Assembly (NCBI RefSeq): GCF_038396675.1
Contig: NC_088934.1
Span: 48,042,001 to 48,106,000, forward strand
Source of the DNA: Hydra vulgaris
Taxonomy: Eukaryota > Cnidaria > Hydrozoa > Anthoathecata > Hydridae
Direction of reading: 5' to 3'
Length of the DNA: 64,000 nt
Positions 1 through 64,000 of the stretch are shown here, piece by piece; position 1 is the first letter of the stretch; every line of letters begins with the position of its first letter. The notes under the pieces were generated by a model. The model worked only from the letters and a program-made list of their open reading frames with translations. It was not told the DNA's origin and did no database searches. The position numbers and the translations under genes were made by a program.

Positions 1-457
1 ATAATAGTTTATTGAAACTTTTTTTTAACACAGTGCCTGTGAAACACAGCCTGTATCCTCTCTGTTTAACGAAAGTTCATTAATAAAGTAGAGTATTATT
101 GGAACACTCTATTATTACTAAGCTCATATGTATTTTTTGGTACCATAATTGGTTATGACCATGTTTAAGAAATGTTTTACGAGTCTCTAATTCATGAACA
201 CAATTATATGTAAAATAATGCTCCCCTTTATTAATAAGCTTAATTATTCTAAAATACAATAGCAAATATGTAAAATAATGCTTTTGTAGATTTAGATGGT
301 CTTTTTTTTTTTCAGGCATTGGTAAGTTGTACTTGGCTTTCCTTCTCTGGTGCTTGCTGTTATTAACAAGAACATAATGCCTTAGGTTACGTGATCTATA
401 CTAAACGCCAAGACCAATAAAAACGAGCAAAACCAAAAAGATTATATTATATAGATA
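1..457. other. AT-rich non-coding stretch
   Basis: No convincing gene. The minus-strand open frame at 80-319 has no recognisable motif and an AT-driven composition. Nothing repeated is visible. Confidence 0.5.
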
Positions 458-558
458 AGGCTGCCATTGTCCCGATTTTTACAGAGGAGAGCACAACGTC
501 AAACTAATTAAAGCTTTCATAGCGTTTTTCAGCGGAAAAACCGGGACAATGGCAGCCC
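458..558. mobile_element. 101-bp MITE with short terminal inverted repeats
   Basis: The two ends are inverted copies. GGCTGCCATTGTCCCG at 459-474 is matched perfectly by its reverse complement at 542-557, and the pairing continues several bases inward with one mismatch. A TA dinucleotide flanks each side (456-457 and 559-560), which would fit a 2-bp TA duplication as made by Tc1/mariner-type elements. The interior is non-coding. The superfamily is inferred only from the TA. Confidence 0.7.
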
Positions 559-689
559 TATATATAGATAAATTTGTATTTTATATTTTTCAGATAATAT
601 ATCAAATTAAATTGTTATTTAATTATTACAAACCCGTATTACGGGTTGCTTACTGCTAGTATACAAGACAAGGTGACACCTTAATTTAC

Positions 690-1670
690 TGCTAGTATAT
701 ATAAATGATCTTCATAAATCATCAAACTGAACAACAATAACTTTTGCAGGTGACAAAAATTTATTTTTGTCTCATAAAGATATTAATATGCTTTTTACTA
801 ATATGACAAATGAATTAAAAAAAGTTTCTGTTTGGTTTGAGCAAAATAGTTTGCCTCTAAATATAGAAAAAACTAAATAAACACTTTTTTACCCACCTTC
901 AAAAAAAATAGTCTCATATTATGCCAGACCTTTTAATTGATAATATAATAATAAAAAGAGAAAAATTTACAAAGTTTCTCGGAGTATATAAGATTGGTGA
1001 AAATCTATCTTGGAGAAATCATATTGATAATACTTTCAATAAAATTGCTAAATGCATCGAAATTCTCTATAAAGCAAGAAATATATTATGTAAAAACCAG
1101 TTAACACAATTATAATATTCATTTATACATTGTCATTATATCAGGAAGCACTCATAGAACAAAGCCAAAATCTCTTTACCTTCATCAGAAACACGCAGCT
1201 CACGCAAAAATAAAATTGGTTTTTTCATACGAAAAAACTTTTTAAAGAAATGAAAATAATTTTAAACTAATAACAATCTTATTGCCCCTTTTTGCCGTAA
1301 AAGCAAAGACCAGTTTTTTGTTTCTTATCGAGGTGCCTATCTTAGGAACTAAATAGTCTCACAAAATTTTGAATTTTCTACCCAACTGACTTTTGCTTAA
1401 TTCAAACAAAAACTTAAAAAAATTATATTTTTAATTAAAAAATATCTTGATTTATTTTCAAATGTTTTTTTGTTTTGATTGTAGTTGTTCTACTTTGTAT
1501 ATTATTTGGTTTAACGATTTATCTTTGTGTTTAAATGTTTTTGCATAAAGATGTATTATTATGTCACTAAAGACATTTATAATTTTTATTAAAATTAACC
1601 ATATATTGTAAAGGGCTTCATGACAAGATCCCCATGATCTTCTAGAAGTCTTGTCGTTACTAATGTAAAA
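690..1670 (+). pseudogene. CR1/Jockey-type LINE remnant (RT palm to 3' UTR)
   Basis: Frames 690-1250 translate to the C-terminal half of a non-LTR reverse transcriptase. A decayed FADD box reads FAGDKNLF near 750-775, followed by the region around FLGVYKIGENLSWRNHI (about 975-1030). Stops follow, for example after IEKTK near 880 and after NQLTQL at 1115. The conserved continuation is visible after a frame change to about 1240. From 1250 to 1670 there is an A/T-rich tail ending in a GGGCTTCATGACAAGA segment (about 1614-1630) that resembles the tail of the LINE at 27.3 kb. The 5' part is missing. This is a dead 5'-truncated copy; the clade is from motif memory. Confidence 0.75.
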
Positions 1671-4467
1671 ATTGTAAAATATAATTGGTTATTGTAATAT
1701 TTTTAAGCGGCAAAATATTAAGAGAAAAAAACCAAAGCATGAATTATGCGTCTTTAATCAGATGCATGATCATATATTAAAATAAGTGTATACGTCATCA
1801 GCAATGTTGACGCGTTTACACTAATACATTAATTAGGTAATCTAATTAATAGTATGAATCGCACATTCTAACGATGTTGGGCCAACGCAACGCGCAACAT
1901 TGTTCTACCGATTTATCAACGTATGTGTGCTAGCTGGGAAATCACATTTCAGAAACCCATATAATTTATCGTTTAAAATGTCATTCTTAAGCGTCAATAA
2001 CTAATGGCTTTGTACCGAAATTAAATCTCCTAGTATTATATTTACATAAATCTCTTAAAAATAGACTGTAAATATTAAAAAGAATAATTTTTAGAATTGT
2101 TAGTAACACAATGGAGTACTACTCTATAGCTTTAGGGCTACAAATACTGTTTGAAGTTACTCCATATTTATTTTTATAAAACACTCGCTTTATTTTTAAT
2201 ATCAACTATTTTTTCAATAATTTTGTTTACTGAAGTAAAAAGCTTATGGATTGTAGTTTACAAAATAATAATACTTACCGATAGACATATTGAAAAAGAT
2301 ACCTTAAAACTTATGAACTTTAAAAATTAATAAATTACTTTGACATCCAAAAAACCCGAATTTCGACCCTTCGCAGACCTAATGATGTCAAACGATTTAA
2401 ATTTTTTTTCAAGACATAGCTCGAGTAGTAACTGTTTTATCATATGAAAGTGGTTGTCACAGCACTTAAGATGCCTCCACAATTACAATTTTTTTATGGT
2501 GCCCCACAAGTTACTTAAAGAAAAAAGCATGATTCTGTATGACCACTTTTTCATGTTTTTCATTGAAAACACAAAGAAATCTTGTTAGCACCAATTTTAG
2601 TGTGGCATTTAGTTTACTGCTTTAATTAAATGGAAATTAAAAATGGATCAATTAGCTTCAATTAGCTTCAATTGGCTTCAATTAGCTTCAGAAAAAATGG
2701 GTCATTTTAAAAGTTTAACGGTTCCGAAGTTATTGAATATAGCATAATTATGTTTTGTTGTTTGAATATAAAATAATGATGTTTTGTGGTATATAACCAA
2801 TATAAATCTTAAAGTATCTAGTTTGTCTAAGAAAACATAGTATTAAAAAAAAAAAAGGTGATGTCTAAAAAAAATCAGAAAAGAAAGTGATGTCCAACAA
2901 AAATCAGAATATGCTGACAAAATCATGCTAATTCCGAGTAAAAGAATTTGAATAATTTTTAAATCGCCTTAACTACATCGAGTAAATAAAAGAGTGTTTC
3001 TTTCACTGACGTTGTTATTTGTTTCATATGACGTTATTTGTTTCATATGACGTTGTTATTTGTTTCATATGACGTTGTTAGTTTATTTATTAGTATAAAA
3101 TAGTTTGACAATTTATCCAAAATCCATAACCAAACCACAGAAATGAGAAAAAAACAATTTTAGAGCAAAAACTTCAAAATGTCTAACTGACTGTATCCAA
3201 AAAGTCTTCAAAGCAACAATGGTGAAAAAGAAAGCTGAAACTTTCTAATTTAATGCTTATCCGCGGTGGAAAGACTATCAGGTCATCCTGAACACCATAA
3301 TAACCAGAAGAAAATAAAAATAAATATAAAATATATATAAAATATCAACAAACAAATTAACATTGTAAACAACACAAAATAAGCTGTTTCAATATTTAAT
3401 GTAAAAACATACCTGATAAAATTTTAATCATTCCTATTTTAACTTTTTTTTATTTACCAATCTTATACGCTGTTTAAGCTACTTTAATCAAATTTTTGTA
3501 TCGCGTATAAAATAACAATTAAAGTTCTTTCAATAATCTGCATTGTCTAACAACTCTAAGGTTACCAGTTGCTAGGGTAACCAGTAGTTTTTTTTTTTGC
3601 ATAGGAAAAGTGTGCCAAAATATAAGCCATACTAAAATTAAAACCCAGAGGCAACTGTAAAAAATTACTAACTAAGTGTACTTGATAACTAGGAACAAAT
3701 ATTTAGTTAATCTAGACTTTAACTTAATCTCCATCGTAAAAAAAGGACATATGTTAACCCTAAACAACGCGCAACATTATTAAAACATGGTTCTTATAGA
3801 GTTTTCCCTTGGTATTTCAAATTTTTTTTAAAAAATATAAAATACCAACAGACAAAAAAAAACTTAAAATTTAACGCAATATACAAATATTTAAGGAAAA
3901 TAATAATTAAAAGCATTTTTTTGCCGCCATCTTGAAAAATGAGAAACTTGCATTTGCACATCTTGCACGTTTCAATATACGACTAGGCATGATGTATTGT
4001 TACCAGGGTTGTAAATAAATTTTTTTTTATTCGAACTTATTTAGTTTTGATTTGTAGTAGGTAATTAAACTACGCGACCGTTTTAAAATGTTCGCTATAT
4101 GTGCACAATTTTCTTAACTTATATTGGTAGTCTTATAAAAGATTTTTTATCTTAGAAAAACCTTATCAGAACCAATTTTTAATCTTAGATAATATAAGAT
4201 AGTAGAAAGGACGATTGCAAACTAAAAAAAATTTTAGGGAGGCTTATTGCGAGCTCCATTTTTACTTTGTCAGCACATACCAGGCCCATATTAAAAAACC
4301 TAATTTGAATTTATCAAACTTTAGGGTTTTACTTGATAAATGTCTTTAAATAGATTGGCTAGTCTCCAAACCCTCGAAAATTGCAATTTATTTAGCAAAC
4401 TTTTTATAAAAAGTCTTTAACTAGCTAAACTTTAGTTGTTATTACCAGTATACACACAAAACTCAAT
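1671..4467. other. Non-coding stretch with two small tandem repeats
   Basis: No gene is supported in 2.8 kb. There are four copies of a 10-bp unit ATTAGCTTCA at 2651-2690 (third copy with one change), and three to four copies of a roughly 19-22-bp unit containing TTTGTTTCATATGACGTT at about 3008-3080. Around 1880-1945 and 3760-3785 two segments share ACGCGCAACATT. The first ends in GCTAGCTGGGAAA, loosely like the CCCAGTGGG-type ends found at 16 and 42 kb, but this is too weak to call. Confidence 0.4.
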
Positions 4468-4470
4468 GTT

Positions 4471-5233
4471 TAAAAAATTTATAAAATTTATAAAATTTAT
4501 AAACTTATTTATAAAATTTATAAACTTATTTATAAAATTTATAAAATTTATAAAATTTATAAAATTTATAAAATTTATAAAATTTATAAAATTTATAAAA
4601 TTTATAAAATTTATAAAATTTATAAAATTTATAAAATTTATAAAATTTATAAAATTTATAAAATTTATAAAATTTATAAAATTTATAAAATTTATAAAAT
4701 TTATAAAATTTATAAAATTTATAAAATTTATAAAATTTATAAAATTTATAAAATTTATAAAATTTATAAAATTTATAAAATTTATAAAATTTATAAAATT
4801 TATAAAATTTATAAAATTTATAAAATTTATAAAATTTATAAAATTTATAAAATTTATAAAATTTATAAAATTTATAAAATTTATAAAATTTATAAAATTT
4901 ATAAAATTTATAAAATTTATAAAATTTATAAAATTTATAAAATTTATAAAATTTATAAAATTTATAAAATTTATAAAATTTATAAAATTTATAAAATTTA
5001 TAAAATTTATAAAATTTATAAAATTTATAAAATTTATAAAATTTATAAAATTTATAAAATTTATAAAATTTATAAAATTTATAAAATTTATAAAATTTAT
5101 AAAATTTATAAAATTTATAAAATTTATAAAATTTATAAAATTTATATAATTTATAAAATTTATAAAATTTATAAAATTTATAAAATTTATAAAATTTATA
5201 AAATTTATAAAATTTATAAAATTTATAAAATTT
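4471..5233. repeat. Satellite array of a 9-bp unit (AAATTTATA)n
   Basis: About 85 nearly perfect tandem copies of AAATTTATA. The left edge carries variant units with CTTATTT (4500-4535), as expected for older edge copies, and there is one variant at 5143-5149. Because 9 is a multiple of 3, both strands stay open for more than 230 codons (KFI and YKF repeats). Those frames are by-products of the period, not genes. Confidence 0.95.
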
Positions 5234-5317
5234 AAGAACAGAGCAATAATAAATTAGTAAAAACACTTATCTAAAATTAGATAAGTGTTTTTACTAATTT
5301 ATTATAGCTCTGTTCTT
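5234..5317. repeat. 84-bp near-perfect palindrome abutting the satellite
   Basis: Arms of 41 bp (5234-5274 and 5277-5317) pair with a single mismatch around a 2-base centre. The left arm begins AAGAACAGAGCAATAATAAA. The satellite ends exactly where the palindrome starts. It could be a very small foldback element or a replication-generated hairpin. No target duplication was recognised. Confidence 0.85.
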
Positions 5318-5378
5318 TAAGAACATTCAGCACTCTGTTTGTAAAATACACTAACATAATTTATATTTATATACATAC

Positions 5379-5387
<9 letters not shown>

Positions 5388-5450
<63 letters not shown>
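5388..5450. repeat. (TA)n microsatellite
   Basis: About 30 uninterrupted AT dinucleotides. Confidence 0.95.
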
Positions 5451-5454
<4 letters not shown>

Positions 5455-5984
5455 TGCTGGAGTAAGAAAAAAACATCTTTAGATATATCGCTAATCCCAA
5501 TTTAAAAAATACTACATAAGTGTAACATACAAGTATATATAAAAATAACAACTTGAAATAATATAGAATCTAACAAATAAAAAAAGAAATAGTAAATAAA
5601 AATAATTAGGAAGTGTTAATATGCTCACAATTGTTAAAATGTTTAAGAAATATAAAAACAAAAAACTCATGAATAAAAAAAATAGAACTATATAATTTCT
5701 TAATTAACATAATCACCAAATGAATTTTCAATATTATCACTTATATTTTATTAGCTAAATATCTTTTCACTTGATTGAGCTTACTTTAAAGGATCTAAGG
5801 GGATTATTACATGGGTGAAGTTTAGCCCGGCCCGATTTAGCCCGGCCCGATTTAGCCCGCTTACCTTCGCTGAATTTTCGGCCCACCTGGTTATTCTAAT
5901 TGTTACGAATTAAAATTTATAGTCATATGATGGACAGGTTGAATTTTTCCCCGGGATATAAATCCTTATAGAATCGAGCCAGGA

Positions 5985-6620
5985 AATGAAAATGTGTTAT
6001 CCGAACAAAATAAAACTGACATATCTCTAATTAAAAGAGGTTATACAAAAGTTCAAGAAAAAATCAAAAAAATTCGTCAGAATTTTTCATTAACTGTTAC
6101 ATCAGTCATGATCATCTTGTTCAATTATGGGGTGGATCTCTTTCTATAGAACAATTATCTTTTGCGATATCAACATATAATGTTAATGAAGAAATTTTTG
6201 ATAATAACAAAAATACAGAAGATGTATCAATTGCTTCAGTTAGCACTGAAGGTAGCATAGTTGATAATACAGATGATGTAGATACATGTTCTAGATTACG
6301 CAGTGTTAAAGACAATAATGAAGCTAATTTCTCTTTATTATTACATACCCCAGATAATGTATCTGTTGTAAATGATTTTTTAACTAAAAAAAAAGAAACG
6401 TAAAAATGACAACAACGAAATTATTCCAAAATTTTTTGACAATAAGCGACGTCACATGCAGAGACAATTAAGTGCATCACAAAGAAATCAAACTTTTTTC
6501 AATAAATCTAAAGAAGATGCTCGATTTAAAAGAGATATTGCAGAAGCCATAAGACATTCAAATGAAACATTCTCAGCATCAATGGAGAATCTATTATACA
6601 GGTTGCCCAGGGACTTCTAA
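5985..6620 (+). pseudogene. Harbinger second protein (Myb/SANT-like), frameshifted
   Basis: Three frames read in series give one protein. A helical basic segment (ISLIKRGYTKVQEKIKKIRQ) at about 6020-6090 resembles the Myb/SANT-like DNA-binding region of Harbinger ORF1. An acidic Ser/Thr-rich middle follows, then a basic KKKKRKN run, and a C-terminal region with FFDNKRRHMQRQLSASQRNQ that ends in a TAA at 6618-6620. Frame changes are needed near 6100 and in the A-run near 6386. In PIF/Harbinger elements this protein helps the transposase enter the nucleus and bind the ends. Assignment to this role is by position and general character; the start codon is uncertain. Confidence 0.6.
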
Positions 6621-6984
6621 ATCAATGGAATTATTAATGCAAGGAATGAAAACAAATGAATAAAAATATTGCTGTATCATAAAAGTTGTACTCATTTTTT
6701 TTTTCCTGTGATAAAATTAAAACACTCAAGCTTGTTTTAGTTATTTATTATTATAAATATTTTTCTTTTACTTTTTAGTAAACATTTGTCAGCAGTTGTT
6801 TTTTAAACTTAAGTAAAAAAAAAAAAGAAAAACTTTGTTGTAAAATTTAGTTTTTTTTGTTAATAGCAACAATTAGTTAAAAATAGTCTTTATAAAAAAA
6901 AATTTTTGTGTTTTTTTTATTTTGTGTTCTTATTTTTTATTTTATGCTATTTTTCTCATATGTACTTTAAAATCGTTTTTTGTG

Positions 6985-7890
6985 TATATTCACCTTCAGG
7001 GTTATGAGAAGAGTAAATACTGTCTCGGTGGTTTGGTCTCTCCAATGCATCAGCGCGATGTCTTTCAATTTGTTACTCTGCCTCTTCTTCATTTAAGTTA
7101 TAGGTTTTTATTTTTTTCGCAAAAGTTATGAAGAACAAAACAAGAATAAATAACAGTAGGAACTGCTTCTATCTTTATATCGACTATCTTCATTGAAAAT
7201 CCTCATCTTGCTTTTAATCTGCCAATTGCACATTCAACTTGATTTCTTGCCGAGCTTAATGTTTTGTTAAAAATTCCTTCCTCCTTATTATAACAACTTT
7301 GAAATTCCTTTATGCAAAAACTTGTTAATGGGTATGCTGGATCTCCAATCAAGTAGTTAAAAATTGAATGATAACCATTTAAACTGTACAATGTTTGAGG
7401 TTCAATTAATTTTTTATTTATAGTAGAATTTGTAAACATCTTTTCTTCATTTACATCGATAAAGTATCCTTTACTATTGCATACTACTTGTACATTTAAT
7501 GAAAAATATTGCTTATAACAAAAATAGTCTTGAGCATTTTTTAAAGGACGATTTAGTTCGACGTGAATGCCATCAATACCTCCAAAGGCTTGTATCATAC
7601 CAAACTTTACTTCAAACTTAGAAATTAATTTTGTCATATCCTCCTTATTTTTAGGTAGATGTAAATATTTAGTCCCAACAATATTATTAATCCATTGCAC
7701 ACAGCTATTTCAGTTTTTGAAACAGAACATTGAGGAATGCCAAAAGTATTTGCTGTCATCCAAAGCGAGCCAGCATCTTTTAAGTAATATTTGGTAATTG
7801 TTAGTTTTTTGTCTGTAGTTAAAAAAAGATTATTTGAACAGTTCATTTTAGGACTTACAACAGTATCTATGATAAAAAAATATTTTGTCA
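6985..7890 (-). pseudogene. PIF/Harbinger transposase (DDE_4 type), broken
   Basis: It reads from about 7890 down. The N-terminal helix-turn-helix region has YYLKDAGSLWMTANTFGI. After a frame change near 7700 come GGIDGIHV (first D), IGDPAYPL (second D) and RNQVECAIGRLKAR (the E of the triad). The expected Trp codon after KAR is TGA at 7203-7205, a single-base stop. The frame then continues through a CFVLHNF motif and, after another disruption, to a typical acidic tail near 6985. About ten residues expected before EEKMFTNSTINKK seem deleted. All three catalytic residues are still present, so the decay is recent. The opposite-strand frame at 7567-7797 is a shadow. Confidence 0.85.
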
Positions 7891-8356
7891 TTCGAAAATT
7901 TCTTTTTTAGCATATTTCAAGGACTTTTGGGCCTATCATATTTTGCCACCATAAACCAGTTCTTCCTTTTTCCACCCAAAAATTTCTAGGTTTTCTATTC
8001 ATAAGCCTTACTTTTTCTTACGTTGCAAGCTATTTTTTCGTGTGCGTAGATACACAGTAAGTGCTAAATTTCGTTTGGTCTCTAATAATTTCTATGCGAT
8101 TAATATAACCCTTAAATTGCAATATAAGTGCTGTAAGTAGACTGCACGGTCGAATTATAAACAACACTAATTGCAAATTGTTTACATGAGTAGACGTACT
8201 AACTTTTTCATCCCAGCACTAATTTTTTTATCCCGGCCGGGTTGAAGAAATTGAAGCCGGGATGAAAACGGCTATGTAATAAGAAGATTTTTTCAAACCG
8301 GCACCGGGCTGTAGTTTTAACCCGGGCTGACTTTCACTCATGTAACCACCCCCTAA

Positions 8357-9892
8357 AAATATATTGATATTAATGAACGATAAAAGTCGTTTTGATTCAT
8401 TTTTGGAATCGCTTTAATATAGTCTTGTTTTTGTTGACAATATCTGAACATAATAATCTGTATCTTAATGACAAGTGATCTGCAAAGCGGTCCATTGATA
8501 ATTTTAAATATTCCAATACATCTATAGCAATTGAGGAAAACTTTAGATATATATTTGATATGGAAATAATATAAAGTTTTGCTAAACTTGATGCTTGAAA
8601 CCGTTTGTTAATTGCATTCATAAATCGCGTAAAAAATCAATTTCTAATAAATTTTTCTATTTTTAGTCCTTTTTCAAATGTTTATTCATTTATTTAACCA
8701 TAAAATCAAAAAATTACAAATTTAATTATAATTTACAAAGTTAGGTTTGATGTCACTCATATAGTTAAAAACTAGTCAATGGAGTGACACCTTAGTAAAA
8801 TAAAAAAATAAAACAAAAAAACAACGAAATAATAAAGAAAGTAACATTAATACAAGTATTAAAAAAAGAAGTAATATGAACAATAATGTTAAAAAAGCAG
8901 AATTCAGAACAAAAATATTAAGGATTAAGGCTAAGAAAAATGAAAAAAAAAGCGAGTGACTGAATGGATGAGATAAGATGAGTGAGAAAAAAATGCAAGA
9001 GAAAACAAAAATTTTAATCACATAAGTTCAGAAGGATAGAGTGAGAGAAAAAATTTTTCGCGGAGAAAATAAAAAAGCAAAATAAAGGCAAACTTAAATA
9101 AAAAAATATGCACACACACTACTGCATCCAATATTAAAGCCTATATTACGCATTACATAGATTAGTTAAACAAAAGTAAATATCAAGATATAGAAAAATT
9201 AACAACAACTAAATTGACAAAGAAAAATGCAACAAAAAAAAATACATTCAACATAATTTATATACATAAATACACGTCATGTACAAACAATGTACAAAAT
9301 TAATTAAAATTGTTCTTTTTTTTTTCTTTCCATAAAATTTTGGTGATTCTTTCCATAAAATTTTGGTGTTCTTTTTTATTATTTTCCATTTTCGAAGACT
9401 TTTTTCTTTTAAAAACTGTGTCTTTTTTGTTTTGGATTTTTTTTTCTTGTTTTTTATTTTTATTTATTTAAATCTTTTATTCTTGTTTATACACTTATTT
9501 TTTAAATTTTTTTACCAAAATGTTTTTTGACTTATTCTTTTCTTCATAAAATTTTTTAAAGATTTAAACATAATTTATATACATAAATAAACAATGTACA
9601 AAATTAATTAAAATTGTTCTTTTTCTTTTCTTTTAAAAACTTAAAAACAGGTAGTTTAATTAGTGTTATACTAAGTGTACTACTTTTTTTAGGTAGTCCA
9701 GGGCAAACTTTTTTTTGTGGTGATTCTTATCATAAACGTATACAAACCTATACTATTTTTAAAAGACAAAAGGTTAAGCTTGATTTTTTATGACTAATAT
9801 GATTGATTAGCATACTTATTTATGGATTATTTCGCTAAAAAATTTTGAATGAAAATTCGGTTAATGTTCTCACATGATTTTGCAGTAGACAA
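8357..9892. other. Non-coding AT-rich stretch with a dispersed direct duplication
   Basis: No gene is supported. A block of about 60 bp (CATAATTTATATACATAAAT... to AAAATTGTTCTTTTT) occurs at about 9251-9322 and again at 9566-9628. A 22-bp stretch (CCATAAAATTTTGGTG...) is doubled near 9331-9370. Minus-strand open frames at 8397 and 8776 are low-complexity. Confidence 0.5.
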
Positions 9893-10340
9893 AAGTTTAT
9901 TAAAAAGGTTTGTTTATTAAAAAGGTTAGTTTATTAAAAAGGTTAGTTTATTAAAAAGGTTTGTTTATTAAAAAGGTTTGTTTATTAAAAAGGTTAGTTT
10001 ATTAAAAAGGTTTGTTTATTAAAAAGGTTAGTTTATTAAAAAGGTTAGTTTATTAAAAAGGTTTGTTTATTAAAAAGGTTTGTTTATTAAAAAGGTTAGT
10101 TTATTAAAAAGGTTTGTTTATTAAAAAGGTTAGTTTATTAAAAAGGTTAGTTTATTAAAAAGGTTTGTTTATTAAAAAGGTTTGTTTATTAAAAAGGTTA
10201 GTTTATTAAAAAGGTTTGTTTATTAAAAAGGTTAGTTTATTAAAAAGGTTAGTTTATTAAAAAGGTTTGTTTATTAAAAAGGTTTGTTTATTAAAAAGGT
10301 TAGTTTATTAAAAAGGTTTGTTTATTAAAAAGGTTAGTAA
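9893..10340. repeat. 17-bp minisatellite with six-unit higher-order structure
   Basis: 26 tandem copies of GGTTWGTTTATTAAAAA, where W is T or A. The order of the variable base is T, then AATTAT four times, then A, so blocks of six units (102 bp) are repeated about 4.3 times. Within the array no other variation was seen. The array decays at 10336 (GGTTAGTAAAAGGTTATC). Confidence 0.95.
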
Positions 10341-10368
10341 AAGGTTATCTGAACATTTGTAAATAAAA

Positions 10369-10536
10369 ATGACTAAAAATAGAAAAAATTATACTGATAT
10401 AAACAAGATCCTTGAAATTTTGTTTGATGATATTGATGGAGATGTTGATCTTGGTGTTTCTTGCCTCTCTGCAAGTGTTTTAGAATGCTTAACCAAGAAC
10501 TCTCTTTGTTTGAGAATTCACCAATTCGAAGTTTAG
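10369..10536 (+). CDS. Unrecognised short acidic frame, possibly a fragment
   Basis: A 55-residue frame starts at an ATG just past the minisatellite. It begins MTKNRKNYTDINKILEILFD and is acidic (DDIDGDVDLG). Continuing in neighbouring frames to about 10713 gives further protein-like sequence ending in an acidic DSDCEVKD stretch. Codon-like composition is better than the surroundings, but I do not recognise the family. An acidic N-terminal tract such as that of a piggyBac-type transposase is one possibility; there is no downstream domain to support it. Confidence 0.2.
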   Translation: MTKNRKNYTDINKILEILFDDIDGDVDLGVSCLSASVLECLTKNSLCLRIHQFEV

Positions 10537-10940
10537 TTTTTACTTCAACCATTCGCCAAAAATACCCCGAAATATCACAGATTTTTCAATTATATTTCTA
10601 CATCTGAGAAGCAAGCAGATAGTGACATGAATATAAAATTTAAGATTGAAAAGAAAATTTATGAGGAGTTGTCTAATGTAACAAATATGGATTCTGATTG
10701 TGAAGTGAAAGATTGAAATCATCGACAATTTTTTATTTTTAGGGAAGTTCCCCGGTTTTCTTATTTAAAAAAAAAAAAGGAAACCTTTTTTTTTTTTAAG
10801 AAAGTTTTATTTTTAAATAAAGTAAAAAGAAAGCGATGCTCCAAAAGTTTTTGGTCCAAAAAATACATAAAACGCAATATATAATCGTATGCGCATGCGC
10901 GAAACTTTATATTTCTGCATGAAATGGTAAATTAGGATGG

Positions 10941-10986
10941 TTCCGAGTAATTTCTGGCTTTTCTGAAAGCCAGAAATTACTCGGAA
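10941..10986. repeat. Perfect 21-bp inverted repeat
   Basis: Arms TTCCGAGTAATTTCTGGCTTT (10941-10961) and its exact reverse complement (10966-10986) enclose four bases. Flanking sequence on both sides contains ATGGTAA and TTACCAT parts (about 10924 and 11012) that suggest a longer, decayed foldback. Confidence 0.85.
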
Positions 10987-11462
10987 AACATGGACTGGTA
11001 AGTTACCATTTCCATCCTTATTTATCATTTTTTTTTTTTTTTTTTATCAAAACTTTTATTATTGGTCTTCAGGATACTGAATAATGAAGCATCAAAGTTA
11101 AGTATACCATCATAGCCGCCTTTCCCCTATACTTTGTTTCTATTTTACACCCTTCAATCATAATCCGAATTCTTTATTTTACGCTCAGTCATGTCGCTGT
11201 TATTAATTCAGTCGCGAAATAGTTGAGTAGAAAGTTAATTTTAAATTATATATTGAAATAATAAAATTGTATTCTAAAAACTTTGTTGAGCACTTATGGT
11301 TAATTACTAAAATAAGAATAAATGATTTTCGGAGATAATTCTATTTTTGTTTCAACATAAACATCAAATCTTGGTATAAATTGAATACTTAATTCATACG
11401 AAATTTACTGTTTATGTTTCAAAAGTATGTTTGTTATGTTTGTAACTAGTTACACACATTTA

Positions 11463-11625
11463 GGGTGGAATGCAAGAAGCGAACTTGAGTCAAGTTCAAC
11501 TCGAACTTTACATTGTAACCAATAGCGGCAGAGTATTTTTTGAGGGGAAAACCTATACTCTGCTGCTATTGGTTATGTAAAGTTCAAGTCGAACTTGACT
11601 CAAATTCGCTTCTTGCATTCCATTC
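11463..11625. mobile_element. 163-bp foldback MITE with TTA duplication
   Basis: Inverted repeats of about 70 bp cover almost the whole element. The left end begins GGGTGGAATGCAAGAAGCGA and the right end mirrors it with a few mismatches. The flanks are TTA (11460-11462 and 11626-11628). A 3-bp TTA duplication and short non-coding body fit a PIF/Harbinger-derived MITE, which is inference. Confidence 0.85.
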
Positions 11626-11689
11626 TTAAAGCACCGAGTGCACGTAGAAGTCGTTCGTAAGGAACTTTTCCGTCCGCTCCAATTACTAT

Positions 11690-12038
<349 letters not shown>

Positions 12039-12309
12039 GAATATATTATATTATTATTAGATAAAAGGTTTAGCCCTAAATATCATAGCAATAATTTTTG
12101 AGAGTTTTATTTAAATGTGAATACCACTGTAAATTTTCATCCAGCTTTACTCCTAAAAAGTTTACGTATGTTTACCTTTTAATACAAGTGTTTTGAAAGA
12201 TTAGTAAATTTAAGAAGAACTTTTTTGATTTACTTCATAAAAAGTATATATTTTGTTTTATTTGCATTTATTAAAAGTTTTTTACTCGCGAAACACCCGT
12301 AAACTTTAC

Positions 12310-12417
12310 ATAACAGTTACAATATTATATTACAGTTACAAACATAACAGTTACAATATTACATTACAGTTACAAACAAAACAGCTACAATATTACATTA
12401 CAGTTACAAACATAACA
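12310..12417. repeat. 34-bp tandem repeat, about three copies
   Basis: A unit beginning TAACAGTTACAATATTA and containing a second ACAGTTACAAAC is repeated with few changes. The open plus frame at 12253-12459 is only this repeat read through. Confidence 0.8.
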
Positions 12418-13833
12418 GCTAAAAATTATATTACCGATTTAAGGTCTAGAAATTGCTAAAGAAATTATTAGAAACGAACGAACAGAGTTACCTGGATTCA
12501 TTCAGTGTTAAAAGTTTATTTTAAAAAAAAAATATCAATAATATTAAAACTTTAATATAACTTAAAAGTAAAAAATATTAGTTTTAAGACGGCGGATATT
12601 TGTGTTGTTAACAGTCAGTACATCAGATGTACAGCTCGGGTGGGTAGAGTCGTAAAAAGAAGTACCGACTCCGACTTTAACTCCGACTCCGACTCAAATG
12701 CAAAGTTATTACTATATATTAAGAGTTAGTTCATTTTTATTTTATTATATATATATATTTTTTAACGACTAATAATATGTTTCTAGATTTGAATTGAATT
12801 AATAAATGTCTATAAAAAAATTGGTAATACTTTTGCCGGTTTTACAAAAAGGTGTTTTATATCTCGGCGCTAATTTACATCTCTACCCCCCTACTTTTAT
12901 TTTTGATTATGATAGAGATTTTTATCCTGATTAAGAATCATATAAAAATATAGAGCTGAAAACCAAAGGAAAGTTCTCTAATTCGATAGCTCAGTTGTTA
13001 ATTCATAATTGCCGTTTTGCGAGGGTTCAAATCCGCCCCCCTTTTTTATTGCCTCCACAGCATCATCTTCAGGAAATACAGGATAGGCTTTTTGATTTTT
13101 TTCTTCATAAAGTTTCAGACCATTTAATTTTTTTCAGAATATCTGCAGCATGTTAGGATTAATTACCTGAGCACATTAATAGCATAAGTCTCTATCATGA
13201 CCTATGTGCAACAAATTTCGAACGGTGTTTTGATAATTTCAGAAATTTTAGGTTTTTTAAAAAACTTTCACTTTCGTTTGTTTTAGTATATAATACCTTT
13301 ATATATGTTATGCATATATAAAGGTTAGAGCGTGGCATATAGGGACACTAAAGAAATAAATTTTAGTTGCGGATAAACTAATCATAGTTAACAATGTTTT
13401 TCGTAAGTTTCCTTAAATTAATTGATATAAGAAAACGGAAAAACAAACAAAAAAAATTCCAAGAAAACAACCAAGGGAACGAAACTCTAAACTAGGTCAA
13501 GAACAGTTAAGAAGCAGCAGTTATTCGTCAATTGTTAAGCTTTAAAAGTGATAAAAATGAATGCATTTTATCATTTAAACGTGTTCAGAAATTAAAATCT
13601 CAAAATACATACAAATTACACGCCCATACACCCATACACCACCAAAAAATACACCCATACACCACAATAACAATTAAAACAAAACAAAAACTTTTTGTAT
13701 TTCATTATGAAATACTCTTAAACAAATAAACTTAAGAAATTGTTCTGAAATTTAAGTAGGGCAAAACTAGTATATATTATCATATATACAAGTCATATAT
13801 TATTATATATACTAGTTATATATAATACTATCT
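12418..13833. other. Non-coding stretch; possible old tRNA-like remnant
   Basis: A short run of CCGACT hexamers lies at about 12665-12700. At 12982-13045, GATAGCTCAGTTGTTAA and GGGTTCAAATCC resemble the A and B boxes of a tRNA-derived SINE head, but there is no foldable acceptor stem. A TATATACAAGT/ACTAGTTATATATA palindrome-like segment precedes the repeat at 13834. No gene was seen. Confidence 0.35.
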
Positions 13834-14411
13834 GGAGTTACCCGGCGTTGCCCGGGCCAATATTTAAACTGGCTTACCTGATATCTGTACACAAAAATGG
13901 TCCCAAAAAATGGTCCCCCCTGACCCCGGGGGTCGGGGTACGGGGTCAAAACCCAGCTAAGAACCTTCTCCCCCTCGAGGACTACCCCCATGCCAAATTT
14001 CATCGAGATCGGTGGATTTCTATAGAGAACAAATAAACAAACACACACACAAACACACATTGCCCTTTATATATATTAAGATTAAGATAAGATAAGAAGA
14101 TAAGATAGCTGGAGTTACCCGGCGTTGCCCGGGCCAATATTTAAACTGGCTTACCTGATATCTGTACACAAAAATGGGCCTAAAATGGGCCCAAAAAATG
14201 GTCCCCCCTGACCCCGGGGTCAAGGGGGCCCTTTTTTGGGCCCCCTTGACCCCGGGGGTTGGAGTACGGCGTCAAAACCCAGCTAAGAACCTTCTCCCCC
14301 TCGAGGACTACCCCCATGCCAAATTTCATCGAGATCGGTCCGGCGGTTCGGATTTCTATAGAGAACAAACAAACAAACACACACACATTGCCTTTTATAT
14401 ATATTAAGATT
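13834..14411. repeat. GC-rich interspersed repeat as a tandem dimer
   Basis: Two copies, about 13834-14080 and 14108-14411, each begin GGAGTTACCCGGCGTTGCCC and end in a TTCATCGAGATCGGT block, then AGAACAAA, a CA-rich tract and TTTATATATATTAAGAT. Both are far richer in GC than the surroundings. Copy 1 lacks about 10 bp (CCGGCGGTTC) present in copy 2. Copy 2 has an extra GC-rich inverted segment. The 3' block is of the kind found at the ends of many animal retroelement-derived repeats, but I cannot name the family. The several open frames here (60-80 codons, both strands) are not supported as genes. Confidence 0.75.
14212..14257. repeat. Perfect 20-bp GC-rich hairpin with T6 loop
   Basis: Left arm CCCCGGGGTCAAGGGGGCCC (14212-14231), six T, then the exact reverse complement (14238-14257). 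It is present only in the second repeat copy, so it arose by local inverted duplication of the CCCCTGACCCCGGGG segment. Confidence 0.9.
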
Positions 14412-15799
14412 ATATACTTTATTTATATAATTGGTAGCTATATAATCACACAAAAAATATCCACAAATGTTACCAAATAATAAATATATTATTTGGTGAC
14501 AATAAATGTAGTATTTGATGAGCTGGCTTAATAGCATGATATGCCAATGTAGAGTAATTTAAAATATGCCATATGCATTAGCTAATTTTTCAAATCCAAG
14601 TTCTTTTTTGTTCACAGCTAAAACTGCATTAAGTCCTATTTTGAATGATTGATCTTTCTTATATAATTTCTTACCATCGTTGTTTACATTAAACACTATT
14701 AGTAATCAAAGTTAATTTATGAAAAACTTTTTTTTGACTTATTACTAATATTGGTTTTCTAAATAATGAAAATAACATTTTTGATTAAAAATAAAACCAT
14801 TTAACTGTAGACAAAGTGGTAGTATAACTTAATATATTTTAATATCATGACAAAGAGTTATTAATAGTTAACTATATTAATAACTCTTTGTCCTGATATG
14901 CACAACAAAAGTCATTTTACTGAAATTAAAACTATTCAAAAAGTTCAATTGCAGATGTTTTTTAAAAACAGATTCTAAAATAGGATAAAAAACTGTCTGA
15001 TAAATATAAACTATATAAAAAAAGAAAAAAATTAGCAATTGTTCAAGATAAAACTTTTGTCGTTGTATTGCTTAAGAAAATAGGCAAATTTTGTTTTTCG
15101 CAAACTCACTTATGCATTTTGGTACTTCTAAAACTAATCTTTTTTTTTACAATAATGAAGCACGATAATTTAAAATGTTTTATCAAAAAAGAAACGATTT
15201 TTAGCTGAGATATAAGGCTTCAGTCATAACTGTCCCGTTATGCCCCACTGTATATACTCCGCACCACCCTAATATCTATAAAAATTCAAATGTGTTTTAT
15301 TTTGTGTTTTAGAAAAATCAGGTGCCAGTGGTAGAATTTGAACGACAAAAATGTCGTTAGGAAAGTAATCACACCGGCTACTAAGACGTATTAATCTAGA
15401 ATAATTTAAATACTATTTAATAAACAAAAAAATCTTTTTATAATGGAAAATAAACAATATAAATTAAAATAAGGAGATGAAATTTTGAAGTAAAAGTAAA
15501 AGTGCGAAACAAAATTTGAAGTTTACATAAGTTTGATATTTGCATACACTTTCGTTCATACTTTCTTGTAAGAAAAGTGCTGCAACTCTTTCTCACCATT
15601 AACTCGAGTGTAATGGCTGCCGTGAGTTACGTGTCAAACACGTGCAAATGGGTTACGGCATTGAACTGAATATTGATATTTAATAGATGCAAAAAAGGTT
15701 TTATTCTTACTATAGAAAGAAAAAACTAATGTTTGGAGTATCTGAAGTTGCTAACCTTTGACATTTGTGGTTTTTCCTTCATACAATGTCAGTTTGTAT
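14412..15799. other. Non-coding stretch with one hairpin
   Basis: A perfect 18-bp inverted repeat (GACAAAGAGTTATTAATA, 14849-14866 and 14875-14892) lies mid-stretch. On the minus strand at 15310-15385 there is weak tRNA-like sequence with a GTTCAAATTCT B-box. No gene was seen. Confidence 0.4.
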
Positions 15800-16055
15800 T
15801 ATACTAAGTTAACACACTTTAGCCTAATTCATAACTACATCAACTATAGTAACCTTGCGTGGGCTAGGATAAGGCCTGCAAAACTTAAAAAGATATTTAG
15901 TGTGCAATAACATGCTAACAGAATTATATATCAAAAGAGTAGAATTGAGCATGCGAAGCCATTAATGAGGGAAATGAAAATGTAGAATGTATATGAGGTA
16001 AATAAATTTCATCAAATAATCTTCCTGTATAATCATTTTAAAAATCTTACACCAA
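15800..16055 (+). pseudogene. LINE reverse transcriptase C-terminal region, first half (interrupted)
   Basis: One frame reads the thumb/C-terminal region of a CR1/Jockey-type RT: LIHNYINYSNLAWAR, an RPAKLKKIFSVQ block, HANRIIYQKSRIEHAKPL, then NVYEVNKFHQIIFLYNHF. One TAA lies after FSVQ and another stop after EMKM. The frame stops abruptly at 16055, where the CCCAGTGGG element begins, in the middle of NLTP-N. The continuation is found 10.4 kb away at 26469. The family match is to the conserved C-terminal region of these RTs (HxxPLFREL...LLFMYK type). Confidence 0.85.
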
Positions 16056-16304
16056 CCCAGTGGGCACAATGACGTTAAAATAACGTTGACACAACGTCGC
16101 AAACCGACGAAATGCAATGTTGAAACAACGTTGAAATTTGGTGGAATTGGAAACAAAATCCGACGTTTAAAACCACGACGTTGAAACAACGTCGATGAAA
16201 ACGTTGTTTCAACATTGTTCTAACGTCTTATCGACTACATATCATCCATATTTCAACTTCGATAAAATGAAAATTAAAAGTTCAACGTTGAAATTACGTT
16301 GTTT

Positions 16305-16364
16305 TAACGTCTTATCGACAATATATCAACCATATATGGTTGATATATTGTCGATAAGACGTTA
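16305..16364. repeat. 60-bp perfect palindrome in the left subterminal region
   Basis: 30-bp arms with no loop, centred between 16334 and 16335 (CCATATATGG). They sit in a longer imperfect palindrome with AACGTTGAAATT at its left and AATTTCAACGTT at its right (about 16283-16396). A second perfect 16-bp inverted repeat (CAGCCTATTGGATATA) lies at 16425-16459. Confidence 0.9.
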
Positions 16365-16637
16365 GAACAACGTTCAAACAACCTAATTTCAACGTTAAAT
16401 TTTGGTCATTTGATAAAAATTATACAGCCTATTGGATATAACTTATATCCAATAGGCTGCAGCCATTTTAAATTGTCATCGTTAACATGTTAAATTGTCT
16501 CGACTTGGGTTGCGATAAAATAAGACAATAAAAAAGCAATATTTTGCGCTAAAAGTAGTGTATTTCATGTTCAAAAAATTATTTTAAGGGAGTTTATATA
16601 AGAAATAGATAGAATGTTACCATTTTATATATACATT

Positions 16638-17478
16638 TTATATTAACATATTCGAATCGTCATTTACGCACCGACCGCCACCATTGGATCTGTCGGGTGC
16701 ATATTTCAACAAACTCATGATATCTGTTCTGACTTCAGCAACCGTAGCAATCGTTTTACTAAGCATGACGCTCTCTATAAAAAAAGGTATTGCCTGAGTA
16801 ATTTGCAACAAGTACAGCAAGAACTTGAAATTAAAGTAGCACCAAAGCATCAAATTGTGTTTTTCAATAACAGATAACATTACTCATGACTTACCAACAA
16901 CGACCTTACAAATGTTTGTGCCTTTAAATTTCTCTTTACCCTTGCCGCCAGCCATGTTGAACTTTGATTGTAAACCATTGGTCATCAACCTACAACAAAA
17001 AGTTATTATTTTTATAAATACATTAAACTTTGATACAATATCAGGTTAGGTAGCCCAATGGCACCGCGTATACCGCGGAATTCCGAATGGTTTTAAAATT
17101 TCAAAAATTCAATGACTTTTTTTTTTGTAGAAATAGGTCAGTTTCAATAAAATATTATACATATATATAATAGATCATCCAGGTCAAATTTGAAAAATCC
17201 GAAAAATTGTTTGCGGAAAAAGTCCGGAATATCCCCCCCTCCCCCCTTGTTTTCCCACTTAATTTGCTTTCATCTGAGTTGCTTTTTATTTTTTAGTTTT
17301 AAATTTCATCCTGTAAGATAGAGTCTGAATTATATTCAGAATCTACTATTGCAGTAGCCTCACAATTGCTGCTGCTACAGACATCTTCATTTAATAAAGC
17401 TGAGCAATCAATATCAATGTCACTACTAAGAAGCTCATTAACCAAAACATTATTCCGTCTCCATCGCTTTAACCGGGT
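16638..17478 (-). CDS. DUF4806-like protein gene (spliced, cargo of the element)
   Basis: Three coding segments are visible. The N-terminal exon starts at the ATG of MATRLKRWRRNN (17478 down to about 17299), basic then Ser/Asp/Glu-rich. A middle exon 16989-16895 has an AG acceptor just upstream and a GGTAAGT donor just after; it reads LMTNGLQSKFNMAGGKGKEK, then FKGTNICKVVV. The last exon, 16774-16638, follows a TATAG acceptor and ends SLLKYAPDRSNGGGR plus a short tail. Joining across the 120-bp intron keeps frame. The pattern 'MTxxLxxxFNxxGxxGKxxF' with a final AEVxxxIxxxLxxAPDR matches, from memory, the DUF4806 C-terminal domain. Its biochemical role is unknown. Exons between 16990 and 17299 were not resolved, so the gene may be incomplete. 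Confidence 0.65.
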
Positions 17479-17616
17479 AGCCATTTCCCTAAACAACAGA
17501 AGGCACTTTTATAGTATGTATATATACACTTATATGTTGTCTGAAAGTTTTCTTCCATATTTTGTTGACAAAAAGTAAAAGTTAAAATGCAAGACCGGAT
17601 TTTTTTTTTTATTAAT

Positions 17617-17842
17617 TGATAGACTGCCTGCCCCAACCAAACTCTCAGTCGATGTAGCAGCACTCCCTTGCGAGTCAGGCTAAAAGATAGTAGATGTAGC
17701 AGCACTCCGTTGCGAGTCAGGCTATTTATCAATCGATATAGCAGCACTCCCTTGCGAGTCAGGCTATTTGTCAGTCGATGTAGCAGCACTCCCTAGCGAG
17801 TCAGGCTATAAGATAGTCGATGAAGCAGCACTCCGTGCATGA
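17617..17842. repeat. Minisatellite of about 43 bp, with a conserved boundary
   Basis: About 4.4 copies of a unit containing GATGTAGCAGCACTCCCTTG and CGAGTCAGGCTA. The array begins after the boundary motif GACTGCCTGCCCCAACCAAA. The same boundary and unit recur inverted at 32330-32508 and, diverged, at 48346-48540. The open minus frame across it is a by-product. Confidence 0.9.
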
Positions 17843-18199
17843 TTTACAGTAAAAAAAAATAAAAATAAAAACATTTTAATAAAAAAATAATAATAAAAAC
17901 ATTGTTTATAGTGTTAAAAACATTCATAATGTTTTAAAAAACATTCTGGTCAATTAAATTTGCGTTTTTGCGGCTTTTTTAAAAAACGATTAATTTGTAA
18001 TTAAATTAATGGTTTTAAATTTCTGACAACTCGCAAATGTTGGACGAAAGTCAAAAGAAATTAAAAGTGACGTATGTGTTGGCGTAAGAACCACTTTTTT
18101 CTTTCCGCTCTTCCCAATTTTAAAAAAATATAAAAATAATAATAACAATAATAAAAATACTATAATATAGTATTATGATTATTATAGTCTATATGATAT

Positions 18200-18421
18200 A
18201 TTATCAACATATCATATATTTTATGTATATATATCATATGTTATATATAATAATATCATATATATATATATATATATATATCATATATTATATGTATATA
18301 TAAATATATAAATAAATATACATATATAATATATACTGTGAAAAGGGGTGACTATGAACAACGGGGTAAAAATGAACATCGATGCCAAGTTTACTAAATG
18401 GTGAAGAATCACGCACTATAT

Positions 18422-18495
<74 letters not shown>

Positions 18496-18499
18496 GATT

Positions 18500-18591
<92 letters not shown>

Positions 18592-18595
18592 CATT
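18200..18595. repeat. AT-rich tract with long (TA)n arrays
   Basis: Imperfect TATA/CATATA palindromic sequence at 18180-18330, then about 170 bp of (TA)n at 18420-18590 interrupted once by ATTATATAGATTAGA. Confidence 0.9.
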
Positions 18596-18814
18596 GATAA
18601 TATATATTTTATATTTATATAATATAAAATTAGTATAGTCAAATATACTAACATACATAGTAAAACAATTTAATCAAACTCTAAAAAACTACTTACTTAA
18701 ACAAACTCTAAAACAAATTCAAGCAAAGTCTTCATGCAATACACACTGATGAAATAAATAAAAAGATTTATTTAATATTTATCACTAATGCATCGCAAAT
18801 TAAGCAATGTGGTA

Positions 18815-19490
18815 TGTAATAAAATATCACATCCGCCTAAAATATTACATCCCCCATAGAAAAACCGAAATCGAGAATGCGTTTTCAAGTTATTGCACTT
18901 AAAAGTGTATCTAGCACGTCCGAAATATTAAAGTACAAAAACAATAAAATTAAAAACGCAACGATCAAGATTCATAAAGCTTTTTGTAAATAATATACTA
19001 TAAATGAAGTTAGCATTAAATGGTAATATATTTTAAATTCATACTTATGAAATTTTGATCTTAATATATTGCGTGACAATTATATAGATTACACATGGGG
19101 GATGTGATGTTTTAGATACCAAATACTAATACTTTGCAGTATTTTAAATGTTACATTGGGGGATGTAATATTTTAGAAGCCTGAATAAGGGGGATGTGAT
19201 ATTTTACGTAGAAATTTCAGCTTCTTATTGTGATATATATACAGATTACACATGGGGGATGTGATATTTTAGATACCAAATACTAATACTTTGCAGTATT
19301 TTAAATGTTACATTGGGGGATGTAATATTTTAGAAGCCTGAATAAGGGGGATGTGATATTTTACGTAGGAATTTCAGCTTCTTATTGTGATATATATACA
19401 GATTACACATGGGGGATGTGATATTTTAGATACCAAATACTAATACTTTGCAGTATTTTAAATGTTACATAGGGGGATGTAATATTTTAT
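18815..19490 (+). repeat. Ginger left TIR with 157-bp internal tandem repeat
   Basis: The outer 270 bp (18815-19085) is unique. It is followed by about 2.6 copies of a 157-bp unit starting GATTACACATGGGGGATGTG (starts at 19087, 19244 and 19401). Each unit has three variants of GGGGGATGTRATATTTTA. The same motif, inverted, also occurs twice at the very tip (CATCCGCC and CATCCCCC). The right TIR mirrors this. Confidence 0.95.
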
Positions 19491-19789
19491 TTATTATGTT
19501 ATAAAATGTATTTATTAAAGTTATAAATATCAACCATTCTATTTGTTAATTTTTTACAAGATTTATTATGTAATAAATGTTATATTATTTATTATTATTT
19601 TTAATTTTTAGTAATAAATTTGTTCACAACAAAATGAAGTTTTATTTTTAAAAACAATGCATCCTAATGGTACCATCGATTTGGGATGCAAAAGTCACAT
19701 TTTATCTAAAAATAAATATTTAAGGTTAAATCATTTTTCTATTTGAAAATAATGTTTAAAAGTAATTGAAATATTTCTTAATACCCATT

Positions 19790-20500
19790 TATCTTTTTTT
19801 GATTTTTTCTAGTTTTCGGACCAGTTTCACTTCCGCAAATACGACACAAACTATCCTGCCAACGTTTTTGACCTATTGATTTAGCTTTATCATTTTTTTT
19901 TGTTTCTTTTTAAATGTAATTTTATATAAAAGTAATGTAAATATTTTTAACACTATAAACAACCTTACTAACCTCCTTCATCTAATAGTAGTTGCACCAC
20001 TTTCTTCCTATATGCATTCACTTCTTCAATCGGAAAGGTGGTCACCAATTCTTCTCCATTTATATAATTTTCAGCAAACTAAAATAGGTCTGCATATATA
20101 TACATATATATATATGCAGACCTATTTTCCAGTGAGAGCAACCCAGCTGGTGATAATACTTCGATTCGATTCTTCACAGCATTAATAAATGGAATGACAT
20201 TCAATTTATTGTTTTATATTTAAATTAAATTTTTTTTGATTTAAATAAAGACAAATTATTAATACTGTTTGTTTTGTACAAAAATTCAATTTTGAAGTAT
20301 ATTCATTAATCATACTTTTTTTTTACTGTTTATTAGTAGTTTTAGATAAATATAAACAACTTCGTCACTGAGACATTCGTTTAAAGTGTCTTGTAATGAA
20401 TAATCATATATCTTGCAGCCACCTAAATCTGGATATATACCCATAATGGCTTTTACAGGGTTTACAACATGGAGATATTGTATTATTGACCTATTCATAA
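19790..20500 (-). pseudogene. Ginger C-terminal exons, Ulp1-like protease and zinc tail
   Basis: Exons in order on minus. One near 20498-20325 reads GCKIYDYSLQDTLNECLSDE followed by VVYIYLKLL, resembling the N-terminal 'WLNDEVI..Y..LL' region of Ulp1/SENP (C48) peptidases. One at about 20080-19974 reads FAENYINGEELVTTFPIEEV, then a KKVVQLLLDEG end with a GTTAGT donor, resembling the C-terminal helix after the catalytic Cys. A last segment near 19895-19810 has CRICGSETGPKTR, a possible zinc tail. The catalytic His, Asp and Cys region between the first two could not be found. A 48-bp inverted repeat (20081-20128) sits exactly at the second exon's acceptor. Ulp1 domains are known in some Ginger proteins; assignment here is moderate. 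Confidence 0.5.
20081..20128. repeat. 48-bp inverted repeat in the Ginger gene
   Basis: 20-bp arms AAAATAGGTCTGCATATATA and its exact reverse complement enclose TACATATA. The inner acceptor TTTTAG of the next minus-strand exon is formed by the arm edge. Confidence 0.85.
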
Positions 20501-20699
20501 AATGTAATAATAATTAATTATTCAAGCATAGATTTATCAAATAAAATAACGACAGTATTACATTTACAGAAGATAACATAATGTTATAAATTTTTAGACC
20601 TTCTATTTTTTCACCGGGTAGGGATAATGTTTAAAATTGATTATATTTAGGTAAGTTTACATAGAAATCTTCAGTTTACTAGTGCGCCACTGAATAATA

Positions 20700-21250
20700 T
20701 ATACCTTTCACTATCTTCAACTATGCAGCTTTTTTTTGAATAAAACATCCCTAGAAAATTGCACATAAATTAAAATAAAAAGCCAACATGAAGGTATTTG
20801 AAGAAAATTTTTTAATACATATCTTCACTATCTTCAACTACAGAGCTTTTTATTGTCTCCTCTGCCTTATTTGTCTCGTCTATAAAATTGAACATAAATA
20901 TAAAATGATAGGCTAAAAAATATAAATGAAACTATAATTATTTAATAAATACCTTGAAGTCTTTAACTACGAAGCTTTTTATTGAATCTGCCTCCTCTAC
21001 TAAACAAACCATACATTAAATAAAACGTTAACACTTATAAATAAAAAGGTAGTTTTTTATTACATACCTTTACTATCTCCAAATAGAAAGCTTTTTATTG
21101 TCTCCTCTGCCTTATCTGCTTTTAAAAAATTGGATAGAAATTAAAATAAAAAGATAACAAATATAAAGGTAATTTTTTAAGACATACCTTCACTATCTTT
21201 AACTTCAAAGCTTTTAATTATCTGCTCTGCCTTATTTGCTTCTAGAAAAT
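20700..21250 (-). repeat. Tandem array of duplicated micro-exons in the Ginger gene
   Basis: Five diverged copies of a repeat of about 120 bp (near 20700, 20820, 20950, 21065 and 21185). On the minus strand each reads an AG acceptor, a micro-exon of about 51-54 nt, and a GTATGT-like donor. Two clean copies encode ANKAEQIIKSFEVKDSE and ADKAEETIKSFLFGDSK. The others are decayed; one lacks a base, one lacks a good donor. Length is a multiple of three in clean copies, so copies can be added without changing frame. They follow directly after the GPY/F exon (donor GTATGC at 21541). Confidence 0.75.
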
Positions 21251-21540
21251 TGAACAAAAAATAAAATATGGAAAAAAAATGCTTAAGCAGACCAAAATTT
21301 GAAACATAAAAAGAAAATCTGTTGTTACTATTTACCCTTTATGCTTTCCACCAATGAATATTTTTTTTCGATTTTTATTTCACTTTTTGTTGTAATTGTT
21401 TCTAAAGTAGAGGGTACAAAAGTCTTTCAAATTAGAAAAAATTGGTTGTTTAGCAATAATATTCATGAAACTCTTTAGCTTTCTTTTTAAAAGTTAAAAA
21501 AAGTAGTTATTGGAAAACTTGTATATAAGTTGTGCGCATA

Positions 21541-23289
21541 CCTTTATCACAAATGCCTTCGAGAAATTTCTTAACATGGGCTCTTTTGTGGGTTCCTTTT
21601 ATAATAACTTTATTACTACTCAGTTTGTAATTTTCACATTTTGTAATATTGCTTACTTCATAAGGTCCTTTAAACCGTGGCTTGAAAGCTGCGCCTTTGC
21701 TTCTCCTCCCTCTAATATCAAGTAACAAAACTTCAGCTTTTACTTCATCTTCATTTGCGGGAAAAATACCGACCTCCTAAATAACAATGCATACTGGTAT
21801 TGATATACTAAATTATGAGTGTAAAGTAAATATAATTGCTTAAAATGATATCCAAATATATTTACTTCTTTGAACTCACTTCTGCAAACAGGTGAACGAC
21901 CACCAAACATCAACTCAAAAGGTGACACTTTTGTAGACGTTTGTCTTTCAATTCGTAATGGATATAAAACTATATCTAGAAACTCATCCCAGTTTGACTG
22001 GTTTTCGTCGACAAGTTTTCTGATTTTTCTAATTAACGTAATTTCAAAATAATGATATTATTATCATTATTTTATTTTGAACTTAAACAATGATAAAATA
22101 ATGCACACCTTTTTATATTTGTATTTGAGGGTGATAAACAGCAGTAAATCTTATATACCTCATCGTTTAACTAATTAAATAACGGAAAAAAATGAATTAT
22201 TTTTATTACTTGCTATCGTAAATGCTGTATTATACAAAATCAAAAGGTTTTATTCTAATTCATCCTTAAAGGATTCGACCTAATGTTGTTCCTACAAGTC
22301 TGCATTATATAAAAAAATTAAAAAATACCTCATTGCAAAACTCAGTTCCATTGTCAGTAAGTATGACGGATGGAAAACCAAAGGTTGTAACTAAATTTAT
22401 AATCGCTCTTGCTACCGTTATTGCTTCCTTATTTGGTAATGTGTAAGCAATAGGCCGTTTAGAAAATAAATTGGTGCAACTCATGAAGTATCTGTTACAC
22501 ATTGATGTTTTAGTAAATGGTCCGGCGAAGTCTAAACCAATAATTTCCCATACTCTTGTGGTCTAAACACAAAATTTCAGCATAATGCAACATAACAAAG
22601 TAAACACAATACATTATACATTCGTATAATATACTAAATTAAAGATTCCGAATTCTGGAAAGATATTTAAAAACACTTTATTAAGTTACCTTTATGGAAT
22701 GTAAAGGTTCGTATGCGGAAAGCAGTTGACCCGATGTTTGACATCGAATGCATTGTTTTATCTATTAAAAGAGTTATTTTTTTATTCCTTTTTTAACCTT
22801 TTATCTTATTTTCCCAAGGCCAATGGTAGTGGTTTTACAACTTACTATGATAATACTTTACCCATTTTTTAATATCTCCGGTAATATTGGGCCAATAATG
22901 TTTTTCCATTATTTTCATTGTTGTTTTGTTTGTGCCACCATGACCCCCTAAAGGACTATCATGTTCCACAGCAAAAAATTTTTTTTGCTCTTCCGTATCC
23001 ACAACAATATCCGCATAATATAAGTTTCCACATATCTTTACTGTACGCTTCAACTTGTTATCTTAGGATAGTAAATATTGAACAAGTATACTTTCAATTT
23101 CATTTATTTCAATGAAACATTTGAATTTGAGTTTTGTTTTTTATTACCAGTACTTAGCACACAATAACTTTTTGACACATTTCTCAAACTTCGTTTTTCA
23201 TCTTTTCGAAAACCAGCTGGATAAGTGCTTTCTGTTAAATATGCTAAAATGTTTTTAAAGTAATGTTCGTTTTTTTCCACCTTTTCCAT
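21541..23289 (-). pseudogene. Ginger transposase, integrase-like part (multi-exon)
   Basis: Exons run from 23289 down. The first (to about 23149) has LTESTYPAGFRKDEKRSLR. The next (about 23067-22845) carries the zinc-binding HDSPLGGHGG and HYWPNITGDI. CIRCQ follows at about 22740. The rve core at about 22556-22330 has GLDFAGP (first D) and ILTDNGTEFCNEV (second D). A short exon near 22165 has FTAVYHPQ. Another at about 22045-21884 has SPFELMFGG. The last (about 21777-21541) holds KPRFKGPYEV, a GPY/F-type motif, and a basic end. Most joins have GT and AG at sensible phases. The third catalytic residue, Glu in the expected GLDER-like motif after YHPQ, was not found; the frame runs into a stop there. 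Probably inactive. The enzyme would cut and join the element's ends in the nucleus. Confidence 0.8.
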
Positions 23290-23309
23290 TTTTAACTTTT
23301 GAGTTTTCA

Positions 23310-25440
23310 AAATTGTAATGAGTATATCAAACCTGTTTACATATTCTGAGTTAGGGACTATTTATATACATACATAATCGTAAGAAAATCAATAAGTATG
23401 TCTTAATGGCTCATACGGAAAGCAGTTAGGCTACATATACAATATACGATAAATGTGCTGCACACGTTTGACTTTTATTATACTAAATTATGTCTTTCGT
23501 ACGGAAAAAAGACAACATTTAATATCATTTATTTTGTAGAGAAATTTATTGTTTTCTTTTAGTTTTGTCTTTTAAAATGAGCGTTCTGTCTCCTTTCTGT
23601 ATGCCTATCTTTGTAACGCTTATATTTCTATTTTCTAATACTTATGTTTTTTTCCTCTAAAAACGTCTATTTCCACATGCAAGGGTTGCTGACGGCTTCG
23701 CCGAAAGATCGCGACTTATGTTGTGGTCTGGAGAGGCTTTTTGTTGACTAACCTGTACGACTAGCCCTGATAGGTAAAGTGTGACTCGGTAAGGCAAGTA
23801 GTAGAAGGGGGATAAATTTCAATGCCTACTTAGTATTAAGATTACACGTAGAAAATTAAACTACTTAGATTAAATTAAGTTGAAGAAAAGTAAAAATATT
23901 TAATAAGTAGAATAGAAACTTTTGAATAAAAAAGTAACAAGAATATTATTTAAATATTTTCAATGTTTTTTCAAGATGTTTTGAGACCAGTATTATGCGT
24001 AATAAAATTTGAATAGCTCTGGGTTTCTGACACGTCAGACGAAGGTGTATTCAAAACAAAAATTTGTGCGCTCAACTTTTAACCTCAAATAATAAATATT
24101 TACTAATATAATTTCACTTCACTTTGCTTAAACTCATTTCTTTCCTGAACTGCTCAAGTCGAACTGTTTGACAAATATTATAATTACCGGCAATTTATGT
24201 TCGGAATTTTGTTACCACGGCTACGCGTTTGTACTCGACTCGTTGAATTGAAATTAAAAAGTCTTTCATATGCCAATCAATATTTTATTATCTAACTTAA
24301 TCCTTTTAAATAAACCACCACACTTTCATCCTTATTTTAAACTTGTCAAATTCCTCGCTATTTGGCTGTCATTATAAGCACGATTTTTAATTGTTGTTGA
24401 AATCCTCGTCGTACAATGTGGGACACGGTTTAAAGCATTTGTATCATTAAGTAAATAAAGAAACCAAATATTCTAAGTGTGTACAAATAGAAATTTTTTA
24501 TTATTGCTCAATTGTTTCGTTGTCGAAATGATTAAAATATTCGCGAAAGCATTTCGATGTCGCAGTGGGCTTAAAACAACAATAATCAACATGCTGTTTT
24601 GATTTCAAATTAGTTAACAGTAAATAATCGCAATTCCCAAATTTTTTATGTTCGTCTTTTCCATAATATTGTACAGTACTATAAATATACTACAATGCAC
24701 ATACAGTATTGGAACAGTATTCTTTATCATTACACATTGATTTTACATTTATTATTATAAATATATATATAAATCGATTTCTAAACTGGAGAAGATTCAA
24801 AAATGATTCAAGAATCAGAGGCACCTTCTCTCATACCACCCACAAAAAAACGTTAATTTAATCATACTTTAGAATTGTTTCTTTATTGGGATAATAAAGA
24901 AACTTCTTTTATTTAAAAGAAGCTTCTTTATTAAAAGATTCCAAATATTTTCTAGCCCTCTCTCCTTAAATTTTAAAATATACAAAAAAAGAAACAACAA
25001 TGACAAACAGTAATTATTTCTTTTCCTTAAATGTTTATGCACTAACACATAAAAATACAAGCATAAAAATATGTTAGTTGTGTTCTTTTTGAATCTTTAG
25101 AACTCATTAACTCGTTCAAAGCCCTATGCATTTTAAAAAGCCTTTTCAAAGTCTTGGTTGAACAATTTTTTAATAGTTTAAAACAATTTTTTAATAGTTT
25201 AAAACAATTTTGCATTTTTTAATAGTTAGCTCAATCGCATCTAAATTAAATAGAAGATTAAATTAAACATTAAAAAGCTAAAAAAAATAATGAAAATAAA
25301 GAATACAAAAAATTGTAAATTTATTATAAGCTTTGTAAATAAACATAAATTGTATACATATATATATCTCATATATTTTTAAACATATTCCAACAAAGCT
25401 GAAAGAAATAAAAAAGAGCTACCACTATTTCAGTATATGT
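23310..25440. other. Ginger 5' non-coding region
   Basis: No coding exon was recognised upstream of the first integrase exon. A locally GC-richer block (about 23690-23815, with ACGGCTTCGCCGAAAGATCG) is unlike its surroundings and may be promoter or leader sequence. A hairpin-rich stretch (TTCTTTATT, AAAGAAGCTTC) lies at 24880-24940. Confidence 0.4.
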
Positions 25441-26187
25441 GGTGACTAATTATCACAATAAGAAGCTGAAATTCCTACGTAAAATATCACATCCCCCTTA
25501 TTATGCTTCTAGAATATTTCATCTCCCTATGTAACATTTAAAATACTGCAAAGTATTAGTATTTGGTATCTAAAATATCGCATCCCCCATGTGTAATCTG
25601 TATATATATCACAATAAGAAGCTGAAATTCCTACGTAAAATATCACATCCCCCATATTCAGGCTTCTAAAATATTACATCCCCCAATGTAACATTTAAAA
25701 TACTGCAAAGTATTAGTATTTGGTATCTAAAATATCACATCCCCCATGTGTAATCTGTATATATATCACAATAAGAAGCTGAAATTCCTACGTAAAATAT
25801 CACATCCCCCTTATTCAGGCTTCTAAAATACTACATCCCCCTATGCATCATTTAAAATACTGCAAAGTATTAGTATTTGGTATCTAAAACATCACATCCC
25901 CCATGTGTAATCTATATAACTATTGTCACGCAATATATTAAGATCAAAATTTCATAAGTATGAATTTAAAATATATTACCATTTAATGCTAACTTCATTT
26001 ATAGTATATTATTTACAAAAAGCTTTATGAATCTTGATCGTTGCGTTTTTAATTTTATTGTTTTTGTACTTTAATATTTCGGACGTGCTAGATACACTTT
26101 TAAGTGCAATAACTTGAAAACGCATTCTCGATTTCGGTTTTTCTATGGGGGATGTGATATTTTAGGCGGATGTGATATTTTATTACA
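25441..26187 (-). repeat. Ginger right TIR
   Basis: Inverted copy of 18815-19490 at high identity, including the unique outer 270 bp and about three copies of the 157-bp unit (ATGTGTAATC at 25590, 25746 and 25903). The inner end carries slightly more repeat than the left TIR, with several private changes, for example TTATTATGCTTC near 25498. Confidence 0.95.
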
Positions 26188-26468
26188 GGTATCGTTAAAT
26201 TGACAAACTCAAAACCTTATGAAATGGCAATAGATGGCCTAATCAATGACTCGTAAAGTTACGCATGCGTATTTGAGTTCTTAAAATGCAAAACGAACGG
26301 CGGAACTCATAATACAGACGTTGAATTAACGTTGATTCAACGTCGCGTTAAGTTGATCGTTTTCAACGAATTTTCAACGTTGATAAAATGTTGATTTTTG
26401 GTTATATGACGTCGCGACTAAAAATCAACCGTAAATCAACGTTGAAATAACGTCGTGTGTCCACTGGG

Positions 26469-26960
26469 AAACAACTTTGAAGCAAAATTTAAAATAAATC
26501 AAAGCAATAACTTTTATCTAAGATCTAATGAGAGGCTCACATATACACTGCCTCGTAAATTAACTACGCATAAAGAGTACAGCATAATGTATGGAAGGTC
26601 TAAGTTGTGGAACAGCTTTAAAAATAATCATTTCAGTATGATGAAATCAGTAAACTTATTTAAGATAATATAAAAAGAGAACTTGTGAAAATGAAATGAA
26701 AGCTTTAAAATTTAATATACGAACCTTTTGATAAACATTTTTGTTTAACTTAATTTCTTATAAGATATTTTTTTTATAACTTAATTTACAGTTATGGAAG
26801 TTTATTCTATTTTATTGTCTTTTACTCAACATATATAACGGAGTTACTTGTTTTTTCATATTTTAACGGAGTTTTATATAAATATTATCACAATTTTGTT
26901 TTACTTTACACTTGTTAAAAACCTAATAGGAGTTCTATGAAAAGATTGTGAAGATTTCGG
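26469..26960 (+). pseudogene. LINE RT C-terminus, second half, and 3' UTR
   Basis: Continues the frame broken at 16055: NNFEAKFKINQSNNFYLRSN, then a conserved end with KEYSIMYGRSKLWNSF and a terminal FKII before TAA at about 26671. This is the usual end of CR1/Jockey-type RTs, with '..Y..RS..LWNSLP'. The following A/T-rich tail reaches a TTCTATGAAAAGATTGTGAA segment at about 26933-26953, a position similar to the tail motif of the other LINEs here. Confidence 0.85.
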
Positions 26961-27330
26961 TCATCCATATCTTTGAGTTCATCTATGGTTATTTAAATTG
27001 TTTTTTTATTTTTATTTTATGAAAACGTTTCTTTGTAGTTAAAAACGTTTCTTTATATATATTTTTTTAACTGTATGAACAGCGAAATATATGTTTGAAA
27101 AAAGAGAGAGGGAAAAAAAAAAAAAATGTATGACACGAAAAGATTTTAAAAAAAAGTAATACTTGCAAATGATAGAAAAATAAGTAAACAACAACTAAAC
27201 TATAAATAAATGAAAACATATATTCCTAAAACATTTTTTTTTTTTTGTAATTTATTTCGGTGCTACTTAATTTATATACAATTAGCTTTAATACATTTAT
27301 TAATTAGATAAGAATTAGAATAATGACAGA
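26961..27330. other. Non-coding AT-rich gap between LINEs
   Basis: A duplicated GAAAACGTTTCTTT/AAAACGTTTCTTT pair at about 27020-27055 and homopolymer runs; no gene. Confidence 0.5.
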
Positions 27331-29500
27331 AGCAAGTAGAAGACTGTAGTCTTATCATCAAGCCCCCTTTGATTTGCAATTTTGCAATAAGTTTCACGTG
27401 AGATTAAAATTCTTAAGTAGAAATAAACCAATGATATAATCATCCATAAGAAGAATTCGTAAGTAAAAATAAACCACGGTATAATCATCGTTTGTAGTTA
27501 TCCAAAAGGGATAAATTCGTTTTAGTTAGTTATTATTGATTTGATCTTTAAAAATAGGAGAGTATGTTGAAGTCACTTAAGTTAAATATGGGCTGTTTGA
27601 TTGCTGCTTTAAAGAGATCTGATGACTTCATGTTTTTTATTTCCTCTTTAAGGATCGAATTCCATAGCCGCAGTCCTCGAGTTGAGATAGAGAAGTCAGT
27701 TATTTTATGTAAAGTCTTCGGAATTTTAAAGTTTTGAAAAGAGTACTTCGTTGAGTATTTGTGATCAATGGTGGAAAATTGATTTTCAAAGTATTTTGGT
27801 AGCAAGTTGTTTTGCGATTGAAACATAGATAATAAATTTTGGAAGTGGTTCAGCTCATGAATATTTAGAGCTCCAGTCTCCCTGAATAATGGCTTGGCGT
27901 GGGTATATCTATTAGCGTTGCATACTATTCGACACGCTTGCTTTTGTTTAACGTATATTTTCTTTAGTACTGAAGAGTGTGTGCTTACCCAAATGATATT
28001 GCAACAGCTGATATAAATGTGAATGAAAGAATAACATATATTTTTTAAGCAAGTTTTATTTAGAAGGTGTTTTATTATATGCGTGATGCAAATTGATTTA
28101 GAGATTTTGTTTTCGATGTGCAAAACATGATTCTTCCAACTAAGATTTTCTTGAAAAACTATTTCCAGGATTTTCATAGAATGGTCTCTTTCTATATTAA
28201 TGTTGTTGATTATAAGCTTGGGAAGTTGAAGTGGTAAGTTAACAGAGTTATATGGTTTGTAAAAACACATTTGTTTTGAGGAATGTTTAAGGAAAGTTTA
28301 TTATCTTTGAACCACTCATTTAAGTTTTGCAGCTCGTGATTAACAGTAGGAAATATTGCTTTTATATTTGAGTGAGTAAAGAAAATATTCGCATCATCAG
28401 CAAAAAGAGTAAAATTTAAAATGTTTGAATTTAAGTAGATATTGTTCACATAGAGTAAAAATAGTAAAGGTCCAAGAATTGAGCCTTGGGTTACACCGCA
28501 ACTAATTGTTTGTAATCGTGTACATGCTGAATTGTGCGACACTTCTTGTTCTCTGTTATTTAAGTAACATCTGAACCATTTTAGATTGTTGCATGTTACT
28601 CTATATATCTCTAGCTTGTGTAGGAGGATCTCGTGGTCAATTGTATTGAATGCTTTGGTTAAATCAATAAACAAGGCTAGATTATATTCATTATTTTCAT
28701 AACCATTCGAAAATTTATTGACTAATTCAATTATTGCATAATATGTTGAATGGCTCTTGCGAAATCCAAACTGTTTGCTATACAGAATATTATTTATTTC
28801 AAGATAGCTATATAATCTATTATGCATGATACGTTCAAGAAGTTTTAAAAAGCAAGAAAGAATTGATATAGGCCAATAGTTGGATGCTAAAGAGTCATCG
28901 CCATTCTTATAAATAGGGACTACTCTTGCTAATTTTAATTGGTCAGGGAAAAACACCAGTTTTAAAGGATAAATTGAATATTGTTAAAAGAGGCGATTCG
29001 ATAATATCAAAAACTGATTTTAAAACAATTGCATTGATTTCGTCGATGCATGGACTTTTGTTGATTTTTAATAAATTTAAAGCTGTTCGAAGTTCATCCG
29101 AGAATATTTCAAACTCATTCATAACTGTGTTTTTTTTAAAAAGGACTTAAACGTTTTGCTTCCCGGAATTGTTTTTTTGGCTAAATTTTTACCAACGTTT
29201 ATAAAGAATTCATTAAATATATCAGCAATTTTGTCTTTGTCAAAAACACCTGTGTTCATTTTTGTTTGTTAACGATTTGGAAAAACAGTGTTTATGTTTA
29301 GTTTTTTTTTTCCAGGTACTTCTTTTATTATATCCCATTTTTTTGTACCATTTTCTATTTTCGAGCAGATTTGAGTAATAGTTTTTTTAAAATTATTTTG
29401 TTAATTTTTCAAAAGAATTTTTGGATTTTTTATATTTCGTTTCATTATTTAAAGTTTTATTTTTTTTTAAATTATCGTAGAGCTTTTGCTTCTTTATTGA
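27330..29500 (-). pseudogene. CR1-like LINE, RT region, 5'-truncated
   Basis: It reads from about 29480 down: the linker before the RT (MGYNKR, then FFINVGKNLAKKTIPG), the RT fingers (LKLARVVPIYKNGDD), NYWPISILSCF, QFGFRKSHST, FIDLTKAFNTIDHEIL, GVTQGSILGPLLFLLYVNNI and the catalytic FADDAN box. After a frameshift near 28250 comes ENLSWKNHV and the conserved C-terminal region to RGLRLWNSILKEEIKNMKSS. Stop TGA lies at about 27548. Frame changes near 28950 and 28250 break the protein. There is no endonuclease in this copy. A tail motif GGGGCTTGATGATAAGAC (minus strand, near 27350-27367) parallels that at 1614. The plus frame at 28926 is a shadow. Confidence 0.88.
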
Positions 29501-30629
29501 TGATTTTTTAAGCCCTTTTGTCATTATTTTAAATTATTTAAATTAACATTATTTTTAATCTTTTTTGCATCTCATGCTCAACTCTAAGAATGTCTAGTAA
29601 AAATTTGTAAATATCGCTTTTTTTTAAGTGGATAAAATGTTTCATCATGAAACATTTCGTAATAAGTTTAGTAATTTTTATTCATATCCTAACAAGCCAT
29701 CCAGCAGTTTAAATACGTACCTACCAAAATATCATTTGAATAAACAAGAACATAGGTAACATCGCCGACATCGATGCGACATTTACTCAGCTACAGACGT
29801 TTGATCAGCTACAGATTTAATTTTAATTTATTTTTTATTGATTCAAATTTAAAAAAACTTTGAATAAGTCTTTTTCTTTTCTTTTTCTTTTTGTAGTTAT
29901 TAAGGTGCTCCAAAAAGTCTATATGGTCTTATCATTGAGTATCGCTTAAGAGCATTTACGCTTCACTTTCACGTTTTCAGTTTACGCCTCCTTCCTTACC
30001 AATTTCTCTTATTGGGGTAGAGCCAGCATTGAACCTTAAACCTCTAGTTTCTGAGCAAGAAATCTAGCCACGGCTGCGTTTTTTTAATGATTTTTAATGA
30101 TTAAGGTGTTACTTTTGTTTATTCTAAAACAAGTTATTTGTGCAAATAATACATGAAATGAAAAAAAAAAAAAAATTCAGAAATTTATATAGGTTGAGTC
30201 ATACAAAATTTATTTCTAAGCTTTATAAATAATGAGCTATACAGGGGCATCCCGAAGAGATCTTAAAGGTTCTGGGGGAAGGGGTGACGTTTCTGTTTTT
30301 TGCAAGTTGGGAAAAAAAGTTAAAAAATATAAAGACTTACCAAACGCAGGCCAAAATTTGCCAAATAATTTTTGAATTGAAAATTTTTTTTAAGGGGGTT
30401 AGATTTCTTCTCTGGCTACTTTTCAGCCTCTCAGCGGTCCATGACATTCTCAATAATATAAAGGATTATATATTAAAAAGATTATAATTGATCCTACGTT
30501 TCTTTTTTACATACTCAACTTTTTAAGTCATAATGAGGTGGTCAGAGTGATCAACAATTATTAGATCGATAACTGGTCAAACCAAAGTACAGCTTCTAAT
30601 CTTTTATGATTGCGAGAATGAAATTATAA
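29501..30629. other. Non-coding stretch
   Basis: No gene was seen. The frame at 30284-30487 has no recognisable features. Confidence 0.4.
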
Positions 30630-30800
30630 CTGCCGTGACGTAGTGGTTAGAGCGCTTGCTTTATAACCAAGCGATCCAGGATTCAAGCGAGCTCTAGGCA
30701 TATTTAGCGTTGTTGGTAAGGAATAAAGCATTAACTCCCTAGTTAAATGCTTGTTTAACAAATTAGATATTTTGCTTTTACCCACACCCACAACAAAAAC
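30630..30800 (+). mobile_element. tRNA-derived SINE
   Basis: The head GCCGTGACGTAGTGGTTAGA has a Pol III A-box-like GTAGTGGTTAGAGC and a B-box-like GATCCAGGATTCAAGC. The body has TTGGTAAGGAATAAAGC, shared with the copy at 35.7 kb. The tRNA part is too diverged to act as a tRNA. Confidence 0.7.
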
Positions 30801-31216
30801 TAATCGCGTTTGACAATTTATTAACTTTTAAACCAAATGAATATATTTCAAGATTATCGTGCGACTTAAATTTTTTTTTAAAAATTTGTAAATATGGTAT
30901 AAGCTTTCGTCAGTAAAAACATCCATATAAAACACTCACAGAAAACACCCAAAAAACACCCTCTTTTTTGAAAGAGGGTGTTAAAAGTTTTCTGACTATT
31001 TGAAACTTTTTTAAATAGCCAGAAATATTTCTTGTAAAATAAAGAATTTAGAAAATGTAAATAGAATTATATTTTTTAAAATTTCTAAATTTTTAAAAAA
31101 TTTTACATTTCTAATTCGAATTATCTCTAAAAAAGTGAAGAACTCTGGTAAATTGAAGAAGTAAGAGTTTAGACAAGTTGTTTTTTGGGAATCCAAATGA
31201 ATCGCTGACATATTGA

Positions 31217-31427
31217 TCGATATGTAAAAAAATTGTCAGAAGATTTTAAACTTGTGATATCACCACTTTTTAATATTTAGAGCTGCCGTGGCGCAGTGGT
31301 AGCGTACTTGCCTCAGAAACAAAGGATCCCTGGTTCAAACTCCACTCTGGGCAAGTTTTGCGACATCGCTGTGTAAAAAAATTGTCAGAAGATTATAAAT
31401 TTATAGCGTCACTATTTATTAATATTG
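31217..31427 (+). mobile_element. tRNA-like unit between diverged 60-bp direct repeats
   Basis: The tRNA-like part (31281-31345) reads GCCGTGGCGCAGTGGTAGCG with a B box GGTTCAAACTCC and an end CTCTGGGCA. It is bracketed by two related blocks, about 31217-31276 and 31370-31427, that share GTAAAAAAATTGTCAGAAGA and a common order of TCAC..TTT.TTAATATT. They are too long and diverged for a simple target duplication. Confidence 0.6.
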
Positions 31428-32019
31428 GTATGACTTTTGCTACTGTTAAAACATAGGGAAAAATTTATTGTTTTAATGAAATTGAAAAAACCTTAAAGAA
31501 TAATATTACTTATTATTATTGGTATTTGGTAAAATCATTTACTCTCACTTTTTTCATTATCTTTAGTTCTTCTTTGTTTTTTTTTTGCCTTTAAGTTAAT
31601 TACCTCCTCAAGTCCTCTACAGTATAGGAGACAATTTTTATAAATATATATTTTTTCTTAGTTGTTATTACATCTTTTCTTCAGATCTATAACCAATTTT
31701 TACAAGAAAAAGAACGTTTCACAATAAATAACGTTTGATAATAAAGATTAACTAATTTTATGTAAAATATGTAACAAATGTTTTATTTGATTTTAGAGCT
31801 GCGTATTTTTTTGTAAAAACCTAGTAAGCCCTATTAAGTTAAACTTAAAAATTTAAAGTAAAAATGGATTAAAAGCATTTTAAATGTTGCAGGAAAATAC
31901 GAACATCCTTGTAAAGCATTTTATCTTTGGAATGCGGAATATTTGTATTGAAGCTCAATTTATTGTTAAATTTTTTTATTATTTCAATGCATAGAAAAAT
32001 TTCAATATAAATGACATGA

Positions 32020-32020
<1 letters not shown>
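31428..32020. other. Non-coding AT-rich stretch
   Basis: Nothing recognisable. Confidence 0.4.

Positions 32021-32105
<85 letters not shown>
32021..32105. repeat. (TA)n microsatellite
   Basis: About 42 uninterrupted AT dinucleotides. Confidence 0.95.
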
Positions 32106-32110
<5 letters not shown>

Positions 32111-32329
32111 TACCTATATTAAAGGGCTTAGATATACAGTTTCTGGTAAAAACAGCTCTTTGCTTGTTTAAGGTATTTAGACTGACAAGTTTACGGTCAG
32201 ATTGTAACAAAACGCAGTGATTTATTTGAAGAAACTAATTAAATTTAATGTTTTTAAAAACCAACAAAGACGCAAATTAAGGCCACAAATGTTTTTATTT
32301 TTTTACTGTAAAACATGCGCTGAGTGTTG

Positions 32330-32508
32330 CAACATCGACTACAATGCAATATCTTATAGCCTGACTCGCAACGGATTGCTGCTATATCGGCACTGTCCTA
32401 TAGCCTGACTCGCAACAGAATGCTGCTACAATGACTGACAAATAGCCTGAATCGCAACAGAGTGCTTCTACATCGACTGAGGGTTTGGTTGGGGCAGGCA
32501 GTCTATGA
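32330..32508 (-). repeat. Second locus of the 43-bp minisatellite family
   Basis: About three inverted copies of the unit seen at 17617 (TAGCCTGACTCGCAACGGAT and variants), ending in the same boundary motif, here TTTGGTTGGGGCAGGCAGTC. Confidence 0.85.
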
Positions 32509-32611
32509 AATAACAAGAAAAAATTTATTTTACCCGGTCTTTATAAATTTTTTTTTAAAGATAACCTAAAACTGACATTTTATGGAAATACTTAAAGACA
32601 ATCATGCAAGA

Positions 32612-32612
<1 letters not shown>

Positions 32613-32705
<93 letters not shown>
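32613..32705. repeat. (TA)n microsatellite
   Basis: About 46 AT dinucleotides. Confidence 0.95.
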
Positions 32706-32707
<2 letters not shown>

Positions 32708-32709
32708 AA

Positions 32710-33320
32710 GTACGCTTAAAGTAAATATGTAAATATATTTAGTTTATGCGTAGATTTATAGGTTATTAAAGCACTTATACACTGTTTACTGAAGATCAGC
32801 CTAACTTACTATTTATCACTTTATTTCTTACGTGGGCATGTTACCGTATAATGAAAATGCCTTGATGCTACCGTAATGAAAATTGCATGTCAGTTTACTT
32901 CCTATCGTAATTAAAATAATTGCAAAAACAGTTTGTAGTTACTATGGAAAATAAAGATAAATTACAAAAACAAAAAATTTAATTAAAAAACAACAAGTTT
33001 TAAAAAATGAAAACGAAAAAGAACTTATGAGTATATTTGAATTAAATATATTAATACTTAGCTAAAAAATGTTCAAGGCAACTTTTTTAAAAACTTAAAT
33101 ATCTTTTTTAATTATCTAATACATAACATGATTTTAATGATATTAGTGATCCCCGGTTCAAATTTGTTATTGATATTAAATTCATTAGCATAGCATTCAT
33201 TTTATCATTTTTGTGTCACTTTTTTCTATTTTGCTAAGTTTTATTAGTATAATATTAACATTTTAAATGTTAATATGTGTGTGCCTAAACGCACACTCGC
33301 AACTTATGGTATATGTACAT
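32710..33320. other. Non-coding stretch
   Basis: No gene, SINE or repeat was recognised; possible upstream region of the GPCR gene. Confidence 0.4.
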
Positions 33321-33322
33321 TC

Positions 33323-33480
<158 letters not shown>

Positions 33481-33779
33481 ATTGAACTAAATTGTAAAAA
33501 CTAAAATTTAAAATAAATTGAGTAAAATTTTTTTGTCAACCAAATAAACAATATGTGGAGTATCCTTCTTATATATATACTCTCTTCTTCTTTTTTACAA
33601 ACATAACATTTACAAAAAATTGCACTATTTAATAAAACAAATTATATTAAAGTTTAAAATTTTTAGTACCAGTGCTGAAAAACACCATATATTGTTTATT
33701 TGGTAGACAAACAACTTTTACTCAATTTATTCTCGCTATCTATAACTAATTTAAAAAGTTTGTTTATGTTTATTAATGT

Positions 33780-35117
33780 ATGAATATAACTATTTTTAGA
33801 ATAAAAATGATTATCAAAACTATTTTTTTGGCGGTCTTAATGATGGTGTTTATGATGAGCAGCGTAATAGCAGTAGGAATCATTGAAAACCAAACACCGA
33901 TAAATATTATGACATCTACATGGCAATCAACAACGCAAAAACACATTTCTCAAAAAACAACTAGGAAACCAGGTATTGATATTTCAAAACTCTCTCTGCT
34001 CGAAATTTGCAGCATTTTTAAAATTTCGACACAGAACTGTTCGTGTACGGTGCTTATGATGAAGCCATTATGTGACTTTTTAAATATAACAACTGTATCG
34101 ATAAAGTTTAAGTGTGATTCTGTAAGTAACACAGGAATAGCAATTGCAAATATTATATCTTCGGTTCTCGGACTTTTAGGCAATGGATTAGTAATTGTCT
34201 TTGCTTTTATGAACCGAAAAGATTCTTCAAGATTTAGAAATTTAATATCTGGTCTTGCGCTTGCTGATTTTGCATTTGCTGCTGTTCTATTTTTGATGAG
34301 TGTACCTCAAACATGGACTTGCAAATGGGTATACGGTCTAATTATGTGCAAGTTACTACGCGCATCGTTGGCTGGTACTGCAAACATTGCTGTTGGATTT
34401 ATAGTCATAATTGCAATAGATCGATTCTTTGGCATCATGCTACCATTTAGTAAATTATTAAGTACAAACAGAATGCGATTTATTGTATGTTTAAATGTTT
34501 TGATAGGAATCGGATCTGTTATACCTCCCTTAGTTGTGCTTCAGGAAGGGGAATTTACGACATGTGTAGAAGTTTGGAGCAAGGATAAGTCGCGCATTTA
34601 CACATGGTCATTGTTTGTTTTGTATTATTTTTTACCAATAGTTTCTCTTGCTGTGTTATACGGCGTTATGATGGTGTGGTTAAAAAGATCATATCAAGAC
34701 AATAACATTTTAAGAGATGAGCAGCTTAAATCTCGATATCGAAACAATAAGAATGTTGTGATCATGCTTGTATCAATTTTAGTATTATTTGCTGTCTTGG
34801 TTCTACCTAATCGAATTTATTGGATTATCAACGACCAATATAATCTTAATAACATAAAAAATGCGCAAATTATAAGGTTTCTCAAAATGTTTTCCGATAT
34901 ACCCTACGGTCTTCATGCCGCTGTCAACCCCATAATTTATTCAGTAGTAGATATAAAATTCAAACAACAGTTGAAGGTTTTTTTTTGTGGTAAAAAGTTT
35001 GCTAATTTTTCAATTTATTCGCGCAAAACATTTATTTCAACTATCTCGATGAACAGTAAAGTATCTACTTCAACCATATCAATGAACAGTAAAGTTTCTA
35101 CATTAAGTTGCCAATAA
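33780..35117 (+). CDS. Class A (rhodopsin-like) G protein-coupled receptor, 445 aa, intact
   Basis: A single uninterrupted exon. A hydrophobic N-terminal stretch (residues 11-33) looks like a signal peptide, preceding an extracellular domain of about 85 residues with several Cys and N-glycosylation sites. Seven membrane segments follow: TM1 about 118-144 with GN (134-135), TM2 153-175 with LALAD (D163), TM3 about 183-213 starting at Cys190 and ending DRF (214-216) instead of DRY, TM4 232-254, TM5 275-300 with Pro286, TM6 325-350 with FAVLVLP (no CWxP), TM7 370-390 with NPIIY (383-387). Cys262 in loop 2 can pair with Cys190. The tail holds two copies of STISMNSKVS. It most resembles peptide-type receptors of cnidarian expansions; the ligand cannot be told. 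A second Met at residue 10 is an alternative start. AATAAA overlaps the stop codon. Intronless form is common for cnidarian receptors. Confidence 0.93.
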   Translation: MNITIFRIKMIIKTIFLAVLMMVFMMSSVIAVGIIENQTPINIMTSTWQSTTQKHISQKTTRKPGIDISKLSLLEICSIFKISTQNCSCTVLMMKPLCDFLNITTVSIKFKCDSVSNTGIAIANIISSVLGLLGNGLVIVFAFMNRKDSSRFRNLISGLALADFAFAAVLFLMSVPQTWTCKWVYGLIMCKLLRASLAGTANIAVGFIVIIAIDRFFGIMLPFSKLLSTNRMRFIVCLNVLIGIGSVIPPLVVLQEGEFTTCVEVWSKDKSRIYTWSLFVLYYFLPIVSLAVLYGVMMVWLKRSYQDNNILRDEQLKSRYRNNKNVVIMLVSILVLFAVLVLPNRIYWIINDQYNLNNIKNAQIIRFLKMFSDIPYGLHAAVNPIIYSVVDIKFKQQLKVFFCGKKFANFSIYSRKTFISTISMNSKVSTSTISMNSKVSTLSCQ

Positions 35118-35286
35118 ACCAGTTTTAGAAATACAATACCAAATTATTACACTCTTAGTATGAAGAATGTTTTAAATTAGTAATATATAAGCTTGGCTTA
35201 TTATAACAAATTCTAAAAAATTTGATTGGATAAATTTTTATATATATTTAACTAAAATACTTTTGCTCAAATATCAATGTAAATAC

Positions 35287-35399
35287 GTAATATATACTAA
35301 CACATACGTTATATATACTAACACATACGTTATATATACTAACACATACGTTATATATACTAACACATACGTTATATATACTAACACATACGTTATATA
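35287..35399. repeat. 21-bp minisatellite downstream of the GPCR
   Basis: About 5.4 near-perfect copies of TATATACTAACACATACGTTA, 170 bp after the receptor stop. Confidence 0.95.
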
Positions 35400-35747
35400 C
35401 ACAATTTTGTGGTTGTAGAAATAAGTAGAATATTTGTATAACTTTTAGATTTGTATATAAATGACTTAGTGTAACCTGGGGTCCTATAAATTTACTTATA
35501 TAGTTGGTATTTTTTTAATATTTTTAGTTTATGTATTATTTTAATGTAATATATGAGAACAAACATAGACATGACCCAATTAGGTAAAATAAAAAAAAAG
35601 TTAAATTTATTGGAAGGATTTTAATTTCTTATAATCTTTTTCGCAAAATGCCGTCAGCCCATCGATGCAAGGTGCTTGGTTAGTTTACAGACGAACCCCG
35701 TCTTATTGCATTTTAATCTTGTTTTACAAGCAGAGTTACTTAATTTC

Positions 35748-35935
35748 TATACAGCCATAGTGTAGTGGTCACAGATCTGGATTCAAATCTGCGGGTCTGT
35801 GGTTCAAAGCCAACATTGGTCTTGTATATGTCATTGGTAAGGAATAAAGTGTGAATTTTCTAGTTGTATCCGATTACGCGAAATACTGTGATAAGACCAT
35901 TAGGACTTCTTGTATCACATAAATAACTAAACCTT
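35748..35935 (+). mobile_element. tRNA-derived SINE with shared tail
   Basis: The head CCATAGTGTAGTGGTCACAG and B box TGTGGTTCAAAGCC are followed by the shared body TTGGTAAGGAATAAAG and the tail CTGTGATAAGACCATTAGGA, which is shared with copies at 40.8 and 62.7 kb. Confidence 0.75.
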
Positions 35936-36250
35936 CACCCCTCCAGCCCTTTCACTATAAAAAAAATTATAATAATTTTAACCATTTTTACTATATACTC
36001 CAATACATATTTATTATATACTCCAAGTTTAATAAACCAGACTACATGATTTATTTTAAATTTGCATGAATTAAATAAACAATACTGAAAAAATTCAATA
36101 CAATTAGTTCAGATCGTATCACTTTTGCAATACAAAAAAACTTTTAGAATAGCAGCAATAAACATTTTACGAAAAATAATGATGTTTCAAGTAAGATTAA
36201 ATAAAATAAGCTTAATCTTACCCCTTATATTATTTGAGGCTCTTGAGATT

Positions 36251-36283
36251 AATAATAATGATAATAATAACAATAATAATAAC

Positions 36284-36369
<86 letters not shown>

Positions 36370-36380
36370 TAATAACAATA

Positions 36381-36434
<54 letters not shown>
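36251..36434. repeat. (AAT)n microsatellite at the LINE 3' side
   Basis: About 60 trinucleotides with a few AAC interruptions. On the minus strand it lies about 100-130 bp past the end of the neighbouring LINE's recognisable 3' region, so it may have grown from the LINE's short tandem tail. All open frames here (poly-Asn, poly-Leu and others) are by-products. Confidence 0.9.
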
Positions 36435-36559
36435 TACACTGTGGCAATTGATGAAATCAATTGTGGAGCACAATAACAGAAGATGTTGTGCTATAACAGC
36501 TATAAATGTTTTAAAAATAGCATTGTTTACTTTTCAATGTATATAAATATTATTTAGTA

Positions 36560-39500
36560 TTTAATAAATAATTTTTGCAATTATCTGATTTATCAAGTTT
36601 ATTTTTGAATTGATCAATTGTTATTGATTCGACAATATGTGGTGGTAAACCATTCCAAGCATTTACGACTCTACACGAAAAGAAATTATATCTAGCATTA
36701 CTCTTACAGTATGCCTTTGTTAACTTTTGGTTATGACTTCGAAAATTGTAAGGTTTTAATTGAACTTTAGATATTGAGTCATTTATCCAAATTATTTCCT
36801 CATAACCGTTCTGTTATATTGAAAAATAAGATCTTCTCTTAAACGACGCTCTTCTAGAGTCGTTAATTTCAATAACTGTAGTCTTTTTTCATATGGCATT
36901 TTTTTAAAAGCTGGAACGATTTTTTTTTGCTCTTCTCTGTATTTTTTCTAACTTTACGATGTCTTGTTTCAGATAAGGACACCTTACTTGAGTTGCAAAC
37001 TTAAGATGGGGTCTTACAAAAGTTGTATATAATTTTTTTGCCATATTCGAGTCAAAATATTTAAAAGTTCGTTTAATAAGAGCAAGCATTTGATTTGATT
37101 TTCCGACAGCTTTATCAATATGATTGGTCCATTTTAAATTAGATTGCATCATTACTCCTAAATCTCGTTCTACTTTTGATGTTGCTAAGATATTATTCTG
37201 TTGAGTTTCAGCGTCGAACATTAAAAAAATGATACAAGGATTTTTAAAGTCAATGTGCATAATTTTACACTTTTCATAGTTAAATTTCATTAGCCATAAT
37301 GGCGACCATTTCATAATATTATCAATATCGAGTTGTAATTTGTTTATGCGAATATCTTCATCTGATTTAAAACTATTTATAATTTTGCTATCATCTGCAT
37401 ATAATTTAATATTATTTTTTAATGTGTCTGGCAGATCGTTTATAAAAATAAGAAATAGAAGAGACCCAAGGACAGAACCTTGTGGAGCTCCACTCTCAAC
37501 TGTTAGCCATTTTGATACACAATCCCCTAAAATACTCGTTGCCTTCTGTTATGTAAATAGGCTTCTATCCAATTTAGAATTACTCCAAAAATACCATATG
37601 ATTTTATTTTTAACATCAATCGTATATGAGGTACTTTATCAAAAGCTTTTGAGAAATCTGTATACAACATATTAACCCACCAGCGATTCTCAATAGCATC
37701 AAATAAAATATCTTGTGTTTCTAGTAGATTAGTAGTACAGCTTTTGTTCTTTCGAAAACCATGTTGGTTACTATTTAATAAATTGTTTATTAACATGTAA
37801 TCCATTATTTTTTTACCTAAGATTGATTCTAAAATTTTGCATGGTATTGACGTTAATGAAATTGGTCTATAGTTTGCAGGATCATTTTTATCTCCATTCT
37901 TGTATTGTGGCGTTACATTTGCCATTTTCCATGAGTGGAATTTGTTCTTCTTTTAAGGATCTTTTGAATAGTAACTCTTGAGGTTTGCAAAAACTATTTT
38001 GACATTTTTTTAACACATACGAACTTATACCATCTGCTCCTAATGCTTTATTGACATTTAGTTCACTTAGTTTAATTCTAACCATGTCTTGAGTTAATAC
38101 TGAGTCTATATCTAATTCTAAAATCTTGCTTGTTTTTACTGTAATGTTAGGAAAATTTGTTTGTCTTCTATAACAAATATTGAATGAAAGTTTTCATTGA
38201 GGATATTAGCAATGTTATCACGATTTGTTTATAAAGAATCATTTTTATCTGTTATTATATTAATGCCTAATTTTATTTTTCTGTTTGAATTAACATATGC
38301 ATAAAATAGTTTTGGATTTTTTTTGATGACTCAGCTATTTTTTTTTTTCATAATTTATTCTTTTTGATTTAACTAGATTTTTTATTGTTTTGTTGGTTAA
38401 AAAATATTGGACTTTTAGCTTGTCACATTTAAAACCATTAGATAATAGTTTGTGCATTTTAGGAATGTATTTGTTGCATAATTCAATATAGATATTTGGG
38501 AATATTTCATAGCACTCATTAATACTATTTTTTCCAAAAAGACTTTCCCAATCGTTTTCATTAATAGCTTTATTTATGACTGTGTAATTACCAAGTTTAT
38601 AGTTAAATCCAGATTTTCCAAAATTTGACATTTCATTTTTATTAGTGTTTTTTACAAAATATTTCAAGCTAAGTATTTGGTGTCCATTTCTAGTGTTGCC
38701 TAAAGTTGGGTTATGATGGATTTTATTTATACGGACATGTGTTTCTGTTAAAATTAAATCTATGATATTACCATTAATTAAATCTGCAGTATATGTAGAT
38801 TATATAACTGCTTGATGTAAGTAGTTGTCATTTATATATTCAACAAATTTGGTGGAGTATTTATCATATTTTTTCATGTTTTGAACATTATTTTTTTTCC
38901 ATATTATATTTGGATAATTAAAATCTCCTGAAATAAGTAAACCAGAGTACCTATTATGATTACAGATGTAGTTATAAGTAAACCAGAGTACCTATTATTT
39001 TACAAATATAGTTATTTATTTCTTCAAATGCATCAGGTGGCCGATAAATACGACCAAGTAAAATTTGTTCATCTTTCATACTTAAAATACACCAAGTATG
39101 TTCAATGTTGTTGTTTTTAGTGAAACTATCATTGAGTGAGTAAACTAAAAAAAATTTCTTTTACATAGATAGCAACACCACCTCCGTGTGTTTTAACTGA
39201 ACGACTATTTGATCTATTATTATGGATTATTTGATAACCATTTACATGTGTAACTGAGTTTTCATTAAACCAAGTTTCTGTGATCATATAGACATCAGAT
39301 TTAAAGGATGTAATATCTAATAGAAATAAGTCAAAATTATTATTTAATGATGTAGCATTTGTGTATCTACAACTTAGACAATTTTTATTTATATCTATAC
39401 TATGTTTTTCGGAATTAATTACATCACGAGTCTGAGATTTTTTAACATATTTAGTCAATGTGTTAGTTGCAATGTTTTGTTTATTGAATTTATTATTAGA

Positions 39501-40200
39501 CAAAATTAGTTTGAGTGAACTAATACTTAAACTCATTGATTGCTAATTTTGTGTACGTTTTAATTTCACTATTTTGTAATCTCTGATACCATAATATATC
39601 GATGATGCATCAGTTGAAGTATTTAGTTCTTTAGTTTAATTTCTTAGTTGATACATAAGGTACCTTTCTGCTTCAGTCATATCAACGTTAAAATAAATAC
39701 CATTATTTTTGCCTTTGTTATTGTATGCATTTTTTAACATTAAATTTCTACAGGCTTTACTTTCTAATTCAAGAATTATTGGCGCTGATTTACCTTCTAT
39801 TTTAGATCTTAAACGTGTCAATTTTTTTTATCTTTATGTCTTCTGTATTATTTTTAGACTCTTTTGTCTTCTTAATGTTCTTTCCAGCAACGATGTTCCA
39901 TGCTTTTTCGCTTTCAACAACAACATTATTCTAAATATTTCTAAAAGTTCTAAATATTCAATCTATATATGCGGTTTTTAATGATTTCGTCTTTTTCATC
40001 TAACTTATTTTCTAGAATCTTTACTTTTTCATTCAAATCTTGTACTGCTGCCATCGCCACGCTCTGTTTTCTTGTGCTCTGTTTTCTTGATCTATTTGAG
40101 ATTTTTTTTTTAAAAATTTTCGTGTCAGTTATTTTTCACATCGATATTTACACATCAATGTGAAACAATGTTTGATGAAACATCAGTGTTTTGTTTTGAA
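36560..40200 (-). pseudogene. Nearly full-length CR1-like LINE (ORF1 tail, endonuclease, RT)
   Basis: It reads from about 40200 down. ORF1 C-terminal parts have a coiled coil (AAVQDLNEKVKILENKLDEK at about 40055-39997) and later the basic-to-acidic end LELESKACRNLMLKNAYN and DMTEAERYLMYQLRN (stop 39636). The AP endonuclease domain starts with CRYTNATSLNNNFD (about 39380), ITETWFNE and HGGGVAIYVKE, then GRIYRPP and GDFNYPN after frame changes. The RT has YKNGDKNDPANYRPISLTSI, GFRKNKSCTTN, DFSKAFDKVPH, GAPQGSVLGSLLFLIFINDL and the catalytic YADDSK at about 37390. A C-terminal thumb with ERDLGVMMQSNLKWTNHI follows, then a decayed end near 36560. At least six frameshifts or stops. Retrotransposition machinery of a target-primed element, now inactive. 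The plus frames at 37340, 39709 and 39969 are shadows. Confidence 0.9.
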
Positions 40201-40822
40201 TATCGTTAAACGATTTTACGTTGACTTGTGAGAAGCTAAGTTTGCTAGAACTCAAAATCTGAGAAGATAAGTTTGCTAGAACTCAAATATTATCTCATAA
40301 GATATCAAATAGTGACGTTCCTGGACCTTTTGTGAAATTTCTGCATCATTCGTAACATTTTTGAACCTTGTTTTTCACCCATTTCTCTTAAATAAAGTAA
40401 AATCCAAATGCATAAAAATGTTGTGTAAACATTGTTTAAAACAGCTAACTTCTTTTTTTTTAATGATAAATCAGTCAAGAATTTAATTGAATAATTAAAG
40501 CATTATAGACATGTTTAATGAAAAGATCTATTGCTTTAAAGATGTCTGTATAAATACATATATAATTAATAATGTCAAAATATATTTTTTTTATTTAAAA
40601 GGATTTATTATTAAAAAGTTTTTTTACATTGACGTTTTTATTCAAGGGTTTATATTCAAGGCTTTTTTAAGATCTTGTTCAAGGAATTTTTGATGAACAA
40701 ACAGGACTATTTATTAAGATTTTAGAAAAGTTATAATTTTAAATACCTGAGTAATAAAGCTACTTTCATAAATATGCAACAGAAATCAGAAAGACTAGAA
40801 CTTAATATATCAAAAATCAATT

Positions 40823-40985
40823 AGTAGTTGTAGCGCAATGGTTAGAGTGCTGCCTAAGACCCGAATGGTTCGAGATTCGATGCCAACTCTCACCAGATAT
40901 ACAACGTTTTCTAAGGGGGAGGCAAGAACTTTTTTGCGGTGCTCTGTCATAAGACATTTAGGTTTTCCTAGAGCAACTTAAAAAC
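40823..40985 (+). mobile_element. tRNA-derived SINE
   Basis: Head with TAGTTGTAGCGCAATGGTTA (A box) and GGTTCGAGATTCGATGCC (B box), body with a GGGGAGGCAAGAACTTTTTT segment, and the family tail GCGGTGCTCTGTCATAAGAC. Confidence 0.75.
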
Positions 40986-42305
40986 TATAACAAAAATAAT
41001 AATTCAGATTGAGGAACTGATAAAATTTGGCAAATTTTATGATGTCACGGTTTAATTTCAGGTAATCCAGTGGTCATACATCGTCTGCAAGACGCCCAGA
41101 GAACGTTACAATTCTGTCCGTCCATCCCCGGTTTAAATGATACGTCATTTAAACCGGGAACGGAGAGGCACGTTTTCAATTGCATGAAAACAGTCGTTCA
41201 CAAGCCGTCCGTTGGACATCGTTATATACGTTCGAAATATACCGTCCGTTAGTTAAATACCGAAGAAAATAGATTTTTGATCAAGCGATCTTACAAGTTG
41301 ACGGCCGCGATACTATATAACAAACAAAGCGAGCTTTTATTAGCATAACGTTTTTAATAACAGTATCTTAAGTTGGATTTCGATTTTATTGGTTATTTTT
41401 GGTTCATGAAGAATATAAATCTCTTTCTCATGATAAATCAATTTATTTGTGTTTAAATTAAAACTCAATAATAAATGAAGATGTAAATATACATTTTCAG
41501 TAATTCAGTATATTGTAATATAATATGATATTATTATATTCTATAAATATTCTAAATAATAATTCTAAAATATTATATATAATAATTATATTCTATTATT
41601 TAATGATAATTTACTAAAAATGTTTAACAAGAAAATAAAAATTTTGCTTTGCAACGGTCCTTCATAAGCGATTTTTTTTTTTCCTTTAATTTCAACAACT
41701 CTTATAGTGCAAAGCTACATAACTTTTACCACTAATATATAGTATTCAGCAACTTTTTTTTCTCTCCTCAAGTCCCCAAAATCTAAATAATATTTCCAAG
41801 AAAAATCTAAAATTGTTTATTAATTTACATTAGACAATTGGCAAGAGTTTTAGAGTCCTCACACTTGAAGTCTGGATTCTTCAACTCTTAAAACACCTTT
41901 AAATACTTTTGCTGAGTGTGGAGTCTGGTAATAATGTACTTAAAAACATACCTCCTTAACGCCACACAAAAATGCGGAGGATGGTTTAGTTAGTGTCAAA
42001 AGTTACAAAGAAGAAGTTGTAAAAGTAAAAAAAGGTGAACTTTCATTTTTCAATTTTCAAAATTTGTAGATTTTGACAAAATTAATTCGTTGAAAGCATG
42101 AGTAACATGAACTCAAGTTCTTGAACAAAAATATTAACCTGAGGTCAATATTCGAGCTTTTGATTATTTTGCACTTTATTATTTTGCATTCATAATAGAG
42201 TAAATCAAGCATTTTTCAAGCGATTGATTGCTAATCTCCTAGATTAACAACTAATGGCATTTTTTTACTTTTTGAATTTTTGCATTTAATAAAGTGTATA
42301 CGAAA
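40986..42305. other. Non-coding stretch with a GC-richer island and a palindrome
   Basis: The block at about 41065-41265 is richer in CG dinucleotides than its surroundings and holds a near-palindrome centred at about 41143 (CGGTTTAAATGA..TCATTTAAACCG). The open frame 41070-41252 gives no family. The rest is AT-rich with nothing recognisable. Confidence 0.4.
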
Positions 42306-43430
42306 CAGGGTTGGTCGATTTAAATCACATCGATTTAAATCAGTGATTTAAATCAAGATTCAAATCAAAAGATTTTTTTGGATGACTAATGATTTAAATC
42401 AAGTTTTCTTTTATTTTTAAATAATAAAAGTTTATTTAAAAACTACTTATGTCATATTTCAAAACAAAACTAATTAAATATAGAAGAACTATGTATTTAT
42501 AGAATTAATGTCTCAAAGTATAAGGTAAAAATAAATAAAACAGGTAATGCTACAGTGCACAAAACAAATCAATAAACATAATTATCAATTAAAACTAATA
42601 TTTCTCCTGTGTGCAGCATTAAAATTAATCATCAACATCAAAGTGAATAATTTCCTGCTGATTAATTGCCTTGAAGAAACCCAGTGGGCACAGGACCTAA
42701 ATAAGACGTCTTTCGAACGTTCAAAAGACGTCTGAAACGTTCAAAAGACGTTCAAAAGACGTCTTTTTTACATCTTGTGCCCACTGGGAAAACACAAGCT
42801 TAGCAGCTTTTTCCGTACCCAATCTCGTACCCAATCTATTTCTCAGTTTTGAATGTACCAAGCCGTAAGAGGAGAACACACATTCAACTCCTGCAGATGA
42901 AGCTACCGCAGTCATTAATCAATTGCAAAATTGTATTTAATGTTTTACTTTCAATGTTATCACGGTGTGATCTCCACGACTGAACAGACGATAATGCTGT
43001 TAAAACCTCCAAGCTAAATTCAAATTCCAGGAACGCGTACGACTTTCCTCTAAATTTCATAACAGGAGGAATAATATGTGGATATTGTAGATTCGCATAT
43101 TCCAACGCAGTATTTTTTTCAATTTCATTAAGAAGATTAGCCAGAAGATGGGACGGGGTCACTGCCTTTTCGTATCTTTATTGATAACTTTCTCACTTTT
43201 ACACAAAAGTTTGATTTCTAGGTTTTTCCATACTTCCACTACATCTGCTATTTTGGATTTTTCACTTTGTGTTTTATCAAGTGAAAAAGCAATTGGTTCT
43301 AAGCGAGCAAGTAGACCTTCTGCATATCACTTAATGACTATGTTAAATACATTTTGTTGCACTGTGGTGTCAATTATGGCCCGGTTAGACTCACAGATTT
43401 TAAGCAGAGTTGACCAATTTACAATCTAAA
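42306..43430 (-). pseudogene. hAT transposon 3' part, transposase C-terminal region
   Basis: The terminal motif CAGGGTTGG at 42306, followed by repeated GATTTAAATC, is of the type seen at the ends of several hAT elements. The transposase reads on minus from 43430. It has FNIVIKWYAEGLLARLEPIA and SKIADVVEVWKNLEIKL. After frame changes, AVASSAGVECVFSSYGLVHS with KLRNRLGT..EKAAKLVF is the hAT C-terminal dimerisation region. A 12-bp tandem duplication gives RLGTRLGT. The end (FKAINQQEIIHFDVDD, stop 42625-42627) is separated by the 109-bp MITE. The 5' part and other terminus are missing. Several frame changes mark it as dead. Confidence 0.85.
42680..42788. mobile_element. 109-bp MITE of the CCCAGTGGG family inside the hAT gene
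   Basis: Ends CCCAGTGGGCAC and GTGCCCACTGGG are perfect inverted repeats. The interior is built from AGACGTCTTT and GAACGTTCAAAAGACGT motifs. AA flanks both sides (42678-42679, 42789-42790). Removing the MITE and one AA restores the hAT reading frame (LVF-FF-KAINQ). It shares its terminal 12 bp with the 10.4-kb element at 16056. Confidence 0.92.
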
Positions 43431-43494
43431 ATATTTGACAATATTTGAAAAAAAAAAAATTGAAAAAAATTATTAAAAATAACCAATAAAAAAT

Positions 43495-43620
43495 TACAAA
43501 TCGGTACATATGCGTATACATATTCAATACAATATTAAAGGAGAAAAAAGAAAAAAAAATTACAAATCGGTACATATGCGTATACGTATTCAATACAATA
43601 TTAAAAATAAATAAAATACA
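43495..43620. repeat. Tandem duplication of about 62 bp
   Basis: TTACAAATCGGTACATATGC and the following CGTATTCAATACAATATTAAA-type sequence occurs twice (about 43495 and 43559) with a single main change (ACATATTC versus ACGTATTC). Confidence 0.85.
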
Positions 43621-43689
43621 TTAAAAATAAAAAATAAAAAATTATTTCAATTTTTCAAAAAAATGATAGAATGTACGTAATGTTTAAAT

Positions 43690-44100
43690 TTATTGTTTTT
43701 TTAAAGTTCTTTTAAATGTATCAATAGATTTTATTTTTTTCATATTTTCGTCAAGAACCGAATTCCACAAGCGTGGTCCCCGGCATATAGTCGAGAAGTC
43801 AGATTTTTTAAGTGATGTTAGTGGGATGTAGTAATTACTCATTGAGTGTCTTGTTTCATATTCATGATTAATTCGAGAGAAACTTTTAAAAAAACTTTTT
43901 GGAATCAATTCATTTTGAAGTTTAAACATAAATAACAAGTTATGGTATATATTTAGTTCGTATATGTTTAGAGCATTTATTTCCTTGAATAACGGCTCGG
44001 CACTTTCGTATCTATCTGCAACCTAAAACTAATCGACTTGCTTGCTTTTGTTTTGTATAAATAATTTTCAGGAAAGATGAATGAGTGTTTGCCCAATTAA
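43690..44100 (-). pseudogene. CR1-like LINE, extreme C-terminal RT fragment
   Basis: The minus frame from about 43938 reads MLFMFKLQNELIPKSFFKSF, SRINHEYETRHSMSNYYIPL, and an end with CRGPRLWNSVLDENMKK plus LKKQ before the stop at 43690. Upstream in other frames, 44100-43940 continues the domain (FLKIIYTKQKQAS, then EPLFKEINALNI). It is closely parallel to the end of the 27.5-kb LINE. Confidence 0.8.
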
Positions 44101-44332
44101 TTATCATTATCTAATTATAATATTATAATTAATTATCAATTAACTAATTATCATCTTTTTTTGTAAAATATTTATAGAATTGTTTTTTGTTAACCTTAAA
44201 AAAAACTTATTTTATAAGAGAAAATTTTTTTTTCAGTCAACGGAACAGTTTTTTTTTTATTTGTTATAAAAATAGTTGCTAAATTACTAAATTTTTAAAA
44301 GTGACAAAATAACAATAAATTTTTTTCTTTAG

Positions 44333-44644
44333 GATTTCTTGCTTTTCCAGTTGAAAACCATCCACGTATTTTTACAAAAGGTATTTTCAAAATAAGTTAT
44401 TTAAGTTCATAATGAACTTAATTTTAGGTTCATAATGAACTTAAGTTCATAATGAACTTCATAAAAGATGAATATAATATTCATCTTTTATGAAATATAT
44501 GAACTTAAATTATACTATATAATTAATTTTTTTCACAGGCTCAGTTTTTGATTTGTTCAAAGTTTTTCTCCCAAGTATAGTAATAGCTGCTGGGTTAGGG
44601 ATACAATTATTCTTAGCAATATGGCTACTCCCATGTGATTTATG
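44333..44644 (+). CDS. Two possible exons of an unrecognised membrane protein
   Basis: Exon A, 44333-44380 (48 nt), has a pyrimidine-rich TTTCTTTAG acceptor and a GTATTT donor. Exon B, 44539-44644 (106 nt), has TTTTTTTCACAG and a GTAACT donor. In a shared phase they read FLAFPVENHPRIFTK, then GSVFDLFKVFLPSIVIAAGL and GIQLFLAIWLLPCDL. The second is strongly hydrophobic, like a membrane segment with a Pro kink. If the donor is not used, the frame stops two codons later (LW stop). No other exons were found nearby. I do not recognise the family. It could be a host gene fragment or chance. Confidence 0.35.
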
Positions 44645-44808
44645 GTAACTACAACAATTTTAAAGTTTTTTTTATTAAAATTTTTTTTTTTTTTTAAATG
44701 TACTAATATATGAACAAATAAATAAAAACTGGTTACCAACATTTAATAAAACATTTAATTAACAATAATATTATTTAATAACATTACATAAATTGATTAT
44801 AATATTAA

Positions 44809-45305
44809 TTACGCATCAGATCACCCAAAATTTTGAAAATTTCGAACCATGAGTCCTCAAATTTTTTAAAAACTTTATTGGCTGTTGCATGTTGAAAAGA
44901 AAAGTTAACACATAAAACTTCAGCTAAAAATGTTGAGCGGTTGACAAGATACTTCAATTTTAATATTAACCTGGTTTCCCAAAATGACCCGGTTTTCATA
45001 ACATTCTGAAAAATGTTTTCCTTAAAAATATAAGAAATAAAAATGGCAAAAATGTGAAAATAAACATATATAATGTTTTTTTTGATGTTTAATTCAATAA
45101 ATGTACTTAAAACGCTGAAATATTAAAGGAACATGCTTTAAAGTTAATAAAACATCTTGTTTCTATAAACCAACTTTAGGGCCAAACATCTCAAAACACC
45201 CTCGTCAAATTTTTTTTGCTCTTAACATTTTCAGCTGCTTATAATCTTACTAGGCACAAAAAATCTAGCTGGAAAAACAAGTAAAAAATATAGAATTTTT
45301 ATTTC
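44809..45305 (-). repeat. Left inverted end of the outer unit
   Basis: Inverted copy of 56238-56742. The small open frame it contains (44805-44999) is conserved in the other copy as part of the repeat and may be the terminal part of an old coding region. Confidence 0.8.
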
Positions 45306-46101
45306 AAACATGCTAAATTTTCAATAAGTTATTTTAAAAAATTTGCAAATAGAATTCTGTAAAATATTAAATTTGATTTTATAGACTCTTTAGAAAAAAA
45401 AAAAAAAAATTTTGTTATATTTATGGAAGTCTTAATTATATGATAACTGAATTATTTGATCTCAACTACCAAACAAAAAACATCCTGTTTTTTTTTATAT
45501 AAAAACTGACTTAGTGTGATAACGAAGTGCATTTGTTTTTAAAATTTTGACGACTATAGTTTATAAAAGTTTATAAAAACTAGTTAATAAAAAGTTCCGT
45601 TATAAAACGACATTTAATGGTAAAATTTTATTTAAATTGAAACAAATTAACAATTTGATATATATAGATTGTATACATATATAAATAAAATTAACAATAT
45701 CTATTAGTGTAAAACATTATACAAGAAGAGCATTCTAAAAAGGTTTGAATTATTTCTATATTAAAAAAAAATTTTTTTTTTTTTCTACTGAAAATTAACT
45801 AGCAAAGAAGAGTTCTTTTTATTTTAGGAAATACATTCATACTAAATAATTTATTTTAAGAAGTGTTCTATTGGCTTAATGACATCAAATGGATGCAAAG
45901 GCCAACAAGATGCTATTGAAACTTTAAGCAATAAGAAATAACTTTAAGAAAAAATAATTATATCATTACGCTGTAGCATAGAACTATCTAAACTAACAAT
46001 ATCATGTGAAAAACATACAACAAAATATTTGAAAATGTAACTTATATGGCAGAAACCTTGTTGTGATCCCCATTTAATAAACATCCAAAAGTAAGAAGGT
46101 G
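45306..46101. other. Non-coding region of the outer unit
   Basis: AT-rich; no gene or repeat was recognised between the left inverted end and the inner unit. Confidence 0.4.
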
Positions 46102-46327
46102 TAACACCCTAGTCCAAAATAGCTCAAAACTTGAATTTGAGTTTCCAAAGAAACCCTTTGGGGGGATTAAAGTACACATGCTCCCATTTCAAAAAAAGCA
46201 AAAATTGAAATCAAACTCTTTCGTCCGAGAATGAAAATTGATTTTGAATTTTTAAAAGTTCATGAAGAAATGCCGGATGTAATTATTGAAAAAAGTGTTT
46301 TTGACTCATACTAAACTGGAAAAACCA

Positions 46328-46452
46328 AATGTTTCTATATGTAGCATATTTGTATGTTTCTATATGTAGCATATTTGTATGTTTCTATATGTAGCATGAT
46401 TGTATGTTTCTATATATAGCATATTTGTATGTTTCTATATGTAGCATATTTG
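46328..46452. repeat. 25-bp minisatellite at the inner edge of the left TIR
   Basis: Five copies of TGTTTCTATATGTAGCATAT plus TTGTA. The matching right TIR (near 53743-53767) has a single inverted copy, so the array grew after insertion. Confidence 0.9.
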
Positions 46453-46710
46453 TGTGCTGAAACATTCCGTTATTATGTGTATAGGTTTAGAAAAAAGTTT
46501 AAAAAAGTTTTTATTTTTTTTTTTCACCTTTTTATTAGTATACTAAGTGGTAGTTGTAGAAATTTTGTTTGAATATAACAAAAGCATAATATTCATAATA
46601 TTAAGTCTTTTTTTTCACAACTAAGTTAAAATGATAAACATTAAACAATTTTAATTCACATTTATTCTTCCAAACAAATAAAAATCACATTTGTTATTTC
46701 TTTTTACAAT

Positions 46711-47930
46711 CTACAAATGTTTGCTGTTAAATTTGACCATTGATGCTTCCAATTTCATTCCATATTTTGGGTGATGAGAGGGCTTTTTAAATCTAGTCGA
46801 ACGAACACTAAAGCTGTGATGAATAGACTCAGTTGTTTGTTCACTGTAACACCCCAAAGACTCTTTTCTCTGAGCAACAAAGTCTTGAATATGATAAAAA
46901 ACTGAATGAACCTTTGGAGTGACGCTGACCATTGTAAGTTGAAGATAGGAGCCTTTTAAGCTGTTGATTTTATCAATATAGCTTTCATCCAGTGCATTGC
47001 CAAAGCAAGATGTCACAACAGAATCAAATTTCCTGAATGTGTCAATAATGGGAAATGTTTCAAAAGCGCAATTTTTCTCAGCAAGCTGTTGCAATACATC
47101 AATGTTTTTCAAAAGTTTGTGGCACTTATTCCCACCAAATTGACCTCCATGAAAATGCTGACATTTGATGTGAAGAGCTGATGGCCTAAGACAAGCATTC
47201 CATCTTCCACAGAGCTAAGGGGATCATGAATGACATTTTTGAACTGCTTTGCTTTTTTTTAGATCCTTGCCAGCATTTTTAAAGGCTTCGAAACACTTCC
47301 GTAGTGTTCCAAAAGTGCAAAGATTGCCTTTGAAGGACAGATTCTTGGAGTTTATATCGCACCATGTGCATGGATGGGTACTAGCATCCACACAGGATGT
47401 TAGCTACTTTCATGTAACATAAAACAAAGTATTTCACATTCTTTGGTGTAATTAGGTTCAGGATTGTTATCAGATTTTCATAATTTTCTGGAACATCTTC
47501 AGCAATGGCTACAAGAAACTGACGTTTAACACTACTGTCCTTTCCAAGCTGAGAAGTCAATAACTTTCTTTTAGGTGGACAGAGTGGTTGAGATAAAAGA
47601 TCCTCCTGGATTCCAAGGGTGATTTAGGGAAAACCGCCACCTCCATCTATGCCAAGTTTTACTATATGATCAGTAAAAACTTGTTTTCTAATCAAAATTT
47701 CATCTGTGTAATGCAGAGAGTTCTTTGCAGTGGACCACTTTTTGATGACTGATTTTATTCTGATCATGATGAACATCAATTGTTATTTTGGTGAAGTGAT
47801 CAGAAAGCTGCTTACCAAGTTGAGAGAATTTCTCACGAGAGTTGGTCTCAACTATTTTGGATTTTGACACTTGATTGAGAGTTGTATTGTGCCTTGATTA
47901 CTATGTTTTTGTCCATCTATTGTCTCCAAA
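46711..47930 (-). pseudogene. Transposon-like gene, C-terminal part (SEQxxESxHHxF family)
   Basis: It reads from about 47930 down with several frame changes: VKLGIDGGGGF (about 47660-47625, a likely catalytic or structural Asp loop), KDSSVKRQFLVAIAEDVPEN, an SSVEDGMLVLGHQLFTSNVS region, then the open end FDSVVTSCFGNALDESYI, SVTPKVHSVFYHIQDFVAQR, GCYSEQTTESIHHSF and YGMKLEASMVKFNSKHL. I recognise this as a recurrent family in cnidarian and other invertebrate genomes with a 'SVTPKxH..F.H....SEQ..ESxHHxF' signature. Function in transposition is inferred from copy number and TIRs. It belongs with the N-terminal part at 52738-53382. Confidence 0.7.
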
Positions 47931-48345
47931 TCTGTACTGTTTTTATAAGTGATCCCATGATGTTGTGTTGTTAGTTTGCATTAACTGTTTGTTTTTGTCA
48001 AATAAATTTTCTATTAACTAAGGCCTTATGAATTGATTATAAAAAATTTTAGCATGAAGATAATAATTATTGTTTATAGAATAAATAACAATTAAATTGA
48101 TTATAAAATTTTTTTTTTAAGTCTAACATAATAATTTTTTAAGTAAAACATCTCACGCATGTATTTCTCATGCACGCACGCGCACCCCTATCACAGGCTC
48201 TTTTAATTATTATTTTTAATTATTTTTGAATTTCTAGTACACAATAAGAATTAAGAATTAATTCTCACAAACCGGTTAGATACTTTTTCATACTGAGGCA
48301 GAGCCGAAGGCTTTTTTAACTAATAATAATAAATTAATTTTTTGG

Positions 48346-48540
48346 ACTGCTTGCCCTCACCAAAAACCCTTTGCGCTTGCGAGTTAGCTCCACTGCGCCT
48401 GTCCCTATTCTAGTCAGTTGATGTAGCAAGAATCCGCTGCGCCTATCCCTATTCAAGTCAGTTGATGTATGCACACTCCATTGCGCCAATCCCTATTTAA
48501 GTTAGTCGATGTATGCGCACTCCACTGCGCCTATCCATAT
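48346..48540 (+). repeat. Third, diverged locus of the 43-bp minisatellite family
   Basis: Begins with a decayed boundary (GGACTGCTTGCCCTCACCAA) followed by about four units with TCAGTTGATGTAGCAAGAAT, CACTGCGCCTATCC and similar. The unit has lost the CAGGCTA part seen at the other loci. Confidence 0.65.
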
Positions 48541-48623
48541 TTTTTGAATGAATTTAAGTGATTTTAAATAGCTTTCAAAAAAATATTTTTCAATTTGAAT
48601 TAATTAAGTTTCCACTGGGAACG

Positions 48624-48700
48624 AGAGCGTTTAGCTTATTCGGTTAAGACATGACTTATGGCCGCGGAGATCGGCGTTCGCATCCCGCGATGGCATAAAT
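48624..48700 (+). mobile_element. tRNA-like sequence
   Basis: An A-box-like TTTAGCTTATTCGGTTAAGA and a B-box-like GGCGTTCGCATCCC are at tRNA spacing, with a short stem between CGAGAGCG and the end. More GC-rich than the neighbours. It could be a tRNA pseudogene or a SINE head of another family than those at 30-41 kb; no tail was recognised. Confidence 0.5.
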
Positions 48701-49229
48701 AAGTTTTTCTTTTGACTTTTTGCACTTGATTCCATTTAAGCTTTATGAGATTTACTCACGTTATGATCCATATTCGAATACCCGTTGATTAGTTCATAGA
48801 TTAAAAAATTTTTTCTCAATATAAAGACATAAAAACACACATGCAATGTTGAGTAAGCCTTGATTACCATATGTCGTCAAACACTCTGGATGTTTTGACC
48901 CATATTGTCTCATATCATCTTTTTTCTATTAAAGATATGTAATTCTTTACTATTTTTAAATACAAAAGAAATTTATACATAGCATAATCAATTAAATAAA
49001 TAAACGACTATACAATAATAAGAGGATAAAATAGTTTTAATATGTCAAAATAAGATAGGATAACATTATAGTCCAATAATTAAAAAATCTAACTTTTGTA
49101 TAATTTTTTTCAAAATATAACTTTAAACAATTAAAACATAACTTTTAACAATAAAATATAAACTTAAACCAGAATAATAACTTTTGTAATATTTTCTCAT
49201 CCTTACCAGTCTACGCCCTTAGCATCATA

Positions 49230-49860
49230 TAATTGGTCTATTGCTATGGTGATTTATCTTGAAGTTGCATTCTGCTGCTGTTCTAACGCACTCCTCCTTA
49301 CTTGAGGTGTCAGTGAAGATCTGGCCGCAAGTAGATCAACCGATTGAGAAAGCAACTGCTAACCCAGCATTGATTGAAGCTGGTTGAAAAAATCATTTAA
49401 GGTTTTGCCGCGAGTAGATCAACTGATTAAGGGAGCAACTGCTGACCCAGCATTGATTGAAGCTGGTTTAAAGATCATTCGGCGTATGTGCCTCGCTGAA
49501 ATTGGATCAGTGTGGTTTGGATAGTGGGTAGCACACTTTCTACTAATACCATGAATCGATACTCCTACATCTACGCTATCGCTGGGTTATTAGTACTAGG
49601 GTGATTTTAGCTGCTTTTCTAACGCTCTGCTCCTTATGTGAAGTGTTGGTTGAGATCTGGCCGTAAGAAGTTCAACTTGCAACGGCTAACCCGATATCGT
49701 CAAAGACGGGTTAAAGATCATTTGGCTTGTTTGCTTTGCTGGAATCGGATCAGTGTGTGTTACAAGAGTGGGGAAGCCACTACCAAGGTATAACCGGAGT
49801 CGATACTTAGATCCCTTGCACTAACATGATAAACTGGTTTTTAACCATGTGAGTTCAATA
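49230..49860. repeat. GC-richer repeat with internal duplications
   Basis: It opens with TGGTCTATTGCTATGGTGAT, shared with 50261. Within it a block of about 90 bp (GTAGATCAAC..GATT..GAGCAACTGCT..ACCCAGCATTGATTGAAGC) is present twice (about 49327-49405 and 49410-49480), and a related third copy lies at 49590-49720. It is not coding in any frame. Confidence 0.7.
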
Positions 49861-50275
49861 AAATAAAAAATCCAATTAACTTCTTATAAAAATAACTTTA
49901 AACAATTAAAACATAATTTTTAAACAATAAAAAGTTTAAATGTAAAAAATCAAGCTTTATATAAGATAAAAGCACTCAATAACTTTAAAATAATATATAA
50001 AGGTATGATAATAAAATTTAATAAAAAGTCACTATTTAAATATATATAAAAATAGGATAAAATGTATTCAAAAGTTACCATATAACTAATAAAGAAGTAA
50101 ATTAACTTTTTCATGCCCCAGTAACCTATAATTTTCAAAATTCTTTCTAGAATTTTGAAAACTTTGCATATATCTATACAAAGTTGGCTGACCGGTCCAG
50201 CTTGCATATCGAGTATACAGACTCTGTCTGGTTATTTCGCATATATATAAATCATTTATTTGGTCTATCGCTATG

Positions 50276-51135
50276 GCTATTTATCTTGAGGTGGTATTCT
50301 ACTGCTGTTTCATACGCGTTCCTCTTTATGCAAAGTGTCGGTTAAGGTTTGGTTGCGAGTAGATCAACCGACTGAACGATAAACATTAGTCCATTTTACT
50401 TTATTTGTACGCGCATCCCTGTTTTTTGGCTTCCACTAAAATACTGGTGAAATGTACGTAAACAATAAGTAATATAAGTTATTTTGCTGGACATTTGTCC
50501 AACATTGTCTAATTTTATTTCTTATGCTTACTCTAATATAATTTTTTTTCTTTCTTCCCTGAATCTCCTACGGCCTCCTGTGTTCCATAAAAGTTAACTG
50601 GTTTTCAAGTCCGGTTACGAAATATAAATAACCTAACCACTGTCTCAACCGGTAGGAGGAAATATAAGAGATTATATGTCTCTTATTTTCTTATCCGTAA
50701 GGTAGAGATATGAGGGACATCTGGCAACGACTTTTTCTTACTATAATCTTTACGGTACTATTTCCTTTTGATATTTTGGAAATTTTGTATAGTTTTAATC
50801 TTTATTTGTTTTATATCTTAGGTTTCCTTTAAATTGAATTACGTATATTTCTCAGGGTATGTGCAAAAATTATATTAGAGTAAGCATAAGAAATAAAATT
50901 AGACGATGTTGGACAGATGTCCAGCAAAATAACTTATATTACTTATTGTTTACGTACATTTCACCAGCATTTTAGTGGAAGCCAAAAAACAGGGGAGCGC
51001 GTACAAATAAAGTAAAATGGACTAATGTTTATCGCTCAGTCGGTTGATCTACTCGCGGCCAAACCTTAACGTAAACTTTGCATAAAGAGGAACGCGTATG
51101 AAACAGCAGCAGAATACCACCTCAAGATAAATAAC
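50276..51135. repeat. Large inverted repeat, 270-bp arms with 318-bp spacer
   Basis: 50276-50546 (starting GCTATTTATCTTGAGGTGGT) is mirrored with few changes at 50865-51135. Both arms include GTAGATCAACCGACTGA and TTTGCTGGACATTTGTCCAA. The arm starts with the same segment as the repeat at 49240. The spacer contains CGGCCTCC and a TAAGAGATTATATGTCTCTTA hairpin. No coding frame. It could be a foldback element; no target duplication was seen. Confidence 0.85.
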
Positions 51136-52737
51136 CCTTATAATATAGAATAATTTTATAATTAGAAAGCGCACTACTTTTAGGCGTGTTGAACTATAAT
51201 TCAAAATAAATTGTTTAAAATAGTTTTAGATTATAAACATAAATCGTACACATAGATATAATTTTGAATAACACTAATATGAAATATGTAATAAACATTT
51301 AACTTGAATTAGTTTCCTTAGCCGTCTCATCATTAAACATAAAACCATAAATTGTTAGCACATTTTTATCAAAATATATCCGATTTCTTAAAAATTATCA
51401 CATAATTACAGTCATCTAGGCTCACTTGTTTCATATTAGAATAAACATAATACATTTTTTTTATCGGTTTTGGCTCATATAACACGTTTTCAAATGAGAA
51501 GCTAATCACCTTGCACGTTTTGCAATTTGAAATTAACTACCTCATTTGTCTTGTATCACCTTACACATCTTATATATTTCGTATGAACTGGTCAGTTATA
51601 CATACGAAGCAATTATGTCACAATAGCGTTTGAGTTTTTCAAAGATGAAAAGTAACTTTATCTTATTTCTTTATTTGTTTCTCCGAATGAATATTTACCC
51701 AAATGTCAAAGGTTTTTTGAGGAACTTATCTTTAAGTATCCTAGAAACTAAAGGCTAAAATATAATATGAGTTTAACACACCTCCTAGTGGATAAGTGTG
51801 TTTTAAACAGTATTATTTCCGTGCGCAGTATGCAGATTTTGATACAACTTCTAATGTACAAGAGTGCTGTGGAAGTTGTTTGTTTCCATTGCATAATAGG
51901 TTTACTGTCCTTTAGTGTATGTATAACGATTGTTTGTGTAAGTTTGTGTAAGCATTATTCTTGCGCCAATTTGTTCTGCGTTACTTTTTTGTTTCTTAAA
52001 ATATTTTAGCGTTTAAATTTTAATGGGTTTAATTTTAAGGAGTTTGGCTCCGAGTAGTGTGTCCTTTAAGTGTTGCAACATGAGCGAGGCTTGGCGTCGG
52101 AATGGGCTTTTTATACTGATTTCGATGATAAGACTCCGACGGGAGTTTTTAGGAGTTGGTGAATTAAAAATTCGAAACGTCATAATACCAGGGTAGAGAC
52201 CCCCTCAAAAGATTCAATACCATAATCATTTCCTAATGAGAATCTGGTATTTACACTACCTAATTCGTTTGCTTTTTTCTCAAACACTAATGTATTTTTT
52301 ATGCGTATCTTTTTTGAGTTTTTTACGCGCGTATTCTAATATTTTTTGTAGAGTAATTTTATTGTTCATTTGTCCCGTTTTTGGCTTTATACGTTGTTTT
52401 ATTTCCTGTATTTGACAATTCTGTGTTAGATTGCACATGCACTAAATCTTGGGCAGTCAACTCAGACTCTTTTTTGAAGAGTTCCTTTTGACATGCAGGG
52501 CCAAAAAAGTAATAGAAGTGAGAAAAATGAAATAGTCCATTCTATGTAGAACTTTCTTTTACTTTTCATCAATTTGGTACAAAAGTAAGTATTATTGTAT
52601 TCCTTTAAACAAAGACTTATCTATGGGAAGTTGATAAAAAATCATAATATTAGTTTTTTGTTTAAATTCATAGGTGAAATTACAAATATATCTGTATTAT
52701 AAAAAGTAAAATAAATCTTCCAAAACAATACCTTGTG
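51136..52737. other. Non-coding stretch between inner-unit parts
   Basis: No gene is supported. The frame at 51767-52009 is Cys-rich but without a recognisable motif. Confidence 0.4.
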
Positions 52738-52961
52738 TTATAGGCAGTGGTCTTCCACCCCCAGATCATTTTATTTTGATGGTTCCATTGAGAGATGCAT
52801 CTTTTGAAAGAACTAGAGATAATGCAATCTGCTCTCCAACCTTCAAATATTTAGATGCAAGCAGTTTCGTATTGTCCCTGAAGGTAGATTTACTGCAACT
52901 GTGTGGAAAACCTCTTCTAATGATTGTTAAGCAGTCTGAACATCTTTTCTCAGATTTTGAC

Positions 52962-53021
<60 letters not shown>

Positions 53022-53382
53022 AATGATGATGATGGAATGCTTGATGTTTCCAAGGGGTGTCTCTCATTTAGTTGAAGTGGCCAATGTTGCAAATGAAACA
53101 ACCACAGTTGCGGCCTCTTGTTGAGGAACGGATTTCAATTTGGTCAAAATTAAAAAGACTTGGAAGTGTCACATTTTTGCCATTGGGCCTTTTTTGAAGG
53201 TTAACTCTGCAACGATCAAAAACTCCCAAGGGAACCCTTTAATCGGCAAAATCAATTTCATCAGTAAATATTTCTTTAACTCGCTCAATCAAGAAGGAGG
53301 TTAAAACTCTTTCAGACTTTCTCACACAAAGAAAACAAACAGTTTTTCTGCAATCATCATGGGATTTAGCAGAGTTGGGCAT
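52738..53382 (-). pseudogene. Transposon-like gene, N-terminal exon with Cys/His motifs
   Basis: Starts at the ATG 53382-53380 (MPNSAKSHDDCRKTVCFLCV) and continues with a CRVNLQK region and CGCFICNIG, a pattern of paired Cys suggesting zinc binding. After a frame change it reads LNERHPLETSSIPSS, a run of about two dozen Ser encoded by a GAT/ATC microsatellite (52969-53033), and CSDCLTIIRRGFPHSC, a second zinc-type motif. It ends SGGGRPLPITQ at a GTATTG donor near 52737. In-frame TAA (after IDFAD) and TGA (before SGGG) stops show decay. From memory this N-terminus belongs with the SVTPKVH/SEQTTESIHH part at 46711. The two pieces are now about 4.8 kb apart. Confidence 0.7.
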
Positions 53383-54084
53383 TTTTAAAGAAATAACTTG
53401 ATTTGACACAATTCAAATACCAAAGCAACTAAGGGTCAATGCCTTTTCCGGAAAAAAGAGAAAAATACATCTTGCCAGATTGCCGCCTTTATTATGACAT
53501 TGTGCAAACTGCAAATTTAGCATTTATAGCTTAATTCAAAAAGCATTATATCTGTCCTGTTATAATTACTTATGCTTTGAACTTACAAATGAGGGTTTTA
53601 GAAATATACATTGAAAATTTAGAATCTTTGAATATTAACATTTTTATACTAGATTTTTTAGGAGTGAGTGAAGATCTTAATAAAAAGAAAGATTATTATA
53701 AACTTTTAAACACATTAACATAAAAGTTAATTTCCAAACACTCAAATATGCTACATATAGAAACATTTGGATGGTATTTCCAGTTTAGAATGAGTCAAAA
53801 TCATTTTTTTCAATAGTTATGTCAATTGTTATTTCTTCATAAAATGTTAAAAATTCAAAATCAATTTTCTTTCTCGGACAAAATAGCTTGATTTCAATTT
53901 TTCCATTTTTTGAAATGGAAGCATGTGTACTTTAATCCCCCCAAAGGATTTCTTCGGCAACTCAAGTTCAAGTTTTGAGCCATTTCGGATTAGTGTGGTA
54001 AAGTTTACATATTTTAATATATATACTTTTTCAGTTTGTATTTTTCAAAACACAAAGCAAAGTTTTAAACAATTTTGAAGCTAA

Positions 54085-56108
54085 GCTTCATACAATGAGT
54101 TTAAATATTGCTTCTTGGAAGAAACTTTGTAAACTTTGTAAGCAAAAGATCGTTAGAAAATAAGATCTTAAAGAAGAGAAGCAATATCAGGATCAATAAG
54201 ATGAGGTTTATTTAAAATCATCATTCAAATTGAAAAGACTGGAGATCAACGAAGAACTCGAAAAGTTTAATATATCTGTTCTGAAAACTCATTCAAAGTC
54301 ATTGAAAAATATACTCTCAGAAGAAAAGCGAAAAGTTGCGCGCATTAACGAAATTGTAAGTAACGTTACTAGAAAAATTAAAAGTCAATGATCCCTCAAA
54401 ACTGTGTTATGAAACAAATAACATAAAAAAAAGGCTGAAAACTTTTATGAAGTTATGATAAAAGAAAAAATTGTTATTACTACTGTTCAACTTTTGATAT
54501 TGGCACCCCCAAGATTGTCGATATTAGAAGTACAATATAACTTTACAGTTACAAAATACCAAGCAAAGATGGCTAGACAAGTTTTTTAATAAAAAATGAT
54601 TGTTAGCTATTTCTACGTTGTATGAAGGTAAAGTCTTACAAAAAGAAAAAGAAGATTCGGTTTTAATTGCTTTATGACTTGAGTAATTTCTGTAGAACTA
54701 TGCTGGAAAAAAAGATTTTGTTAGCATTCTAAAGAATGTCCATAAAAAAACACAAGTGCTTTCGTGTTATTCAAAGAAACTATATGTATTATACAAAGAA
54801 AAAAATCCAGAAATACGAATAAGTTTCTTAAAATTTGCGTCACTTAGATTAAAGTGGTGCATTTTGTCAGATGCAAGTAATACACATTCTGTTTATGTTT
54901 GTTCTTATCACCAAAGTGTCATACTGCTAGTGGATGCCTTAAATATTGGACTAAAGTATAAGAATTTACTATCGAAAACTGTTTGCTTTGTAAAGAACAA
55001 AAAATTGCACAGTGTGATAATTGTCCTGGTAAAGAACGGCTCACCAAATATTTGTTTAAGATTTTTGGAGAACACGAAGATGATTTTGAGGTACACTCCA
55101 AGCAATGACAAACTATTGATCATGCAGCACTATTGAGTTTAACAGCAGATTTTCCAAAGTTTGTTGAACTATTAGTATTTTCCTTTGAAAAGCTACAAAA
55201 AAGATGAAAAAATACTATAAAGATGATAAAGGTGTACTGAAACATATTTCTTAGTGTTTTTTATCATACGACATCACATATGATATAACTTATGCGTAAA
55301 AAATATTCCAACTAACCATACCAATATTAAAAACAAAATTTTCCAATCTGTCCAAATTACATTTATTTGCTGATGGTTGCGCAGGACAGTACAAAAATTG
55401 TAAAAGCTTATACAAATTATGCCAACGAGAGAGGAAATTTGCCCTAAAAGTTAAATGACCACGCCTCACAGAAAGTCACCATGCGATATGATTGGCGGCA
55501 CTGTAAAAAGTTTAACAGTGAAAGAAAGTTTAAAACCACCATACAGAAACTAAAATCTCACATCAGAAGCTATGAATGAATTTTCTATTGAGAAAATCAA
55601 GGTTGTTAACTTAATTTAAATAAAGGGATTGGACTTACAATTGCAACATAAAGAACAACTCTACCTTTTACTCATAGCTTTCATCAATTTATACATCTTG
55701 CAGATAAAAGGGTTGGGGCGAAAAGTGTAATACAGACACTAATTATACAATAATCCACTATCTTAAAAGAAACAAGATATATTTCAACCTGATACTGTCA
55801 GTTTAGGAGATTATATAGCTGTAGTCTATTATGATAAGTGGTGGATCGGCATTTTAACTAAAACCAACTAAGAAAAAGTAGATGCTAAAGTTAAGTTTCT
55901 CCACCCAAAAGGTCCATCAACTTTTTTTTAACTGGCCTGAAAGAGATGACTACTGTTTTATTCCCAACATCAACATATTGAAAAAACTATTTGTTCCACA
56001 AGCTTGCTCTTGTTCCGGTAAAAACTATGTGCTTAAAAAAGCTGAAATAGAAGAAGTACAAATAAAATGGCTACAATATTGTGAACTATTACAAACTCAG
56101 TCAAAATA
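54085..56108 (+). pseudogene. Transposon-like gene of the outer unit (DGCAGQYKN family)
   Basis: Segments in order. LCKLCKQKI (CxxC, about 54130) and INEELEKFNISVLKTHSKSL at about 54240. KNPEIRISFLKFASLRLKWC and SDASNTHSVYVCSYHQS (54800-54920). ADGCAGQYKNCKSL at about 55368-55410. A C-terminal domain with GDYIAVVYYDKWWIGILTKT, FLHPKGPS and NWPERDDYCFIPNINILKKL, ending LLQTQSK at 56108. Frame changes and stops occur throughout. I recognise the order of these motifs as a recurrent multi-copy family in cnidarian genomes, not a characterised enzyme. The spaced Asp and Cys/His residues would suit a nuclease-like fold, which is speculation. The minus frames at 54908-55123 are shadows. Confidence 0.7.
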
Positions 56109-56237
56109 ACTTACATCTTTGTTACCTATAAAAATCTTGTATATTTAAGTAACTTTTTAAATTACGATGAACTTTAAAAAAAAAAAATTTATTTACAAAA
56201 ATTGTTTTTAGGAATTTCTTGAAAAAGTAATATCTTT

Positions 56238-56742
56238 GAAATTAAAGTTCTATATGTTTTAGTTGCTTTTCCAGTGCCTAGTAAGGTTATAAGCAGCTAA
56301 AAATATTAACAGCAAAATAAAAAATAAAAATTAGACGGGGTGTTTTGATATATTGGGCCCTAAAGTTGGTTTATAGAAACTAATTGTTTTATTAACTTTT
56401 AAGCATGTTCCTTTATTATTTCAGGATTTTAAGTACATTTATTGACTTCACCATCAAAAAAACATTGCATATGTTTATTTTCATATCTTTGCCATTTTAA
56501 TTTCTTACATTTTTATGTCTTATTTTTTTAATGAAAACATTTTTTCAGAATGTTATGAAAACTGGGTCATTTTGGGAAGCCAGGTCAATATTAAAATTAC
56601 AGTATCTTGTCAACCGCTCAACATTTTTAGCTAAAATTTTGCATGCATTATTTTTTTATAATTAGAAATGTGTCAAAATATAACACAAAAAGAAAACACA
56701 TAGTTTAATGGACTGGGTGATTTGATGTAGAATTACCTATTA
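56238..56742 (+). repeat. Right inverted end of the outer unit
   Basis: Inverted copy of 44809-45305. It follows the gene's stop by 130 bp. Confidence 0.8.
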
Positions 56743-57162
56743 TCAATATAACATTCACTCAAGTTAAAAAATACTTTTAATGTTTTTTCTTTCCATTTTG
56801 TTTCCGTTATTGTTTTATAAAATTTTTATTTTTTTTAATTTTTTAAATTTTAAGCTAAATAAGCATTAGTTTAAAAAAAATTATAATTAAACGTCTGTTC
56901 ACTTAATATAAAAAGTTTTAATTACATTTGTATAAATAACTTTTAAATAATCTTAAAAATAACTGAAATATATTTTTAAAGGGAAGATTGATGGATGTTA
57001 TTATGGATTTCCCACAAGTAAAAAAAATGGTCTACAACCACTTTAGTTTCCAATACATTGAATCTAGAATGCGTTCAATAAAGAACTTTCAAAGTAGTTT
57101 ATTTTGTTGTTACGTATTAATTAAAAACTAAATCTCGAATTTAATGCGTCACAAATTTAGTG
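56743..57162. other. Non-coding gap
   Basis: AT-rich, no feature. TTTATTTTGTTG at about 57098 resembles TTTATTTTAATT just after the poly(A) at 59030, a possible but weak target-duplication pair. Confidence 0.35.
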
Positions 57163-57200
57163 ACGGAAAAAAACACATACTGAAACTTTTTAGTCCCTGT
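57163..57200 (+). other. Spliced-leader (Hydra SL-B type) sequence at the start of a retrocopy
   Basis: 38 bases beginning ACGGAAAAAAACACATACTG and ending TTTAGTCCCTGT equal, from memory, the first 38 nt of the Hydra SL-B trans-spliced leader. The last few leader bases are absent. No donor GT or Sm-site arrangement of an SL RNA gene follows, so this is not an SL RNA gene. It reads as the 5' end of a copied trans-spliced transcript. Confidence 0.7.
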
Positions 57201-57224
57201 ATTTTTTCTATCCATTTTTCTGCA

Positions 57225-57375
57225 ACGGGTTGCCTGTAAGGCAACTTTAGTTTGTAGGATTTTTTAAAGTTGCCTGTAAGGCAATCACTGATAGTATAGT
57301 TTTATTTGTCTTGAGTGTTTAACCTTTTCCTTACATTGGGTTGCTGTAAGGCAACTTTAGTTTGTAAGGGCATTA
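57225..57375 (+). repeat. Triplicated hairpin-forming segment in the 5' UTR
   Basis: GTTGCCTGTAAGGCAACTTT occurs at about 57229, a shorter TTGCCTGTAAGGCAA at about 57271, and GTTGCTGTAAGGCAACTTTA at about 57342. Two of the copies continue into AGTTTGTA. Each can form a TTGCC/GGCAA stem. Confidence 0.8.
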
Positions 57376-57487
57376 AGTTGTTTCAAAACAACTTTTGTGT
57401 AGAGAAGATTGTGTATGTGTGAAATACGAGCGTTGAAGGGAAATACTTAATCTTCAAACCCTGACCACGCTATAAACTAATCTTAAT

Positions 57488-58689
57488 ATGGAAACATCGA
57501 AAATTAAAATAGACTTGAACGTCTCTATTAAAAGCTATGCTCAAGCTATAGCAACTAATTTTCATTAAAAATTGTCTAATGAATTTAGCACATTGAAAAG
57601 AACCCTTTTGTGTGAAATAACAGAAAATAAAACTGAACCTAATATTTTATTCGCTCTTGAAAACGCCAATTTAGATCACGATCTGGAAGGCCTGCAAATT
57701 ATTTGTAAAGGGACAATGATCGAACTCGTCATGAAAACTGAAAAGTCAAAATCGTTGATTTTTGAAAATGGACTTTTAATTAATGGTGTAACCCACCATT
57801 TCTATAATTCTACTCCTACAAGAAACTTATGCAAACGAGTTGCAGTATCGGTAATGAGTTTGCCTCTCGAAAAAAAATATTTACCTGTCGGTGTGGCTCT
57901 TTAGCAACTCGGATATGGGAAACATAGACACACAAGAGCAGTATATCGCAAAAAGCCTAAAAACGGAACATCCTACTATACAGGAATTCTAGTTGTCATG
58001 ATAAATCAATTAATTAAACCAATACCAAGATCTTTAAAACTATGCGGATATAACGTCAAGATATCTATGCCGGACAAAACAAAGAAGATAACCTAAAACC
58101 AAAAGAAAATTTTAAAGAAGTGACCGAAGAACCTAAAAAAAAGGTAACGGAAACTAATGAACCAGAAACATCGGAAGAAATACCTGAACCAACAATTAAA
58201 TTTTCTAAACCACAAGAATCAGAAGCCCCTATGGTGATATGCCAAAACTCTCTCGAAAACCAAATTATAAACAACGATACCAATAACTTAGATAAAACAA
58301 AACCAAAGACACCCGAACAAATACCACAACCGCTTGAAATAAATTCTCAAACACAAGAAACAGAAGCTCACATGGAAGAAAGCCAAAGTTTTAACAATAA
58401 TAATGTTGAAAACAAAATCGAACCTCACAACGACAACATCGTAAATGAAGCAAACATAACGCTAAAAGAAAAAGTAGAAGAACCAGAAAAAAAAATCGAA
58501 CTTCCCTCAGAATATCTTTGCTTAGATTATATTGGGAGGCATATTTACAACTTAAATTTATTCTACGGCTTCGATAAAACAAAATGCTCGGAAGATGAAC
58601 TATTAATATTTAAGGCATACAAAAAAGCAGAATATGATTCAAAATCAGAGAAAATTCGAAAGGCAAATAAAAAGGAACAAAGCAAATAA
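57488..58689 (+). pseudogene. Non-LTR retrotransposon ORF1-like (nucleic-acid chaperone) protein
   Basis: Starts METSKIKIDLNVSIKSYAQA. Two in-frame stops (TAA 57566-57568, TAG 57902-57904) and a frameshift near 58070 break it. The core has VAVSVMSLPLEKKYLPVGVA, QLGYGKH and IKPIPRSLKLCGYNVKIS, then YAGQNKEDN. That order resembles the RNA-binding region before the zinc knuckles of LINE ORF1 proteins ('..P.FL...G..V.V.Y.GQ..'), but CCHC knuckles are absent. The C-terminal 190 residues are Glu/Pro/Lys-rich and disordered, with four loosely repeated PEQIPQP/EEIPEP segments, ending with a basic helix. The minus frames at 58065 and 58391 are shadows. Confidence 0.6.
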
Positions 58690-59059
58690 GATACCCGTCG
58701 GACAATCAAGGGATTATATTAAAAGCAATACACAAATCCAAAATAGTTTTTCATACAATCATGATTACTGGACTTAAAACTAAAACAAAAAACAAAAATA
58801 ATACTTCAGAAATTAAAACTATAAAAATTATATTAGAAAATAAAAAATATTGAAAAAATTAAAAAAAAAAAATTGTAAAAATTAATAAAAAACAAATTAA
58901 AAAAAAAATACAATATCCATAAGCTTTAAACTAAGATAAAAAAACAAAGGTATAACATTAAAAAGTAAAACTACAAAAATTACCAAAAAAATTTTTATAA
59001 AATTTAAAAAAAAAAAAAAAAAAAAAAAGTTTATTTTAATTTTTTTTTTTTTGATTTTT

Positions 59060-59290
59060 GTTATATTTTTACAACCCCAAGGTCAATAGGACTACAACAG
59101 TCTAGGACTCTTGTTTTTTTGAATACAACTCTGTTTTAACTCTTTAACTTTGAAACTCAAACCACGTGATGGGTTGCTGGGTGGAAAAACTAGTTAATTA
59201 CAGTACTACCTGGGATTTGGTGAGGATTAAACTTGGAACTTCACACAAAGCAAGCGCTTTACCACTACACCACTACCGCATGATAGCGTA
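59060..59290 (-). mobile_element. tRNA-derived SINE, inverted
   Basis: On minus, ATGCGGTAGTGGTGTAGTGG TAAAGCGCTTGC gives the A-box region and a decayed B box (CCAAGTTTAATCCTC) follows. The body runs to about 59075. The head matches those at 30.6 and 35.7 kb. Confidence 0.6.
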
Positions 59291-60230
59291 CATAGCGTTA
59301 GTTATATTTAGAGCTGTTTGTAGTTTTGAAAGTCACGGTTTCGAATATCTTTTACATTTATAATTATGGAAGTTACATTAATGAACTTGTAACGTCGATA
59401 AACATTTTCCTTTTTTTGATAACAATTGATTCATTGTTTTACAATATATAACTAAATAATAAAGTTAATGTTTCTGTTCAAAAAAAAATTTAACATTAAA
59501 AAATCACTATTCTATCTGATTGGCTATAATTTATTGTATTCTATTTTAGTATTTATGTTAGTGCTTACATATGAATACTATTCATTTGTAAGCACTTACA
59601 TAAAAATTATAATTATTTTTTTTTTTTTTATAGAAATTAAAAATTGGACTTTTTTTTTTTTTTTATTAATTTTGAATTACTAAATATGTATTTTTACAAG
59701 TATAATTTTAGATGTATTTTTTAAAATTTTAAAAATTATTGGACATTAACAATTATTTTATTTGTACATAATTTTTTTTTTTTTAAAGTCATTTATTGAA
59801 AGCGTATTTGTAATGTTTTTATCAAATCTTTTCTAATTTAGGATAACTAAAGACCTTTAAAGAAAGTTTTTAAGTAATTGCCACTTTAGTATATGCTCGT
59901 GACTTGTGACCGTGACTCTGAGCGTGACTTGTGACCGTGACTTGAGCTCGTGACCGTGACCCCTACCCCCTCCTCCACCCTTAAGATGGTGATTTTCAAC
60001 TTATAGTCAGTTTTTTGATGAATTTATTCTGCTAGTTGGGTATTTGAGACAATTCAGTTAAAAAAAAAAATTTTTTTAAGGACTCAGACGGTACTTTTTA
60101 AGCATTTCTCCCCCCTCCTCGTTTTTTTGTGGAATTGCCTTTGATTATATGTCTTTATTGTAAATATATAAAACGGAAAAAAATATTTTTAGATATTAAA
60201 AACAAACCATAATTCTTAAATACTGTTTTA
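59291..60230. other. Non-coding stretch with short repeats
   Basis: A 17-bp inverted repeat with one mismatch (AGTGCTTACATATGAAT) lies at about 59559-59597. A GTGACTTGTGACCGTGACT-type short tandem repeat lies at about 59895-59970. No gene. Confidence 0.45.
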
Positions 60231-61970
60231 ATGGAGGAACAAGACGCAACTCAACTTGGTATACAAGCAGTTGGAAACGACCCCGCTTTGTGGAAGAGAG
60301 TTATATCCAAAGTCGAACGCAATCTAGTCATACCAAATTACCCCACTCAAAACCCTGCACTTTTTTTAGAGATTATACAAACAGAAAAGTTCACCCCACC
60401 GTTATTTAAGAAACTTCTCTCAACGGAGAATAGATCAGCAGAAAATGGATAATATGAAACTGTCAAATCTTTCGTTTTTTTCTGCTCTATTTTTGGACGA
60501 AGGCATAGTTTTGGCTCTGGGTTTTAGTCTTTCCTCTTGATACTGAATGGTGAAATAAAAGATATTAGGCAAAAACTAAGAGAAAAGATTAAAAGCCATC
60601 AATCCAATTTTCAGCACAGAAATCACTACATTGTCAGAAAGACAGCTTTTGAAACCTTGAAAAATCAAACCTGGATCAATTCAGAACTTGAAAAGTCAAT
60701 AAGAAATGTGGCATCTAAGTGGTATGAAATTTTACGCTGCATCCTGGACGTCGCTCTCTATTTAGCTTTAACTAGTCTAAGCTTTTGAGGTATGTTTGCA
60801 GTTTATGTTCATAAAGTAACTTTAATATTGCTTGGAATATTAATCTAGATGAGTTCATTATGGCATGTGGCGAAAGTGTTATTGCTATTGTCAAAGTGAT
60901 CCACACAAACATTTATTTTTCCGTTATTATTGATGAAACTATGGATGTCTCATTCTAAACAAATCACTTTTGTTCTTCGATTTGTCCAGTAGTGAAAAAA
61001 CATTTTCTGAAGATAGAATATCTGGAGATTAAAAAGGGTTTTGACATTGCAAAGCTAATTATAGACGTTTTGGATCAAAACCAAATTGAATTTTAACTGT
61101 AAAGGCCAGGGCCATGATAATGGGTTTAACATGATTGTTTTGTATAAAGGAGTGCAGTACAATCATAATTCTCTAAAAAAATGCTCATACTTTGTACATG
61201 CCATGCTGTTGCATTTTCTCCATCTGGCTGGTGTTCATTCTGTGGAATCCTCTACTGTAGTCAAGATTTATTTTGGTAACATCCAATTATTGTATAACCT
61301 TTTTAGTAGTAGCTTCATGCGCTGGAAAATTTTGACTGAGGCAACTGAGCTGTCTTTTGGAGTGCGCGCATAGGTTCTGTGCAACCATTGTCAAAACGAC
61401 CTAAAGAAATACTGAATTCATTTAAACTGACTTTAGTTAAGTTAGTTAAAACTGATTGCATCTTGGTTAACTTAGTTTGGGTTCAAAAATGATTTTGTTA
61501 AGAAAAGGAAAAGAAAAAGGAAAACACTTCACGGCGAATCGATAAGTATACCCGATTTCCACGAAAAAGAAACAAAGAGTTTTAAATGCGAATTTATTTA
61601 ATGCTGCTCTTAACACGGTACACCACTAGCATATAAGAAGCAGAGCGGACACTGCTAAAAAGACAACGGACATATTTTCGTTCATTTTTAGTGATGAAGA
61701 AAAACTTAGTGAGAAAGAAAAATGCAAATCCCTAGCAAATCTCTACGTAGATGATGTAAAAGAAGAAGAGTTGATTAAAGAAATCCGCCATTTAGATGTT
61801 CATGCAGAAAAAAAGAAACCTTTTATCTATCAAGTTCCAAAACTAAAACTACCAAAAAGGTCTTCAGTCAAAGTTTTTTTCCATCTGCATTTTGCTTCGC
61901 ATTTTCAATACAATCCTAGATTCAGTGGCTAAAGGAGAGCAGGCATTAAATACAAATTGGATCAACTATG
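60231..61970 (+). pseudogene. hAT-type transposase, DUF4371 class, broken
   Basis: Frames in series. The N-terminus is MEEQDATQLGIQAVGNDPAL and LWKRVISKVERN. A region with IRQKLREKIKSHQSNFQHRN follows (TTF-type, zinc-finger area). Then IDETMDVSF and ITFVLRFV (catalytic Asp region of DUF4371), IDVLDQNQ, NCKGQGHDNGFNM with YKGVQ, and CSYFVHAMLLHFLHLAGVHS. Later SSSFMRWKILTEATELSFGV, and a decayed C-terminal part reaching about 61970. The pattern 'CRGQGYDNGANM..Y.GVQ..I' is characteristic of this hAT group (also the ZMYM-like and P52rIPK-like proteins). At least five frame changes or stops. The terminal inverted repeats were not found. Confidence 0.8.
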
Positions 61971-62438
61971 ACTGAAGAACACCTTACTAAAAAACGGTGA
62001 TTTTAATTAAGGACAACCTCGCTAAGACTTGATCGTACAAAAATTTCATCTCTAGTTTCGCAATGAAGAAAGTCCGAAAAATAAAACCAGTGTAATCTGA
62101 CTAGCCTTCGTCAGTGATGGATCCAGGAGAGGGATCTAAAATGTGAATCTGAAAGTACTAAAATTTCTTAGAATTGAAGGATTATTTTTGGAGAAGCAAA
62201 TGTGATAAAGAAAAAATAAAACATCTTTCCCCACTGAAAATTCCCCCCTTTCCCATTGAAAATTCCTACGTCTGTCACTGGTCTTCATAATTAACATTTG
62301 CTGATATATATAATTCCATTTATTTTAATTTATATTTGTGTTTGCGTTTTATCATACATAACAAAGTTCAAATATTGAGTGTTGTTATGTGTAACAATAC
62401 TTTATACAAAAATAAATATTGTTTTCATTAAATTGTAT
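61971..62438. other. Non-coding stretch
   Basis: Possibly the 3' part of the hAT element; no terminus was identified. CCACTGAAAATTCCC and CCATTGAAAATTCC at about 62232-62265 are a short direct repeat. Confidence 0.4.
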
Positions 62439-62570
62439 TATGATAGTAGTCATAAATATTTATGATAGTAGTCATAAATATTTATGATAGTAGTCATAAA
62501 TATTTATGATAGTAGTGATAAATATTTATGATAGTAGTGATAAATATTTATGATAGTAGTCATAAATATT
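62439..62570. repeat. 22-bp minisatellite, six copies
   Basis: Six exact-length copies of a unit starting TATGATAGTAGTCATAAATA. Copies 4 and 5 share a C-to-G change, so that variant spread to its neighbour. Confidence 0.97.
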
Positions 62571-62689
62571 CTGAGAAACAATGATATGACTCTATAAAGT
62601 AATAACAGCGGTTTTCTTAGCGAATGATAATATAAGATTACTAATAGTAACAACATAAGTATATATATATATATATAGCGATTTTTATA

Positions 62690-62835
62690 TCTAGGTTAGC
62701 GCTAGCCTCAGAAGCTATCATGTTGCCACCGCTGGGTAAGTTTTATTATATAAGGAAGGAGGCGTGAACTTCCTTTCAAATGCTCTTCAGCGGTGTTCTG
62801 TGATAAGACCTTAAGAACTTCTTGAGGAACCTATA
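62690..62835 (+). mobile_element. SINE with the common tail
   Basis: The decayed tRNA-like head (TTAGCGCTAGCCTCAGAAGC, CCACCGCTGGG) is followed by the family tail GCGGTGTTCTGTGATAAGAC and TTAAGAACTTCTTGAGG, shared with 35.9 and 40.9 kb. It sits just after a short (TA)n. Confidence 0.65.
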
Positions 62836-62849
62836 ATAAATAATATATG

Positions 62850-64000
62850 TAATAGATTTTAATAGATTGAGCCGTATTTCCACCATTTGATGGAAATACG
62901 GCGCAATCTATTTCAATCTTAAAGTTATTCAATCGTTCGTCACTCATAGTAGATCGTAAATAGTTTTTTATTAGCTTCAATTTGCTAAAATCTCTCACTA
63001 CTTGCAACAGCACTTGGTATGGTAAGCATTAATCTTAATGAAATGTAAATGTTTGGAACCACATTTTGAAATCCACTGAATTTTATTACATTATAAAGTT
63101 TAATACATTTATAGTTTGATACATTTATAAGAGGTTCAAAAATATCTTGACGTGAAGGGGTGGGTGCAGATTTTAGCTCATCAAATAATTCTGCGTCATT
63201 GGTATTGCAATTACTAATTTTAATTTCAAATGCAGATCTTTGCAAAACTTAAGTAAGTCACTATCACTAAGGTAAATTCTTCAGATTATATAAAATTACC
63301 CAAGTTTTATGAAATTCATTCAGTTGTTGAAATCTTTCTTGAAAAGATGCTATGGCATTATTTAAAATTACACTAAAAGCTTTGTTATTAAAATTGTTCT
63401 TTGGACTTATTTCAATCTCTACTTTCATAAGCAAACATTTATATTTTTACGGCATAATCTTATTTCAATAAAAATTGGTTCAACTTCCAAAGATTCAGCC
63501 AACTCTTTTGCATCAATTAGAGAATTTTTAAAACCAATTACCCTTTATTTTGTCACAAATTTTGTAGATGATTTCATAAGTGAAACTACCGAGGCTATAT
63601 CCATGGCTGAAAAGGTGCTCATCTGTTCAGAAAATGTGTAAACTTCATGATTAATGGAAATATCAGAAGAGTCTGTTTCACTCAAAGTTGCTGAAGCATC
63701 GTAAAGTTCCACTACTTGCTACCGTATTAGTTTTAAAAATTCAATTCGACTTTCCCATCAAGTGTCACTATATAGTTTAAATGTAAAAGTGAATACATGA
63801 TTTCTCAGTATGTTCTATCTAGATACTGAAGCTAAAAATAGTGTATATATTTGCAGGATTATTCCAAAAAATGATATTGACTCAGTATAAGGTGTTGCAC
63901 AATCGCTTATAACTAAATTAGGAGAATGACATCCACAAGGCATAAAAAAAGCTCTTGGATTTAGTTCACAAACTCGAGCTTGTACGCCTTTATTTTTATC
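62850..64000 (-). pseudogene. Second hAT (DUF4371-type) transposase, partial at the window edge
   Basis: It enters at 64000 and reads on minus: KGVQARVCELNPRAFFMPCG followed by CHSPNLVISDCA, then AFLASVSR, and FTFKLYSDT.WESRIEFLKL (decayed WESR), LYDASATLSETDSSDIS. The end is GFQNVVPNIYISLRLMLTIP, SAVASSERF, then after a frame change FSKLKLIKNYLRSTMSDERL, the hAT dimerisation region. Many stops. The 5' part lies outside the window. It is a different subfamily from the copy at 60.2 kb, being closer to 'NPRAFxxPCGCHSLNLV' proteins. Confidence 0.8.

What the first reader, a model, noticed from the sequence alone, without database searches (positions are those of the whole stretch)
57163..59028. 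A retrotransposon ORF1 copy that begins with the Hydra spliced leader
The first 38 bases match the SL-B leader, and the copy ends in A23. It suggests that transcripts of this ORF1 are trans-spliced and then copied back into the genome, or that the element has captured the leader as a fixed 5' end. The second would be a way to gain a trans-spliced-like cap structure without splicing. The leader stops 8 or so bases early, which favours fusion or template switching over normal trans-splicing.
Basis: partly seen in the sequence, partly recalled or inferred. Interest (0 to 1): 0.85.

Follow-up and report, generated by a model that had tools for sequence, protein, structure and literature searches.

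The report
Retroelement carrying Hydra spliced-leader gene start
A jumping element scattered through the Hydra genome begins with 40 letters of the spliced-leader RNA gene, apparently because its lineage lives inside those genes and borrows their start, not because its messages were trans-spliced.

Summary
In detail: window 57163-57200 is an exact copy of nt 1-38 of the published Hydra SL-B1 leader, heading a decayed, A23-tailed ORF1 element. In 21 copies compared, leader sequence sits in the same place (partly replaced in two). The family's match is nt 1-40; the window copy has G39A. Copies are about 1.85 kb, ORF1-only, scattered, some with target-site duplications. It most likely came from neither trans-splicing nor template switching. 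In a 5S/SL-B1 gene array of the same genome (C1:60.6 Mb), a diverged ORF1-only relative sits inside an SL-B1 RNA gene exactly between leader nt 40 and 41, and the SL gene resumes 1,869 bp later. Longer inserts in that array (5.9-6.1 kb) and a relative in a second SL/5S array carry an APE-type endonuclease ORF. Best reading: a target-specific LINE lineage of SL RNA genes, transcribed from the SL promoter; its ORF1-only derivative carried the co-transcribed 40 nt when it spread. The kind is known in other phyla (SLACS, NeSL); this host, endonuclease type and dispersed derivative look new in what I could search. Reverse-transcriptase phylogeny and transcription were not tested.

The parts
57096..57105 (+). 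left copy of probable target-site duplication AGTTTATTTT
   Evidence: 10-nt direct repeat with 59028-59037, abutting the A-tail
57106..57162 (+). 57 extra bases between duplication and leader; origin unknown (5' filler or 5' transduction)
   Evidence: sequence; five other copies have 3-26 extra bases in this place
57163..57202 (+). SL-B1 leader nt 1-40 (nt 1-38 exact, G39A) = 5' part of an SL RNA gene carried by the element
57203..57487 (+). element 5'UTR with two diverged 42-nt repeats (57215-57256, 57325-57366)
   Evidence: a related UTR follows SL leader nt 40 in L099
57488..58777 (+). decayed ORF1 (421 codons in intact copies), stops and frameshifts
   Evidence: C15 rows (window 57488-58774)
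58778..59005 (+). A-rich 3'UTR
59006..59028 (+). A23 tail
59028..59037 (+). right copy of probable target-site duplication (first A shared with tail)

Best explanation
The window copy belongs to a dispersed, ORF1-only (non-autonomous) derivative of a non-LTR retrotransposon lineage that inserts into the multicopy spliced-leader RNA genes of Hydra. An ancestor sat in an SL-B1 gene between leader nt 40 and 41. Its RNA was made from the SL RNA promoter and so began with the first 40 nt of the leader. That co-transcribed target sequence became the element's 5' end and was carried along when ORF1-only RNA was reverse transcribed at unrelated sites by target-primed reverse transcription, probably with enzymes supplied in trans by full-length relatives. 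Shown: fixed 40-nt head in scattered copies; a relative inside an SL-B1 gene at exactly that breakpoint; relatives with an APE endonuclease ORF inside or among SL genes; A-tails and, in some copies, duplications. Inferred: transcription from the SL promoter, trans-mobilisation, and that the dispersed family descends from such a resident (its direct resident parent was not found).
For: (1) Same leader and same 40-nt join in nearly all copies compared while 5' flanks look unrelated. (2) L052:1301-1540 (200 nt of SL promoter side + leader nt 1-40) matches 100% over all 240 nt at C1:60605618-60605857(-), and the DNA there reads GACACT|leader 1-40|TTCATACCG...CAACGGGCTGCCTGTAAGGC; leader plus UTR is 82.6% identical to L025 over 132 columns. 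(3) The SL gene resumes at nt 41 at C1:60603748 (98%), so the insert is 1,869 bp, about the size of the dispersed element, with none of the 150 scored endonuclease matches inside. (4) An ORF1 homolog (63% over residues 3-271, open frame 473 aa) lies in that insert. (5) At C1:49037584 an SL-B1 gene is interrupted after nt 53 by a relative with a decayed ORF1 (43-51% aa in two pieces) followed by an APE endonuclease start (PF03372, 5.2e-7). (6) 130 of 150 scored endonuclease matches (626 candidates) lie in four clusters, 48 of them in the two C1 clusters that hold 5S/SL genes; at C1:60.6 Mb they interleave with SL promoters. (7) Repeats of 10 nt or more between the two flanks in 5 of 17 testable dispersed copies against 1 of 272 mismatched pairs. 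(8) ORF1 kept open: 7 full-length stop-free copies among 99 scored; dN/dS 0.23 between two intact copies.
Against: The resident found at nt 40|41 is only 75% identical in the leader+UTR match and 63% in ORF1, so it is a cousin; no array resident above 90% was seen among 40 scored of 484. Two inserts of 5,102 and 4,028 bp held none of the scored endonuclease matches. 82 of 150 endonuclease matches lie in C2 and C8 clusters not shown to be SL arrays; the 240 nt read from C2 hold no SL leader. No transcript data. The reverse transcriptase was not read.
Confidence: 0.82

Rival explanations
1. The ORF1 RNA was once trans-spliced to SL-B1 and copied back; the last six leader bases were later lost, and the SL-headed copy then founded the family.
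For: Trans-splicing and copying back does seem to happen in Hydra: other LINE copies carry the complete 46-nt leader, often followed by what look like relicts of earlier leaders. 30.9% (AEP) and 29.7% (105) of TE Iso-Seq reads start with an SL (PMC12220107, passage).
Against: Join at nt 40, no AG before the body, and a relative placed inside an SL gene at the same nt 40|41. This rival must explain that coincidence.
Confidence: 0.08
2. Template switching: reverse transcriptase jumped from ORF1 RNA to SL RNA at nt 40 in one founding event; the array copy arose later by leader-guided insertion or recombination.
For: Single shared non-canonical join; chimeric LINE/snRNA retrocopies are known elsewhere (recalled).
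Against: Does not by itself explain the clean split of the SL gene at nt 40|41 or the endonuclease-bearing relatives among SL genes.
Confidence: 0.06
3. ORF1 is a host gene family of the SL arrays that uses the SL promoter, and the dispersed copies are its processed retrocopies.
For: Clustered open frames of 448-500 aa.
Against: In the one array relative read, ORF1 is followed by an APE endonuclease ORF, and the clusters hold many such ORFs, some with open frames of 1,181-1,200 aa.
Confidence: 0.03

Closest known systems
SLACS / CZAR / CRE (trypanosomatid SL gene retrotransposons) and NeSL (nematodes)
   Same: Non-LTR elements resident in SL RNA genes (spliced leader exons named as targets, nematode NeSL called spliced leader-specific, in PMC4640811, passages; SLACS/CZAR/CRE targets recalled).
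   Different: NeSL and CRE clades encode a restriction-like endonuclease (PMC4640811, passages); the Hydra array relative has an APE-type endonuclease start. Dispersed SL-headed ORF1-only copies are not described for them in the passages I read.
Tx1-clade target-specific LINEs (Keno in U2 snRNA genes, including hydra)
   Same: APE endonuclease, small-RNA gene target, animal hosts including hydra (PMC4640811, passages; Keno's place in Tx1 recalled).
   Different: Target here is the SL RNA gene. No RT tree was made, so clade membership is a lead only.
HAL1 (half-L1) type ORF1-only elements of mammals (recalled)
   Same: ORF1 without ORF2, A-tail, dispersed.
   Different: The head here is a fixed piece of a small-RNA gene.
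SL-tagged retrogenes with relict leaders in dinoflagellates
   Same: DNA-encoded leader at the 5' end of retrocopies (PMC6050394, passages).
   Different: There the leader is put down to trans-splicing of the mRNA; here it stops at nt 40 and matches a break inside an SL gene.
Pr77 of trypanosomatid LINEs/SINEs
   Same: A short shared 5' end spread with elements and bound by factors of SL RNA gene transcription (PMC8190864, passages).
   Different: Pr77 is a tested promoter; the 40-nt head here is untested.

Membership tests
Target-specific APE-type non-LTR retrotransposon (lineage of the array relatives) | APE endonuclease encoded downstream of ORF1 | tested here: met
   L100, 76 aa, PF03372 E 5.2e-7 above cutoff; PDB L1 ORF2 endonucleases about 1.6e-5; one relative read
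Target-specific APE-type non-LTR retrotransposon (lineage of the array relatives) | Copies concentrated in one kind of multicopy gene | tested here: met
   48 of 150 scored endonuclease matches in two C1 clusters that hold 5S/SL genes; a further 82 in C2 and C8 clusters whose target was not settled
Target-specific APE-type non-LTR retrotransposon (lineage of the array relatives) | Reverse transcriptase domain in ORF2 | not tested
   only open-frame lengths seen (1,186 and 1,189 aa for the two longest in the C1 clusters, up to 1,200 aa elsewhere)
Target-specific APE-type non-LTR retrotransposon (the window element itself) | own ORF2 | tested here: not met
   18 of 21 copies run past ORF1 into the common 3' region of a 1.85-kb element; no endonuclease match downstream of the leader in the 20 fetched loci or anywhere in the window, one upstream on the other strand in L021
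Tx1 clade | position in RT phylogeny | not tested
   no RT sequence fetched
SLACS/CZAR/CRE/NeSL | insertion in SL RNA gene | tested here: met
   L099, L030, L031 read as sequence; further places by coordinates
SLACS/CZAR/CRE/NeSL | restriction-like endonuclease | tested here: not met
   APE endonuclease start instead, in the one array relative read
Retrocopy of a trans-spliced mRNA | complete leader ending at its splice junction (nt 46) | tested here: not met
   join at nt 40 in the family
ORF1-only non-autonomous LINE derivative | ORF1 under selection, no ORF2, A-tail, TSD | tested here: met
   TSD clear in a minority of copies only

The most novel reading that the evidence does not exclude
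The encoded leader works for the element: LINEs seated in SL genes use the SL promoter so that their mRNAs leave the gene already starting with the leader of host trans-spliced mRNAs, without splicing. The head is kept unchanged because it pays, for capping, translation or 5' joining at the target. In the nt-53 type the leader plus a 5' splice site is kept, so LINE transcripts might even donate their leader.
Probability: 0.3. Interest if true: 0.87.

Novelty: new variant of a known kind. Interest (0 to 1): 0.72.

Why it matters
It points to a retrotransposon lineage living in the spliced-leader RNA genes of a cnidarian, with an endonuclease type other than that of the known SL-gene elements, and to a derivative that carried the start of the SL gene to many chromosomes. 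It also warns that an SL at the 5' end of a Hydra TE transcript is not by itself proof of trans-splicing, since some copies encode the leader; the inference from Iso-Seq reads in PMC12220107 (passage) should be rechecked against such copies. And it makes a testable case of target-gene promoter use by LINEs.

Tried and rejected
Trans-splicing and template switching as the source of the leader: rejected as main reading (see rivals). Cryptic 5' splice site at nt 38 (GTAATA) of the leader: considered because the window shows 38 nt; dropped once the family showed 40 nt and an SL-gene resident with the same break. Host gene family: dropped after the endonuclease finding. Rfam on window 56000-60500 gave nothing up to E 1. 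Pfam gave only two matches below cutoff for part of ORF1 and none for an intact ORF1; PDB none. AlphaFold of ORF1 with two sequences was useless (mean pLDDT 32.5). A 24-nt leader pattern in viral contigs and genome contigs: 0 matches. Constraint on the leader: groups of copies differ in 1 of 40 leader columns against 41 of 280 UTR columns (one-sided p 0.019); I chose the groups by eye, so this is only a hint, and private changes are not rarer in the leader (0.042 for nt 9-40 against 0.029). U2 as target of the C2 cluster: L101 shows a 12-nt string that I recall as U2-like after an A-tail; Rfam gave no U2 match there; left open.

Not answered by the tool: whether re-spliced forms of this family exist genome-wide, positions of other SL types, and positions of U2 genes.

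Full report
Observation. Window 57163-57200 is an exact match to nt 1-38 of the Hydra SL-B1 leader (leader as printed in PMC7986045, passages), followed by a 5'UTR, a decayed ORF1 and A23. No other site in the window comes near (next best 28 of 46). The genome held for the window has 15 contigs and 911.5 Mb; this fits the H. vulgaris AEP size implied in PMC12220107 (334 Mb = 36.6%, passage), an inference.

A fixed head. Querying the own genome with the first 238 bases scored 40 of 484 candidates; 27 of 40 (window included) start at leader nt 1 and 37 of 40 by nt 12. I fetched 20 of them with flanks. Thirteen of 21 copies (window included) start with ACGG at the same place; a fourteenth, L024, does so with a gap inside the leader, and L014 and L016 have the leader's start replaced. 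The flanks before it look unrelated. The join is leader nt 1-40, then TTTTTC: exact in 14 of 21, with one or two changes in L013, L021, L023, with G39A in W, L012 and L027, altered in L028. Eighteen of 21 copies run past ORF1 into the common 3' region, ending about 1.85 kb from the leader where uninterrupted; L013, L017 and L026 do not in the matched part. No endonuclease match lies downstream of the leader in the 20 loci or anywhere in the window; L021 has one upstream on the other strand. ORF1 is stop-free over its full length in 7 copies among 99 scored. dN/dS is 0.23 between two intact copies, 0.28-0.54 between these and the other copies compared, and 0.58-0.71 between four close pairs with decayed members. 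Flank repeats of 10 nt or more occur in 5 of 17 testable copies, against 1 of 272 mismatched pairs; a sixth (13 nt, L025) was seen with another end call. In these six, 3-57 extra bases lie between duplication and leader. So the leader is DNA-encoded and inherited.

Where the leader comes from. Exact 46-nt SL-B1 occurs 92 times. Twenty-one lie in a tandem array at C1:60.53-60.56 Mb; in those displayed the leader is followed by GTAGGC, and a 5S rRNA gene lies in the repeat (L052). With 200 nt of SL promoter side plus leader nt 1-40 as query, one of 40 scored places (515 candidates) is C1:60605618-60605857(-), 100% over all 240 nt. The family's leader and 5'UTR had been found to start at that spot (75%). 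The fetched DNA (L099) reads SL promoter side, leader nt 1-40, then a family-like 5'UTR; leader plus UTR is 82.6% identical to L025 over 132 columns. Querying with the SL gene from nt 41 on, it resumes at C1:60603748 (98%). The SL gene is thus split at nt 40|41 by 1,869 bp holding an ORF1 homolog (63%) and none of the 150 scored endonuclease matches. This is the 40-nt break of the dispersed family.

The lineage. At C1:49037584 (L030) a second SL-B1 gene, also near a 5S gene, is interrupted after nt 53 by a relative whose decayed ORF1 is 43-51% identical in two pieces; L031 holds a shortened one. Just behind L030's ORF1 an ORF opens with an APE endonuclease (PF03372, 5.2e-7; L1 ORF2 in PDB, 1.6e-5). 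Of 150 scored matches to that 76-aa peptide (626 candidates), 35 lie at C1:60.5-61.0 Mb and 13 at C1:48.9-49.07 Mb (the two clusters with SL/5S genes), 65 at C2:20.4-21.4 Mb, 17 at C8:18.9-20.8 Mb, 3 at C1:52.4 Mb and 17 elsewhere. At C1:60.6 Mb they interleave with SL promoters.

Mechanism, with status. Insertion into SL genes: shown. Transcription from the SL promoter starting at +1: inferred from position. Carrying the 40 nt into new sites as part of the RNA: inferred, and the simplest account of the shared break. Target-primed reverse transcription: inferred from A-tails and duplications. Enzymes in trans: inferred from the lack of ORF2. The bottom strand at the nt 40|41 site reads CTTATT/ACAC, which would suit an APE endonuclease that nicks T-rich/A sites (recalled preference).

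Against this reading. The resident is a cousin, not the parent. Only the joins of L099, L030 and L031 were read as sequence; BLAST ends define the others. The C2 and C8 clusters were not shown to be SL arrays; the 240 nt of L101 from C2 hold no SL leader. The fixity of the leader between groups is weak statistics.

Literature. Nine searches in the open-access library listed no paper whose title or abstract start reports an SL-gene LINE or an SL-headed element in Hydra (one search listed 10 of 23); I read passages of six papers, no whole paper. Repbase and subscription journals were not searched, so an entry there is possible. SL exons are named targets of other non-LTR elements, and Keno (APE, U2 target) is reported from hydra (PMC4640811, passages).

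Verdict. Observation confirmed, interpretation partly right: fixed leader yes, trans-splicing most likely no. A new variant of a known kind, with a useful warning for reading SL ends of TE transcripts.

Noticed in passing
L054, L056, L057, L069, L078, L083, L085, L090, L094 (behind the 46-nt leader): A different LINE group (5'UTR motif around GGTAATCCACTG...GTGGTAGCCCTCC) carries whole SL-B1 leaders followed by what look like relicts of earlier ones, mostly TCCCTGTGTAATAAG, as if the encoded leader's own CTTTTTAG served as acceptor for a new leader in a later cycle. L083 has two whole leaders plus two relicts. By pattern, 14 of 33 motif-bearing contexts had a relict (contexts of 49 of the 92 sites viewed, 21 array sites left out, 22 not fetched).
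   Followed up: partly
L055, L064, L097, L062, L076, L080: Relicts or neighbours belong to other leader types (e.g. ...TATTTGTGTTAATAAG...TGTGTTTACAAG), which suggests that successive cycles used different SL RNAs.
   Followed up: no
5' flanks of the 33 motif-bearing contexts among L029, L053-L098: In 23 of 33 the 5' flank is rich in (TA)n, a possible target preference.
   Followed up: no
G000 C2:20.39-21.38 Mb and C8:18.9-20.8 Mb; L101: Dense clusters of relatives with open ORF1 and ORF2 frames; target not identified. L101 shows an A-tail followed by GTATCTGTTCTT (recalled as U2-like) and a family-like 5'UTR.
   Followed up: partly
L014, L009 (upstream of the leader): Inverted pieces of SL leaders lie just upstream of the leader, as if 5' joining involved inversion.
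   Followed up: no
L015, L020, L025 (5' flanks): Bases before the leader look like short repeated copies of the target sequence.
   Followed up: no
window about 4450-5240: A-rich tandem repeat with a 9-base step, seen only as matches to the element's A-rich tail.
   Followed up: no
G000 C5:39208423-39210336: A close family copy and a diverged relative, both matching from leader nt 1, lie head to tail 1.7 kb apart.
   Followed up: no
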